Shown here: positions 1-64,000 of the stretch, in pieces
Layout of the letters: each line of letters begins with the position of its first letter
Position numbering within the stretch: the first letter of the stretch is position 1
NCBI GenBank assembly: GCA_027943245.1
Contig: JANDJZ010000077.1
Location: 48,345 to 112,344 of the forward strand
DNA: 64,000 nt
Source: Acanthamoeba sp. SK_2022b
Lineage: Eukaryota > Discosea > Longamoebia > Acanthamoebidae
Direction: 5' to 3'
The notes under the pieces: generated by a model
What the model saw: the letters and a program-made list of their open reading frames with translations, nothing else
Database searches by the model: none
Told to the model about the DNA's origin: nothing
Program-made: the position numbers and the translations under genes

Positions 1-2321
1 TCATCTTCTGCGTGCGATTTATGCACCGACGGTAATCAAGACGTTGGGTTGTATTTTAATTACATTATTCGGGATTTATTAGTGTTCTATTTATTTATTT
101 ATCTATTTATGATTCATTGTTCTCACTTGCGCGCCTCTTATCAACCCAGGATACCGGCCTCGCTCCTGCTGTTGCTCCTTTCTACGTTCCTCAGCTGGAT
201 CTTCGACCTGTCCACCAACGTAGTCCATCAACCTCACATCGGCTACTTGAAAGCATGATGACTTCTTAACTATGTTTATTCATTTGTTCCAGCTGGGCTT
301 GAAAGAGGTGGGCGTGTTGCCTCAAGGTCTACCCACGCCCTCCTGGGTCAATGCAGTCTCCTGGTGCTCACCTCTCGCTCTTGCGCGGCACGTGATATGT
401 ATACGCGTGTGCGTGTTGCGTTCCAAACGCGTGTCATGTGTGCTCACCGTCGTGGCTCGCCCCCCCAATTCGCGACAGGTCCAATATCGAGAAGACGTTC
501 CCCGCTGCCGCGACGGTCTCGCTGCTGGGCTTCATCGAGTCCATCTCCGTCGCCAAGCAATTCGCGGCCAAACGGCAGTACCACATCAGCGTCGGTCAAG
601 AGCTGCTGGCGCTGGGCGCTTGCAACCTGGGCGGCGCCTTCTTTCAAAGCTGTGCGTCTACCTCGCCACCAAAACCTCTCCTCAGGCCTTGCTCCTGCCT
701 TCTTTTATTTTTATTTCTCTTTTTTTTGTTTGTATTTATTAATTATTTGTAAACCTCTTTCCATGCTGTCCCCAGTCCCGGTGACCGGCAGCTTGTCACG
801 CTCGGCGGTCAATTATCAGGCGGGCTCCCGCTCGCCGCTCTCCTCGCTCTTCGCCGCCGGGCTCGTCAGTCTCACGCTCCTGTTCTTGACTCCCGGTACC
901 CTTACGTGTGTGCGTGTGTGCGTGTGCCACACGATCCGTGATGCTGACGCTTTGGCCGATGATGGTCAATGGACCGGCGCAGCGTTCCGTTACACGCCCC
1001 TATTCGTGCTGGCGTCGATCGTGGTGTCGGCGGCGGTCCTCCTGATCGACTACGAGGAGGCCATCTTCCTCTTCAAGGTCGGAGACAGGGTCGACCTCGC
1101 CCAAATGCTCATCGTCTTCCTCGGGACCCTCCTGCTTGGCCCAGGTTCATCATAACACACACGACACACGCGCGCGCATAGAGAGAGAGAGAGAGAGAGA
1201 TGGAGAGCTCATGTGATGCTCACGTCGCGACAGAGCTGGGCGTGATCGTGGCAATCGCGGTGTCGCTGGTGCAACTCATCTTCAAGTCGGCCAAACCCAA
1301 CTTTGCGCGTCTGGGCCGCTTGCCGGGCACCCTCGTCTACAAGGATCTCAAGCGGTACGGCCGTAGGGAGAGCGGCCCAGGCCTCACTCCCTCTCGCCGC
1401 TCCCGCTTTTTGCCTATTTGCACGCATGTGTGGGCCCACACGCTCACCTCACCCGCTTGTCCGCGTGTGCGTGTGCGTGTGCGTGTGCGTATGCGTATGC
1501 GTGTGCGTGTGCGTGTGCGTGTGGTAGTTTCCCTACGGCGCTTAGGCACAAGGGCCTCCTGATCGTGCGATTCGATTCCGATCTGTTCTTTGCCAACGTC
1601 AACTGGTACAAGCGCCGTCGTTTGCTTAAAGTCAACTAATCGGCCAAGCTCAATGCGATTCATTGCATGGCCCACTCACCCGGCCGCCCACAGGTTCAGA
1701 GAGACGCTGACGAAATATGAACAGAAGGCCAAGCATAAGATCTACGCCATCATTCTCGACGCCACTGGTATGCGCACGCACACGCACACATATCACACAT
1801 CACACGCACGTATGGGACCGATGATGATGTTTGTGGTGGGGGGGGGGGCTATGGCAAGGCGTGAATACGCTGGACTCGACTTCGATCCACCTGCTGGAAG
1901 ACCTGGTGCAGGAGTACAAGTCCAAGCACATCCGCTTCCTGTGGGCCAACGTCAAGGGCAGCGTCCGCGACACCATGAACACCTCCGGTGACTTCATTTT
2001 ACTCTACACCTCGCCATCTGGGCGCAGCCCTCCGTGGCTTACGCCCATATGTGCGCGCGCAAATGGTGGTGAACAGGACTGGCGCTGAAGCTGGGGAAGG
2101 ACAACTTCTTCCTGACGACGCACGACGCGGTGGACTACATGCTGGCTGAGCTCGAAGACCACGGCTTCATCACGCCCGAACTGCCACAGCCCACAGAGGA
2201 CGAGCCCACGAGGGACCGCGACGAGGGCACGGAGGATGGCCTCGGTCTGGACGGGTACAAGCTGGCCAGAGCTGCTCTCCTGCCCTACGGCGACACGGAC
2301 CTAGAGCGAGGGCCAGTGTAG
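1..2321 (+). CDS. SulP/SLC26-family anion transporter with C-terminal STAS domain (5' partial)
   Basis: A membrane transporter for sulfate or related anions; the gene enters from the left edge. Coding pieces that splice in frame include about 151-251 (IPASLLLLLLSTFLSW membrane segment), 293-345, 479-651 (EKTFPAAATVSLLGFIES, typical SulP core), 774-892 (PVTGSLSRSAVN, the conserved SulP proline/serine loop), about 985-1146 (two hydrophobic helices), 1236-1354, about 1530-1605, 1694-1768, about 1855-1987 and 2077-2321. The last four give the STAS domain, with DSDLFFANV, IILDATGVNTLDST and a final helix around HDAVDYMLAELEDHG, then an acidic tail ending in TAG. Introns hold a (GA)n run at 1180-1200 and a TG-rich hexamer repeat at 1462-1531. 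Family assignment is firm; substrate is not determinable and some exon borders are approximate. Confidence 0.85.
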
Positions 2322-2597
2322 CTTCTCAAAACGAATTTTGCCTATTATTTATGAGATTGAGAGAACTTTTATTCATCTCTCCAAGCCACTCCCATACCTT
2401 GATTTCTGATGAGACATGAACTGGGTACATTGGACCACATCTACATCTTCTGCAAAGCCACACTTCTTTAATATCCCTCTTTGGAACCATCGTTTACGAT
2501 GATGATCAAGCAACTGAGGCCGTAGCACGCACTGCCCAGAAGTTTGGATATTGGCCAGCTGGCAGCATACACAGCGCAGGCGATGATGAGTGATGTT
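2322..2597. other. Gap between the SulP gene and the 5S gene; contains a dispersed repeat
   Basis: This holds the presumed 3' UTR of the transporter gene and the upstream flank of the split 5S gene. The stretch 2449-2488 shares a nearly identical 20-bp core with 18816-18855 downstream of the F-box gene. No coding region is credible here. Confidence 0.5.
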
Positions 2598-2632
2598 GGA
2601 TACGGCCACACTGCGCAGAAAGCACCGCTTCC
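2598..2632 (+). rRNA. 5S rRNA 5' fragment (nt 1-35), genomic flank of the insertion
   Basis: The 35 bases match the start of Acanthamoeba 5S rRNA as recalled (GGATACGGCC...). There is one difference, C for T at 5S position 12. The last 15 bases (gaaagcaccgcttcc, 2618-2632) match perfectly the first 15 bases of the downstream 5S part at 8721. This identifies them as the target-site duplication of the retrotransposon. The gene is interrupted and cannot give a mature 5S RNA. Confidence 0.85.
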
Positions 2633-2633
2633 A

Positions 2634-2669
2634 GGATACGGCCATACTGCGCAGAGAGCACCGCTTCCC
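2634..2669 (+). rRNA. Second 5S rRNA 5' fragment (nt 1-36), probably carried by the retrotransposon
   Basis: This is a second copy of 5S nucleotides 1-36, directly after the first and separated by a single A at 2633. It differs from the downstream 5S part inside the duplicated segment (gagagc against gaaagc). It is therefore less likely than 2598-2632 to be the genomic target flank. It is followed by eight A's and the element's untranslated leader. I interpret it as the 5' end of a chimeric 5S-element RNA that was reverse transcribed. Confidence 0.75.
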
Positions 2670-2762
2670 AAAAAAAACTTCCCGCCGCGAACAAGGCCAC
2701 AGCTCCTGCTCCCCCCCCTGAACTCGGGTACACCCAACTCAAGAGATGAAGTGCTATTTTGT

Positions 2763-4193
2763 ATGAAGCTTGGAACGGTCAATCCAAGGATAAAAAACAA
2801 TGCCAGAAGACCTAGTCTTCCGCCAAAACCGCGCACAGACAGCATCATAATTAATCATACAAAACACTCGCATCTTCTCTCAGAAAGATGGACAAGGACA
2901 CACCCACACTCTCTACCCATAAGCGAAAGCACGGAGATGAGCAGGAAGGCACCCGCACCTCAAAAACCACCCGCCCCGAGTCCAAATGTAACCCCCCCCA
3001 AATCACCAAAAAATTACCTCTCCCCCCAATTAACAAGAAAAAACCCACCCCACCGCCCAGCCCAACGACCAAGCAAGAGACTCATTGCAACCGAAACCGA
3101 TGAGGAGAACACCACCCCCAGACCCAGGCCAGGCCATGAAACGAACCCGATCCCAGTGCCCCAACCAACCCAAGATCCCAACTGTGGATGGGGCGCCAAA
3201 TACGCACAAGGCTGGGGTCAGGACTCAACCCCCACTGGGACCAGCACCTACTCATCAATCGAAGCCATCATCAACAAAATTCATAACACTACCCCAAGCA
3301 AAGACATTGAACAGGAGATTGCCAACGTCCTCAACTCCTATGTAGAAGCCAAGAACAAGTCCATGGAGAGGACAATGAAGGTATCGACGATCAAACTGGC
3401 AGTCCTCAGAGACGCAGTCATGAAGGCCAGAGGAGGCGGCACCCCCCAAGAAGAGGAAGACCCGACAGTCTCAGTTATAGTCGCTGAGAACGTCAAGGAG
3501 GACTGGAACGCAGTACGCGCCTTCTTCAACAACATCAGGGGACTCGACCTGGAGAACACCGTCCTGTTCCCGCAGACGAACAAACGTGCAGCGATCATAG
3601 CCTTTGAATCAGAAGAACACTGCACCCGCGCCCTCGACAAGATCCACAATGCCAGGAAGGAATGGCACATCGTCTCCTCCATCCCCTCACTAAAACAATC
3701 TGACTGTGCCCTCGACACCCCCCACACGGCTTACATCTACGCCCCAGACCTCCCACTAGAAGCTCTCAAGACAATTTCCCCCTCCCCCATCAAGTCGGCT
3801 AAAACAACCAACGGGTCCATCACAGTCTCGTTCTACAGGGCAGAAGACTCCGCCGCGTTCATCGCACTCCACTCCATTGAGACTCCCTTGGGACTGGTGA
3901 ACATCTCCAACTCCTACATTGGAAAGACAGAATTCAAGCTGCGCCTGAAAGGCACCCCGAAGAAGTGGCGCTCCTCCAACCTCCACAACTTCCTCAAGTC
4001 CCAAGGAGTCATCTTCAAGGAGGCGGAAATCGCGAGAAGCCCATTGGATGGACAGAACCTCTCCTACAGCTGGATCAAGTTCGACTCTGCCAAAGACATG
4101 GTCGAAGCCTCTAACAAGACCCTGATCACCATAACAGGAGAGAGACTAACGTGGGAAGAACCCAGAAAACGTGGAATTGGTCGTGGACATTAA
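2763..4193 (+). CDS. Retrotransposon ORF1 protein (nucleic-acid-binding, gag-like)
   Basis: The frame is open from 2544 through the 5S fragments to TAA at 4191-4193. The first ATG inside the element is at 2763; ATG 2937 is an alternative. The N-terminal third is basic and proline rich (many PPK and PPP clusters), suggesting RNA binding. From about 3450 to 4160 the protein becomes globular, with repeated beta-alpha segments that could be RRM-like folds. No CCHC zinc knuckle is visible, unlike many ORF1 proteins. In LINE elements this product coats the element RNA and acts as a chaperone. It overlaps ORF2 by 44 nt in the +1 frame, so the two products may be translationally linked. Identity rests mainly on position; the fold is a guess. 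Confidence 0.75.
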   Translation: MKLGTVNPRIKNNARRPSLPPKPRTDSIIINHTKHSHLLSERWTRTHPHSLPISESTEMSRKAPAPQKPPAPSPNVTPPKSPKNYLSPQLTRKNPPHRPAQRPSKRLIATETDEENTTPRPRPGHETNPIPVPQPTQDPNCGWGAKYAQGWGQDSTPTGTSTYSSIEAIINKIHNTTPSKDIEQEIANVLNSYVEAKNKSMERTMKVSTIKLAVLRDAVMKARGGGTPQEEEDPTVSVIVAENVKEDWNAVRAFFNNIRGLDLENTVLFPQTNKRAAIIAFESEEHCTRALDKIHNARKEWHIVSSIPSLKQSDCALDTPHTAYIYAPDLPLEALKTISPSPIKSAKTTNGSITVSFYRAEDSAAFIALHSIETPLGLVNISNSYIGKTEFKLRLKGTPKKWRSSNLHNFLKSQGVIFKEAEIARSPLDGQNLSYSWIKFDSAKDMVEASNKTLITITGERLTWEEPRKRGIGRGH

Positions 4194-7100
4194 TAACCCA
4201 ACATCCACACTCCCACCAAACCCTCTCCTGACAGTCGGCACATTAAACATACGAGGGGGCCTCCCCCAAAAAATGGACCACATCATACACCACTTCAATA
4301 AAAAACAACTCGACATACTCATCCTCACAGAAACCAAGACCTTTCACGAAGAATGGAGCAGAATCACCCCATACGGCTTTACTGTCACTCACAACGCCCC
4401 CTCAATTACCCAAAAAACAAGACAAGGAGGGTTAGCAGCACTATACCGCAACAACATCGCACACCTCATCACAACGGAACAGCTAAACCAAACCCACCAC
4501 CAACACCTCCTCCACATCTCAATCAGGGCCAACAACACCCCTGCCATGCATATAATAGGAGTCTACGCACCTCACAAAAACAGAAACTTCTTCAACAACA
4601 CAGTCCTTCCTATCACAAAGAAGTTAACGGAGTCAAACCCAACTATACTTATAGGCGACTTCAACGCGTGTGCACACAAGATAGACAAGAAAAACCCAAA
4701 AGGCTACATAAGCCCACACTTAATAAACCTAATGGAAACATGCGCGCTAAAAGATGCCTTCCGAGCACTCCACCCAACAAAACAAACCTTCTCCTGGACC
4801 AGATCTGGAAAGAACGGCAGTATCCAAGCTACTAGGATAGACACTGCACTAATATCTCACCACATAACCCCGATCAACGCCTCATACTCACCCACGCTGG
4901 TCGACACAGACCACCTAGCCTTCACATGCAGCTGGAGAAGAAACAACTACAACCCCTTCACCCCAGTGACTTACCGCAGAGCATTCAAAAGCAGACTTAC
5001 CCAAGAAGAGGCTATACTCTTCAATGAGCGGATCAGCAACTGCACCTACACTGACATTAGAGACAGAATTGCAACAGCGGCGGCCGCCACCATCCCAACC
5101 CCCCCTCCTAACAAAGCACGTAAACTAAACAAAGAAACCGCTAAACTTGTCAAAAAGTATGGCAAGCTCACGCGAAGCATCCATAGACTTTTAGCCACAG
5201 GCTCCCTCAAGCCAAAAGAAAGAGCACTTTTCTCAAGTAACGACAACAACGAATGGCTCACCGAAGCAAAAACCTCACAGAAATCACTCCGAAGACAGAT
5301 GCGCAAAGCAATCCGATCGCAAAATAAAATAAAAATAAACACAAACGTCATGAGACAGCGCAGAGATGCCAACCTCACTAACCAACTCCACTTCAAGAGA
5401 CTTAAATCACACCTACACCCAAGAACCAACTCCCTACCACTAAACGTGCTAAATGAGCACCACAAACTGGTCACAGACCCAAAGGTAATCAAAGACGTAA
5501 CCCGCACCTTCTGGTGTAGCTTGTTCACCAAAGGCCCTGCCCCAACAACCCCTATCCCAAACTGTTACACTAAAGAACGCCCACGCCTAACCATTAAAGA
5601 TAATGAACAGATAACCAGACCCATCACACTGCAAGAACTAAATGACACCCTCGCAAAGATAAAAACAGATTCAGCCCCAGGCCCAGATGAAATCAACAAC
5701 GCAATGCTCAAAGCCCTCAATGACAGAAACCGAGCAGATCTCCTCTCTTTCCTCAACTCAGCAATGACTGACCCTGCACTCCTGGACAACCTCAACAGCG
5801 CAAAAATCTGGACCATCCACAAGAGAAACGACAAAGCAAACCTAAACAACTACCGACCCATAGCACTCTGCCAAACAATATACAAACTCCTAACACTAAT
5901 AATCAATAAACGCCTCTACGAAGCAGTAGAACAGCACAACATCCTCTCCAAAGCCCAAGCAGCCTTTCGAAAAGGGAGGTCAACCCAACTACACATAATC
6001 ACCCTCCGCAATCTGATTGAGGAAGCCCTCACACTGAACCGCCCACTCTTTGCACTCTTTGTCGACCTGGAAAAAGCATATGACTCCCTGCCACACAGAG
6101 CCATAACACTTACCCTTCGCTACTACGGCGCCTCCCCGACTCTCCAAGAACTAATAAACAAATTGTACGACAATGCAAACACCACGGTGTGCACCCGCTA
6201 TGGTGACACAGCCCCCTTCCCAACGGACAAAGGAGTCAAACAAGGAGACCCTTTATCCCCTCTCCTCTGGAACCTATTCATCAACCCAGTAGTAGAACAG
6301 CTCCTACACACCCGCTCTGCTCACTCAACATCGCAAGGGGAAAAAATAGGCAACATGGCCTTCGCAGACGACCTCACCATACTCAGCAGCTCTGGTGCCG
6401 ACCTAGCCGAATCGCTGGCACTCTTCCAAAACTTCTGCAACTACCACAGACTCCAAATTAGCCCCAGTAAGTCCATCATTGCAACCACCTCACTAGAAAC
6501 CCTGTCCCTAGCAGTAGACACCCCAACAGGACCCCAACTCATACCCAACCTAGAAAAGAACAAAAGCGTCAAATACCTAGGCGCCCACATCCGGTTTGAC
6601 CGACGCAAACCCGATGAACACTCCCTCACAAAGGAGTTTATAAAGAAAGCAAACTTCATCTCATCAAAAAGGATGAGCGCAGAAGCCAAAGCACACTTCC
6701 TGAACACATATGCCTTCCCAACCATCCTCTACGACACCCCGTCTCGTCCCCTCACTAAAAAAGCAGCAAACAATATAGACTGCGCGGCACGCAGAGTTAT
6801 AATAAATGAACTGCACATCCGCAGCTGGTATGACAAAAACATTATGTACAGCCCAGATGGGACGGGCCTCTCGCTTACTGAATTGAGCACAGCCCAACGA
6901 TGGACTGCCCTATCCACCCTAACTACCATCTTCAATGGACCGGACTCACTAGCGCAGACCACAACGGCAAACAACCTAGCACTCTACCAAGACAAATCGC
7001 CAGACTTCCCCTTCCATGGCAAACCAATCTTGCGCCGAAACCTCCCCACCATAGCCGCCTTTATAGCAGCAGCTATAGAATGCGAGGTCCAAGTAATTTT

Positions 7101-8394
7101 CCCACACTTAGCACACCCAAACAACACCCACATGCAACCAACCCAACCCCCGCCGATCCCACCCACGGCCCACACGTTAGACGTCTTCACCGATGGGTCT
7201 TTGAAAAATAGAGCAGCGGGTAGTGGTGTGGTCTTTCACTCCCACCCAAAGCCAATCATACTAACCCACAGAACCCCTAGGGAACAATCAAATAACAACG
7301 CCGAGCTACACAGCATAGAAATTGCCCTGAAACACACGCCACTCGGCACCCCAGAAATCAGGATCTTTATGGACAGCCAATACGCCATAAAAACGGCACA
7401 AAACTGCCTAAAAGACTCCCCAGACATACACCACCTCACCCCAAATAGAGAGACCATCCTCAACATACGCAACCTAGCTAGCAAACACAACAAAATCACC
7501 TTCCACCACATCTACAGCCACGTCACCAAGAAGCTCAGCACTGATCCCAATAAATGGCAACCAAAGATCGAGGCGCAAAAAACAAACCTCCCCCTACACT
7601 ACCCCACCGCCTGCAAACTTAACAACCTAGCTGATGAGGCGGCAAGAAAAGGCGCAGACCTCCCGCCACCCCCCTCAGCCTACGCCCGAGAAAGGGTGAT
7701 CGTCCAAGACGGCTTCTCCTCCTCCCCAATCCCCAGACGGATCCTCCTACACAAATGGAAGGACCAATGGGACAGACCCCCCCCAGGAACCCCCAAGTGA
7801 AAAGCCCTAGCCAGCCACCCTGACATGGCCCTTTATGGCTTCTTACTTAGAGCCACTAAAAATCTCCTCCCCCTTCGAGCCAACCTTCACCAAACCTCCT
7901 CCAACCCAGCGCACGCAACCCCCACCTGCATCTGGTGCGAACACAACAACCAGGGACACAAACTGGAAGACCTGGACCATGTCCTAGCCTCCTGCCCAGC
8001 ACACGAGACTACACGACGTGAAGCACAAACGTCTCTAAACACCATCACAAAAAAACTGGACACTATCCCCCTTATCCCCACCGCCTCAGCTACAGACTGG
8101 CTGGGCATACAACATACCCCAAAAGGACACTCCGACAGCCACTACAAGACCTTCCACGCCATCCAGGCCACACTCCTCGCCACAAGCCACCGCATCTGGA
8201 TCGATCGGTGCCTCTACCTGAACGCCTTGGGCCTCACATGCTCTGCGCAGCGCAAGACAGCCCCTCCCGCCCCAGCAACAGCTGGGGTCGGAAAGGCTAG
8301 CGCATCGACAGGTGCAGGGACCCATGACGCAGACCAGGACCACCGCCGACCGAACCCAGCCCGACCAACCGATGACGTGACACCTGATGACTGA
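4150..8394 (+). CDS. Retrotransposon ORF2 polyprotein: APE endonuclease, reverse transcriptase, RNase H, CCHC
   Basis: The replication enzyme that nicks the 5S target and reverse transcribes the element RNA. Domains in order: apurinic-type endonuclease (GTLNIRG at about 4234, LTETK, GDFNA, RIDTALIS, TDH at about 4906); reverse transcriptase (PGPDEIN at about 5680, NNYRPIALC, LFVDLEKAYDS at about 6058, KQGDPLSPLLWN, active-site FADD at about 6361); RNase H (TDGS at about 7190, AELHS, MDSQY, H...YSH, LADEAARKGAD ending about 7660). The frame reads in register through a single TGA at 7798-7800. It continues to TGA at 8392-8394 and encodes a CX2C...HX4C zinc motif (CIWC...HVLASC) typical of LINE C termini. 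There is no ATG between the frame opening (4150) and 4273, downstream of the first endonuclease motif. All catalytic residues I can check are present. Confidence 0.92.
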
Positions 8395-8493
8395 CCACGA
8401 CAAGCCAACACAGCCAACACACCAACCCCGACCTTCACTGAGACTGCAGACCCGACCGACCAACCCAACCACCCTTCCTGGGCGCACTCTTTT

Positions 8494-8514
8494 CCCCTCT
8501 CAAGCTGAGAGGGG
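8494..8514. repeat. Perfect stem-loop in the retrotransposon 3' UTR
   Basis: CCCCTCTC and GAGAGGGG form an 8-bp stem with a 5-base loop, followed by TTTTT (8515-8519). It could be recognised by the reverse transcriptase, or could end RNA polymerase III transcription. Confidence 0.7.
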
Positions 8515-8571
8515 TTTTTAACGAGGCGCCCCACCGACGCAGACACCACACAAGCAGAGACGAAAACTTTC

Positions 8572-8587
8572 CCCTCCTGCAGGAGGG
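8572..8587. repeat. Perfect 16-bp palindrome in the retrotransposon 3' UTR
   Basis: CCCTCCTGCAGGAGGG is fully self-complementary and lies about 60 bp after the previous stem-loop. Together they make a compact structured 3' end, which non-LTR elements often use for recognition by their own reverse transcriptase. Confidence 0.65.
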
Positions 8588-8720
8588 ACGGTGACCAGCT
8601 CCCAGCCGAATCCAAGGACCAGAGTGAGAGACTGCCATCACCACAGTGGGGGCTACCGGGCTAACGCTAGAGGCCGCACAGGCACACGGTTAACCACTTT
8701 AACGACCATTACATGAACAT

Positions 8721-8819
8721 GAAAGCACCGCTTCCCATCCGAACAGCGAAGTTAAGCTGCGCCAGGCGGTGTTAGTACTGGGGTGGGCGACCACCCGGGA
8801 ATCCACCGTGCCGTATCCT
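8721..8819 (+). rRNA. 5S rRNA 3' part (nt 21-119)
   Basis: These 99 bases continue the 5S gene after the insertion (…GTTAAGCTGCGCC, GGCGACCACCCGGGAATCC, ending CCGTATCCT). Together with nt 1-35 at 2598-2632 (15-nt overlap) they make a 119-nt 5S RNA, the size expected for Acanthamoeba. The internal control region lies in this half, now more than 6 kb from the natural start site. A T run at 8825-8828 is the likely RNA polymerase III terminator. Confidence 0.93.
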
Positions 8820-9298
8820 CCTCCTTTTGTTTGATCTGCTTGTAGTTTAGCGTGGAGTGTCCTTTTGCTTCTTTTGCCTTTCGCTCTTTGTGCCTAGTGA
8901 TGGATCTTGGAGTCAAAAAGCAACTGCCGTCGTGTGCCACGGAAGGCACCCGAGCCGGTGATAAAAATAAATAAGTAGTTTATTTGTTGTTTTTGATTTT
9001 TCATGTTTTGGTCGTCGTGTGTCCGCTCTCTCTCCCTGATATGAATGTCGCGTTGTGTGTTCGCAGCGGCGTGGTGACGACTACCACGGCCGCAGCGTAG
9101 GCGTACAGTTCGTTACCCGCTCTCCTCGTCTTGCGCTTCTTTCTCCATCCCTCGACCTTTCTCTTCGATCGTTCGTCTTCTCACGCCTCCTCCTCCTCCT
9201 CCTCATCCTGATCTTTCCTTCGTTCTTTCAAATCGCCGCCGCCGCCAAGCCATCGCCGCCACATCCTCGCTGCCCACACCACAACACGCGCGCCAGGC
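8820..9298. other. Gap between 5S rRNA and the CK2-beta gene
   Basis: Pyrimidine-rich tracts on the + strand (about 9120-9235) lie just downstream of the CK2-beta stop on the opposite strand. I see no gene here. Confidence 0.4.
8824..8829 (+). terminator. RNA polymerase III T-run terminator of the 5S gene
   Basis: TTTT at 8825-8828 lies six bases after the last 5S nucleotide, the usual place for termination of 5S transcription. Confidence 0.6.
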
Positions 9299-10698
9299 TC
9301 ATTCCTCCATCTTCCTCGCACCGGCAGTGGCGCCTGCGTTGGAAAGAGATTCTGCCCCGTGTCAGTGCAGTCAAACGTCGGCTAAGCGCAGAGCTTGGTT
9401 GTCGACAAACAAGGGTCTCTCCCACAAATGACGCGTTGCGCGTGCGTGTATGCGTGTATGTGTGCGTGCGCGCGCGGAGAGAGAGAGGAGAAGGAATGAA
9501 GGGAGGGCGAGAAGCGGGGCGAGAGCGTACCGATCCTCGACCTGGCGCTCTTGTGGATCTTGAAGCCGTAGATCCTGGGCACGTAGGAGACGGTGGGCTT
9601 GGGCGGGATGAACTCGGGGTACATCTGCAACAGGAGGTGCGGGAACGTGCTGCCAAAGTAGGCGCCGTCGATCTCTGCGCCACGCGAGAGAGCGAGATGG
9701 GTGAGTCCAACAATGCGAGTGTGCGCACGCAGAGAGAGAGAGAGAGAGCGTACGGTTATGGCGGGAGAGCTTGGGGTAGTAGATGTCTTCACAGCGCGGG
9801 CAGAAGAGCTTGACGGTGTTCATGCGAGGAATGTCGGACTGGCCGACGGGGAGGACGGCCTGGCCCTGGCAGTAGACTCGCGGGCAGCGGCCAAACTCCA
9901 TCGCGTTGTACTTGTCCACCATGGAGGCCAGGCCGCGGTTGGTGAGGATGTACCGCGCGTGGATGAGGCCGTACAGCATCTCCGCTGCCGATTCTATGCT
10001 GTCCTGCTGCTCCTCGGTGAGGGCCTCGTCTGGACGATCAAACAACATGTGCAGGTTAATTAGTTGAACAATAATTTAATTTTGTTGATTTTCGATCTAA
10101 ATCGGGCAAGTTACAAAGAAAGCAGCGTAGTAGAGGAAAAGCGAATGGCGAAGATTGGCAAGCGATGCGTAGTGCGCGAAAATGCAAAGAAAAATGCATA
10201 ACGGCACTATCAAACAGAAATAATGGGCGACGTTAAAGTAGAGGCAGAAGAGATGCGCACCAGATTCAGCATCAAGAATCATGTCCAAAGCGTAGTCGTA
10301 GTTGGAGACAATACTCCGCAGGCCCGTGAGGTTGAAGTCGTCCTGAATGTAGTCCTCATCCACCTCTACAAAAAATTCGTTGCCCTTGAGACTGCAAAAC
10401 CACTGAATCCAGGTCTGATCCTCCGACGACAACTCATCAGAGTCCGATTCGGAGTCCACCTCGACATCCTTTTTGTTTCCCTTCTCGTTGGCGGCAGCTC
10501 TGCTTTTGCTCCTCTGTAGATTGAGAGCACAAAAAAAATGAGTAAATGAATTGAGAGTTGCGTGGTCCAGGCCAGAATGCAGTGACTTGCAGACAAATCG
10601 CCCCCTCCACAAGTTCTTCGCCCGTAAAGTTGATGGTTTGGTATGGGGGGGGGGATAATGGGAAAAGCGGTGACGGTGGGAAAACCACGTACATTCAT
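9299..10698 (-). CDS. CSNK2B: Casein kinase 2 regulatory (beta) subunit
   Basis: Regulatory subunit of the CK2 Ser/Thr kinase holoenzyme. Five exons splice in frame to 243 residues: 10693-10698 (only MN), 10261-10513, 9754-10029, 9531-9674 and 9351-9299. An acidic start ([17 protein letters not shown]) leads into [20 protein letters not shown], the hallmark CK2-beta helix region. The zinc-binding dimerisation segment follows: CPRVYCQG and [10 protein letters not shown] provide four cysteines. Then come [20 protein letters not shown] and a C-terminal [12 protein letters not shown], the part that contacts the catalytic subunit. The length agrees with the family (about 215-250). The final exon ([17 protein letters not shown]) is poorly conserved and was chosen because it keeps frame. 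Identity is firm. Confidence 0.95.
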
Positions 10699-11113
10699 GC
10701 TGGCGTGTTTGTGCGGCGAACTTAATCGCGGAGGAGAGAGAAGAAGAGAGGGCAGAAAGATCTGCTCAAGAAGATGGAAAAGAAGAACGAGGAGGAAGAA
10801 TCAAGATTGAATCGTGGAACAGCCCCTTGTCGATCCCTCCGTTTGCCGGCGCCAACAAATAAGCGAAAAAGAAAAGACCGCCTCACTCGGCTGGAAAATG
10901 GACAAAAAATCATCTTCAGCAGTCGGCTGCTGTGCAGCACGCGACACAGACAATGAAGTTGGGATAACACACACCGCACACACACAAAGAGAGAGAGAGA
11001 GACGAACATTGGGTTGTTGTGATGCTAGCTATTTAAATATGTTGTTTTAACTATGATGTTGCAAAAAACTGACTGAACAAACTGAGAAGGAGTAGCCTCG
11101 GCGGCGAGGACCC
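10699..11113. other. Gap upstream of CK2-beta and downstream of the kinase gene
   Basis: Contains the CK2-beta promoter region and the 3' UTR of the neighbouring kinase gene (both genes read leftward). No further gene is seen. Confidence 0.4.
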
Positions 11114-11991
11114 TTAACCAAAGGGGTGAGCTTCCTCGTTGATGGAGAGTGCGGGCATGCCCAGCGAGCCCGGTCCCATCTTGCTCTTCTCGGCCACGAC
11201 GGCCATGCTGCCGCTGCGGGTTCGGGAGTGCCTCTTCTCGTTGTCCTTCTCGACCTTCTTCTCCTCTTTCTCGATCTTCTTCTCGACCTTTCTCTTCTTC
11301 TTCTCCTCCTTTTTCTTCAGCCTCTCCTCCTCCTCTTTCTTCTTCTTCTCCTCCTTGGCCTTCTTCTTCTTCTCCTTCTCCTCGAGCAGCCGCATGGGCG
11401 CCCACGACCGCCTCCTCGCGTCCTTCTTCTCCTTGTCTCTTTGCCTGGCCTCGTCCTTTTCGCTCTTTCCCTCCACTATGGCCTCGGAGCTCTGCGTCGA
11501 CGACGCCCTGGCCCCCTCCTCCTTCAGGGCCTGCTTGAGCTGCGACTTGCGCGCACCGCGCAGCGCCCAACTCCGAGCGCGCTCCTTCTTGGGCTCCTTG
11601 GCGTCGTCGTCTTCGTTCTTGTTGCCATTGCTCTCCTTCTCCTTCTCCTTCTTGGCGGCCTTGGCCGCCGACGAGCCGGAGCCGAGCTTGCGCGAGCGGG
11701 GAGAGGTCAGCGTCAGCACGGCCTCGTCCCGCGCGCGGCGTTCGATCTCCTGACGCTCCTGCAGCTCGCGCTCCTCGCGCTCGGCCTTCTCCTTCTTCTC
11801 GCGCTCCTCGCGCTCCTTCTCCTTCTGCGCGTACTCCTGCTCCAGCTGCTCGCGGATGGCCTTCTTCTCCTGCTCGAGCTTCTCCATCACCTCCTTCTCC
11901 AACTGGGCCCTGATCTGGCTTTCCCGCTCCTTGGCTCGCTGCTCGTCATCCTAACACACACACACACACCATGGGCGTTAGCTAAAAATCA

Positions 11992-12024
<33 letters not shown>

Positions 12025-13012
12025 ATTAATATTTGTATGGGCAATAACTTTATTTTATAAAATGAATATAAATATTAATTTAATATAGAAAACGACTTGG
12101 TACCTCGAGCTTCTTGGCCTGCTCTGCGCCCTTGTCCTGCTTCTTCTTGAGCTCCCTGAGTTCCTTCTCGCGCTTCTCCTTGACCATGCGGGCCTTGCGG
12201 TCCTTCTCCTCCTGTTCGCGGCGGTCCTTCTCCTCCTGCTCCCTCCTGTCCCGCTCCTCCTGCTCCCTCGCCAGACGCGCCTGCCTCTCCTCCTCCACTC
12301 TCGCCCGCTCCTGCGCACGCAGCCGGCGATCGCCTCCGCCGTTTAACTCCGTGTCCATCACGCCGTCGCGCGCACGCGGCGGGGCACACGCACCTGGCTG
12401 TTGTTGACGAAGGCGGCGGCCTCCTCGGCCTCGAGCTCGTCGTAGAGCTCCTTGAGCGAGCGGAAGATCTCCTCGAACGACGGCCGGCCCTCCCTCTCGA
12501 ACTGCGTGCAGTCCATCACGAGCAGCGCCAGATCGGGCGGGCCTGAGCAAGCAACCAGCGACGCCGCCACCGATTACGATGAGCGCCAAAATCCAACTCG
12601 CTTGGCTGGGCAACCCTATAGCAGCAAATCGCGGGGAGGGGGGGGGGTGGCATGCGAGGAATGAATGCGCTGACGTACAGTCGGGCGGCATGTACTGCGT
12701 GAGTAGACCCGAAGGAAACGAGTACCGCGTCTCCAGGCTCCTCTTCGGGGGCGGGTGCCTGCAAACCATCTCTGCACAGCGCGGCACAGTCGCACACACA
12801 CGCGCGCGCACGGACAAGAACGTGAGCGCCGCGCGCGGCCAATGAAAACTTGGGGCGAAATGCACGCGCGCATACCGAAGATGACGATTCCGAAGCTGTA
12901 GACATCACACTTCTCGTCGTAGTCCTCGCCCAGGATGACCTCGGGCTGGTTTAGGCAACGCAAGAGATTAATGATGAAGAACATGCCGATCGCTAGAGTG
13001 CAGCTGCGCGCT

Positions 13013-13080
<68 letters not shown>

Positions 13081-13968
13081 ATGCGTGCGGCAACGTACCG
13101 CCATGTACAGTTCGGTACCGGCGACCGACATGCTGCGAGTCAATTTCTTTGTCGTGCGGGCAAAGCCCAAGTCGCACACTTTGACGCGGCCGTTCTCGGT
13201 CAGCAGCAGGTTCTCGGACTTGAGATCTCTGCGTGCGTGCGATAACGTCGGTTAAGGTGGCGGTGAGCAAGACGCGGCAGCCACGCGCTGGATAAAGGGA
13301 CGACGAACCTGTGGATGATGCTGTGGGCGTGGAGATAGCGCATGGCGACGGCGGCGTCGATGAGCATCTGCGTGCGCTCCTTCCACGAGATCTCCACGCT
13401 AGTGTTCTTGAGCAGGTGCGTGAGATCGCCGTTGGGAATCCACTCCGTGACGATGTACACGCCCGACGAGTGCACGCACACGCCCATGAAGTTGACAATG
13501 CACGGATGCCGAATTCCCCTGTTCGCCAAAAATGAAGGCAAAAAAAGGAGAGAAAGTGTAAAAATAAAATAAAAGTCAATAATAATTATAAACACTTTGC
13601 GGAAGTAAAAGGCCGTACTTGAGCGTGGAGACCTCCCTCGCGATGTACTTTTGGTCATCTTCTGCGTAGCCGCTTTCTATGAACCTGGTGCACAACCACG
13701 GAGTTCATCAATAAATAAAACACCCCAAATAATAAATTCGTCGCACATGAACTCTGGAAGTACAATAAATATTAAAAATAATAAAATTAAATTGTTGGGG
13801 AGGGAAGGAGTACTTTTTGATGGCGACGGGGGTGCCAAAATAGTCACCTTTGTAAATCTTGCCAAAGGCGCCCTCGGCTACCTCACCCTCAAAGTTGAGG
13901 TCCTTGTAGGCGATCTGAAAATCTGTCTCCCAGATGCCCTCGTGGTCCCCTTTGCTACTTGTGTCCAT
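11114..13968 (-). CDS. Protein kinase (TKL-like) with long charged coiled-coil tail
   Basis: Starts at MDTSSKGDHEG (13968). The kinase domain runs through several exons: glycine loop GEVAEGAFGKIYKG and VAIKK; RHPCIVNFMGVC; EWIPNGDLTHLL; catalytic loop IIHRDLKSENLLL; activation start VCDLGFAR (DLG in place of DFG); GTELYMAPEVILGEDYDEK; and FEREGRPSFEEIFRSL, the usual end of Dictyostelid-type TKL kinases. After about 12350 the protein changes to alternating Arg/Lys/Glu repeats (EERDRREQEEKDRREQEE), a long predicted single helix or coiled coil. It then becomes Ser- and Lys-rich and stops at 11114-11116. The DLG leucine occurs in some active kinases and is not inactivating by itself. A (TG)n intron lies at 13016-13079. 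Substrate unknown. Confidence 0.88.
13016..13079. repeat. (TG)n microsatellite in a kinase-gene intron
   Basis: About 31 uninterrupted TG units on the + strand, (CA)n on the sense strand of the leftward kinase gene, between the activation-segment exon and the APE exon. Confidence 0.95.
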
Positions 13969-14265
13969 GCTGACCCTCTCTTCTCAACTTCTTAAGCTAG
14001 GAGAACGAACTCGGCGCGCACAGTGGTTGGTCGTTTGTTTTGGGTGGCGGTCTCCTTCCCGTTCGACGACAACGGCTGTTTTTGTGTCCGGCCAACGAAA
14101 GAATGAAGCCGTCCACGAAAAGAAAGAACGAAGACGACAAAAAGAAAGCGCCCAGCAACCAGGCGCACTCCATTTCCTGTGACGCGCCACCTGGGAACGC
14201 GACCAACCCGCAAGCGGTGCCAAGGGCCTTTGGCACACGCTCCTCTTGCAAGCACGCTGTGTCTG

Positions 14266-16188
14266 TCAGTCCTTCTGTGGTGCAGCGGGCCGCGACTCAG
14301 AGGGGCTGAGCCTGCGGGCCTCCATGACCCGAAATTGGTGGATGGTTTGCTTGGCGTGTTTGTCCTTTGGCACCTTCTGGTCCTTGATCATCTGGATGAC
14401 CCGCCTTCCCCGCTTCAAATCCGCCTGGCCACAGCAAGCAGCCACCACGTGGTTGTTGGGCGTGAGCGAAAGAATACGGTAAGCGCGCTGGCCAACTATG
14501 AGCGAGCAAGGGAGGAGGAGGAGGGCCGCACCGCCGGAAGGCAGAACGAAAGGAGGGTGGTGAAGCTCTTGATGTCGGGTTTCGTGGCGTAGTCGGCGCT
14601 CATCCTGTGCAGCCACTCTTCGGCCTTGTCCAGATTCCCATTCCTTGCCCATGCCTTGTCGCCCCCACACACGACCCGTCAGAGCCCAGTCCTGCGTGTG
14701 TGTGTGCGCGCGCGCGTTGTGTGTGTGTGTGTGTGTGTGTGCTATGTGCGCACGTATCTACATACCTCGATGACCGAAGTGAAATTGTTGGTATCGGGCG
14801 TGATGCCGTACTCCTTCATCGAGCCGCACAGGACCTTCTCGGCCTCCTCGGGCTTGCCCATCCGTCCGTAGGTGTCGATGAGGAGGTTGAAGACGACCAT
14901 GTCCGGTGCCCTTCCCTCTTTCTTCATCTTCGAGATTAATCGGAGCACCTTATCGAATTGATCCGCTCGCGTGTACGCGTCCATGAGGCTCGCTATCGTG
15001 TGCATGGTTGGCTGCAGCCCCTCCCTGTTCACGTCAATTCATAAATAAAACAACAAATCGACAAATAAATAGTGTTAGCCAGTGCTTGCGCGAGTGTCTC
15101 TTGTGTGTGTGTGTGTGTGGTGTGTTGACCTTTTCATGACCACGTAGAATTTCTCGGCCTCGATGGCCTTGCCGGTCTTGGCCCAGGCGTCTATCAGCAT
15201 GTTGTAGGTCATCACGTCTGCCCGCACTCCGTCCCTGTTCTCGCCCAATGAGAGAGAAAGAAAGAAAAAGAAAAGGAAATGTGAGCGTCTCGCTCGCCGG
15301 TCGGGCAATCGAGGGGGCGTGGTACCGTCGCATGGCCTTGAAGGCGTCCATCATGCTGTGGACCTGTTTGGCCTTGCCAAAGGCGTTGATGATGGTGTTG
15401 TAGGTCGCCGTCGAGGGTCGCACGCTGTGCTGCCGCATCTTGTCCAGCGTGCGCAGCATCTCTTCGCTCCGCCCCGCAACGCCGAGCGCGTGCAGGACTG
15501 CGCTCCACGCGCCCAGGCTCGGCTGCACCGAGCCGTCGGTCGGCAGGAGCGAGTCGAAGGCCTGCAGTGCCTTGTCGACATTGCCGGCGCGCGACCAGGC
15601 CGAGATCACCGCCGAGTGGGTGAAGCTGTCGATGCCCAGGCGCGGGTTCGCGCGCACGTGCTCGACCAGGGCCTCCATCTTCTCCATCTGCTGGTGCCGG
15701 CCGTAGCTGTGGATCATGGCGTTGTAGGTGGGCCGGTTGGGCTCGACGCCGCGCTCCTGCATCTCGGCAAAGGCACGCTCCATGCCCTCGAAGTCGCCCG
15801 ACTTGCCCAGCGTGGCGATGATGCTCGTATAGAGGACCACGTTGGGCCGCATGCCCTGCTCGCACATCTCGTCCCACGCCTGCCACATGCGACGCAGGTC
15901 GCCCACCTTGCCCCACGCGTCGACGAGGATCGAGTAGGTCGACATCCCGGCCTTCACCCCGGCCTCCATCATTTCGCGCCGCACCTGCGTGAGCCGCTGT
16001 CGGTCGCGTGCGCGACCGTAGCCCTGCAGCATGGCGTCGTACACGGACAGGGGCAAACGCTCGGGCGCGGGCGTGGCGGCCCGCAGGTGGTCGTAGAGCT
16101 GCGTGGCCAGGTCCGGTCGCTTCTCCTCGAAGCACTGTTCAATCATCACCGCGTAGGCGTCTTCTTTCCCCTGTGTTGTTGTTGTTGT

Positions 16189-16226
<38 letters not shown>

Positions 16227-16741
16227 TGGAAAGCGTGTGACTAGTCCACTGCAGAGTAGTGTACCGGAGGAGCGTTGGCGAGCATTTCAAGGAGAATGGG
16301 CAGCGTTCGTTCGCGCGCGGGAAGGCTTCGAAAGCGGGCGGCCCAGCGTCGTTGGCGGAGGTCGGGGTTGCGCTGCCGCCGTCCCGCCGCGACGGGCTGC
16401 TTGGCTACCCGCCTGCCACACGCACATGAGGGCATAAGCATCACGCGCACGCTCATAGCGGTACACCCCCCCCCCCCATCCTAACCTGGTGCTAAATGGC
16501 TTCTCTGCCTCCACACGCGGAGGGTTCGAAGCTCTGTAAAATCGCCCTACCTGTAGATTAAATTGGTCATTAATCTCATTGTCGATATTAAAAAGAGAAA
16601 AGGCAAGTTGCGCGTACCGCGCTTGCTGAAGGGTGAGTGGATGGCCATGCTGAAGTTGTAGTTGAAGATGAGGTCAATGAAGCGATGGTGCAGGAGCGGA
16701 GCTGTGCTGGCGCTGCTGTTGAAAGCGGGGCAGGCATGCAT
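14266..16741 (-). CDS. Pentatricopeptide repeat (PPR) protein
   Basis: A tandem-helical RNA-binding protein, in other eukaryotes usually acting on mitochondrial RNA. The start chosen, MHACPAFNSS (16741), gives an Arg-rich, acid-poor leader (SPFSKR, RVAKQPVAAGRRQRN) that could be a mitochondrial targeting sequence. At least nine 35-residue PPR motifs follow, for example STYSILVDAWGKVGDLRRMW, VLYTSIIATLGKSGDFEGME, PTYNAMIHSYGRHQQMEK, ATYNTIINAFGKAKQ, MTYNMLIDAWAKTGKAIEAE and VVFNLLIDTYGRMGKPEEAE. The C-terminal exon ends RPAAPQKD at 14266. Introns are short; some contain TG tracts (14716-14740, 16181-16208). Motif identity is certain; the start codon and targeting are inferred. Confidence 0.88.
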
Positions 16742-17068
16742 CGTGGCGCGAGACGCCCTGCGCTGCACACACGCATTTGTGGCGTAAAACAGTTTTAAAA
16801 TCTATTTTAAAGCTATTTATTTTATTTTATTTAAGAAAGGCCACGTTCGCTTCTCTATGATCTAACGGCTGGAAAGTGGCGTGAACTTCCCTATGTAGTT
16901 CTTTGCCTGTCTGTTGCTCGGGGAAGAGCCAGGAATGATACAAGTCCGTGGTAGAATGTTGTATCCCGAAACAGAACCTTCCCCCGACATTGTGTATTAA
17001 AATGTGCCAATCAGCCGCGCACCTATAACCGAAACCGAACCTGTCGAGTGGAAACAACAGCTCTTGCA
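16742..17068. promoter_or_regulatory. Divergent intergenic region between the PPR and F-box genes
   Basis: About 330 bp separate two start codons pointing away from each other, so a shared or back-to-back promoter is likely. An A/T-rich block (16795-16835) stands out against the GC-rich surroundings. No specific factor site is recognised. Confidence 0.45.
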
Positions 17069-18725
17069 ATGGACGATCTGCCGTCAGAAGTGATCAGCCA
17101 CATACTCTCGTTTTCGCACGAAGACAGCCCTGCGGCGCTTGTCACCAAACGTCTCGTGTGCCAGCGTTGGCGCGAGCTAATTGACTCCTGCTCTTCAATC
17201 TGGTCCCGGTACGGCGGTATCTCTTGTCCAGCCCGGTGTCGCCGGTGCTCGTTGATGATTCTCAGCTCACTCATGACTCCCAGCTTCACTGAGTTGAGAA
17301 TCACCGAGAGCAAGATAACTCCAGCAGAGTTAGAGCACAGATGCTCCTTCATGTTGCGCCCCGAGAAGGTTAGTTCTCCTCCGCCTTAGCTCCGGATGGC
17401 ATACGGCCCACTAACTCCGACGAGGGACTTACCGCAACGCCATCAGATACACTTGGTTAGGTGTCCGAACGTGGTGATGTCTGCCTTGTCTGAGCTCTTA
17501 TCGCATCGCAGAAAAGACCACGTACGCTACCTTGCATGTAGATGCCTGTAGCCCGACAAAACTAAGGCTGTTTCGGGCCTCAGCTCAAGGTGATACACAT
17601 CGAGAACTGCAACAGTATCACGTCCAAGAATGTCTCTCTTGCTTCCCTCATTAACGATTGCCCGCAGCTCGAGACTCTTGTGTACGCACCCGGTGGATAA
17701 CAAATGAGATGATGCGCCTTCCCCGACCACTCACCTTCGTTACCCTGCCACCGCAGTTTCATGAGCAGCAATTACCACCAGGAAGGCAAGGTCTCTCTGG
17801 CTCAACTGCAAAAGAATGAAGATGAACTCATCCATGCACTCGCTCAGCGTGGTCACGAGAACCCACTCAAGCTTCTCAGAACGTAAGTAAATCAGTGAGC
17901 TCCAGCTCGTCTGTATGCAAGGCTCACATTCTGCGCTGGTTTGAAGAAATGTGGTTAGGCCGAGCAAGAAACTGCTCGAGGTCTGCGCCGCCTCATGCCT
18001 TCGCTTTCAATGGGAGGACATGCCTAGGGACAAGCCCGACCTCGGCGAGTACTTCACCGATGGCAAGCTCCTTGTCACGTGGGACCCCCACATGTGGTAC
18101 TACTGGCGCACGCCAAATTTCGTTAGTCATGTTGGTTGGGCCAAGGACATCCGCCAAGCTGAGAGCCAAGGTGCCTGACCATTCTCCTTTGGACTTCATT
18201 TGATTGGTAACTCTGCTCATCCTTGATATGCGAGCCAGCAATGAACGGACCGAGTGAGAAGGTGGTGACAGGTTATGTGCAGCGTCTAGACACCCAACAC
18301 TACCATGTGCTGAGCCGGGATGATTCTGTCCGGTCCTGCTCCGGGCTTGTCATGGAAAAGAAGCAGGTGCCAGCAGCTATGCTCCATTGTTCCTTGCTGT
18401 TGGACGTACTGACAATGCTTCTCCTTGGGGCAGCTTTTGATGTTGAGTGATGATGGCTTTGCCAGTCTCATGGATACTGAGGGCAGCATCACTGAGGACA
18501 CCCCTATCCCTGCCAAATGGCACCACTGTATCCATCAGGCTCTTGCCCAAGGTTAGTTTCATATCGTAGAGGCCAAAGCCTTGCCAGTGACTCACAATTT
18601 TTATATAACTCAATGCATGGACAGATGGTGAAGTATGGCTTGCATTCCTGCATGTTCTGGAGCATGATCCTGTCATCTTTGCCTTTATAACAGGTGGTGA
18701 CAATGAAGTTCATCTCTTGGAGTAA
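17069..18725 (+). CDS. F-box protein with leucine-rich segments
   Basis: Probably a substrate adaptor of an SCF ubiquitin ligase. The start ATG at 17069 gives MDDLPSEVISHILSFSHEDS, then LVTKRLVCQRWRELIDS, a clear F-box. Exon 1 ends at 17368. Following exons encode short leucine-rich stretches (VVMSALSELLSHRRK; LKVIHIENCNSITSKNVSLA, ending at DCPQLETLVYAPG), which suggest an FBXL-type ligand surface. Later exons (WDPHMWYYWRTPNF; VVTGYVQRLDTQHYHVL; LLMLSDDGFASLMDTEGS; DGEVWLAFLHVLEHDPVIF) are not recognised. The last splice joins G and AT into a codon and leads to TAA at 18723-18725. The F-box is firm; the 3' half and the borders around 17400-17580 are less so. Confidence 0.75.
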
Positions 18726-18950
18726 TGGATCCATTAAAATGCTTCACCAGTGTGGTAAAATGTTTGATCAGACACCACGCGTGTACTTGATATGTAGTTG
18801 TTTGCTACACATTCCTGCAAAGCCACACTTCTTTTAAAGCCAGTATTTGGAACATAGCAACAGGTGATGACAACAGCAAAAGTGGTGAACTGTGTCTGGT
18901 CCTGGGCGCATGTTTGCCAAAAGCATGCTGCCTGTGTGCAGGTTGCAGCC
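18726..18950. other. Gap with dispersed repeat sequence
   Basis: Converging 3' ends of the F-box and UBL-UEV genes. The stretch 18816-18855 repeats a motif found at 2449-2488 after the transporter gene; nothing coding is evident. Confidence 0.45.
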
Positions 18951-20482
18951 TTAGCCAAGGAAGAGGAGAGAACCAGACGCGAGATGACGACGGAGCAGTG
19001 CATCGATTATGTGCCACACTACCTCCAGCGGCAGCTTCGACAGCCCGTTGCCTGCTCCTCCGCGCTGTCGTACGAGCAGCAGCGAGCGCACCTCGGCTCG
19101 GAAAGCGCGCGGGCACACGGCGTGGAACTGCGGTCGCCACCGCAGGCCGGCCCTGACCAATTGGCGCGCCCTCAGCCGCATCTCGTCGCCGTGAATGGCC
19201 CACTGCCTTAGCTCGTCGGTGGCGTCATCAGGCTGGGAGCAGATGTAGCGCTGGGCCAGGCTCACGGGGTCGATCAGCGCCACGTCCCTGAACCACGCCA
19301 GCAGGCTTGGGAACCCGCGCGCCTCCATGTCCAAGGGGAGAGCCATCCGCCCACTTTCGTGTAGCATCACAGGCTCACCGGCCATGGTGTTAATCTCGGG
19401 GGTGATGTCGGTGGCGCGCAGCGGCGCGACGAGCGGATGCAAGATGGGGGTCACCATGCGGAAGCGCGCAGATGCCAAGGGATACGTGGCAGGCAGCTGC
19501 ACGTGGACTACGAATTCAGTGATGCCCCCGTCGTCGTCGAGATGGCGGTTGTGGTAGATGGAAGCGTTGGTGGGCGTGCGCAGAGCAACCATGAAGTCGA
19601 GCGGGGGGTCGTCGATGTTGTTCGTGATACCCTCCATCAGATGGTCGATCACGCTCCCCTCTCGTGGGCCGGTGCTCCAGTTCTGCTGTTGCAGGCTGAT
19701 CAAGCGCATCCCTTCATCCGCTTCAATCTGTCTCGGCGTTCAGCACAACAACCTTGCACACACACACGCACGACGACCCAGGCTGTACCAAGTGAAGCTG
19801 CTCAAGGATGCAGTCTGTGCGACCGATGAACTGCAGCGAGTCGTGGTTGTCAAGCAGCTCGTCGAGGCCGTCGTCCCAGCCCTTGGGCAGCAGCCAGCTC
19901 CCACGCGGCGCACGGCCAGGGGCACGGTGGACGCCGCTCGAGCAGCCGAGGAGGCAAGAGGGTCGTGGCAGGGCGCGCCAGGTGGTCTTGCTGGCGCTGT
20001 TCTTCAGATGGAGGTGGAGCGTCGAGTCGCGCTGGAGGCCGCTGTCCTGGAAGATCTGCTGATTGGGCGCCCTGAACATGCCAGCATAAATGGTGCACAG
20101 CGCGGTGACCGAATCCGGGGTGGCCAGGCCGTCCACCAGCGTAGGACGCTTGTGGCGTCTGGGGAGCAGGTGTCGCGGCATGTGCTGTGGGTCTTCGTAG
20201 TCAAGCTCGGCGTCGTCGTAGTGCAGCATGAGCATGACCCGACATACGTCGCCAAAGCACAGAGCCACGTCAATCACGAGTCGTATCTTTGCGCCGCTCC
20301 ACAGCTGCCAGTAGAGGCTGCGCTTGCTGTGGACGCCCCTCGGCAACGGAGCCTTACCATACGTTAGGCGGAAGCGCGGGGGCTGCGACACCCACACAGC
20401 GTGAGTTGTTTGTTGTGGTTTACAGTGGGCGTCGAGACCGTACTTCAATGTGGTGAGGCGGGACACTCTGACTGACGCCCAT
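18951..20482 (-). CDS. Ubiquitin-like plus UEV-like (inactive E2 fold) protein
   Basis: Two long segments join through a 61-nt intron (19728-19788) that restores frame: ...LEQLHL, then IEADEGMRLISLQ. The first segment holds a ubiquitin-like stretch ending in RDSTLHLHLKN, close to the STLHL strand of ubiquitin (about 20020-20230). The second resembles an E2 core: MRLISLQQQNW helix, GGITEFVVHVQLPATYPLAS, FRMVTPILHP, then ESGRMALPLD where E2 enzymes have their catalytic cysteine, and SLLAWFRDVALIDP. No cysteine is present there, so it should not conjugate ubiquitin. The C terminus (LSKLPLEVVWHIIDALLRRH) resembles a short F-box. The start is uncertain: the frame at 20466 opens with GTG. ATG 20482 (MGVSQS) spliced to PPRFRLTYG is a candidate but uses a weak donor. 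Family calls are by eye. Confidence 0.55.
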
Positions 20483-20797
20483 AAGCGTGCGGCAATGCAA
20501 GTCTATCTTTCGCGTGGTTCAACCTTCTCTGCGCCTTTGAGTCTCAAAAGTAGCATTCACTGAAAGTCTCCAAAGGGTCCCTCAAGTTCTGCAGGCACAG
20601 GCAGCCGCGCAAAGACCTACATTGTGGAATAGGCCACTGGCCCAGCGGCCAAAATAGTTCGAACAGTGTGCTCTTCACAATGTTTCCTCTGGCGGTGAAT
20701 ACGTTGCATGATAACCTTCTTCTGAAGAACTTGGTGAGGTGTTACACGTCAACCATCACAACGGTGTGGATCTGTGAGATTTGGAGCATTTCACACT
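20483..20797. other. Gap between the UBL-UEV and CARMIL-like genes
   Basis: Promoter side of the UBL-UEV gene and 3' flank of the CARMIL-like gene. No gene is seen. Confidence 0.4.
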
Positions 20798-22715
20798 TCA
20801 CTCGTCAGTCCCGTTCGTCGTCTGCTCATTCTCTTGCCTGGTGGTCTTCTTTTTGTTTCCTTTCTTCTTCTTCTTGCCGGCTGTCCCGTCCCCTCCATCC
20901 TGCGCTACTTCCTCAACTTGGTCGTCGTCGTCTCGCTTTTCGCCGTCGGCCCCGGCTACCGTGCTTGGGGTGGCAGGCTCCTTGGCTTTCTTCTTTGTCT
21001 TGCCCTTCTTCTCCTTCTTTGCCACTGTCTCGACCTGATCTTCGCTCTTTGTTGTCTCGTCTTCGCCTTGCTCCTCTTTGTTTTGCGTTGACTCGTCGCT
21101 TTCCGCTGTCGGCTTCACTTCTTCCTGTTTCTCGTTGGTCGCCTTCTCTTTCCTCTTCGTTTTCTTGGCCGTCGCTACTGGCTCCTTGTCCTTTTTCTCT
21201 TCGTCGTCGTCCTTCTCTCTGTCGTCGTCCTCGGCTTCGTCCACGTTCTTCTTTGACTTCTTTTCCTTTCCCATATTCGTCTCCGGTCTCTCTTCGTTTT
21301 CATTCTTTTCCTTCTTCGCCTTCGCTTTCTGCTTGTCGCCTTTCGCTTTCTGTTGCTGAACTGCGATGCCGTCCCTCTCGCCGCGGTTGAAGCGCTCAAC
21401 GCGTTCCAGCAGACGCCTGGCCTCCTCCCTGTCCTTGATGCGTCGGCCGTCCATCGCCGGCGCTGAGAGCCGCTTGAGGCCCCCGCCGTCCTCGTTCCTG
21501 CGCGCCGCAGCCTCGAGCAGCTCGCCGTACACGTCGGCCGGGATGGCGTTGTCGTCGCACACGAGCTCGACGAGCGCTGGGTGAGTCTCGACCACGCGCA
21601 CCAGCACTCGAGCGGCCTCCTCGCCCGCCTCGTTGCCGTCGACCTCGAGCCGCTCGAGGCCGGCGCAGGCCACCTCCGCTGGCGCCGCGCATGCCAGACA
21701 TTCCAAGGCCGCGCCTAGCGCTGGGCCGAATCGGAGTTGAGGCGCAGACGCGTCTCCGTTGCTCGACGCGCCCTTCTTCGCGCGCAGCGTGCTACGGCTC
21801 GAGTCGGTCATCGCGCCCTTGGGCTTCTTGAGCGTGCCCCTCCCCTGCTCGCCGCCCGCTGGCGAGAACGAGAGCGCGTCGCGATTGGGCGGTTGGCCGC
21901 CTCGCAGGGCAAAGCTTCGGAGAGTGGGGCCGGCCTTGGTCAGGAACTGATGGATGGCCGCCGCCGTCTTGTCGCGTTCTTCGCTCTTTGACTTGGTCAA
22001 GTTGTACGACACGCTGCACGTTTGACGGGACACGCAGGTGAGAGTGCGAGGAGTGCACAATCTGTGATGGCGCGCGCGTACCTAAGGGCTGTCAGCTTGA
22101 GGTCGGGAGTGAGCGCCGTCAGGGCGGTGAAGAGCTCCTGCATGCCCTCGTCCTGCAGGTCGCAGTCGTCCAGGACCAGCTGGCCCAACCTGTTGGCTCC
22201 GCCAATGATCTACGAGCCCGCGGTAGTGGGTGAGCTCGTGTGTCACTCGTGACAGAAGCAATAGAAATTACATATCAAGAAAAGAAATATTTAAAATAAA
22301 ATAAAATAAAATATAGATTCAAGTGTACGGACCAGCTGAGAAATGAGCGGAGTGATGTCGGGCCGAAGCGCGGGGTTGCCGCTGATGTTGAGGTCGACTG
22401 GCTCGGTGAGGTCGTTGTTGTTGTGCAGGGCAGTCAGGAACTTGGCCACCTTGGGCGCCGTGATGCCCGTGTACGAGATGTCCAGGTAGCGCAGCGTCGT
22501 CGTGAACAGGCCCAGCGACACCAGGTCCTCTGCTTGCTCTGCAAGTTCCTGCACTGTCAGAGACTTGGCCTGCCCAAACACCCGAAGAAAAGGAGTGATG
22601 GTTTTCCCCCACGGTTACCTTCAGTGATCGGGTTGTGCGAGACGTTGAGGCGTCGCACGCCGCAGCCCTTGTTCTTCACGTACTTGCAGATTTCTGTCCC
22701 CGTTGCGTGTTGTGT

Positions 22716-22782
<67 letters not shown>

Positions 22783-25327
22783 AAACAGAAGCCGATGCTC
22801 CATGGCGTTGCGGGTGTGCCACATACCGGCGATGTCGAGGGCACAGTTGGCGAGGTGGATCTCGTAGAGGCACGAGCCGGAGGAGATCACGTGATTGAGC
22901 GAGGCCGTTCCCTCGAGCCCGAGCATGTTGTGGGAGAGGTTGAGATATCGCAGGTTGGCGCCTGTGGTGCGCATGAGTCACTCGAGTCACTCCATAAGAA
23001 TGCAAATAATAATAATAATAATAATAATAATACGAATAATGTTTTACAAAATAATCATAAGAATAAAAAAGCAACGGGCGAAGGGATAGGCGTCACCTGT
23101 GGCAAAGATGAGTGCCTCGGAGAGATAGGCGATGCCCTTGTGAGTGATGCCGCAGTTGGAGAAGTCCACGTGTGAGATGTGGTTTCCAATGATCTTCAAA
23201 ATTTCACCTGTGACCACAAGAGGCGTAAGCTAGAGGGATATGGCCAACAAATAAACCATAATGATTAAAGAAATATAAATGAGCAATAAAACGGTGAGGA
23301 GAGGAGAACCCAAGTGCTTCCAGGATTTCTCGTCGAGTTTGGTGCCGGAGAGGGAGAAGTGCTCGAGTTCGAGTTCGCCCAACGCGGGCGGGGCGAGGGT
23401 CGAATAGGACACCGAGGAGGCGAGCGAGGAGCGAGGAGACACGACCGACGAACCCACCACAGACGACGGCAGTGACGACCGCCGCTTCTTCAAGCACTCG
23501 CTCAGCTTCTTGAAGAACGACTCTGTTGACGATCGCGATCATGTTTGTGTGAGATGTCAAGTGCCACAAGCGAGCCGGCTGGTTTGTTTCTTTACCTCCG
23601 AGCGGGAGCGACGAGAGGGTGAGATGGGTGAGTGACGACGTGTGGGAGAGGAGCTCCACTATCTGCGTCTCGAGCGTCTTGCCCCATGGCTCTGTCGGCG
23701 CGCCTTCCACTGCAGTACAGGGAACGAAAGATTACAATCTGAGTTAGTTTAGGTCCGACGCGCGCAGGTCAAACACACGCGCACACAGGAGGCCAACGAA
23801 CCGCGAGGGCTGCGAGGCAGCTTGGGGATGGCCTCCCCTTCGCCCAGACCACCGGCGGAGGCGTTGAGCGGGAGGAGCTCCTTGGCCGCCATGATCAGAC
23901 TGCCATCCGTGCTCGCCACCGCGTAGTCCCGCAGGCTAACGTGCTTGAAATGTCGGTTGAAGTAGAGCGCCTTGCACAACGCCTGCGTGGGTGTGCGTGC
24001 GTGTGATGAGTGGCCATGGCGTCGGCATGCAACACGAAAGGAGGACAACCAGCCTACCTTAAAGTGAATGGCGTTTTGGAGCGGTGGATTGTCGAGCACG
24101 CGATCCTTGTCGGCGAACTTCTGCTGCAGGTAGCGCTTGAATTCGGGCAGAAACTGAATGGTGGCCTCCTTCAGGTCGGGGCTGCTCTTCACGTCGCGAA
24201 TGCCGTAGTAGTTGCACCACGCGCAGAAGATGTGCCAAAAGTTGTCAACACCGCCGGCACTTCCTGATTGGTTGAATGGGGCAACTCGTCAGTGAGGGAC
24301 ATGGCTCGAATTGGTCTAAGGCGCTTCTGTGTACCGACGATGCGCTCAACCTCGTGCGGCGCCGGATCGATCAGTCTGTAATGTGCCCGTTTCAAATGTT
24401 GTGAGTGTTATGTAGGAATCAAATAAATAAATAAAAACAAATAAAGGCAAAGAGGAGAGGGCACATCTTCTGGTCGACGTTGACGATGAGCTGTTGCATG
24501 AAATGTTCAGGGAAGTCTGGGTGCAGGCCTCGGTAGAGACCCTCGACCACGCGGACGATCTGGCCCACCTCCTGGCTGTTAAACTGTTCACGACAAAGAA
24601 GTTAGACTCTCGACACACGACGCACCACAATGGCCAAATAGCAGCAGACGAACCAGAATGTTGAAGGTGTGGAAACGTATGTCGAGCTGGACACAAGGCA
24701 AGAATGGGAGGTCAGGTTCGGTTCATCAATGGGGCATGCATCGTCGACATGAGCTGTGTGAGTGTGTTTACCTGATCCGCCTTGGCGGCGTGCAGTTCGG
24801 AGAGTTCGTAGTAGTGGCCACATCGCTGGAGCCCCTTCTTGCCAAAGGCGCCCATCTTGAAGGAGAAGATGTGGAACGGCCCCAGGACGAGCAGGCGCTT
24901 CTGGACCTTGCCCTTGGGGTTTATCTTCTTCACCCAAGTCGAGTACACGATCTCGTAGTCGCCATAACTGCTCAGAGTCTCGTACACAAACTCTGCACAT
25001 CCCACAACCCACATGCACACCACAACGCCGCGTCCACGCACAGCCCAGCGAGCTATGTGTCAACTCGCCCGATAGAGGAATTGAAAATAATAAAATAAAT
25101 TGTGGATAAAGGCACGTGAGGGATAGAGTGTGAGAGGATTAAATAAGTTGTTAATAAAAACCAATTAAAAATTAAACAAAAAATAAGGCAAAAAAGAGCG
25201 AAAGCGAAGACGAACCCAGCTCTTTGGCCTTGAGTCCGACGGAAGCGACACTGTTGCGTTGAGAGACACGCCTGCCCGCTGAAGAAGATGATGAAGAGAA
25301 AGAGTACGTGGCCTCTGTTGCCGCCAT
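20798..25327 (-). CDS. CARMIL-like leucine-rich repeat protein (actin regulator)
   Basis: A large multi-exon gene starting MAATEATYSFSSSSSAGRRV (25327) and stopping at 20798. The N-terminal exons give a PH-like domain (EIVYSTWVKKINPKGKVQKR; FHIFSFKMGAFGKKG; LDIRFHTFNI). A linker (HIFCAWCNYYGIRDVKSS) precedes many LRR units: FKHVSLRDYAVASTDGS, LTHLTLSSLPLGG, ISHVDFSNCGITHKGIAYL, LRYLNLSHNMLGLEGTASL, IHLANCALDIAG, VRRLNVSHNPITE, LRYLDISYTGITAPKVA and LGQLVLDDCDLQDEGMQEL. This order matches CARMIL/LRRC16 proteins, first described in Acanthamoeba as a myosin-I and capping-protein partner. The C-terminal 250 residues are Lys/Glu-rich with a low-complexity KKKKGNKKK end. I could not find a proline-rich SH3 ligand there, so this is probably a paralogue rather than the classical protein. 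An intron carries (TG)n at 22717-22779. Confidence 0.75.
22717..22779. repeat. (TG)n microsatellite in a CARMIL-like gene intron
   Basis: About 31 TG units on the + strand between two LRR exons (NVSHNPITE and the exon ending LANCALDIAG). Confidence 0.95.
22995..23035. repeat. (AAT)n tract in an LRR intron
   Basis: A run of AAT triplets (about nine) in an A/T-rich intron of the CARMIL-like gene. Confidence 0.8.
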
Positions 25328-25663
25328 CCTTGATCGAGCCACTTCAAATCAGCTCAATTTAACTTGGAATCAAGATCAACTCACTTCTTGTCAGGGATTT
25401 TATGGCGTCGTAGATGTGCTCCGCGAAAGGAAGGATTCGACGAAGAGCCACCAACTGCCACGGGGGAAAGTGAGCTGCACAAACAGAGTCCCAACGGGCT
25501 CGGCTCCGGACGTCGTAAACGGGGCACCGAAAGGCCAACGGGCAATTTACCTGTTCTGCACAAAAAACAAGCTTCCGATCGGGCTTGCCGAATTTTATCG
25601 ATTTATTTGACAGCAAACACTATTAATAATTTGTACTTTGTTTTTATTTAGACAAAATATTCA
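25328..25663. other. Gap between the CARMIL-like start and the methyltransferase 3' end
   Basis: Both flanking genes read leftward, so this should hold the CARMIL-like promoter. No further gene or motif recognised. Confidence 0.4.
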
Positions 25664-27065
25664 CTACACGCCCTTCCCGCTGGCCGCTTTCGTCGGCTTC
25701 TTCTGAAGCTTGAACAGGTGCGTCTTCTTGAGGTGCTTGGGGTTCATCTGCACCGCCTCCACCGGTTTGCACTTGATCTGTTGCCGGGGTCAAGAAGTTT
25801 GGTTTAACCACACGACTGCTGCTGTCTTGCGCGCTGTGTTGGCTGGCAGGGAAGCGGCAGGTGTACCTCTTCGGATGTGAAGTGTTTGCCAATCATCTTG
25901 AAGAACTGCTTGTCGTTCTTTCGTCGCTTCTGCCACGAGAGGTACACCACCGTCTCGGGCGAACAAATATCCTGTAGTGCGCACGGCCCCATGTATTCTT
26001 CAGTTGAAGAGCAAGCACGATCAAGCACCGAGCTGATTGCTGGTCGCGGCGTACGTTAAGAGTCTGTGCGAGGGGCGCAAAGAGGTGTTCCCAATACACC
26101 ACGTCGCTCGCCACCACCACGTCGATCGGTCGTGCAATGTGGTCGTATGCCTCACCCCTGCTCACCATTCGGCCACCACGCTGTGAGCACGCTGCGAGTC
26201 CGCACGCAGGAGAGAAGACGCAGAGTGTACCAGGCCAGCGGTGCAGCCTCGCAGCAGTCGGGAGAAGGCAACAGGTGGGCATTGGCTTCGATGTTCCACT
26301 CCATCAGCGGCAGCACCTGGTGTGGCGTTATTAGGATGAGAGAAGGCGCCCAATCGATGCGTGGCGGAGGGCAATTCTTACGTCGGGCAGGTCGGTGAGC
26401 ACCACGCGAGCGCCCTTGGAGGCCAGAAATACGCCCGGTATGCCCGTGCCGGCGCCCAGCTCCACAACCCTGATGAACCCGTTTGGCGGTTTAGGGCAAT
26501 GTTTGAGATGCAGTAATGAGCATAGAGAGCGGCAATGCGCACCGCTTGCCTGTCCACCAGTTATGGCCGTCGACTGTTGGCGGGAATGCCTCGCTCGAGT
26601 TGAAGTAGTCGGTCAGCACCAGACTCTTGGGGGAGCAAAGTGCAGCAGCTCACAGTCAGCTAAATAAATAAGAAAAGTTTATCTTTATTTGGCTTTAGTT
26701 ATTAATAATTAAATTGAAGGGAGGCGTACGGCGTGCCAGACTTGGTGGGCAATGCCCAGGCGAGGTTGCTGCTTGATGTTAATCTTTAACCCCGAAATCA
26801 GGTACTCGGTCACTACGAACTCATTCTCATCGCCCAAATCGGGCGAAGGATCTTCTGTTTCCAGGATGTCGCTCGGGGCAGAAGTCTTTTCTTTGCGAGC
26901 TACCTCCTCATCTTCATCATCAGAAGATGAAGAGTAGACGGGCGCACCGAGCAAGGCGCCCCAAGCAATATCTTCATCTTCGCTCCATTCGTCCAAATTG
27001 CAGCCCTCGTCCGGCTGCCACAACCGCGCGTTGCCAGCCTTTGCTTCTTTCATAGTAGATTCCAT
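25664..27065 (-). CDS. METTL21/methyltransferase-16-type protein lysine methyltransferase
   Basis: SAM-dependent methyltransferase. The start MESTMKEAKAGN (27065) is the first ATG in an N-terminal exon that otherwise only opens with TTG. An acidic N terminus (SDDEDEEVARKEK) leads to FVVTEYLISGLKINIKQQ and LGIAHQVWHA. Motif I is VVELGAGTGIPGVFLASKGA, followed by VVLTDLPD; the family motif is DVVVASDVVYWEHLFAPL (compare DVV.(S)DVVY). The C-terminal part contains ETVVYLSWQKRRKNDKQFF and ends HLFKLQKKPTKAASGKGV. This order is that of seven-beta-strand methyltransferases of the METTL21 group, which modify lysines on chaperones, elongation factors and similar proteins. The substrate here is unknown. 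Confidence 0.82.
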
Positions 27066-27797
27066 CTCCCCTTCCCGTCTGACGTTTCGTGCTGCCAACT
27101 CCCGCAGTGAGAATCAAGAACGTTTCCCGTTCCCCTCCCGCCCGTAAAATACTTGGCAAAAACAGAGCAGTTGCCCAGACCCCGAACTCCTCCTTTTCGG
27201 ACCGACACTGCTTTGCACTGTGTGACTGCCTGAGGTTGCGGCGGGCTCCTAGAACTGCCAAAGCCTCGACCACAAGCCAGAGGTGGGTGGTGGCCGGCAC
27301 TCATGACCGAGGTACCAGTGTGGGCACCCCGTAGCCCGCGACTACAAGACCGACCGGGCAGCACGACGCCAGCATTGCGGAGGCCACACGCTATGTGCAC
27401 CCGGCCTTGAAGGAGACCAATTCGTTTTTTCCTTAGAACGTTCTTTTTAAGTGATGGCCATGTTGTCGGCAGGCTGCCGTGCGGCTTTCTTTAAATTTAT
27501 ATATCCCTACCTTACCTCGCGGTGTGGGCGGTTGCCAGACGTTCTAAGTCACGTCGGAAGTGTTGCGGCTGTCGAGGGCGCTAGCGAAATTTGGCCTGGT
27601 TTAGGAAAGGGCACCCTTACAGTCCCCACCAAGGCGACAAGTCGACCCAATGTCGACCCTCCCTGGCGTGGTTTTCGCCCAGCGTTAGGTACGTGGACAT
27701 CTCTGGCCACCCAGCGTCCACATTTAAACATCACAGTTGCACCCCAGCAATTGGTAACACTATCACACAACCGCTATCCTCACCACTCAGTTAGTTC
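27066..27797. promoter_or_regulatory. Divergent intergenic region (methyltransferase / KGG protein)
   Basis: About 730 bp between two outward-pointing start codons. A TATA-like A/T stretch (tttaaatttatatat, about 27490) lies roughly 300 bp before the KGG start, and a small inverted repeat (gtcgacccaatgtcgac) is at about 27642-27658. ORFs here look non-coding. Confidence 0.4.
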
Positions 27798-29242
27798 ATG
27801 TCGCGCCGTAGAAGAGAAGAAGGAGAGGATTACAGCGAGGAGGGCGAAGAGGGCTATGGTCAAGGCGGCCGTGGCGAGTCTCGCCGCGGCTTTGCTGCGA
27901 TGCCCAAGGAGCGCGTGCGTGCCATCGCCGCCAAGGGCGGCCGCGAGTCAGGCCGACGGCGGCGCGAGGAAAGCGAAGGCGAAGAAGAGGAGGAAGAGGG
28001 ATATCGCGGTGGACGAGGCGGGTCGCACCGCGGCTTTGCTGCGATGCCCAGGGAGCGCGTGCGTGCCATCGCCGCCAAGGGCGGTCGCGAATCGGGCAGA
28101 CGGCGGCGCGAGGAAAGCGAAAGTGAAGGCGAGGAGGAGGAAGAGGGATATCGTGGCGGCCGGGGAGGTCGCGGCTTCGCCGCGATGCCCAGAGAGAAGG
28201 TCAGAGCCATCGCCTCCAAGGGTGGCCGCGTGTCCGGCAAGCGGAGGCGTGAAGAGCTCGGCTACGACAGGTGTGGGCCAGCAACTGCCCGTCTGGTGGT
28301 GTGAAGTGCGGATAGGTCTGATGGGCACGTGCCCTGTTGTTGACGTATGGTTACTGCCAGGTACGGCGAAGAAGAGGAAGAGGGCCGTAGGAGGCCGCGG
28401 CGAAGGGAGGAAGACTACAGCGAAGAGGAGGAAGAGTATTCCGGTCGCGACCCCTTTGCCACTGGCCCCTCCCAGTCCGTGAGAAGGTAGAGGGTGACCG
28501 CTGGCCAGTCATACAATCCCACACACGGGCCAGCAGCTGACGCGTGCTCGCGGGACAGGATGTACGAGACGGGCGAGAGAAGACCCAAACATTCGTTGAG
28601 GGAGGAAGACCAGGGCGTGGGCTACGAGGAAGAGGAGGAGGCGCCCGAGGACCGCATGGGCTACTACGGCAAGGGTCGCGATCCGCCCCTCTCCCTCCTT
28701 TTTTGTGTAGTTATTCCTTTCTTTCACTCATTGTAGACATCAAACACACACACACACACACACATCACACACACATGAAACACACACACATCCAACACAC
28801 ACACATCACACTACCACACACAGGAGCGCGTAAAGGCTTTGCTGCGATGCCGAGGGAGAGGGTCAGGGAGATCGCAAGCAAGGGCGGCCGCCACTCGCAC
28901 GGCTACAAGCACAAGGCCAAGTAGGCGCCAACCACTCCGAAGTGGCAGTGGAAGTGGCTAGCCCTTACCGAAGTGAGTGTCGACAGGTATGCGGAGGGGA
29001 GCATGGAGGAGGTGCCCGCGGACGAAGACGAGGAGCAGAGGGGCGGCTACTACCGGGTAGGCTTCGCGGCGATGCCCAGGGAGCGCGTACGCGCGATCGC
29101 GAGGAAGGGCGGACGCCACTCTCACGGATATGGAGATGAGGGGGAGGAGGAGGAGTACCGTCTGGGCGAGGAGGAACAGGAGCGCTATCCCATGCTCAAG
29201 CCCTCTGGCGCACGGGCCAGACGATCCGGCTACGCTTACTAG
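27798..29242 (+). CDS. KGG-repeat stress-type protein with five repeats
   Basis: Five copies of a motif close to GFAAMPRERVRAIAAKGG, the KGG motif of bacterial stress proteins (GsiB/YciG type, related to group-1 LEA proteins), are separated by acidic and arginine-rich spacers such as RRRREESEGEEEEEEGY. Five exons splice in frame: 27798-28270 (three repeats), 28361-28486, 28559-28674, 28824-28920 (repeat four) and 28987-29242 (repeat five), ending RARRSGYAY. If the last intron (28921-28986) is retained, TAG at 28922-28924 ends the protein after repeat four, so two isoforms are possible. The whole protein is highly charged and probably disordered and hydrophilic, as expected for desiccation or stress protection. 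Function is inferred from the motif only. Confidence 0.85.
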
Positions 29243-29378
29243 AATCCACGCACAAACAGCACGCACGCCCGCCCGCACACACTGAACGTACACAGCACAT
29301 CGTGCGAGGAGAGATGACTTGACATGCACAGAGAGTTCTTTAACAATAAATAGTGCATCAATTAAAAGGGAGAAAAGC

Positions 29379-30998
29379 TTAGGAGATTTGGTCATGAGTG
29401 GATGTCGCGCGGCACTGCGTCTCCCAGAGCATCAGCTGCTCCTTGAAGCCCTGCAGGATTGCGCACACCATCAAAGAAAAAATGAATTTAATTCTTTAAA
29501 AAAAAGGGAGATAATGTCTTGGGTACCCGGTTGGGGTCGACGACCGACCGGACGCGGCGCAGCTGCTCGAGGGCCACGTGAAACGAGATGCCAAGTCGCT
29601 GCATCATGTAGGCCAACACCACCGACGCGCTGCGTGAGATGCCTGCCGCACTGGAAATCGTTGTTGTTAGCTGTTCGTCAGTTCGTGAACGTTGCAATGT
29701 GGCTCCTCCCTACCAGTGAACGAGCACGCCGCCCTTGGCCATTCCTTCCTCGATGAAGGCGCAACACTCTGGCAAAACCTCGAGCAGGTTCGTGCGCTCG
29801 TCGTCATCGATCGCGACCACCTTGTACGTGAACGACTGGCGCCACAACACACGCACGCATGCACACACGAAAAGACACAAATCGATTGTATGAGAGAAGC
29901 AGTGGCACTCACTGTGTGAGTGGCACTCACTGTGTGCGTCGTGCGTGCAGCGCAGGGCGGGCCATACATCTGGGTAGGGCGGAGGCTCGCTCTGGAGGGC
30001 CATAAGCACATGCGTGATGTTGTGATGCACCAGCGACGCGCGGTTGGCGCCCACGGTCATGTCGCCTATGAACAGGTTCGCCATCGCGCGCTGCGGGACC
30101 GAGGTGAAGATCTGCGCGGTGGTCGGGTAGAGCTCGGCGGCGTCGAAGAAGGGCAGCGACACGAGGCCCGGGTTCTCGGTGAGGTCCAGGTGCTGCAGGC
30201 CGGGCAGCACGCGCTCGCTAAAGTCGTCGGGCAGCGACTCGAGCCGGTTGCCGGCCAGCCGCAGGGTGGCGAGCTTGCCGCCGAGCGCCGAGGCGAAGTC
30301 GGGCGGCAGCGACTCGAGCCGGTTCTGGTTGCACGAGAACGAGACGAGCGAGGCGAGCGCGGTGACCGACGACGGCAGGCGGGTGAGGCGGTTGCTGCTC
30401 AGCGACAGCGTCGAGAGCGCGCGCATGCCCGCAAAGAGGTCGTCATCGAGGTGGGCCAGGTCGTTGGAACTGAGGTTGAGCGTCGTGAGGGACGTCAGAC
30501 ACTTGAAATCCGATGGCAACTGCGCAATCCTGTGTGTGCGTGTGTGTGAGAGTGCACAGAAGTGCAAAGAAGCGGGGGGCGCTACGCGTTGCCACGGAGG
30601 TCGAAGCAGACGAGGCCACGCAGAGCGGGACTGGAGCAGAGGCCCTCGTTGAGCTGGGTCAGTTGGTTGCACGACAGATCTAGATGTGTAAGCAGAGCCG
30701 CCGGTCCCTGTAGTCGCAGCCCTGGGGCGAGTTGCGGCAGCTTCGACTCCGCAGCTGTAGCTTCATTGTCGTCTTGTGGAAGGAGATAGGAGAGTACGTC
30801 GTCGGGCAAGCTGGCGAGGCGCTTCCACGACAGGTCTATCGCCGTGCCGTCCGCACTGAGCCAGCTGCCGCCGGGCCGCGGCTGAAAGAGCGATTCGAAC
30901 AGGAGGGCGCATTTTTGGCGGCCCCTTTCTCCCACGCTGTGCCATTGCCCCTCCGCCTGCACTTCGTGCTCCGCCTCTTCGTCGTTGGTAGCCGACAT
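29379..30998 (-). CDS. Leucine-rich repeat dual-specificity phosphatase
   Basis: Starts MSATNDEEAEHEV (30998). The LRR part has units LLTHLDLSCNQLTQLNEGL, LTTLNLSSNDLAHLDDDLF, LSTLSLSSNRLTRLPSSV, LVSFSCNQNRLESLPPDF, LATLRLAGNRLESLPDDF and LQHLDLTENPGLVSL. A dual-specificity phosphatase domain follows: MANLFIGDMTVGANRASLVH, ITHVLMALQ, VAIDDDERTNLLEVLPECC and FIEEGMAKGGVLVHC. The signature HCAAGISRS is split by an intron between TG (near 29716) and T (near 29652) and is intact after splicing. VLAYMMQRLGISFHVAL and a final GFKEQLMLWETQC complete it; TAA is at 29379-29381. LRR-phosphatase fusions are typical of amoebae. Substrates (probably phosphoproteins such as MAP kinases) are inferred. Confidence 0.9.
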
Positions 30999-31193
30999 GC
31001 GATTTATCTTCAATTTAAAGGCTATTATCTTACTTTTTTCTTTTGTACAGGAAAAGAAAAATAGGGAGGCCATGTGACGTGGAATGGGGTGTGCGTGCCC
31101 GCTTAACTAACGAAAGAACGAATCAGCTTCAGCTCAAAGTACAGAGCCGATCGAGGGACCCAAGGAGGCTCTCCATCGACACGCCACGACACG

Positions 31194-31678
31194 ATGGCCA
31201 AGGGCTACGACGCCGCCCTGAAGGTCACGGAGGCCGACAAGGTCATGTTCCTCGTGCTGCGCCGCCACTTCCGGACCGGCGACATGCGCACGCTCTATCT
31301 GGAGGCACGCCAGCTCGATAAGGAGCTGCGCTCGATAGGCCTGTGGCACATATAGAACGACGGCCGTGAAGCACATCATTATGGACAAGAAGGACGTAGT
31401 CCAAGTCTCCTACTGGTCTGAGGAGGAGTATCAGCAGGAGTACGTCTGCCGCCTGGCGCAAGTTCATCAAGATGAAAGGTGCTTCGATGCAGCCGATGCA
31501 AGAGCCCCTCGTACGTTGCAACCCACCGGTGATGAGCTTCATTTGCATGTCTGAGGGATAGGTATGTGAGATTGCTTCACTCATTGTGATTGTGCTGGAC
31601 TGACTGACAGCTATTGCTCGGTAGCTTGCCAAAAGCAGCACTGGCCACCTACAAGACCTGCAAGGCATCCACGCAGTA
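31194..31678 (+). CDS. Small hypothetical gene, uncertain model
   Basis: ATG at 31194 opens a 53-codon frame (MAKGYDAALKVTEADKVMFL...LRSIGLWHI) ending TAG at 31353-31355. Immediately after, in another frame, comes a codon-like stretch (VKHIIMDKKDVVQVSYWSEE, 31360-31490). A possible last exon is at 31610-31678 (LPKAALATYKTCKASTQ then stop). I could not find a GT-AG intron that joins the first two, so this may be a broken gene, a missed intron or a sequence error. The product is not recognised. Confidence 0.3.
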
Positions 31679-31845
31679 GTTCCTGTCGAGACGGCGCCCA
31701 GGCATGTCTGGGAAAACGCACCAATGGAACGACCTGTTTCTCCTCATTTCCTTGTTATCTCCACCAAACCTTGGCACCCAGACTCACCTCCTCCACGCAC
31801 GAGCCAAGACCTGAGTGTGGTCCTGCACTGCCTGACGTGTTGCGA

Positions 31846-33581
31846 GATGGACATCGAGGTGGAAGAGATTTTGCAGGAGGTAGTGAAGATTCTGTGGGAC
31901 GCCGACTACGCCAAGGCTGATGCGCTGCTTGCCCCACACAAAGACAGTCACCCGGCCGTGGCCACCATGTATTCCCAGTCCATGTGGCTGAGGGTACTCA
32001 ATCTGATCCGTTTATTGACAAACCACCATTATTTTGATTACTTGTATTTTTATCTATTAACAATTGCATTACGTGTTTCTTTTATTATTGAATTGAAATG
32101 GTTGCTCAAATAATTTTATAAAAATAATGAAAAAAATAAATGGAGCCAATTTTTTGTTCTCACTCGTTCCGTGCTTGCAAGGCGGTGGTCACAGAATCGG
32201 CCGACGACTGCAAGGAAGCGTTTGAGCGAATGGAGGCTGTACGTGCGCCGTCTCTCCGCAAGATGATGGACCCATTGTTGCTCACCAGATCGGCTCTCGG
32301 CCGCGTCGTCGATCATGCAGGTGCACCGCCTGTCGCACGCCACGCAGGACCAACTGAACAAGAGCAGGAAGCGCAAGATTAACAAGGCCGACGATCAGGA
32401 TGACTCCACCGAGGTACGTCTCCCCTTCACCCTGTCTCTCTTCCCACTTATCCTTGACCGCCGAAAAAAACTTATCCATTGCGCGCGACGAACAGGAGCA
32501 AGCCGCTGCGCTCCTGCTGTGGTGCAAGCTTGCCCTTGCCGAAGTAACCTTGTTCGAATCCATCCTCAAATTCAAAATGCAAAAACAAGTCAAAGGTGTG
32601 CGTGTGTCGTGCGTGCGTGCGTGTGTGTGGTGTTGGGTGCAGTGCGCGTATTGTGCGGGTGTGATCAATGACGTGGATGGGCAGGCGCGTATAATTTCAG
32701 GAAGAGCTGGAAACACTACGAGGAATGCGTGGAGCTCATCAAGATGCTCCCCGAGCGTTCTCCCTATTTCACCAACTTGGCCTGCTCCATCAACGTGGGC
32801 GTCGGCTTCTTCCACTTCTTCATCTCCGGTACGTCGGTCGGCTGCCGTGCTTTGGGCTCTCTCTCCTCCCACCCCGCCAGTCAATGACAGAGAGGGGGCT
32901 CGCAGTGGTGCCCCGGCAGTTTCTTTGGCTGGTCGAGGCCATCGGGTTCAAGGCCGACCGCGACATGGCCCTCAAGGAGCTACAGCTCGCCAGCGAGAGC
33001 GAAGGCTTTCAGAGTTCGTCACGCCACCTTTCCTTGTGAACGCTCGTGCCGACTCTCGTGGCTCATATCCGATCGTAAAGGGCGACAGGCTCGCTTGCGT
33101 TCTTCCTGCTGGTCACGATCCGCACGTTCTTCTTCGAGGAGCTCGAGACCGGCAGAGAGATGTTCAACCTCCTCATGCAGCAATACCCGTGCGGCCCTTG
33201 CTTATTATTAGTATTAGTGAATAATTATAATCGTATGTTGCACAAAATAATATCCTTATATTATAAAGAATGGTATTAACGATTTTTTAATATTGCTATT
33301 TCCTATTTTAATGGTTTCCTGGCCACTTACACGCCGCACTGCAGGGACTCGCCCATGTTCAAGTACGTCGGCGGCTACGTGTGCCGGATGCAGGCCAAGT
33401 TGGACGAGGGTAAGTACCGGCCCCACGTTGTTGTTGTTGTTGCGGGGCATGACTGATACGCAAGTTTATTTTACTGTGTGGCGATTGCAGCGAAGGAGCT
33501 GTTTCTGGCGGCCAAGGAAAAGTTCATCGCCACTGACAACAAGCAGCTCGAACTCTTCTGTGTTAGCGAGGTACCTCTCGT

Positions 33582-33650
<69 letters not shown>

Positions 33651-34674
33651 TACGGCTCACACGACGCACGACACGAGCGCAGATTGCGACGCTCGAGTAC
33701 CTGAACCTCAATTTTGCCGAATCAGTCCAGGGCTTCGAAGAATTCCTCGCCAGTTTGACTCGCCCCCTCCTCAAAAGTGTGCGCACTCGTAGCATAACTG
33801 CTGTGTGTGTGGTGCGTGCGATCATTCCACAGAGTCGTCGGTGCCTGGGCTCAAGGCGCTCTGCTACTATCAAGCGGGCATCTGCTACTCGTTCCTCTTT
33901 CACGAGGACAAGGCCAAGGAGTGCATGACACAGGCCCTCAAATACGTCCGCAAGGTAACTCGCAACACACGCACGCGCGAGGATAGCGCCCACGGTTGAT
34001 TGGCTGATGGATGTGCTGGGGCCTGGTCAGGGATACGCGCACGACGAGTTTGCGAAGCAGCGCGCCAAGAAATTCCTGGCCAAGGGCGGCCTGTCGGACT
34101 TTGAGCGCAAGTTCATCCGGGCCCGCATTCTGCACGAGGGCAGACAATTCCAGGTTTACCACACACACTCACTCACACTCACACCTTGCGATGCACATGT
34201 CTCCTAACTCTGCTACCGGGTCGTACGCCTGCAGCTGTCCTTGGAGATGGCGGAGCAAGCTGAAGGCGTGGCGGCGACGGAAGAAGACAGGGCGTGTGTG
34301 GCGTTCCTACGGGGCGATGCTCTCCGCGAGCTCAAGCGATACGATGAAGCCGAGCAAGCCTTCACGGTTCCACCTGCCCTCGCTGCTGCGTGTCGATTGG
34401 TGACGTGTAGGTGGCTGAACGAGGAAGTGCTGGCGCGCCACAGGCGGTGCTGAACACGCCGGCCAAGTCGGTATCCAAGTACGAGCAGTACGTGCTGCCG
34501 TGGAGTCTGAGCGGGATGGCCGAGCTCAAGATGGAGCAAAACGACCACAAGGCGGCGCTCGACCTGTACAAGCGGGCCAAGAAGTACACTGGCTACGACT
34601 ACGAGAGCTGGGTGGCTTGGAGAATCAAACGCGGCATGGACCGGCTCCGAGTGCCAACCGACGCTCACCAATAA
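31846..34674 (+). CDS. IML2/TTC39-family tetratricopeptide-like protein
   Basis: A multi-exon gene for an alpha-helical protein. The start at 31846 (MDIEVEEILQEVVKILWDAD) was chosen because the family begins with such a helix; an in-frame ATG at 31724 is possible. Recognisable family blocks: KADALLAPHKDS, AVVTESADDCKEAFERMEA, KSWKHYEECVELIKMLPERS, INVGVGFFHFFIS, FLWLVEAIGFKADRDMALKE, SLAFFLLVTIRTFFFEELET, DSPMFKYVGGYVCRMQAKLD, GLKALCYYQAGICYSFLFHE and a final TPR-like AALDLYKRAKKYTGYDYESW, ending PTDAHQ. In fungi Iml2 helps clear protein inclusions via lipid droplets; vertebrate TTC39 proteins affect lipid metabolism. Role here unproven. A (CA)n intron is at 33583-33642. Confidence 0.78.
33583..33642. 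repeat. (CA)n microsatellite in a TTC39-like gene intron
   Basis: Nearly 30 CA units on the sense strand between the exons ending LFCVSE and beginning IATLEYLNL. Confidence 0.95.
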
Positions 34675-34911
34675 ACAAAATCCAAAAGGGAAATAAACAC
34701 CAACACGCCACCACTTTCATTGAAACAAGCCAAAAAGGAGGTATTGTGTCAAAGCAAGGAAAGGAAAATGATACCAATTTTGGAAGAATCTGAGACCGTG
34801 GTACCACTCACGTTGCAGCTACCTTTTAGGGGCTGGTTTCCGTTTTGGTTTGTTGGCTAGCCCGCACAGAAGAGCAAAGCGCAGATAGAAACATAGCATA
34901 GACTGAGAAAG

Positions 34912-37623
34912 ATGAAGCGTGGGGGAAGACGGTTCCATTTTGTAGATACACACTGCTTCACGGCGAACCCGCAAATCCAGGCTCCTCTGCGGCGAAGCAA
35001 GATATTGGCCATTAATCCGTTACATCTCTTCTTCTACGCCACCCTCTCCCTCTACTGCCTCGTCTTCGTCCTTCCCATCGCCACCGCCGTCACTTACCAA
35101 TGTCCGGACGGCACGTGGACCGCGTCCTCAAATGTCACGAGTAGCCCCTATCGATGCTACAAACGATTCACCACGGGGATGACCTGGGATCAATGGAATA
35201 CGTCGGGGTGTGCCCAACAAGCAGCCGGAGCCTCTTTGGCGGTGTTCCAAAGTGATACAGAGTTTTCAACGGTCTATAACCTGTGCATGCCCCAAACCTC
35301 CAACACGTCTGCCTGGTGCTATACGGGACTCCACACCCCCGTCAGTCCCACCAATCGGACCTGCTGCTGGCAGTTCGGCAACGGCGACGACACGACGTGG
35401 CTGCTCACCAACGGCACTTCTTCGTGGGCCTCTACAGAGCCAAACAATAGCGGAGGCTCCCAGCCCTGTGGCATCCTTGGCTATCTCGCTGGCCTGGCAG
35501 ACGATGCTTGCACTTATGGAGCGGGGGCAGTGTGCTCTCTGTGGGCTGCTCCGCCCTCACCATCCCCTTCGCAATCTCCTTCCAATACCCCCACCCCTTC
35601 TTACACACCCACCAACTCTCCCACTCAAACCCCCACTCCCTCGCCCTCGCCCACTCAAACCGCCACTCCCTCGCCCTCACCCACTCAAACCCCCACTCCC
35701 ACTCAAACCCCCACTCCCTCGCCCTCACCCACTCAATCCCCCACTCCCTCAGTCACCCCATCCCCCTCTAGCACCGTTTCGCCTACGAACAGCCCCACGC
35801 AGTCGCCCACTTCCTCCTCTTCGCCCACCCGTACTCCTACGTCTACTCCCACCCCGTCGCTCACAGCGACTCCGTCTCCCACGCAGTCGCCCACTTCCTC
35901 CGTTTCGCCCACCCGTTCTCCCACGTCTACTCCTACAACCACGCCCTCCAACACCCCGTCGCTCACTGCCACTCCGTCTCCCACGCAGTCGCCCACTTCT
36001 TCCCCTTCGCCCACGCAATCTTCCACGTCTACTCCCACCCCCACGGCCTCCAACACCCCGTCGCGTACAGCGACTCCGTCTCCCACGCAGTCGCCCACTT
36101 CCTCCTCTTCACCCACCCAAACTACCACGCCCACTCCCACCTCCACGCCCTCCAACACCCCGTCGCTCACCGCGACTCCGTCTCCCACGCAGTCACCCAC
36201 TTCCTCCCCTTCGCCCACTCAATCCTCCACGCCTACTCCTACCCCCACGCCCTCCACCACGCCGTCGCCAACAACAACTCCGTCCCCAACGCAGTCTCCA
36301 ACTTCCACCCCTTCGCCCACGCCATCTTCCACGTCGACTCCTACCCCCACGCCTTCCAACACCCCGTCGCCAACAGCGACTCCTTCTCCCACGCAGTCGC
36401 CTACGTCGACTCCTTCCCCCACGCAGTCGTCCACGTCGACTCCGTCCCCGTCAACCAGCAACACGCCGTCGCCGAGCCCCTCGTCGTCAATGTTGCCCGT
36501 GATCTCTCCCGTAGCGGACGTCCAGGCAAACATCAGCACCCAGCTCCCCACCGTCGATTTTTCCGTGCCCGCCAGTTCTTCTGCGTCAAGTGAGTAGACC
36601 TTCGCCTCTTTTCAAACAAGCCATCTCACTCGTGGCCACTTCGTGTTGTACAGACTCGACCAGCGATAATAGCACTGTGGGTGTCACGTCTGCGTTCCAA
36701 GACATCCAATCCGGTTCAAGCGCGCCCTCCACCTTTGCCGGTACTCAGTCTCTAGATGTGAACTCCAGCAACGCCCATTGATTGACACTGTCGGTTGGCT
36801 CAAAACACATCGTGCAGCGAGCGACGTGTCGGTCCGCGTGGTGCAGCAGCCAGCGTCGTCCAACTCATCGGGAGCCTCCAACGCCACCGTGACGACATAC
36901 ATCTACACCTCTACCCTCCCCAACACCACCACAACGCTGGAGCAGTCCTTCTCCTTCCACAACCACTCGACCACGGGGGAGTTCGCATCTATGGGCTTCA
37001 GCATCGGGGCCAACACGCTGAAGTGGTCCATCAACCTCACCTCTCCGTTGGGGGACTCCACCGACCAGCTCACCGTGCGCTACCGACTGTCGGCTCTGGC
37101 CTCCTCTTCATCAAACGACTCCAGCGCGATCAACGCATCGCAGACGGCGGTGACACGTCGAGTGGGAGTGCCTGCAGCCAACATGACCACCTACTACTTC
37201 TCCCTCCTCGCCACTTCTTCCAATACGTCCTCTACTCGGCAGCTGGCGGCGCAAGTGGAAGTGTTCGATGTGGCCCTCGTCGACGGACATCTCCAGCCTC
37301 TGGTGGGACACAACGTGAGCCTCGTAAGCGACTCGGGAGCGCTGCCCCAATACGTGCTGTCGCTCACCTTCCCGACGTTCTCGCAGTCCCTCTTCTACGA
37401 TCCTGCGCTCAGCTTCGGCACGCTGCTCAGTATACGTAGCAGCTCCACCTCGTCGTCGAGCGACCCGTCTCTGCTGATAGCCGTGGCGGTGGCCGTTCCC
37501 GTGGCGGTTGTGGCCGTTTTAGGCACTGCCGTTGTGGCCATTTTGTGGGCCAAGGCCCGCCAAAGGCGTGCCCGCGAGCAGGTGCGCCAGACGATGCTCG
37601 AGCACAACATGACCTACCTGTAG
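34912..37623 (+). CDS. C-type lectin domain on a mucin-like stalk, single-pass membrane protein
   Basis: Three exons (34912-36589, 36654-36740, 36818-37623) give 856 residues in frame. Residues about 33-58 ([20 protein letters not shown]) form a signal or signal anchor. A C-type lectin-like fold follows with paired cysteines, an EPN motif ([15 protein letters not shown], at about 35425) that in animal lectins marks mannose-type calcium-dependent sugar binding, and a final [12 protein letters not shown]. Residues about 215-525 are a Ser/Thr/Pro repeat built on units like [11 protein letters not shown], expected to be heavily O-glycosylated and extended. An N-glycosylation-rich domain comes next, then a transmembrane helix ([20 protein letters not shown]) followed by ARQRRAREQ and a short cytoplasmic tail. 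Likely a surface adhesion or phagocytic receptor, by architecture only. Confidence 0.82.
35550..36480 (+). repeat. Ser/Thr/Pro-rich coding repeat (mucin-like)
   Basis: Imperfect units of about 30-100 bp based on ACTCCGTCTCCCACGCAGTC. They encode [12 protein letters not shown] repeats within the lectin gene. The repeat array may differ in length between alleles. Confidence 0.9.
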
Positions 37624-38200
37624 AACGTTTCAATTTTTGCAATCTCGTTGAATACATCCCAGACCCCGTGTTTTCTTTGTCATCGTGCACGCTGGTGGCG
37701 ACGGTTGTGAGTGTGGCGGTTTCAGAACGTCATGTCACACGCAGCCTTGGCCCATACCGTCCGCACGGCGAATCATCACCCACGTGGCACACGCGAGTAT
37801 AGTATGAGGCTCTCATGAGAGCCTCCACGTGCTGATACATAGGCTGATCGGGGGGCTGGTAGCCGGGAACGTCTACCAATCCTGCTATCTTTCAAACAAC
37901 TGTGTCGACAGAATAAGCGCTCTCCTTATTTCGACCCGTGGCGGAACGCTGGCTTGGCTACCGTTGGTCGGCGACGACGATGGTGTAGCGCTACGCGAAC
38001 GTGCTTCCATTTCTTGCTTTGTTTCACACAAAAGACCGCCACAGCCTGTCTCATCCACATCTCATCAAAAAGGAAGAAACAGCTCCCGCTCGTCAATCAC
38101 GCAAAAGGGGCCCTGAAAGCGACTGCGTAGAAGAGGGGAGAGAATAGCTCAAGATTCGCTTAGTGTAAGTGATAGATTAGCGCAGTAGGTAACCACGAAG
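37624..38200. other. Intergenic region with a 20-bp perfect palindrome
   Basis: 3' flank of the lectin gene and promoter side of the Shk-like kinase gene. The palindrome GAGGCTCTCATGAGAGCCTC lies at 37806-37825. No gene seen. Confidence 0.5.
37806..37825. promoter_or_regulatory. Perfect 20-bp palindrome
   Basis: GAGGCTCTCATGAGAGCCTC is exactly self-complementary with no spacer. It lies about 375 bp before the kinase start. It could be a dimeric factor site or a small hairpin. Confidence 0.4.
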
Positions 38201-39959
38201 ATGAAGGGACAGCAGTTGGCAGGAGAAATGACGGAAGATCTGAGAAGGATCGAGGCCAAACGACGAGGAATCCAGCAGTGGGTAAAGCGAATTTAACGAA
38301 TTGATACCACAAAACCAGAGATGAGGTTCTATTTCGACTCACCCAAATTATTCCCTTCCTCTATTCGTGGCAACAGGAGCCAGGCCAGACGTTGATCAAG
38401 GCCTCAGAGCTCTCCTACGACAGGGAAATCGCACGAGGCAACTACGGTACGGTGTACAAGGGCAGATGTCGCGGTTTCCCCGTGGCCATCAAGCTGCTCC
38501 ACAACCAACACCTCAACGAACCCAAAATCGAGGAATTGAAGCGCGAGGTCGAGATCATGAGGTGCCTTCCCCTCCCCGTAGCTCTCCCTTCGCTTCTCCT
38601 TCCCCTGGGGAGACGCCCACCGGTCATCTCTGCGCCCTCCCCTTCTTATTCAGCAAACCGAGAAAACCCGCTCACGCGTGCGTGCTTGTGCGTTTTGTTA
38701 GTTCGCTGCGGCATCCGTGCATTTTGCTGTTCATGGGCGTGTGCACGGAGAAGGACAACCTCGCCGTCGTCATGGAGTACGTGGACGGTCGCGACCTCGA
38801 GAGCATCATCCACGACAAGGACGTCGTCATGACCACCGCACAGCAGCTCCAAATTGCCAAGGGAATCGCTCAAGGTGCGTGTCTTCTCGCTGCCACTCTT
38901 TTCTCTTCCCTCTTTCTCATATTGTACGTGTGTGCGTGCGCGCGCGTGTTGTGTGCGTGTTTCTCATATGTATGTGCGTGCGACGCAGGAATGAATTGGC
39001 TCCACTGCCTCAAGCCTGAACCAATCATCCATCGTGACCTCAAGGTACTGCGCACGGCCCGCCCTCGGCGCGAAAGCCTCCTACTATGTTTGGGGGAGAG
39101 GTCGAAGGAGGGGATCAGTCTGACACGTGTACCCGCGCCTCCATGAAGCCGCCAAACGTGCTGGTGACGAAGGACTTTGAGGTGCGGGTGTGCGACTTTG
39201 GTCTGTCGTGCGTCAAGGAGAAGTTCGACCCCAAGGCCCCGCCCAAGGACAAGGCCGTGGGCACGCCCGTGTGGATGAGCCCCGAAATCCTCTGCGGCCT
39301 CCCCGCCAGCGAGAAATCCGACGTCTACGCCTTTGGCCTCGTCCTCTGGGTACCCTTTTTATTTTATTTTATTTTATCTATTTATCTATTTATTTGACCG
39401 ATTTATAATTTGAAAAAACACATTTTAAACACATTTTAACAACCAGGAATTGTTCACGAGGAAGGAGCGACCGTTTGCGCATGTGACGTCGTTCTCCGAG
39501 TTCTGCGACGATGTGATCGATCGAAACGTACGGCCCGTCCTGCCCGACGAGGTGCCAAAGCACATCCGACGGCTCATCAAGGCGTGTTGGCACGGCGACA
39601 TGGACAAGCGGTACCTAGCCAGCCTCCGCCTCTCTCCCCCACCGCGGACGCACGTCGTTGACGATCTCCGTTGGTCGCGTATGGCGTGCGCGTGTTGGCG
39701 CGCAGGCCAAGCTTCGAACAGATCTTGGAGAAGGTCGACGAGCTGGTCGTCACCAACTCGATCAAGGACAAGGTGGCCCGCAACCTGTGGAAGATTCTCA
39801 AGGAGACCGAAACGGCCTCGCACTACCCGTTCTTTGCCGAGTGGGACAACTTCATCGAGGTCCTCTGCGGCGCTCTCGGTCTCCCGCTCGACACTATCCC
39901 GCCCGACAGCACCACCTACCAGTGCGCCAAGGCCATACTCGGTACGTCGCGTGTCGTGA

Positions 39960-40031
<72 letters not shown>

Positions 40032-40268
40032 TATGTGGGCGCGCGCGCATGTATACGTGTTGCGGCGTCTCAGCTCACATCGGGAGTTACTACTACCCAG
40101 CCGAGGAAGAGAAGGACCTGACGTCGAGCGACGCCGCAAAGAAGTTCCTGGTCAGCTGCGAGAGCTTTGGCCGTTTTGTAGATGTGTTCGGCCCGCTGAG
40201 AAGTGATATATTATCTAATGTACGAACGCTCGCTGGATCTCCGCCCGACTCGCAGCATTCGCTGACGT

Positions 40269-40334
<66 letters not shown>

Positions 40335-41065
40335 CGGCGACGCAACAGTTTGACGAGCTGTGCAGAACGGGCTGCTTCCACGGCTCGATTGACGCCAAGG
40401 AGGCCGAACGACGATTAACCGGACAGCGAAGCGGCTCTTACCTCGTTCGACTCTCTTCCAAGGACAACTGCATCGCCATCACTAAGCGGTATGCATCACA
40501 CATACACAACACGTACGCACGCACAGTGACAAAGCACTGGGGCTGACTCCGATCCGCTGTGCTGTCGATCACAAGGCACAAGCACGGGTTCAACCACCAG
40601 AGAGCGTTCCGAAACGATAAGGGCTTCAACATCCAGATCGGCAACAAGTGCCACCTGTTCCCGTCGCTGCTGCTCTTCCTCAGCTCGCCCCAGGCCAAGT
40701 CCAAGAAGGACGGCCTCTACCTCAAGTGCCCGTGCTTCACCGACTCCAAGTTTGCGCAGATCCACAAGAAGGGCGCCGAGGAGCGCGAGGTGAGCTACGT
40801 CGGCCTGGACTACATTCGCGAGGGGCTCCGAAACGCCAAGGTCTCGACGGGCGGCAACGGCGGCGGCGGCAGCGGCATCAACGGCCACCACGGCAACAAC
40901 GACGGCCACGCCCCAACGCTCGGCCAGCAGGTGAGCAACAGCAACCTCGTCTCGCACTCGCCCATCTACTACACCACCGAGCGGGAAGCGCAGCCGCCGG
41001 AGGACGAGAAGACCAGGAAGAAGAAGAACCGACTGTCCTGGAGGCGGTCCAAGAACTACGAGTAG
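38201..41065 (+). CDS. Shk-like protein kinase with C-terminal SH2 domain
   Basis: Start at 38201 (MKGQQLAGEMTEDLRRIEAK); exon 1 ends at 38281 and splices in phase to EPGQTLIKASEL. Kinase motifs: EIARGNYGTVYKG, VAIKLL, HPCILLFMGVCTE, MEYVDGRDL, IIHRDLKPPNVLV (joined across an intron), VCDFGLSCVKE, GTPVWMSPEIL, SEKSDVYAFGLVLWELF and RPSFEQILEKVDEL. A linker specific to Dictyostelium Shk kinases (FFAEWDNFIEVLCGALGLPLD) follows, then an SH2 domain: CFHGSIDAKEAERRL, SGSYLVRLSS (the phosphotyrosine-binding arginine) and FHQRAF-like strands. A His/Asn/Gly linker and a basic end (RKKKNRLSWRRSKNYE) complete it. Dictyostelium Shk kinases act in phagocytosis and chemotaxis and are dual specificity. Two introns carry long (TG)n runs. 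Confidence 0.92.
39961..40030. repeat. (TG)n microsatellite, Shk-gene intron 1 of two
   Basis: About 35 TG units on the sense strand between exons ending CAKAIL and beginning AHIGSYYY. Confidence 0.95.
40272..40331. repeat. (TG)n microsatellite, Shk-gene intron 2 of two
   Basis: About 30 TG units on the sense strand just before the SH2 exon (FDELCRTGCFHG). Confidence 0.95.
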
Positions 41066-41156
41066 GCGGGAGGGGGAGGCTACAACGCCACACGTACACT
41101 GGCCACACGTACGCCCCTCAGGTGGCCCACGCGTGCTCGGCCCAACCGCCAACATC

Positions 41157-42923
41157 ATGAAACGAGAAAGCCTTTTCTGCGGGCATTTGTATTGGAATGT
41201 GAAATATTCATGCTAAATCACTCGTCGATTTTTTGAATTCTAGGAGCATATTATTTTCTTCTCAGTATGTAATTATCCTGTACTTTAATGTTCCTATCTC
41301 CGAGGCGGCAACAAGTACAAGCCCTGCGGCGACAAAGAGCGAAGGTGCACCGCAAGGAGGCTCCCAAGACGACCAGCTTGCCTTGGCACAGTTGGCCGTA
41401 GAGGGAGAGAACATGTCAGCGGCGTTGGTGGTGCTGGCGGGCGCGACTGGAGGCAGCATCTACGATGGCAACAGCCCCCTCGGAACGCCGCTCACCCTGT
41501 TCATCGCCCAGTTGGTCATCATATGCACGCTCGCTCGCGTACTCACCAAGCTCTTCGCCTACATCAAACGTAAGCCTTTCCGCTTTCCGCATTTTTAATC
41601 TTCCGATTAAACAACAACTCAATCGAACCACTCTTGTGTTCTTCGAACAACATACACAGAGCCGAGCGTGATAGCCGAAGTGGTGACTGGCATTGTGCTG
41701 GGACCGTCCATCTTGGGCCGCGTGCCGGGCTTCACCGAGACCATCTTCCCGGAGTCCTCGTTGCAAGTCTTTGCCGTGGTGTCCAACCTGGGCCTCATCT
41801 TCTTCATGTGCGCTTCCAGCTGTCCGCGTCCTGTCTGGCCCAACACGGTGTATCATTTTATAATTTTAATAATTAGTTATTTGCGATATTAAATTCAAAT
41901 ATTTTTATTAACACTTTTTTTTGATTTCTCGTGCAGGTTCCTTATCGGGCTCGAGGTCGACCCGCGGCTGCTCACCTCCAATCTGCGCAGCTCGTTCGTC
42001 ATCAGCATCAGCGCCATGCTCGCCCCGTTCTTCCTGGGCCTCGCCGTTTCCACCTACATCTACGAGGAGGTCCGGATGGCCGAGGGCGCGACCTTCTTCT
42101 CGTTCCTCATGTTCGTCGGCGTGGCGGTGTCGATCACCGCCTTCCCCGTGCTGGCGCGCATCCTGACCGATCAGAACCTCATGCAAACCCGCGTGGGCCT
42201 CATCGCCCTCTCCTCCGCTGCCGTGGATGACGTCGTGTGCGTGTTTGGCTCGGTTGCTCGTGCTTTTTTTAATTTAATTTTTTAAAATTAAATAATATTG
42301 TTAATGTTTTTAATTTGTTTATTGTGACGAGTACAGGGCCTGGATCATGCTCGCCGTGGTGGTGTCGATCGCGCGCGCCGAGGGACCGCTCACCGCGCTC
42401 TACACGTTCGGAGCGCTTCTCGTCTACCTCTTCTTCATCGCCACCTTCATTCGGCCGATCCTCGGCCTCATCGCCAGGTTTGGCTCCCTGTTCTTCGACC
42501 AGACGCATGCTATGCAGAGTTGGGCGGTGGTGAGCGTGTGCTGAAACGGTCATGTCTGGCCAGGCGCGCGCAAGGCCGAGAGGCGATGAAGCACGAGGTC
42601 ATCGTGATCATTCTGGTGATGGTCTTCGTGTCGGCGTGGATCACCGAGGTCATCGGCGTCCACGCCATCTTCGGGGCCTTCCTCCTCGGCGTCGTCACCC
42701 CGCGCGTGAACGGCTTCGCCATCCGTCTGACCGAACGCATCGAGGACGTGGTCATCATCATCCTGCTGCCCCTCTACTTCACCTACTCGGGACTCCGAAC
42801 CAACCTGGAGAGCCTCGACTCGTGGGAGGGCGGCGTGATGACCGTGCTGGTGATCCTCGCGTCGATCGTGGGCAAGGTCGGCGGCGCCACCCTCTCGTCG
42901 CGCATCCTTCACAACTCCTGGCG

Positions 42924-42989
<66 letters not shown>

Positions 42990-44642
42990 CTAACGTGTCA
43001 ATGATGCATGCAGGGAGTCGTTGACGATCGGCATCCTGCTCAACACCAAGGGGCTCGTGGAGCTGATCGTGCTCAACATCGGGCTCGACGTGGGCATCCT
43101 CACCAACGAGATCTTCACGGGCTTCGTGCTGATGGCCCTGTGCAACACCTTCATCACCACCCCGCTCGTCTGGTTCGTGTGGACGCGCCACATGGCCAAG
43201 GCCACGCCCGTCGAGGGCAAGAAGTGCGCCCCGCCCCGCTCCCCCTCGCTCCTCCCCTCATACGACCTCCCACTCACGACTCGCTCGCGCACGCAGGGAG
43301 TATCCGTCGATACTGGCGTGCATTTCGGGGTCGAGGGCCGATGTGCTCATCCTGCACGCGGCGGCGGCCTTTGCTCGCGCCCAGCAGATGGCGACGGGGG
43401 TCAAGCCCCAGTTCAGCGGCGTCTCCTTCCAGGAGGTGTCCGATCGGCCGTCTACCTACTTCTTCACCGTACGTCTACCCCCTCCTCCCGCACGCTTCTA
43501 CACATTTATTATCCTGCGCACGCCCATCTTCATGTATGTCGACATACACATTTGCCACCTTTATACATCATTATACGTCATTGTACATCATTATACATTA
43601 TACATCGTACATATGCGTACGCCAATGCCTATACAGACCCATATTCCATATTCTATACTCTGCTGGTCTGGAGTAATGTTTTCCTTTGCGAAACAACACA
43701 CACGACGCTACTACGCAATGCGACCATAAACGCGATGCGCTGGACTGGCGTGAGTCGATAAGGCCCTCTGGAACTTCGGTGAGGGCGTGGTGGCGCAACT
43801 CGATATTAACTCGCCGCCGCAGGAGAACCCGCAGCTGACCAGCCCCCGGAGCGGCGAGAGCCACCTCAGCCCGCGCGGCGGCATCCCGGGCCTCGGGAGC
43901 AGCAGCAGCATGAGCGGCGGCATGGGCGGCTACGCCGACGAGAAGGAGAAGGCGCCCCTGCGTGCCGGCGGCGGGTTCGACAAGGCACCGAACGGTCAGC
44001 TCTACTCGACCTTCCCCGACCTCACCGAGAAGGACACTCGCCACGTCGAGCAGAGCGTCGACGTGCGTCTCGCCTCCATTCGGTTCTCAGTCTTCCCCGT
44101 GCTCACGCGTTGTCGTTGTTGCGATCTTCAGCTGGACGACGCGGCGACGAGGGCTCGACACATGGCGGCGTTGCTCGATGTCGACATCAAGCTCACCACC
44201 CGAGCCACCACCAACCTGTCCAAGGACCTCGCGGCCTTTGCCAACGCCAGCGTACACTCGCCTCCCCTACACGCCACGCCATGCGACACCTTAAATTGAC
44301 GTATATTTGTCGACGCGCAGGCGGCCAACCTCGTGGTGGTGGGCTGGACGCGGCCCTTCGCGGCCCTCACGGCCGAAGACGCCCAGACGACGGCGACCTA
44401 TCTCCTGCGCCACGTCCACCCGCCCGTGGCGGTCGCCCTCACCAAGGGCCCGCAGGGGCGACTCAACGCGCGACACGTGCTGCTGGTCTACACCTTCCGG
44501 AAGCACGAACGCGAGGCGCTCAAGCTGGCCCTCTCCATCGCCGCCGACCCGGAGGCCTCGGTCGAGATCCTCGTCGCCCGCTCCTCCTCTTCCTCCTCTT
44601 CCTCCGACGGCGCCGGCCACTCGGCGGCAGCAGCGTCGACAA

Positions 44643-44688
<46 letters not shown>

Positions 44689-45373
44689 AGTGGACTCGTC
44701 CAACGCCGGCGCGACGCCGACGGACGAGACCAATGGCACGAACGGCGCCGAGGATGTCGACACGGCGTCGCGGCGCCGGTGGTACGACTACATGGATGTC
44801 GTCGTGCTGTCGTCGCTCGTGTTCGACTTTGAGGACGAGAAGGAGGAGGCCTGGGACGAGGCTGTCGACGCCGCTGGCGGTCTCAGGTCGAGCGTCGGCG
44901 CCGGCGGCAGCAGCCACCTTAAGGCGGGCGACGGCGGTCGGCTGGATTTGAGCATCGGCCCGGGTGACGTCATCACAGCGCCGCCATTGGTGGACATCGA
45001 GGCGCTGGACGTGGTGGCCGGCGGCGCCAGCCTCGAGTCGCTCGTGCGGCTAGTCCAGGGCCTGCCCAACGTGCGCGTCATCCAGACGCAGGACGACGAC
45101 GTGTGGGCGGCGGCGCTCAGGGAGGAGGCCAAGGACGAGCACCGCCTGCTGCTGGCCGGTCGGAGCCGCAAGGTGTTCCTCGAGCAGCACGACCACCATC
45201 ATCACCACCATCACTATCACCACCAGCAGCGTGGCCACACCACGTTCGAGGAGTTTGCGGACGCCGTGGCGGCGCCGCTGCTCGTCGTCTACCCGCCGCC
45301 GTCGGCCAAGCACCAGGAGCGGCTGCAGAAGCACAAGAGGAAGAGTCGACGCTTCTCTCTTCCCGTCGTGTAG
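41157..45373 (+). CDS. CPA2-type cation/proton antiporter with cytoplasmic USP-like tail
   Basis: Membrane antiporter of the CHX/KefB group. Hydrophobic exons encode LAGATGG and [75 protein letters not shown] and [20 protein letters not shown] (the family aspartate pair), then [32 protein letters not shown] and [20 protein letters not shown]. After about 43300 the chain is hydrophilic, with two stretches like universal-stress domains ([28 protein letters not shown] and [20 protein letters not shown]) and low-complexity Ser/Ala and His runs. TAG at 45371-45373. The start is uncertain: ATG 41157 spliced to [14 protein letters not shown] gives a signal-like leader. One intron holds (CA)n at 42926-42987. 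Ion specificity unknown. Confidence 0.85.
42926..42987. repeat. (CA)n microsatellite in an antiporter intron
   Basis: About 31 CA units on the sense strand between exons ending SRILHNSWR and beginning ESLTIGILL. Confidence 0.95.
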
Positions 45374-45432
45374 GCCCTACAAAATAGTCGATTTCTTGTT
45401 TTTTAATATATTATTTTATTTTATTTTATTTT

Positions 45433-46709
45433 TTAATTTGTTCGCTTGGAGTGGACCTTGGGCGGCGTCTTATCGGTGGGGTAGCGCCACAGCCCTGCAT
45501 GCACGAACAGTGGTCATCATTAGCAACTACGGCACGCGCGTGCACAAAGGAGGCCATGGCCGTACCCATGTGGGCGTAGTGGTCCGAGGCGAGCTCCTCG
45601 GGGCTTTGGTCGAGCTTCACGTAGACGTGCCGGTTCTCCACCTTCACCTGGTGTGTCCTCTGCTTCTTGCCCTGTCGGTTGTGCACAGACGCATTTGTGA
45701 GTAATAGAATTTATGTTTTTCAATCAACAAATAAATAATAGGCCAGATCTGAGACAAACCTTGGAGCACGGCCCGTCGAGACCCTTCTTCAGGATGCCCT
45801 CGCCCGTGTGGACGTCGATGTAGTACCTGTGTGCGCGTGAGCGGTGGCCTTAGGCAGAGATGGCGATGAGCGAAGGGGGAGCAGCGCACTTGTGCCACGG
45901 GCACACGACGCACTGGCGACCTTGGATGTCCTGCTCGGTGGTGGGGAGACGCGTCAACAATTCAAGGCTACACCAGCGACCGCGAATGGCCAAGAGGTAC
46001 CTCGATGTCGCCCTCCGACAGGGGTCCACCGAAGTCTGCGTCGACACGGTTTAGCGTGCATGCTATGCGTGCTATGCGAGCGTGCGTCGTGCTGTGTGTG
46101 CAATGCGCGCGCGTGCGTGATGGGACTAGAGTACGATAGCACACAGAGTCAAGGGCGCAGTAGTCGTGGTTGGTGGTGGAGCCCACGTCGAGCACGAGCA
46201 CGTCTCTGCCCTCCACGCACACCCGCTTGCGGTGGCCCACCTCGTCCACGCTGCCCACGTCGACCCAGTCTCCCTTGCCCTCCTCCTCGTCTGTGACGGG
46301 GAAGGCGTCAGCCATCCGCGGCGCAGGACAGTTTGCACAGGCGTGGGCGTACAGGGCATGATCTGGTAGGTGTGCGTGGTGTGGAAGGGCAGGGAGAGGG
46401 GCTTGGTGCGCCCGGCGGGGGTGAAGGCCTCGGCTGGTGGCCGCAGGATGGTCTCCGTCTGCACCTCCTTCAGCACGAATCGATCTACAGCGGCCAGCAG
46501 CCCCACCTGTCGGCCAACACAAGGCGGGGAGATAAACATTGATCATGTTGTTGTCGGCCATTAAAATTTGATTAATGAAAATAAATAAAGTTAAAAAAAT
46601 CAAATACCTTGTGAACGGTGACGTCGGCACGTCGCAGCATGAAGGAGCGCTTCTCTCGCTGCCCCACCTGGGCGAAGAAGTTCAATCTGTCGCTGGCCGC
46701 CCCTTCCAT
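45433..46709 (-). CDS. Rieske [2Fe-2S] domain protein (RFESD-like)
   Basis: Starts MEGAASDRLNFFAQVGQREK (46709). Exons join in phase through VGLLAAVDRFVLKEVQTETI, LSLPFHTTHTYQIM and WVDVGSVDEVGHRKRVCVEG. The cluster ligands are CYH, formed when TGC TAT C is spliced to AC (CYHFGGPLSEGDIED), and CVVCPWHK, giving the C-x-H and C-x2-H pairs of a Rieske fold. YYIDVHTGEGILKKGLDGPC and VKVENRHVYVKLDQSPEE follow. A last exon encodes GLWRYPTDKTPPKVHSKRTN and stops at 45433-45435. No other catalytic domain is attached, as in animal RFESD proteins, so it is probably an electron carrier. Partner unknown. Confidence 0.85.
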
Positions 46710-46911
46710 CTCGCTCAAGCAACGATGGTTATCTCAGCAATGTTTGCATTTTGGACATTCCAGTGATTGCGTGGGATCACGTGTCGACATTGCTCTCGTT
46801 TTCCTCTTTTTACCGGCGTGACGCAGTTTGGCTTGACTCACCGCCTCCTGCTCCCCACCAAGCAGACCGTCGTTGTAGCTCTCTCACACCAACCGTCCTT
46901 CCAGTACAAAG
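46710..46911. promoter_or_regulatory. Short divergent promoter (Rieske / transketolase-like)
   Basis: Only 202 bp separate the two outward start codons, so both genes probably share control sequences. No named element recognised. Confidence 0.45.
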
Positions 46912-49886
46912 ATGAAGAGTGCTTCAATTGCGGTGCAGCACTTGGAGGAGGCCAAGATCATCTACGAGAAGCTTCAGGTAGAGATCGAGGACTTTGAACG
47001 CGACAGATTCGAGGATGTTGGTTTCCTTACCTCCATGATGCTCGTCGTTTTGGGCAACTACGCCCAGACTGGTATAGATATCCCTCCTTTGCGTTTCGTT
47101 TTTATAATGACCCTCGCTTCGCATCAATTTCGCGTCAAATCTCTTCTTCGTTCTCACACTCGCCATGATGGACAACAGGCCATTTCGGCGGTCCTCTGTC
47201 GTATACACCTGCCAACGTCGCGCTTCATCTTGCCGGCCCCAAGAATGGAGGCATCTCATACGACATTCGCCATCCCAAGGTACCGCATCTCCAAGAAAAA
47301 CGATCTAAATCTATTTGATTGTTCCATCAATTACTATAGAATCTGCAAACATCACTGATGGGTTCAATTCCGTTCTTTCTCATTGCAGCATCCTTTGGCT
47401 GACAAGTTCATGCTGACTGGCGGTCACTGCATTCCCACCTGCTATGCGCTCTGGATGGTTCTCTACGAAGGTGCGACGCTGGCATTGCAAATTTAAACGT
47501 TGAAAACGAATTTTACTCATTATTTTTCAGATTCGATTATCGGCCTTTTATTAACTATAACCCTTAATTGTTGTGTGCAACTTGGTCACAGCCATGCAAC
47601 AGGAGTTCGAGTCCACCAAGGACGAGCGTTACAAGTGCCCTCCGGAGGAGGCCATCTTCGCCATCGACGCCCTCGGCTTCAGGCGCAGCCCCGGCGCTCT
47701 GGAGACCCTCCTCAAGGAGCACGGTGCCGTTCCTCCCTTCCCTCCACAACAGCCGACCTCCTTTCGGCTGAACGTTTCCCCCCTGCATGCAGGCCTCGAG
47801 GACCACGAGCTCTTCCAGCAGGCCAAGCTGCGCGGCATCCGTGCTCTGATGGGCCACTCGGAGACCACCGACGTCACCAACGGTGAGACACGCCACACTC
47901 CTCTCCCGACAGCTGTGCGGTCGAGAGAGCTGCGCGTGCTGACTCCATGTGCGTGCAGATGTCAACGGCGGTCCCTCTGGTGTGGGCGTGGCCACGTCCG
48001 CCGGCAAGGCCATGTTCTGGGTTCGTGCCTCGACCTGTGGCCTTACGCTTTGGGAGGGGAGGGGGCTGTGGATTGAACGGTGGCTCATCCCCGTGTTTAT
48101 TTTCGCTTTTTTTTGTTTGTTTTTCGTTTTTCGTTTTTTTTTTTTTTTTTTTTGAATCTTTGTATTTCCCACACGATAGGACCTCGTGGGCGCTCCCGAG
48201 AACCACGGCCCCAAGGTCGTCGCGTTCGAGGGCGAGTTCGCCTTCACCGAGGGCCACGCCCAGGAGCTCAAGACCATCGCCCTGGCCCAGCAGGTGGGCA
48301 AGCGCCTGCGCCTCTTCTTCTCGTACAACAACGCCGGCATCGACGACGCCCTCATCGGCGGCGTGATCCCCGAGAAGTACGGCTCGCAGTACGACATCGC
48401 CAACCAGTTCCAGTCCTATGGCTGGAACGTCTTCACGCTCGCCGACGGTACTGCCCCCCCCCCCAACGCACACGCCTGGCCCAATCGCTTTGCGCGCTCA
48501 CACGACACGACACGACAGGTGCCTCGTACGAGGACCTGGTCGCGGTGTTCAAGAAGATGGAGGACTGGCCCGCCGACGACCGCCGCCCGATGGTGGTGGT
48601 GGCGCACACCGTCAAGGGCTGGTGGCCCGGCGCGGCCGAGGGCCAGGTGGAGGGCACCAAGCAGATCATCGGCTACCCCTCCCACCCCTACGCCTTTGGC
48701 ATGAACTCTGACTACTTCCGGTAACGCAACCACGCCCACCCGCTTGACGATCGTCAGTCAATCAGTCAATCAATCGCGCGCGCCTCTCAACTGACCGCAT
48801 TGCAGGGCTCTCGCGGGCTCGTTCGAGCGTCGGTACGGCGTCAAGTTCTCGGGCATCCACGACGGCGTGCCCAAGAGCGAGCGCGAGCGTCTCATCCAGT
48901 TCAAGACCAACGTCGACGTCGTCATGTCCGTCCTCAAGCAGTACGTCGCTCCAGCATTACAAATAAGAATTTTATTATTATTAATAATAATATTATTATT
49001 TAAAAATAGAAACGAATGAATGAGCTGAGCGGTTTCTGGGCGTGGACTTGCAGGAAGGGCCTGGGCAAGTGGATCGCCGACAGACTGCTCAACATCGCCG
49101 GCACCCTGCCCCAGGACCTCAAGCTGTCCATTCCCGACAACATCGACCCCTTCACCGATGAGCGCCTCAGGTAACACCGCGTTCCACACAGCGCGTGCGC
49201 CACACGCACATGCACGTGCACGGCCACACAACACACGACGGCCATCGTGGACGGGCCTGCTGACCTCGTGCGCGCAGGGTCGAGAACCTGCCCAGGGACC
49301 CCATCAAGCTGACCGTCAAGCACCCGTTCACGGGGAAGGAGTCCACCGTCTCCGTCTCGCTCTTCGCCAAGCCCGGCGAGAAGAAGGGCACTCGGTAACG
49401 CCCCCCCCCCCCCTCCCACGCGGAGCCGACTTGGGCTGACCTCTCATTGCCCCCCCCCCCGCTTGGCACAACTTGCAGCCGTGCCATCTCGGAGGTGGGC
49501 AAGTGGATCAACTACGTGACCAGCAACCGCTTCCTCACCATCTCGGCCGATCTCTCCAACTCCATCAACGTACGCGTCGACGCTCCGCTGCTCACCTCCG
49601 CCGTAAATTGTATTTTATTTTACTATTATTTTCTATTTATAATTAATTTAATTTTGGGCGATATTTTTTCCGTAGGTCGAGGCGTGCAGCTTGACGGGCC
49701 ACTACGACCCCGTCACCAACCCGTGCGGCACCAGGCTCAAGGCCGGCATCCAGGAGTGCGGCAACGCCGCCACCATGTGCGGCCTCGTCTCGCAGACCGT
49801 GTCCAAGGTGAGCCCCCCCTCGGCCAACGCTCCTGTTCGCCTGTTGCCTCTGTTCAACCGAGTGCGAATTCTCACAAACGTCTTGC

Positions 49887-49924
<38 letters not shown>

Positions 49925-50184
49925 ACCACCACCACCACCACCACCACCACCACCACCACCACCACCACCACGATGGCGAACAGGACAAGAACGTGCACGC
50001 CGGCGTGTGGGGTCTGAGCGGTACCTATGGTGCCTTCACCCCCTTCTTCTACCTGCCCGTCCGCATCTTCTCGCAGCAGAACCAGGACTCCCCCTTCAAG
50101 CTCGGCGTGCTCACCATCGTCGCCGGCCACTCGGGTAACCCCCCCCCCCTCCCCCTATCTGCAATAGGGCGACAGGCTCTGACT

Positions 50185-50250
<66 letters not shown>

Positions 50251-51303
50251 CACACACGTCACACACACGTCACACACACACACGTCACACACACGTCACA
50301 CACAATACAGGCCCTGAGACGGCTGCCGATGCGCGCAGCCACTTTGGCATCTTCGCGCCGCAGGTGTGGACGCTGTTCCCCGAGGGCCAGATCGTGAACA
50401 TCTACGCGTGGGACTACAACGACGTGGGCCCGGCCTACTTTGCCGCGGCGCAGCTGGCCATCGCCAGGAAGGAGTGCTCGGTGATCGTGCTCCACGTCGC
50501 CCGGCCGGACATCCCCGTGGCCGACCGCGCCACCTTTGCCGACACCGACCTCACCGCCGCGGCCAAGGGCGCCTACGTCATCCGCGACTACGACAGCGCC
50601 CGCCCGCCCGCCGGCACCGTGCTGGTCCAGGGCGCCAGCTCCACCGTCAACCTCCTGTCGATCGTGCCCCGCCTCGAGGCCGAGGGCATCAACGTCCGCA
50701 TCGTCGCCGTCGTCTCCGAGGAGCTCTTCCGGGCCCAGCCCGTCGAATACCAGGAGAAGGTGTCGTGTCGTCTGTTGTTGTTGGTGGTGGTTGTTGGTGG
50801 TTGTTGGTGGTTGTTGTTGGTTGTTGTTGGTTGTTGTTGGTTGTTGTTGGTTGTTGTTGGTTGTTGTTGGTTGTTGTTGGTTGTTGGTTGTTGTGTCTGA
50901 CGTGCATTCGGGGCGTGTGGTGTCGGATAATAATAATAGGTGATGCCGCTTTCGGCGAGGCTGGACTGCATGGTGCTGACCACCATGACCAAGCGCATCT
51001 TCCCGCTCTCCGGCCTCGGCCCGCTGACCAAGGAGTACACCCTCAGCTCCGACTACGACGACCGCTGGCGCACGGGCGGCCTCGAGGTGCCTCCCCTCAC
51101 ATACACACACACGCGACACGCGACTTCTTTGCCGCGCGCGCAGCGTGTGTGCTCACAAACGTAACTCCAAAACCCAGGACGATGTGATTGCCGAGGCCCA
51201 CATGGACGGCCAGCACATCTTCGAGGCGGTCAAGCGCTTCGCCACCGACAAGCCGTCGCGCATGGCCCGCCTCCGCGACGCCCTCGGCGCGCTCTCCCTC
51301 TAA
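46912..51303 (+). CDS. Transketolase-like thiamine diphosphate enzyme
   Basis: Start MKSASIAVQHLEEAKIIYEK at 46912, stop TAA at 51301-51303, about fifteen exons. The N-terminal half matches the transketolase TPP domain: VALHLAGPKNGG, FMLTGGHCIPTCYALW (compare LSKGH), GGPSGVGVATSAGKAMFW, VVAFEGEFAFTEGHAQELKT (the metal/TPP loop, FEGE where GDGE is usual) and RLFFSYNNAGIDD. The middle has EVGKWINYVTSNRFLTISAD; the pyrimidine and C-terminal domains contain GLSGTYGAFTPFFYLPVR, GHSGPETAADARSHFGIFA and SVIVLHVARPDIPVADRA. It would transfer two-carbon units in the pentose phosphate pathway or act on related substrates. Divergence at the TPP loop means specificity is uncertain. Introns hold several simple repeats (49888-49967, 50186-50302, 50785-50893). 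Confidence 0.85.
49888..49967. repeat. (CCG)n(CCA)n trinucleotide tract in an intron
   Basis: A run of CCG triplets passes into a run of CCA triplets inside an intron of the transketolase-like gene. Confidence 0.9.
50186..50302. repeat. (CA)n microsatellite with CGTCACACACA variants
   Basis: About 30 CA units, then several CGTCACACACA-type units, in the intron before the exon starting PETAADARSHFG. Confidence 0.95.
50785..50893. repeat. GTT-rich minisatellite in an intron
   Basis: Tandem units near TTGTTGTTGG (about 10 bp) fill most of an intron of the transketolase-like gene, between exons ending YQEK and beginning VMPLSARL. Confidence 0.9.
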
Positions 51304-51601
51304 ATCGGGTTGCTCTCCTTTTGTTGTTGTTTTTTCTCGTTTGAGAGAAAAATATTAGAGAAAATAGATTTCCCAATACACCATTTATGGTATTGGTACG
51401 TTTAAGGTAGGTTTGTTCTACTAAGGAAATGGATGGCAGCGGCCTGGCAACTCGCACGCCACCCCATTTTCATGAAGCGGGGGTTCAAAAACACGTAACG
51501 GTTGGGCTCTCTTCTCGAAAACGCGCGATTGTGTGCATAGAGGGTGAGAGAAGCACTTGCGGGATCGGCGGCGATCTTTATCAAAATATCATATTTTATT
51601 G

Positions 51602-53375
51602 ATGGAGTCTGGAGGAGAGGTCGCCTCGGGCGAGGCATCGACAACATCCACGGTACCGGTAGAGCAAGGAGAGCCGCCCAGAAGATGGGAAGAGCTGTGC
51701 GAGGGGGGGCTGCGGTTCGACTTCCCGGATGAGGCGAGCTTCCCGCCTTCCCCCAAGTTCGTGGGCGGCCACCGCGAGTTTCCTTCAGGAGAGGAGGCCC
51801 GCATCAACGAGATCCAGGCCAACACCTTCGCCGCCTTCGTCAACATCTGCCCCGACTTCAACACCATCGCTCCGATCATCACCGAGGAGGACAAGCGCAA
51901 CAAGATCCAGCTCAACGACCAGATCAAACGACGGGCCTTCCCGCCGTTGGCGTTGGGCGGGACTTCGGGAGAACTCGCCGCGCTCACCGAGGAGCAGAAA
52001 CGGGACTCCAGGTGCTGCCTTTTGCCGCAACCCCCCCCCCTCTAGTTTCATGAAGATGACGGCAGACTGGTCGTCTTCTTGTCGATGTGATCAATGTGGT
52101 AACTCTTTTCTGTGGCGGGTGGCATCACGTAGACGATCGCTGCTGTTCAAGGGGAGGAGGAAGAGTGCGAACATGGAACAAATGCTAGCAGTAGAGAAGG
52201 TAAGCACGAACCTTCCTCCTTGACTGGCAGAACCGAGGCTTGCTGCTGACAAGACGCACGCGTGCGCCATCTCCCCAAAGCAGGAGGCAGAGACCGAACG
52301 TGCACGGACTGCGACGGATCGCAGGAGAGGAACGAAGAAGGACAAGCGGGAGAAGGCCAACAGCGACCGTAGAAGGACGATGAGCACTCACAATACCGAT
52401 GAACGAAACACGTCAAGTCGACCACTCACCGCCATGCTCAGCCCTGAAGTACGGCCACTTGGGCCTGGCATCGACTTTATCCAGTGCAACTTGGACTCAT
52501 CGACCACTTGCAGGAAGTAGCTCTGTACAAGGAGCAGATGATCAAGAAGTACGAACAGCAGCAGGAGACCCTGCGTAACTCGAGCACCCCACCCGCCGCT
52601 TCATCACCTGCGTCGAACACCCCAGGCCTTCCCCCACCACCTCTGACCGCACCTGCCATGCCCATACGACGTACGCTGCTCCCTTTCGCCTTCTTATCCT
52701 GACCAACCTTCACCTTCAAGGAGTCTAACCTTCTAGTCCTACGCAGCGCCTCCATTGGAAGCACCAACACCCAAGTATGTACTCATCTCCTCTGCTCTAC
52801 ATAACGTAGTGAAGTTGGGTCTAACGTGATGTGATGCGTAGAGAGAATACAAGTAGTAGTCCGATGGCCACCCCCGCTGTGGCCGTGCCGGCGCCTTCGC
52901 CCTCGCCCTCGCCCTCGCCCTCGTTGTCCTCCCCGGCTGCTGTCCTGTCCACGTCTCCCCCCGATACGCGAGCATCAGTCACCACAACGCCACCAGCAGT
53001 CCGGCGCAAGTCCAAGCCGATCGACGAGCTGGCCCAGACGCCTGCCTCCTCCGACCTCATGGTTTGCTCGTCTAGTCTTTCTTGCTTGCGTAGCAGCGCG
53101 GATATGGTGTGTGCTGACCTCTCGTGCCTTTCTGCAGGGTGAAGGAGATAATGGCTCGAAGAGGCGGAGCATCAAGTCGGCCTTGATGAGCTCCATCAAC
53201 AGAGGGAAAAAGGTTTCCTTCTTATTTAGCGTTATTGTCTTTCGCGGCCAATCAACACTGACATAAATCTCCACATGTCGAGCAGGACGATGAAGACCTG
53301 GGGTCGGCGCTGGAGAACAAGTACGGCAAGCACATGGTGGCCAATCCGCTTAACGAGATTCGGGACTACGCCTGA
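51602..53375 (+). CDS. Unrecognised protein with coiled-coil and Ser/Pro-rich parts
   Basis: ATG 51602 (MESGGEVASGEASTTSTVPV). Exon 1 encodes a hydrophilic stretch with EEARINEIQANTFAAFVNIC and IKRRAFPPLALGGTSGELAA. Later exons are probable but their joins are uncertain: GRRKSANMEQMLAVEK; the highly basic EAETERARTATDRRRGTKKD; IDHLQEVALYKEQMIKKYEQ (a coiled coil); a Ser/Pro-rich piece with PAPSPSPSPSPSLSSPA; and the last two GDNGSKRRSIKSALMSSINR and LGSALENKYGKHMVANPLNE, ending IRDYA at 53373-53375. I do not recognise a family. Low complexity suggests a scaffold or regulatory protein, but that is only a guess. Confidence 0.55.
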
Positions 53376-53584
53376 CTTCAACAACACCATCCCCCTCTCC
53401 CTTCTCCCTCCTTCCTGGGCTATCGTCACCCTGTACATGTGATCACACCATATTCGATTCTTTCTCTCTTTCCTCCCACCACGTGTGTTATGGGGATGCG
53501 ATGTCTCAACTGGAACATGCCAGACACCGACTGGGAGGGGGGAGGGGGCTGGGCGTGGAGAGGGCGCCCTGACCGGAAGGCAAC

Positions 53585-54111
53585 TCACCAGATCTGCATG
53601 GACTGCTGGAACAGCTTGGCCAGCTCCTCCTCGCCCGTCGGCACCGGCGCGAGCTTCAACACCCTACACCATTCGAATGTCGTGTCGTGTGTGTATGTGT
53701 GTGTCGTGTGTGCGATGGGTTAGGCGCGTGTGTGGCGCAAGAGAGGAGGGGGGGGGGCTCAGGTGCCTGTGCTGGGGGAGGGCGCCCTGGACGAGGGCGT
53801 CGATGTCGTTGGAGGAGAAGCCCAGGGCCTGGAGGCCGTTGGGGATCTCGAGCCGCTTCATGAGCTCGACGATCCGGTCGGCCAGCACCGGGCCCGCGTC
53901 ACTGTCCCGCACGTGCTCGATGTCCCTGGCGCCCAGCAGCGCAGCGACTTGCCTGTCCCCCGCGCGTTTGCGCGTTAACAAGAGGGCAACATGTCGGCAA
54001 TGCAGTGGTGAACGATGTCTCCGGAGACGTGCTTGTGTCGACCGGGATTGGACGAGGCGGTGAAGCGGAACACGGCCGGGGCGTGCAAGACGACCGACAC
54101 TGCCCCAGAGG

Positions 54112-54163
<52 letters not shown>

Positions 54164-54662
54164 CAGGCGTAAGCGGAGGGCGTGACTCCGTCGACGTGTG
54201 GGCAGCGGTACCGGCGATGGGGTTGGAGCCCTGGTAGGCCGGGCGCAGGAGCGGGGTGGCGGGACGCGGCGTGCGCTGGTCGTAGGGGATGGCGGTGTAC
54301 GACTCGAGCGCGTGGCACAGCACGTCGAAGCCGGACGCCGCCGCAACCTGCGGGCTGCGCGCAGACGGTTACCGCAGGCGCGCGCGCAGAGTGTGGGCGC
54401 GAGTCGTGTGTGGGAGTGAGAGGTGTACGGCATGGACTTGGTGTTCTCGGGGTCGACGATGCCGAGCGTGGGCTTGAGCCGGCGGTGGGCGATGCCCGTC
54501 TTGGAGTTGCGCTCGACGTGATCAAAGATCGCCACGCCCGTGGCCTCGCTGCCCGTGCCCGCCGTGGTGGGGATGGCGATGAGCGGCTTCAGCGCACCCG
54601 GAGGCGGCTTCACACAACACGCAACACACACACGTGCGTGCGTAAGTTGGCCAAACGACCTG

Positions 54663-54736
<74 letters not shown>

Positions 54737-55764
54737 CTACCTTGCCCTTGCCCACGGGCGGGTTGACGTAGTCGAAGAAGTCCTCCGGCGGATAGGTGGC
54801 GTAGAGATTGGCCGCCTTGCACGTGTCGATCACGCTTCCTCCGCCCACCTGAACCCCCCCCGACGCATAATTTGCATGCAGGACAAGCGTGGCCCGACGT
54901 TAGGTCTCCATTCGTGCGCATCTCCACGCTGTGCATGTGAAAGTAGGGGGAGAGAAAGGCGTACAGCTACGAACGCGTCAAAGTGGCCGGTAGGCGTCAG
55001 CTTGCGAGCCGTCTGATACCAGCCACGAGGCGAGGTGAGAAAATCGATTGGGGAGAGGAGAGCTCTTGCGCAGGCCTCATCCAGAAATTTAGAAATAATA
55101 AAATGAATAAATAAATGAATAAACAAATGAATAAATAAGAAGGCCGTGCCTGGGTCACGAATTCGATCGCGTGCTTGAACGACGCGTCCGTGGGCTCGAC
55201 CTTGACCTTGTCGTACAACACAAAGTTGACCTGTCGTGACGTCACGCAGAAGCCGAGGTCAGCAAGAGATGGGGGATCGGGGAGGAGCGAAGCCCCACCT
55301 TGGCGTCTTGGAGCGACTGGAGGACGGTGAGGACGGGCGCGAGGTCCTTGAGCGTCGGGTCGGTGAACACGCACACGTGCTTCGCGCCCATGTCGACGAG
55401 GTCGAGGCCCACCTCGCGCGTCGCGCCGACGCCGAAGCGGATGTTGGAGCCCGCCATCTCGAACGCGTAGTCGGCCTCGCTTTCCTTGGCGCCGCGGCTC
55501 AGGCCACCTTGTGGCCCGCGTAGGAGGAGGCGACCGACCACCGTTCCATCGTTAGCTCGCTACGCAGGCACCGTGTGCGGGGGGGGGGGGGAACGAACCG
55601 GCAGCGGCCGAGGAGGAGAGGCGCGCGTGGATGGTGGTGGGCTGGAGGCGTCTGGCAAAGCGCACGCCTGGACGAGTCAACGAGGCGCGCGCCTCGGCCC
55701 CCTCGGCGCCCAGCAGGCTGGCCACCAACGCCGGACAATTAAATCATACACGAGTTGACCCCAT
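53585..55764 (-). CDS. ADHFE1: ADHFE1-like iron alcohol dehydrogenase (hydroxyacid-oxoacid transhydrogenase) with internal gap
   Basis: Mitochondrial enzyme family converting 4-hydroxybutyrate with 2-oxoglutarate. Conserved blocks: [130 protein letters not shown] and a C-terminal [20 protein letters not shown]. The N-terminal exon is Arg/Ala-rich (a likely transit peptide); the start ATG is uncertain. Between SNPIA and VSVVL about 75 residues present in animal homologues are absent, including the metal-binding histidines (HxxxH and PHG). The join is a (TG)n intron at 54113-54162. The next intron (53953-54032) only keeps frame if a GC donor is used. So either the assembly lost an exon or the gene is defective. 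Confidence 0.8.
54113..54162. repeat. (CA)n microsatellite at the ADHFE1 gap
   Basis: About 24 CA units on the + strand in the intron exactly where the conserved metal-binding region is missing. Confidence 0.95.
54664..54732. repeat. (TG)n microsatellite in another ADHFE1-gene intron
   Basis: About 34 TG units on the + strand between exons ending NPPVGKGK and beginning PLIAIPTT. Its orientation is opposite to the repeat at 54113. Confidence 0.95.
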
Positions 55765-56147
55765 CTTTGTTGATGTCAATGGAGGAGGAAGATGGTACCC
55801 ACGATAAAAGTACTGTGGGTTGTGCGCCGCCGAGCAGGGGCACGACGGCCCGTGCACGTGGTGCGGGGGGATGACACGGTGCCCGTGGCTGCTTTGCGTG
55901 GGCACACCGCTGTGCAGGCCTCGTGTGCAGTTCGGCTGGGAGCTCTGCTCAGGTGTGCGGCATACCGCAGCGTGGCGCCGCGCTGATCTGGACGCGCGTT
56001 GCATCTAGTTGCTCTACTCGTTTGTTAGAATTTTTGATTTATTTTATTGATTTCTCTACACCCCCGTCTACGAGCGGCCAGGATTGATGGTGTTTAGAGA
56101 TTTGTTTACTGAGGGAAAACAGGGAGGCAAGGCGCAGAGTCGCGCTT
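55765..56147. other. Gap between the ADHFE1-like and RPSA genes
   Basis: Promoter side of the ADHFE1-like gene and 3' flank of RPSA (both leftward). Short ORFs here look non-coding. Confidence 0.4.
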
Positions 56148-57268
56148 TTACACGTCCCAGGTGGCGGGGGCACCCTCGGTGGCGACGGGGGCAGCGTTGG
56201 TGGCGGTCTCGGCCTCAGCGCCCCACTCCTCGGTGGCGGGCTGGGTGAAGCCAGAGCTCTCCTCAGTACCCTCAAGCGTCCACTGCTCGCCGGCGGTGGC
56301 ATCATAACCGGGCTTGTAGGCATCGTCGAAGGCGGAGGGAGCCTCAACGGTCTCCTCGACCTTCTCGGTCTCCTCAGCATCGCTGGATGGGGGAACACAA
56401 CAGGTTTAGATCAATGACCGAATGAGGAGTTTGATTGCAAAATTGATGGTGAGGAAAGGCGTACCGGTAGAAGAAGAGATCGGGCATGACGTCCCAACCC
56501 TCCTGGCGGGAGAGGGTACCCTTGAGGTAGGCAACCTCGCGAGCGAGCAGCCAGAACATGAGGCCGATGGCGTGCTTGGAGTTGTTGTTGCACGGGATGG
56601 CAATGTCGACGTGCCTGAGCGGCGAGTCGGTGTTGGCGAACGCGATGGTGGGGATGTTCACGTACGAGGCCTCAGTGAGCGACTGTTATGAATGAAAAGA
56701 GATGTTAGCGCTTGTGAAGGATCGTTCACGGCTTAAAGATTACAAATGCTTGGAAAGAGAGCAATTCAGTAAGGAAGTTATCAACTTGGTAGTTCAGTAG
56801 TCTAACACGTTATTTTGGTAACATCATTATAGAAATGAAAGGAGCAACAAAGAGGGCGGAAGGACGAACCTGGTGATCGACGCGGGGGTCGGCCACGACG
56901 AGGAGACGGGGCTCCTTGAAATCCCTCTGCTGAGACTGATTGGTGAAGGTACCGGGGGTGAACCTGCCGGCGATGGCGGTGGCGCCGGTGAAGTTGGCGA
57001 ACTTGTGAACAGCCCTCTGACCATAGGTACGGCCCGAGATCACGCAGATGTCCGAGGCGTGCTCAATGCCGGCAATGACGCGGGCGGCAAGGACGAGCTT
57101 GTCCCAGGTCTTGGCGAGGTCGAGGATGTGCACACCATCCTGACGGCGCCTCCAGACGTAACGCTCCATCTTGGGGTCGAGGTTGTTCGAGCCGACGTGG
57201 ACCTCAGCGGCCAACATCTTCTGGACATCCTCCTCCTGGAGGTGCAAAGAACGCGGAACCTGACTCAT
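56148..57268 (-). CDS. RPSA: Small-subunit ribosomal protein uS2 (RPSA, laminin-receptor family)
   Basis: Structural protein of the 40S ribosome. Three exons (56870-57268, 56465-56682, 56148-56382) splice in frame to 283 residues. Start [20 protein letters not shown]; hallmark uS2 blocks [106 protein letters not shown] and [20 protein letters not shown]. The acidic C terminus with [10 protein letters not shown] and [12 protein letters not shown] repeats, ending WDV, is typical of eukaryotic RPSA. Introns are short and canonical. Identity is firm. Confidence 0.97.
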
Positions 57269-57580
57269 CTTCTATTGAGTGACGTTTAACTGCTCGGCAC
57301 ACGATCAAACAATACGATTAGCGTCTAAAGTCCTTCATTCGGCCAACTTCCTCCCCCACACAAGGGAGGCGGGACGTACGATGCGGTGCGGTTCACGCGG
57401 ACGATCGGAGCGGGAGAGAAAGAGAGAAAGGCAAGCCGGCCAAAACAGCCAACCTCATGATTTTTTTGCCCTTTTCTACCGCCCAACCAGAAATCAGACA
57501 CCTAACTTGAAATTTTCTTGTAATGTGACATTGCGTTTCCGAAACCCAAAACACAACAGAAACCAACAAGCGACCTGCCT
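57269..57580. promoter_or_regulatory. RPSA promoter region
   Basis: 312 bp upstream of the RPSA start and downstream of the ArfGAP stop (both genes leftward). No specific motif recognised. Confidence 0.4.
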
Positions 57581-60500
57581 TTACTCGCTGTCGCGGGAAC
57601 CGGCCCGGGTGTCGCGCACGCTGAACCGTCTCCACGTTGTGGACGCCGTCCCGGCCTCTTCTGCGTTCGTCGCGTCTCGCGGGGACGTCGATGGTGACGA
57701 CGAGGTCGGCACCGAGGGCAGCGGCGCGCTGGGCTTGGGCACGGGGACCCGCTTCTTCTTGGCCGGTCGGAGCGTGGCGCCCGACGCCGCCTCGACCGAC
57801 GTGGACAGGACCGGCGACGCCGTCCTCGTGGGCGACAGCGACACCTTGCGGAACGGCACGCCGGCGGCCGGCTCCAACGCCGCCTCCGTGGCCGAGCTGA
57901 ACGAGGTCGAGGCGCGCTGGCCTGAGGCGGCCGACGACGACGATGACGACGACGATGACGATGACGAAGACGACGAATCGGAAGACGACGAAGCGAGTCC
58001 AGAGGCAGAGGTCGAGCGGTGGCCGACAGAGGCCGGGGCGACCAGGCCCGAGGGCGCCGACGTGGACGAGGTGAGCACGGGCGGAGGCCCGCGCGCCGGC
58101 GCCGGCGAGGAGACGCTCGCTCGACGACTGCAGTCGCCCCCCTTTTTCACTGTTTCACGTGTTGCCCACACAACCGCGCCGCGATGCCCGCGTGAGACAG
58201 CGCACGCGCGTGCTTGTTGGATGGGTGGGGGGGGGAGGGCGAGCAGCGTACGCTGTAGGTCCTCGGAGAAGTGCTGGAAGGCCTGGGCGAAGGTGGCCTC
58301 GACGTCGAGGCCCCTCTGCTCTTCGGCCGAAAGGAGCGCCAGTCGCAGGAGGGTCACCGAATCTGCCCCCCCCCCCCCAAACACCGAACACGCGTCAGGC
58401 CAGCCCCTCAGCAAGCGAGAGAGAGAGAGAGAGCGATTGGGGGGGGGGGGGCACACCTGCTTTCTGCTGTTGGAGGGCGAGGTCGACCGGGGTGAGGCCG
58501 GCCTGGTCCTCCGCGTCGAGCGGCGCGCCGCGTCTGTACAGCAGCAGAAGGCACTGGGTGTGGCCCAGCTCCGCCGCGACGTGGACCGCCGTCCGGCCAT
58601 GCGCGTCGGCGGCCTTCGTGTCGGCCCCGCTCTGTGCGAGCGTGCGCGTGCGTGTGTGAGCGTGGATCGTGCGACGCGTGGACCAATCACGAGCCGGCGT
58701 ATACCTGAATGAGGAATTCGAGGAGGGCGGGGTCGTTGAGGCGGGCGGCCTCGAGCAGCGCCGGCGGGTTGCCCCAGTTGGGACTCGCGCCCTGCACGAG
58801 CAGCCGCAGCAGCGTGTGCAGATCGCCGCCGTGGACCGCCTCCGCGAAGTCCTGTGTGCGGCGGAGGCGCGTGTCGTGCGCGGTGAGCCGCAACGCCGCC
58901 AACGCAGGAAGCAATGACACGCGTGCGCGTGCGCGATGTCTGTGCGAGCGTGAGGGGGGAGGTGGGTGTACGTGAATGATGTCTCCGCCCGTGTAGGGAC
59001 GCACGAACTCGCGGTTGGCGTACTTGCGTTTGATGTATCGCTCGCGCACAGCACTGGTTGCCCCCACCCCCCAGCCGATGGCGACGACGGCGACAACAAT
59101 CAGTCGACAAAAAGCAAAAGCGAGGAGAAGGTTAAGGTGGCGGCGGCGGCGTACACGACGCTGCCCGAGTTGGGTCGCTCGACGCTGGAGGGCCGAGTGG
59201 CCTCGAATATGGCGTTGACCTCCTCGTTGCCGCCCATTCGCAGCATGGACTGCACGCGGAGCCAACGCGACGCCTCGTGAGACGTGTGATTGTGGGGTGG
59301 GGGTTGGGGGGGGGGGGTGACCTGAAGAAGCTCGGATGGCCATGCGTCCAGCGTGAGCGAGCGGACCTTGCTCACATGAACGCCCATCCCCCTGTGGCCA
59401 TCAGCACCGGCGACCGCAACCACACACACACAGAGAGAGAGATGAGATCACTCCTCATGAGGATGACAGACCGCGGTCACGCTCAGCCAAGAAGGGGCCT
59501 GCCACGTGCCTATGTACACCGGAGCATTCTATACAAAAGGTGACGCCCAGATTGACGCTGCACCACGTGGGGTCTGCACGTGCCCCGGAATGGTTGGAAT
59601 GAGTCAGCGAGTGGTTAGGGGGGGGAGGCGCGACCCGCGTGCTCAAACCATGCCGGATGAGTGAAAGATGGGGGGGGGGCGTACCGGCAGCGCCGCAGTC
59701 GGCGCAAAAGTTGTTGGAGTCGCTGACCGCTCTGACCTGGGCCAACACGCTGGTCTGCAGACGCACACGATCGACGACGCAGACCAATAAGTCATGATAC
59801 GAGGGAGGGGAGGGGGTAGACGCAGTACGCGCGTGGCGTTTACCTCTTTTGGTTCATCTACACTCGAGGACCCTCCGCCTGCTTGTCTCTTGGGTAACGA
59901 AAATAGAAAATAAATAAAATTAAATAAAAAATAGAATTAAGAAAAAGAGAGGTGAGCTCGTCTCCTCTGCAACGCGTCGCCAAATGGGAAAATTACGATG
60001 GAGCGAGACCGGGGCCTGTGCGGTACCTTGGATTCTGGAGAGGGAGAAGGCAGGCTGGCGGAGAGACCGCTGGTGGACCTGGCCCTGGCGGTATGACAAG
60101 AGGGAGGTCACCACGACCGCGCACGCCAAGTAACTCACTGTGGGGAAAATGTCTGCTAACCTGGCGGGGCGGGGTTCCGTCATGGAGGTATCGAGCAGGT
60201 GCTTGGTCACGTTTTGGACCACCTGCACGCACCGCGTGTTAATAATGAGAATAATAATAATTATTAAATATTATACAAAACACATAGGTGCGTGCCTCCA
60301 TCCACTCTTGCTTCTCCTGATCGCTCGCGGCTTGCAGAACGAACGATCGTTTGGTGCCGGTCAACTGCAGTTCATACACCGCGGGGAGGTCAATGCATTT
60401 TAAATCATATGAGTTGTTTCAAAAATGATTGTTTTGTTTTTGTTTTGTTTTGAGTGAGGGTTAACCTCGAAGCAGAACCGTCGCTCCACATCAGCAGGCG

Positions 60501-61097
60501 GCGGTCGCGGGGTGATGAGCAGCAGGGAATACCGCTCGGGCTCGCAGTCCCTCTGCGGAGCCGATACGATAATACGATCGTGGTTAGTCCAACGGTCTCA
60601 CGACACGCAAACCGCTTCGCTCCGATTTGAGTGATACGTGCCCGCTTGTGTTTGTAGTACAGCAGCTCCCCGTCCTTGATCTCGAAGTAGCGCTTCTTCC
60701 ACTCCTTCCTATCTCAGGACAACGAAGGCGAGTCGGTCGGGGTGGGAGGCAAAGAACGAATGAAAGAGCGAAGGAGGGGGGGGGGGAGAGGCGGACCTGA
60801 CGTGGCCAGAGGAGCGTAGGAAGAGGTATCCGTTCTTGACGAGCGAGGGGCCCGCAGATGCGGCCGGCACGGCGAGGGGAACGCTGGAACCCTGCTCCTG
60901 GGCCAGCTTCACCCTCACCCCCGCGAGCTCCTTCTTCGTTTGGCCATAGTCCTCCTGACACTGGACAGGCGACCGTCGACCAAGACCGTCAAGGTCAACC
61001 TTTGTCGTGCGTGTGCGTGTGCGTGCGTTACCTTGATGATGTGATCCGAGAGCGTGTGCATGAAGGGCTGCAATTCTTTGTACACCTCAAAGCCGTG

Positions 61098-61146
<49 letters not shown>

Positions 61147-62588
61147 CAACAGATTGGGCCAGCGAGAGCAAACGGACATAGTCAAGTCCAGTAGGTTTGT
61201 GCGGCGAGTGGGGCTCACCTGGAAATAGGCCATGATGGCGTACAGCAGCAGCGACAGTCGTTCCATGAATTCGAGTTTTTCCCTGATGACCACACACGCC
61301 ACACGAGCCCAGAGGGGAAGGGGAGGGGCGCGTCAGCGTGCGAAGCGCAAGACGTGCGCGAGCAAGGGCGGCAGAGCGGGTGGGCGAGGGAGGGAGGGAG
61401 ATGTGGCTCGCTCACCTTGTCTTGGCTTCGTACAGCTCCGAGAGCATGTTCAAGCTGCACTCCTGAAAGTCGCGCTTCACTCCCTGAAACTCCTCCGATA
61501 ACTGTCGACACACGACCACAGACGCTTAGCAGGCCGCAGACCACTCGCTGGCCAATGTTGATACGAAAGAGCAGAGGCTTCGAGGCGATATCGGTACCCC
61601 GTAAAACTTGGAGTGGTCCTTTTGCTTGACGTGGGAGAGGCGGGAGAGCAACGCGTCGTACGACATCTCGGCCTTTTCCAGTCGCTGCATGCTTTTCTGC
61701 GCAGATGTTGCAAACGGCGCGGTGGTGTGGAATGGACACGAACGAAGATAATAGATTAAATAAATAGATAAATCAATAAATAAATAGACAGATAAAGAAA
61801 CGTCGCGTTGCGAGAGCGAGCACGGGATCGGATAGCGGACGGCGAAGGGCACGAACCTTCTCAGAAGCGATCTGGGTCTTGACAAACGCCTTGAGCGGTT
61901 CGGCAAACGCTTCTTCCATTTGCAAGTGCTGTGAAGAGAAGGGAGAGGGGAGAGCAGCGTGAGCGTCTCCGGGATTCTGCTCCAGGCTGAGTGCATGCGC
62001 GCATGCATGGCGATCATACCAGCGTCTGGCGAAAAGCATCAGTCTCCTGCATCACGTCCGCAAGCCGGTGCACCGAGTGCTCTGTTCCACCACAATCAGC
62101 AAGCAGACAGAGAGAGAGAGAGAGCGGAAAGCGCGCGCTGCGGATGAGCGCTCGTGCGTGCAGCGATTTGGGAGGGGGGGGGGAGAGAACGAACTGAGAG
62201 TGGTGTCACCAAAGGTATCCAGCTCGAGGAGCGTCTGCGAGAACGCCGAAGAAGCGTTCGAGTAGACTGCACGCAGAAAGGCACGCATGAGGGCGGTGCA
62301 CGTCAAGTAGGGGGGCAAGCAAGCGCTTGAAAGGGAGAGTTCCGCAGAGAGATGCGTTGCGATGAGATGAGGAGATTGGATGGGGAGGAGGGCCTCACCC
62401 TTGGCGGCAGAGCCGAGTTTGGAGGCGGCAGAGGTGAGGCGCAGGAGGTCGTCGCCCCAGTCCTCGACGCCCTTCTGAACCTGGCGCAGTCGGTTGCGCG
62501 CCATGGGGCTGTCCGCCAGCACCTCCTCCAGCCCAATCCCGAGACCGAGGTCGGGCAATCCATCCATGCATCTCTGTTGGTCCATCAT
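57581..62588 (-). CDS. BAR-PH-ArfGAP-ankyrin protein (ACAP/ASAP-like)
   Basis: An activator of Arf GTP hydrolysis that senses curved membranes. Start MMDQQRCMDGLPDLGLGIGL (62588). The BAR part spans many exons (QKGVEDWGDDLLRLTSAASK, EPLKAFVKTQIASEK, LLSRLSHVKQKDHSKFYG, EEFQGVKRDFQECSLNML, MERLSLLLYAIMAYF). PH domain: LVKNGYLFLRSSGHV, KKRYFEIKDGELLYYKHK and KRSFVLQAASDQEKQEWMEA. ArfGAP zinc finger: FCADCGA, WCSVNLGVTFCIECSGVHR (four cysteines plus the arginine finger) and VSKVRSLTLDAWPSELLQ. Ankyrin units: DFAEAVHGGDLHTLLRLLVQ, NWGNPPALLEAARLNDPALL, HGRTAVHVAAELGHTQCLLL and AGLTPVDLALQQQKA. The C-terminal tail is Ser/Ala-rich with a long poly-Ser run. TAA at 57581-57583. No SH3 domain seen. 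Confidence 0.9.
61098..61143. repeat. (TG)n microsatellite in an ArfGAP-gene intron
   Basis: About 23 TG units on the + strand between two BAR-domain exons (AIMAYF and HGFEVYKEL). Confidence 0.95.
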
Positions 62589-63065
62589 TCTGCAGGCAAT
62601 CCTTTTCCTTTGGCCCAGCGGTTTATCGCTGTTTCTTCCCGATCCCTTGCGAATGCTCGAAAGTCTGCTCTCTCACAAAGAATGCAGCTGTAAATTAGTC
62701 TCCTGGGTGCCACAGGCAAGCGTTGCGGACAGCGCGTGATCGATTATCGCTCCCGGGCTGTGTCTTTTTCTCGATCTCGTAGTTCTTGTTCTACCAGTGT
62801 TCGTTTTCTGTTTGCCCTGCTCTTGCAATTACAAAACAATTTGGTAATTGTAATCAAATGTAGAGAAAAGAAAATAAACGAGAAATAGCCCGGTATGCGA
62901 TCGGAATGCTCTCCACACAGGCAGAAGATGAAGGATTGTGTTGCGAAATCATCGTTATTCATTACATGGAGTGAATCCACACGTGTGTACACTGCGATTG
63001 TTGCTCTCTTTGGGAACCGCCCTATGTAGCTCTCTCTCCCCGCACCGTGTCTTGTGGGTGACTGT
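62589..63065. other. Gap upstream of the ArfGAP gene
   Basis: Promoter side of the ArfGAP gene and 3' flank of the EF-hand gene (both leftward). No gene seen. Confidence 0.4.
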
Positions 63066-63865
63066 TTACTTGGAAAGGCCGGCAAGGAGATCGACGAGCT
63101 GCTCGTAGGAAAGGTTGCCCTCAGCATCAACGCTCACGGCCCGGAGGAGCGACTCGACCTGTCGAGAGAAACAGGAGTCAGGCCACACGGTGGTGTGATA
63201 TCGCACAGCAACGGGGGAGCGTACATCCTCAGAGTCGAGGGGCTCGCCCAGGCTGCCGAGAAGCATGCGGAGATCAGCCGAAGAGATGATGCCGTTGCTG
63301 TACCAAGAAAACGCATCGTTAGAGGTGCCGCTACACAAATCGCGAATTCGCGAAAACGGGAGGTGAGAGTACCCAGTGGCGTCGAGGGCACGGAAGGCCT
63401 CCCTCATCTCCTTCTCGAGGTCCTGGGGCCTCCTGAACTTGCGGCGGTAGAAGTTCATGAACTGGGCGAAGTCAACCACACCATCACCGCCAGCCTCAGC
63501 CTCGATGGCCTCGATTTCCTTCTGGAGAGGGGCCTTGCCTGAAGATCACGAGAGACACAAAGTGGCCACGAGACGCCGGTAAATGGCGAGAATAGACATC
63601 AACAGCGAGAGTGCCGGAAGATGGCTGTCTACTGGGAAACTCAGGAAGTAAAAGTCGCGACAACGAGAAGCGAGAGAAGAGAGGCAAAGCAGACGTCGTG
63701 GACCACCAAAGAAGAGAGAAAAAGAACGAAAGCGAAAGAGAAGAGGCAGAGTGTGTTACCGAGGGCGCGGATGACGAGGCCAATCTCGCTAATGGCGATC
63801 TTGGAATCGTTGTCAGTGTCGAACACCTTGAAGCACTCCTTGACTTCTTCCTCGCTGGTGGCCAT
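63066..63865 (-). CDS. Calmodulin-like EF-hand protein (possible myosin light chain)
   Basis: About 145 residues from four exons: MATSEEEVKECFKVFDTDND (start 63865), then IAISEIGLVIRALG; KAPLQKEIEAIEAEAGGDGV and MREAFRALDATG; NGIISSADLRMLLGSLGEPL; and VESLLRAVSVDAEGNLSYEQ, ending LLAGLSK. It has the four-EF-hand layout of calmodulin. Loop 1 (DTDNDSKIAISE) looks able to bind calcium. Loop 2 (EAGGDGVVDF) is shortened, and loops 3 (DATGNGIISSAD) and 4 (SVDAEGNLSYEQ) lack some usual acidic ligands. Loss of calcium sites with retained fold is usual in myosin essential and regulatory light chains. Acanthamoeba class-I myosins have such a light chain, so this is a candidate but not proven. Confidence 0.8.
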
Positions 63866-64000
63866 GTTGAATAGAGATTTGGTGGTGCTGACGCGCGCTG
63901 TGTTGTGTTGTTTTGAGGTGCTCTCCGCAAGAAGAAATAGAAGACCAAACGACGCGCCACGCCGCGAGAGAAGTGGAGCCCAGGTCGCACACACGCGGCC

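What the first reader, a model, noticed from the sequence alone, without database searches (positions are those of the whole stretch)
2598..8819. Retrotransposon inserted in a 5S rRNA gene carries its own copy of the 5S 5' end
The 5' flank (5S nt 1-35) and the 3' flank (5S nt 21-119) share a perfect 15-bp duplication. Directly after the flank, separated by one A, is a second 5S nt 1-36 copy with a private mutation in the duplicated part. This head therefore seems to belong to the element rather than the target. The simplest reading is that the transposition RNA began at the 5S transcription start of a previously occupied 5S gene, so the element uses the host gene's start site. It was then fully reverse transcribed and re-inserted at the same 5S position. 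This would make a self-propagating 5S-LINE chimeric RNA.
Basis: partly seen in the sequence, partly recalled or inferred. Interest (0 to 1): 0.9.

Follow-up and report, generated by a model that had tools for sequence, protein, structure and literature searches.

The report
5S-gene LINE with copied 5S head
A mobile element that lands at one spot in an amoeba's 5S ribosomal RNA genes has, in this one copy, an extra piece of 5S sequence at its front end, which suggests that its RNA can begin inside the host gene it occupies.

Summary
A LINE (ORF1; ORF2 with AP-type endonuclease, RT and RNase H) sits in a dispersed 5S gene with a target-site duplication of 5S nt 21-35: 5S 1-35, one A, a second 5S 1-36, A8, element.
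In the window's genome, 12 of 12 young copies found lie in 5S genes at every readable end. Nine of 10 young 3' ends join 5S exactly at nt 21; the tenth is deleted. Only the window copy has a complete second head (1 of 9 independent 5' junctions); three others have 3-6 5S-like nt before the A-run, five none.
The inner head is RNA-like: it starts exactly at 5S +1, lacks the upstream block that precedes the outer copy, and was not copied from the outer copy. It ends at nt 36, next to the family's insertion boundary, which favours a donor 5S/LINE co-transcript over a jump to 5S rRNA, as proposed for R2 copies with tandem 28S duplications.
'Self-propagating from the 5S start' goes too far: a sister family outside 5S starts at the same A-run without a head, the 5S internal promoter is displaced, and a T4 lies about 125 nt from the start. 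Known mechanism; new host, enzyme type and target.

The parts
2566..2597 (+). conserved upstream block (-32 to -1) of host 5S genes, before the outer 5S copy
   Evidence: matrix from 39 distinct intact 5S flanks; this site scores 24.1, 0 of 20,000 random window positions as high; the 32 nt before the inner head score -22.5
2598..2632 (+). left target flank: 5S nt 1-35, variant T12C
2618..2632 (+). target-site duplication, left copy (5S nt 21-35)
2633..2633 (+). single extra A between the two 5S copies, probably non-templated
   Evidence: the base before +1 is T (33) or C (6) in 39 intact genes, never A
2634..2669 (+). second 5S head, nt 1-36, with A23G; probably RNA-derived
2670..2677 (+). A8: conserved 5' boundary of the element body (A4 to A8 in other copies)
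2670..8720 (+). body of the site-specific LINE
2769..2788 (+). 5' UTR hairpin CTTGGA...TCCAAG, kept in the sister family as CTTGGG...CCCAAG; preceded by conserved TTTT at 2757-2760
   Evidence: 12 of 12 sequences aligned
2937..4193 (+). ORF1 (frame open from 2544; in-frame ATGs at 2763 and 2937), no Pfam match
4171..7800 (+). ORF2: AP endonuclease (aa 23-248), RT (551-807, FADD), RNase H (1004-1120); stop TGA at 7798-7800
7825..8394 (+). frame after the TGA with a Cys/His-rich stretch, no Pfam match
8721..8819 (+). right target flank: 5S nt 21-119, identical to the 119-nt query; first 15 nt = target-site duplication

Best explanation
The element is a LINE that inserts by target-primed reverse transcription at one site in 5S genes (bottom strand cut at nt 20/21, top strand at nt 35/36; inferred from junctions). 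The second 5S head at 2634-2669 was part of the template RNA. That RNA came from a donor copy already sitting in another 5S gene; its transcript began at that gene's 5S +1 nucleotide and ran through 5S 1-36 into the element. Reverse transcriptase copied it to the 5' end and one base was added. The cDNA end was then joined to the top strand at nt 35 without annealing to the homologous target, so the head was duplicated. When annealing does happen the head collapses into the target and the junction looks clean; partial copies leave TCCG or GCTTCCG. Shown: site specificity, junctions, RNA-like start, independence of head and flank. Inferred: the donor co-transcript and the annealing. Starts at 5S +1 are probably an occasional route; most template RNAs may start at the A-run.
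For: Twelve of 12 young copies found have 5S sequence at every readable end; 9 of 10 young 3' ends are exact at nt 21, the tenth (C924) deleted; two old relics show the same boundaries. The outer copy has the 5S upstream block, the inner head has none and starts exactly at +1. Head differs from flank at nt 12 and 23 and contains nt 36, which the flank lacks; T12C is a standing 5S variant (11 places), so the head was not copied from the flank. In the window, C385 and C647 (and C878 on one reading) the 5S-like extra sequence ends at nt 35 or 36, the insertion boundary itself; a sister copy outside 5S has an unrelated extra, TGGGAG. All 8 distinct occupied 5S flanks keep the upstream block (6.6 to 24.7; C385 after a 1-nt shift), so a start at +1 in an occupied gene is possible. 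R2 precedent: PMC3774820 (abstract, section 10 and part 1 of 2 of the Discussion read) reports tandem 13-28 nt 28S duplications, with deletions or non-templated nucleotides in some, when the template RNA keeps upstream 28S.
Against: Only one complete head among 9 independent 5' junctions. The sister family, inserted outside 5S genes, starts at the homologous A(n)CTTC in C932 and C427, pointing to an element-owned start. No copy with the donor junction CTTCC-C-A8 was found (that pattern misses short or altered junctions such as C721 and C660); before the A-run the others have G (6 of 8) or nothing (2 of 8). C878's ATCCG can equally be read as retained target, 5S nt 37-41 with one C lost. The partial heads are only 3-6 nt. 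The 5S internal promoter (position recalled) is displaced by 6 kb; T4 at 2757 is conserved. The upstream block is not universal: 31 of 39 intact genes exceed the 99.9% null level in leave-one-out scoring, and shared ancestry of 5S copies may add to its conservation. No RNA data.
Confidence: 0.47

Rival explanations
1. Template switch: element RNA starts at its own A-run; on reaching the 5' end the reverse transcriptase jumped to a mature 5S rRNA (or a 1-36 fragment) and copied it to +1.
For: Small-RNA/LINE chimeras including 5S are documented (PMC13174262 and PMC4476161, passages only). The start at +1 and the canonical C36 fit. The sister family starts at the A-run. One complete head in 9 junctions fits a rare accident.
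Against: The jump would have to land at nt 36, next to the insertion boundary (naively 3 of 119 positions), and similarly for the partial heads of C385 and C647. In mammals the 5S parts of 5S/L1 chimeras are typically antisense and truncated at nt 46 or 90. A23G is not in the canonical 5S sequence.
Confidence: 0.28
2. Junction extras are non-templated additions, slipped copies or retained bits of the target's own end made during second-strand priming; the window head was copied from some 5S DNA during repair.
For: The sister copy C427 outside 5S also has 6 extra nt (TGGGAG) before its A-run; the G before the A-run in 6 of 8 other junctions could be a cap-copied base; C878's ATCCG matches 5S nt 37-41.
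Against: DNA copying would not be expected to stop exactly at 5S +1, and the flank has T12C and lacks nt 36. TCC before the G in 3 of 3 partial cases is unlikely as random addition (about 4-6 in a million under simple composition; computed after seeing the data, and weaker if C878 is retained target).
Confidence: 0.15
3. The target was already a tandem of a partial 5S copy and a 5S gene before the insertion.
For: Partial 5S copies next to 5S genes exist in this genome: C615 has 5S 1-22 plus 24 nt before an intact gene.
Against: The outer copy ends exactly at nt 35, the family's usual cut; the inner copy lacks the upstream block, whereas the intact gene in C615 keeps one. No second tandem of this kind and no paralogue of the window's flank beyond 35 bp was found. 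The empty allele itself could not be examined.
Confidence: 0.07

Closest known systems
R2 non-LTR retrotransposons (28S rDNA) with upstream 28S kept on the template RNA
   Same: Site-specific insertion in an rRNA gene; [quoted passage not shown]
   Different: There an HDV-like ribozyme sets the RNA end, and R2 has a restriction-like endonuclease (recalled); here AP endonuclease, no ribozyme found, and the head begins at the transcription start of a Pol III gene
Mutsu (zebrafish 5S-gene LINE)
   Same: LINE with two ORFs, about 5.5 kb, inserted in 5S genes (passages in PMC11202950 and PMC3706591)
   Different: Host is a fish; insertion position, clade and 5' junctions could not be compared (a paper on them, PMC5340908, is not held; the original description was not looked up)
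U6/LINE-1 and 5S/LINE-1 chimeric insertions
   Same: Small RNA joined to the 5' end of a LINE in one event
   Different: LINEs that do not target the small-RNA gene; 5S parts typically antisense and truncated at nt 46/90 (PMC13174262, passages)
SINE3 / 5S-headed SINEs, Cassandra
   Same: Retroelements carrying 5S sequence
   Different: Recalled to keep the 5S internal promoter; here only nt 1-36

Membership tests
Site-specific non-LTR retrotransposon (LINE) | Several copies at one position of a multicopy gene, with target-site duplication | tested here: met
   12 of 12 young copies in 5S at readable ends; 9 of 10 young 3' ends exact at nt 21, one deleted
Site-specific non-LTR retrotransposon (LINE) | Reverse transcriptase and endonuclease in ORF2 | tested here: met
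   PF00078, PF03372, PF14529, PF00075
R2 clade | C-terminal restriction-like endonuclease, single ORF (recalled) | tested here: not met
   N-terminal AP-type endonuclease, two ORFs; the best PDB sequence matches are R2 proteins over the RT region only
R2 clade | HDV-like ribozyme at the 5' end | tested here: inconclusive
   No Rfam ribozyme in 2550-3100 up to E 5; no full 7-pair complement to 5S 1-7 in the first 700 nt of the window copy; no structural search of the pseudoknot
[quoted passage not shown]
   Window copy complete; C385 and C647 partial, C878 ambiguous
Mutsu (5S LINE of fish) | Insertion in 5S genes | tested here: met
Mutsu (5S LINE of fish) | Phylogenetic placement with Mutsu | not tested
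   No Mutsu sequence at hand; no tree of LINE clades was built
   1 of 9 independent 5' junctions
   No RNA data

The most novel reading that the evidence does not exclude
An AP-endonuclease LINE whose full-length RNA routinely starts at the transcription start of the 5S gene it occupies, set there by the 5S upstream block. The head is normally hidden because it anneals to the next 5S target, so the host gene's start site serves as the element's promoter and homology guide.
Probability: 0.2. Interest if true: 0.8.

Novelty: new variant of a known kind. Interest (0 to 1): 0.5.

Why it matters
If the donor co-transcript reading holds, the R2 trick of keeping target sequence on the template RNA has arisen in a LINE with a different endonuclease, in a Pol III gene, in an amoeba, with the RNA end set by a transcription start instead of a ribozyme. 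It also gives a compact natural system (dispersed 5S genes, exact 3' junctions, several young copies) for asking how LINE 5' ends are joined, a poorly understood step.

Tried and rejected
Searched for a donor with a second head or the junction CTTCC-C-A8: none besides the window (exact patterns). A23G as a marker of the donor: seen also in the intact variant 5S gene C829 and in a degenerate 5S piece in L010, but post-insertion mutation is possible too, so not used. HDV-like ribozyme cutting at 5S +1: no support. Relatives in viral contigs and GTDB genomes: none confirmed (pattern-based scans). Papers on the 5S promoter of Acanthamoeba: none among the 12 of 48 listed. Empty site for the window copy: only the window itself and a 35-bp match. 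A likely paralogous empty site was found for copy C660 (L069: about 83 nt upstream and 95 nt downstream of the 5S gene shared). Host name: one protein search gave no organism; 'Acanthamoeba' rests on recall of its 5S sequence.

Errors of mine and rows dropped. A first 3'-junction pattern was wrong by one base and gave 0 matches; one search replaced it. In one search the TSD comparison was off by one base; one search repeats it correctly. The C385 upstream block scored -18.0 because of a 1-nt insertion and 24.7 after a shift. The ORF1 query was out of frame, so ORF1 was never compared between families. The C660 row of the call-60 5' table is misaligned (46%, internal deletion) and was not used. 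C80 shares 1360 identical upstream bases with C924 and was counted with it as one 5' event; C419, C351a and C351b have no usable 5' end and were left out of the 5' count. Weak RT-like matches near 5S genes in L021, L022 and L030 were not followed. Of 45 matches, the other diverged RT families (about 28-33% identity) were not examined for target sites. On this re-check I mended 11 of 11 to 12 of 12 copies, added the second reading of C878, and for that lowered the best explanation from 0.50 to 0.47 and raised two rivals (0.27 to 0.28, 0.13 to 0.15).

Full report
What is there. The window lies in a 44.9-Mb genome of 1129 contigs in which 5S genes are dispersed; 40 perfect full-length copies were scored of 143 candidates. 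The host is probably Acanthamoeba (recall of its 5S sequence; no tool named it). At 2598-8819 a LINE sits inside one 5S gene. Reading from the left: 5S nt 1-35 with T12C (2598-2632); one A (2633); 5S nt 1-36 with A23G (2634-2669); A8; body to 8720; then 5S nt 21-119 (8721-8819). The 15-bp duplication (nt 21-35) is exact. ORF2 carries an AP-type endonuclease, reverse transcriptase and RNase H; ORF1 has no Pfam match. ORF2 ends at a TGA at 7798, with a Cys/His-rich frame after it.

Other copies. DNA searches with the 5' and 3' ends each found 10 places above 90% identity. Together these are 12 young copies: C913 (window), C647, C385, C878, C924, C80, C721, C660, C539, C419 and two on C351. All 12 have 5S sequence at every end that can be read. 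An exact pattern finds 9 3' junctions at nt 21, reading ...ACATGAACAT|GAAAGCACC; the tenth young 3' end, C924, has lost its last part and joins 5S near nt 54. An older copy on C351 (about 70% DNA identity) has the same junction against a decayed 5S.

Five-prime junctions (nine independent events, C80 counted with C924). Window: 35 + A + 5S 1-36 + A8. C385: 35 + GGCTTCCG + A8. C647: 35 + GTTTCCG + A8. C878: 35 + ATCCG + A7. C924/C80: 35 + G + A7. C721: 35 + G + A4. C660: 34 + G + A7. C539: 35 + A5. Old relic on C437 (L065): 35 + A8. One of nine has a complete second head, three have a few 5S-like bases (C878's may instead be retained target, nt 37-41), and five have none. C385 and C878 differ by 0.19% and share a 470-base deletion yet have different upstream flanks, so their differing extras probably date from insertion.

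Why the head is probably RNA-derived. Intact 5S genes (39 distinct flanks) share a block at -32 to -1 ending in TGTT; 31 of 39 exceed the 99.9% null level in leave-one-out scoring, 8 do not. The outer copy has it (24.1; 0 of 20,000 random positions as high); the inner head has not (-22.5; 66% of random positions as high). The inner head starts exactly at +1. It was not copied from the outer flank: the flank carries T12C, a variant also present at ten other places, and lacks nt 36.

Where the RNA came from. Two sources fit an end at +1: a chimeric transcript from an already occupied 5S gene, or a jump to 5S rRNA. The boundary argues for the first: in the window, C385 and C647 (and perhaps C878) the 5S part ends at nt 35 or 36, where the family inserts. 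A jump to free 5S rRNA has no reason to land there (3 of 119 positions naively; computed after seeing the data). R2 elements show the same pattern: where template RNA keeps upstream 28S, junctions are mostly uniform but some copies have tandem 13-28 nt duplications, with extra bases in some (PMC3774820). All 8 distinct occupied flanks keep the 5S upstream block (6.6, C539, to 24.7, C385 after a 1-nt shift).

What speaks against a self-propagating chimera. A sister family (C932: 34% protein identity) inserts elsewhere: C932 has a 16-bp duplication TTGCACATCAAAAGAA and C427 a 9-bp one, ATTTGAGCC. Their 5' ends begin AACTTC and AAAACTTC (C427 after an extra TGGGAG), homologous to A8-CTTCC in the 5S family; in a third copy, C800, the resemblance begins by eye about 20 nt further in. 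So the normal RNA start is probably at the A-run. The T4 at 2757-2760 is conserved in 12 of 12 aligned sequences of both families, lies about 125 nt from +1 in a donor with one head, and should stop Pol III; further runs are at 5189, 5228, 7097, 8490 and 8515. The 5S internal promoter (known from other eukaryotes, recalled) is displaced by the insertion. The head's C before A8 has no counterpart in the other eight junctions.

Pre-existing tandem. Partial 5S copies do occur (C615), but the outer copy ends at the exact cut site and the inner one lacks upstream sequence. The window's upstream flank has no paralogue beyond a 35-bp match.

Known or new. LINEs in 5S genes are known from zebrafish (Mutsu; passages in PMC11202950 and PMC3706591), and Jockey-like elements are associated with 5S arrays in a beetle (PMC11202950). 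A U2-gene LINE is known from Acanthamoeba castellanii (PMC4640811, passages). Searches bearing on a 5S-targeting LINE in Acanthamoeba showed none among the papers listed (20 of 103; 23: 5 of 5; 31: 15 of 1,491; 43: 12 of 128; 64: 3 of 3; 72: 12 of 211). Repbase Reports, which hold Acanthamoeba LINE entries (cited in PMC4640811), were not available, so the family may already be listed there.

Verdict. Observation confirmed; mechanism partly supported; the strong claim of a self-propagating chimera is not supported. Interest 0.5.

Noticed in passing
2757-2800 and L065, L070, L071, L074: 5' UTR block TTTTGTWTGAA-CTTGG..CCAAG is conserved between two LINE families about 34% alike in protein; the hairpin's closing pair changes A-U to G-C together, suggesting an RNA element.
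   Followed up: partly
5S genes, -32 to -1 (39 distinct flanks): Most dispersed 5S genes (31 of 39) share an upstream block, roughly GGGACANCAAAGGNGATG...TGTT, that may be an external promoter element.
   Followed up: partly
element copies (5' and 3' segments): Differences between copies are mostly transitions (181 of 211 and 155 of 182 biallelic sites), 127 and 97 of them at CpG-type sites, suggesting methylation-linked mutation. The in-frame stops of seven young 5S-family ORF2 matches are all TGA (11); a 76-residue piece of C419 has one TAA and the old C351 copy one TGA and two TAA.
   Followed up: partly
G000 C385 and C878 (L033, L034): Two copies 0.19% apart share a 470-base internal deletion but have different upstream flanks, so a defective copy was probably mobilised in trans.
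   Followed up: no
G000 C924 and C80 (L035, L036, L048, L050): Same 5' flank (1360 identical bases) but different 3' flanks, suggesting recombination between occupied 5S loci.
   Followed up: partly
G000 C615 (L017), C660 (L040, L069): Partial and inverted 5S fragments lie beside 5S genes, so 5S loci seem to rearrange often.
   Followed up: no
G000 C351:28600-31750: An old and a young copy of the element lie head to head in opposite orientation, the young one cut at its 5' end.
   Followed up: no
P0001: The closest protein in the large database (37% identity over 63% of ORF2, RT plus RNase H) is on a 3151-base contig labelled as a Steroidobacteraceae MAG; probably eukaryotic contamination.
   Followed up: no
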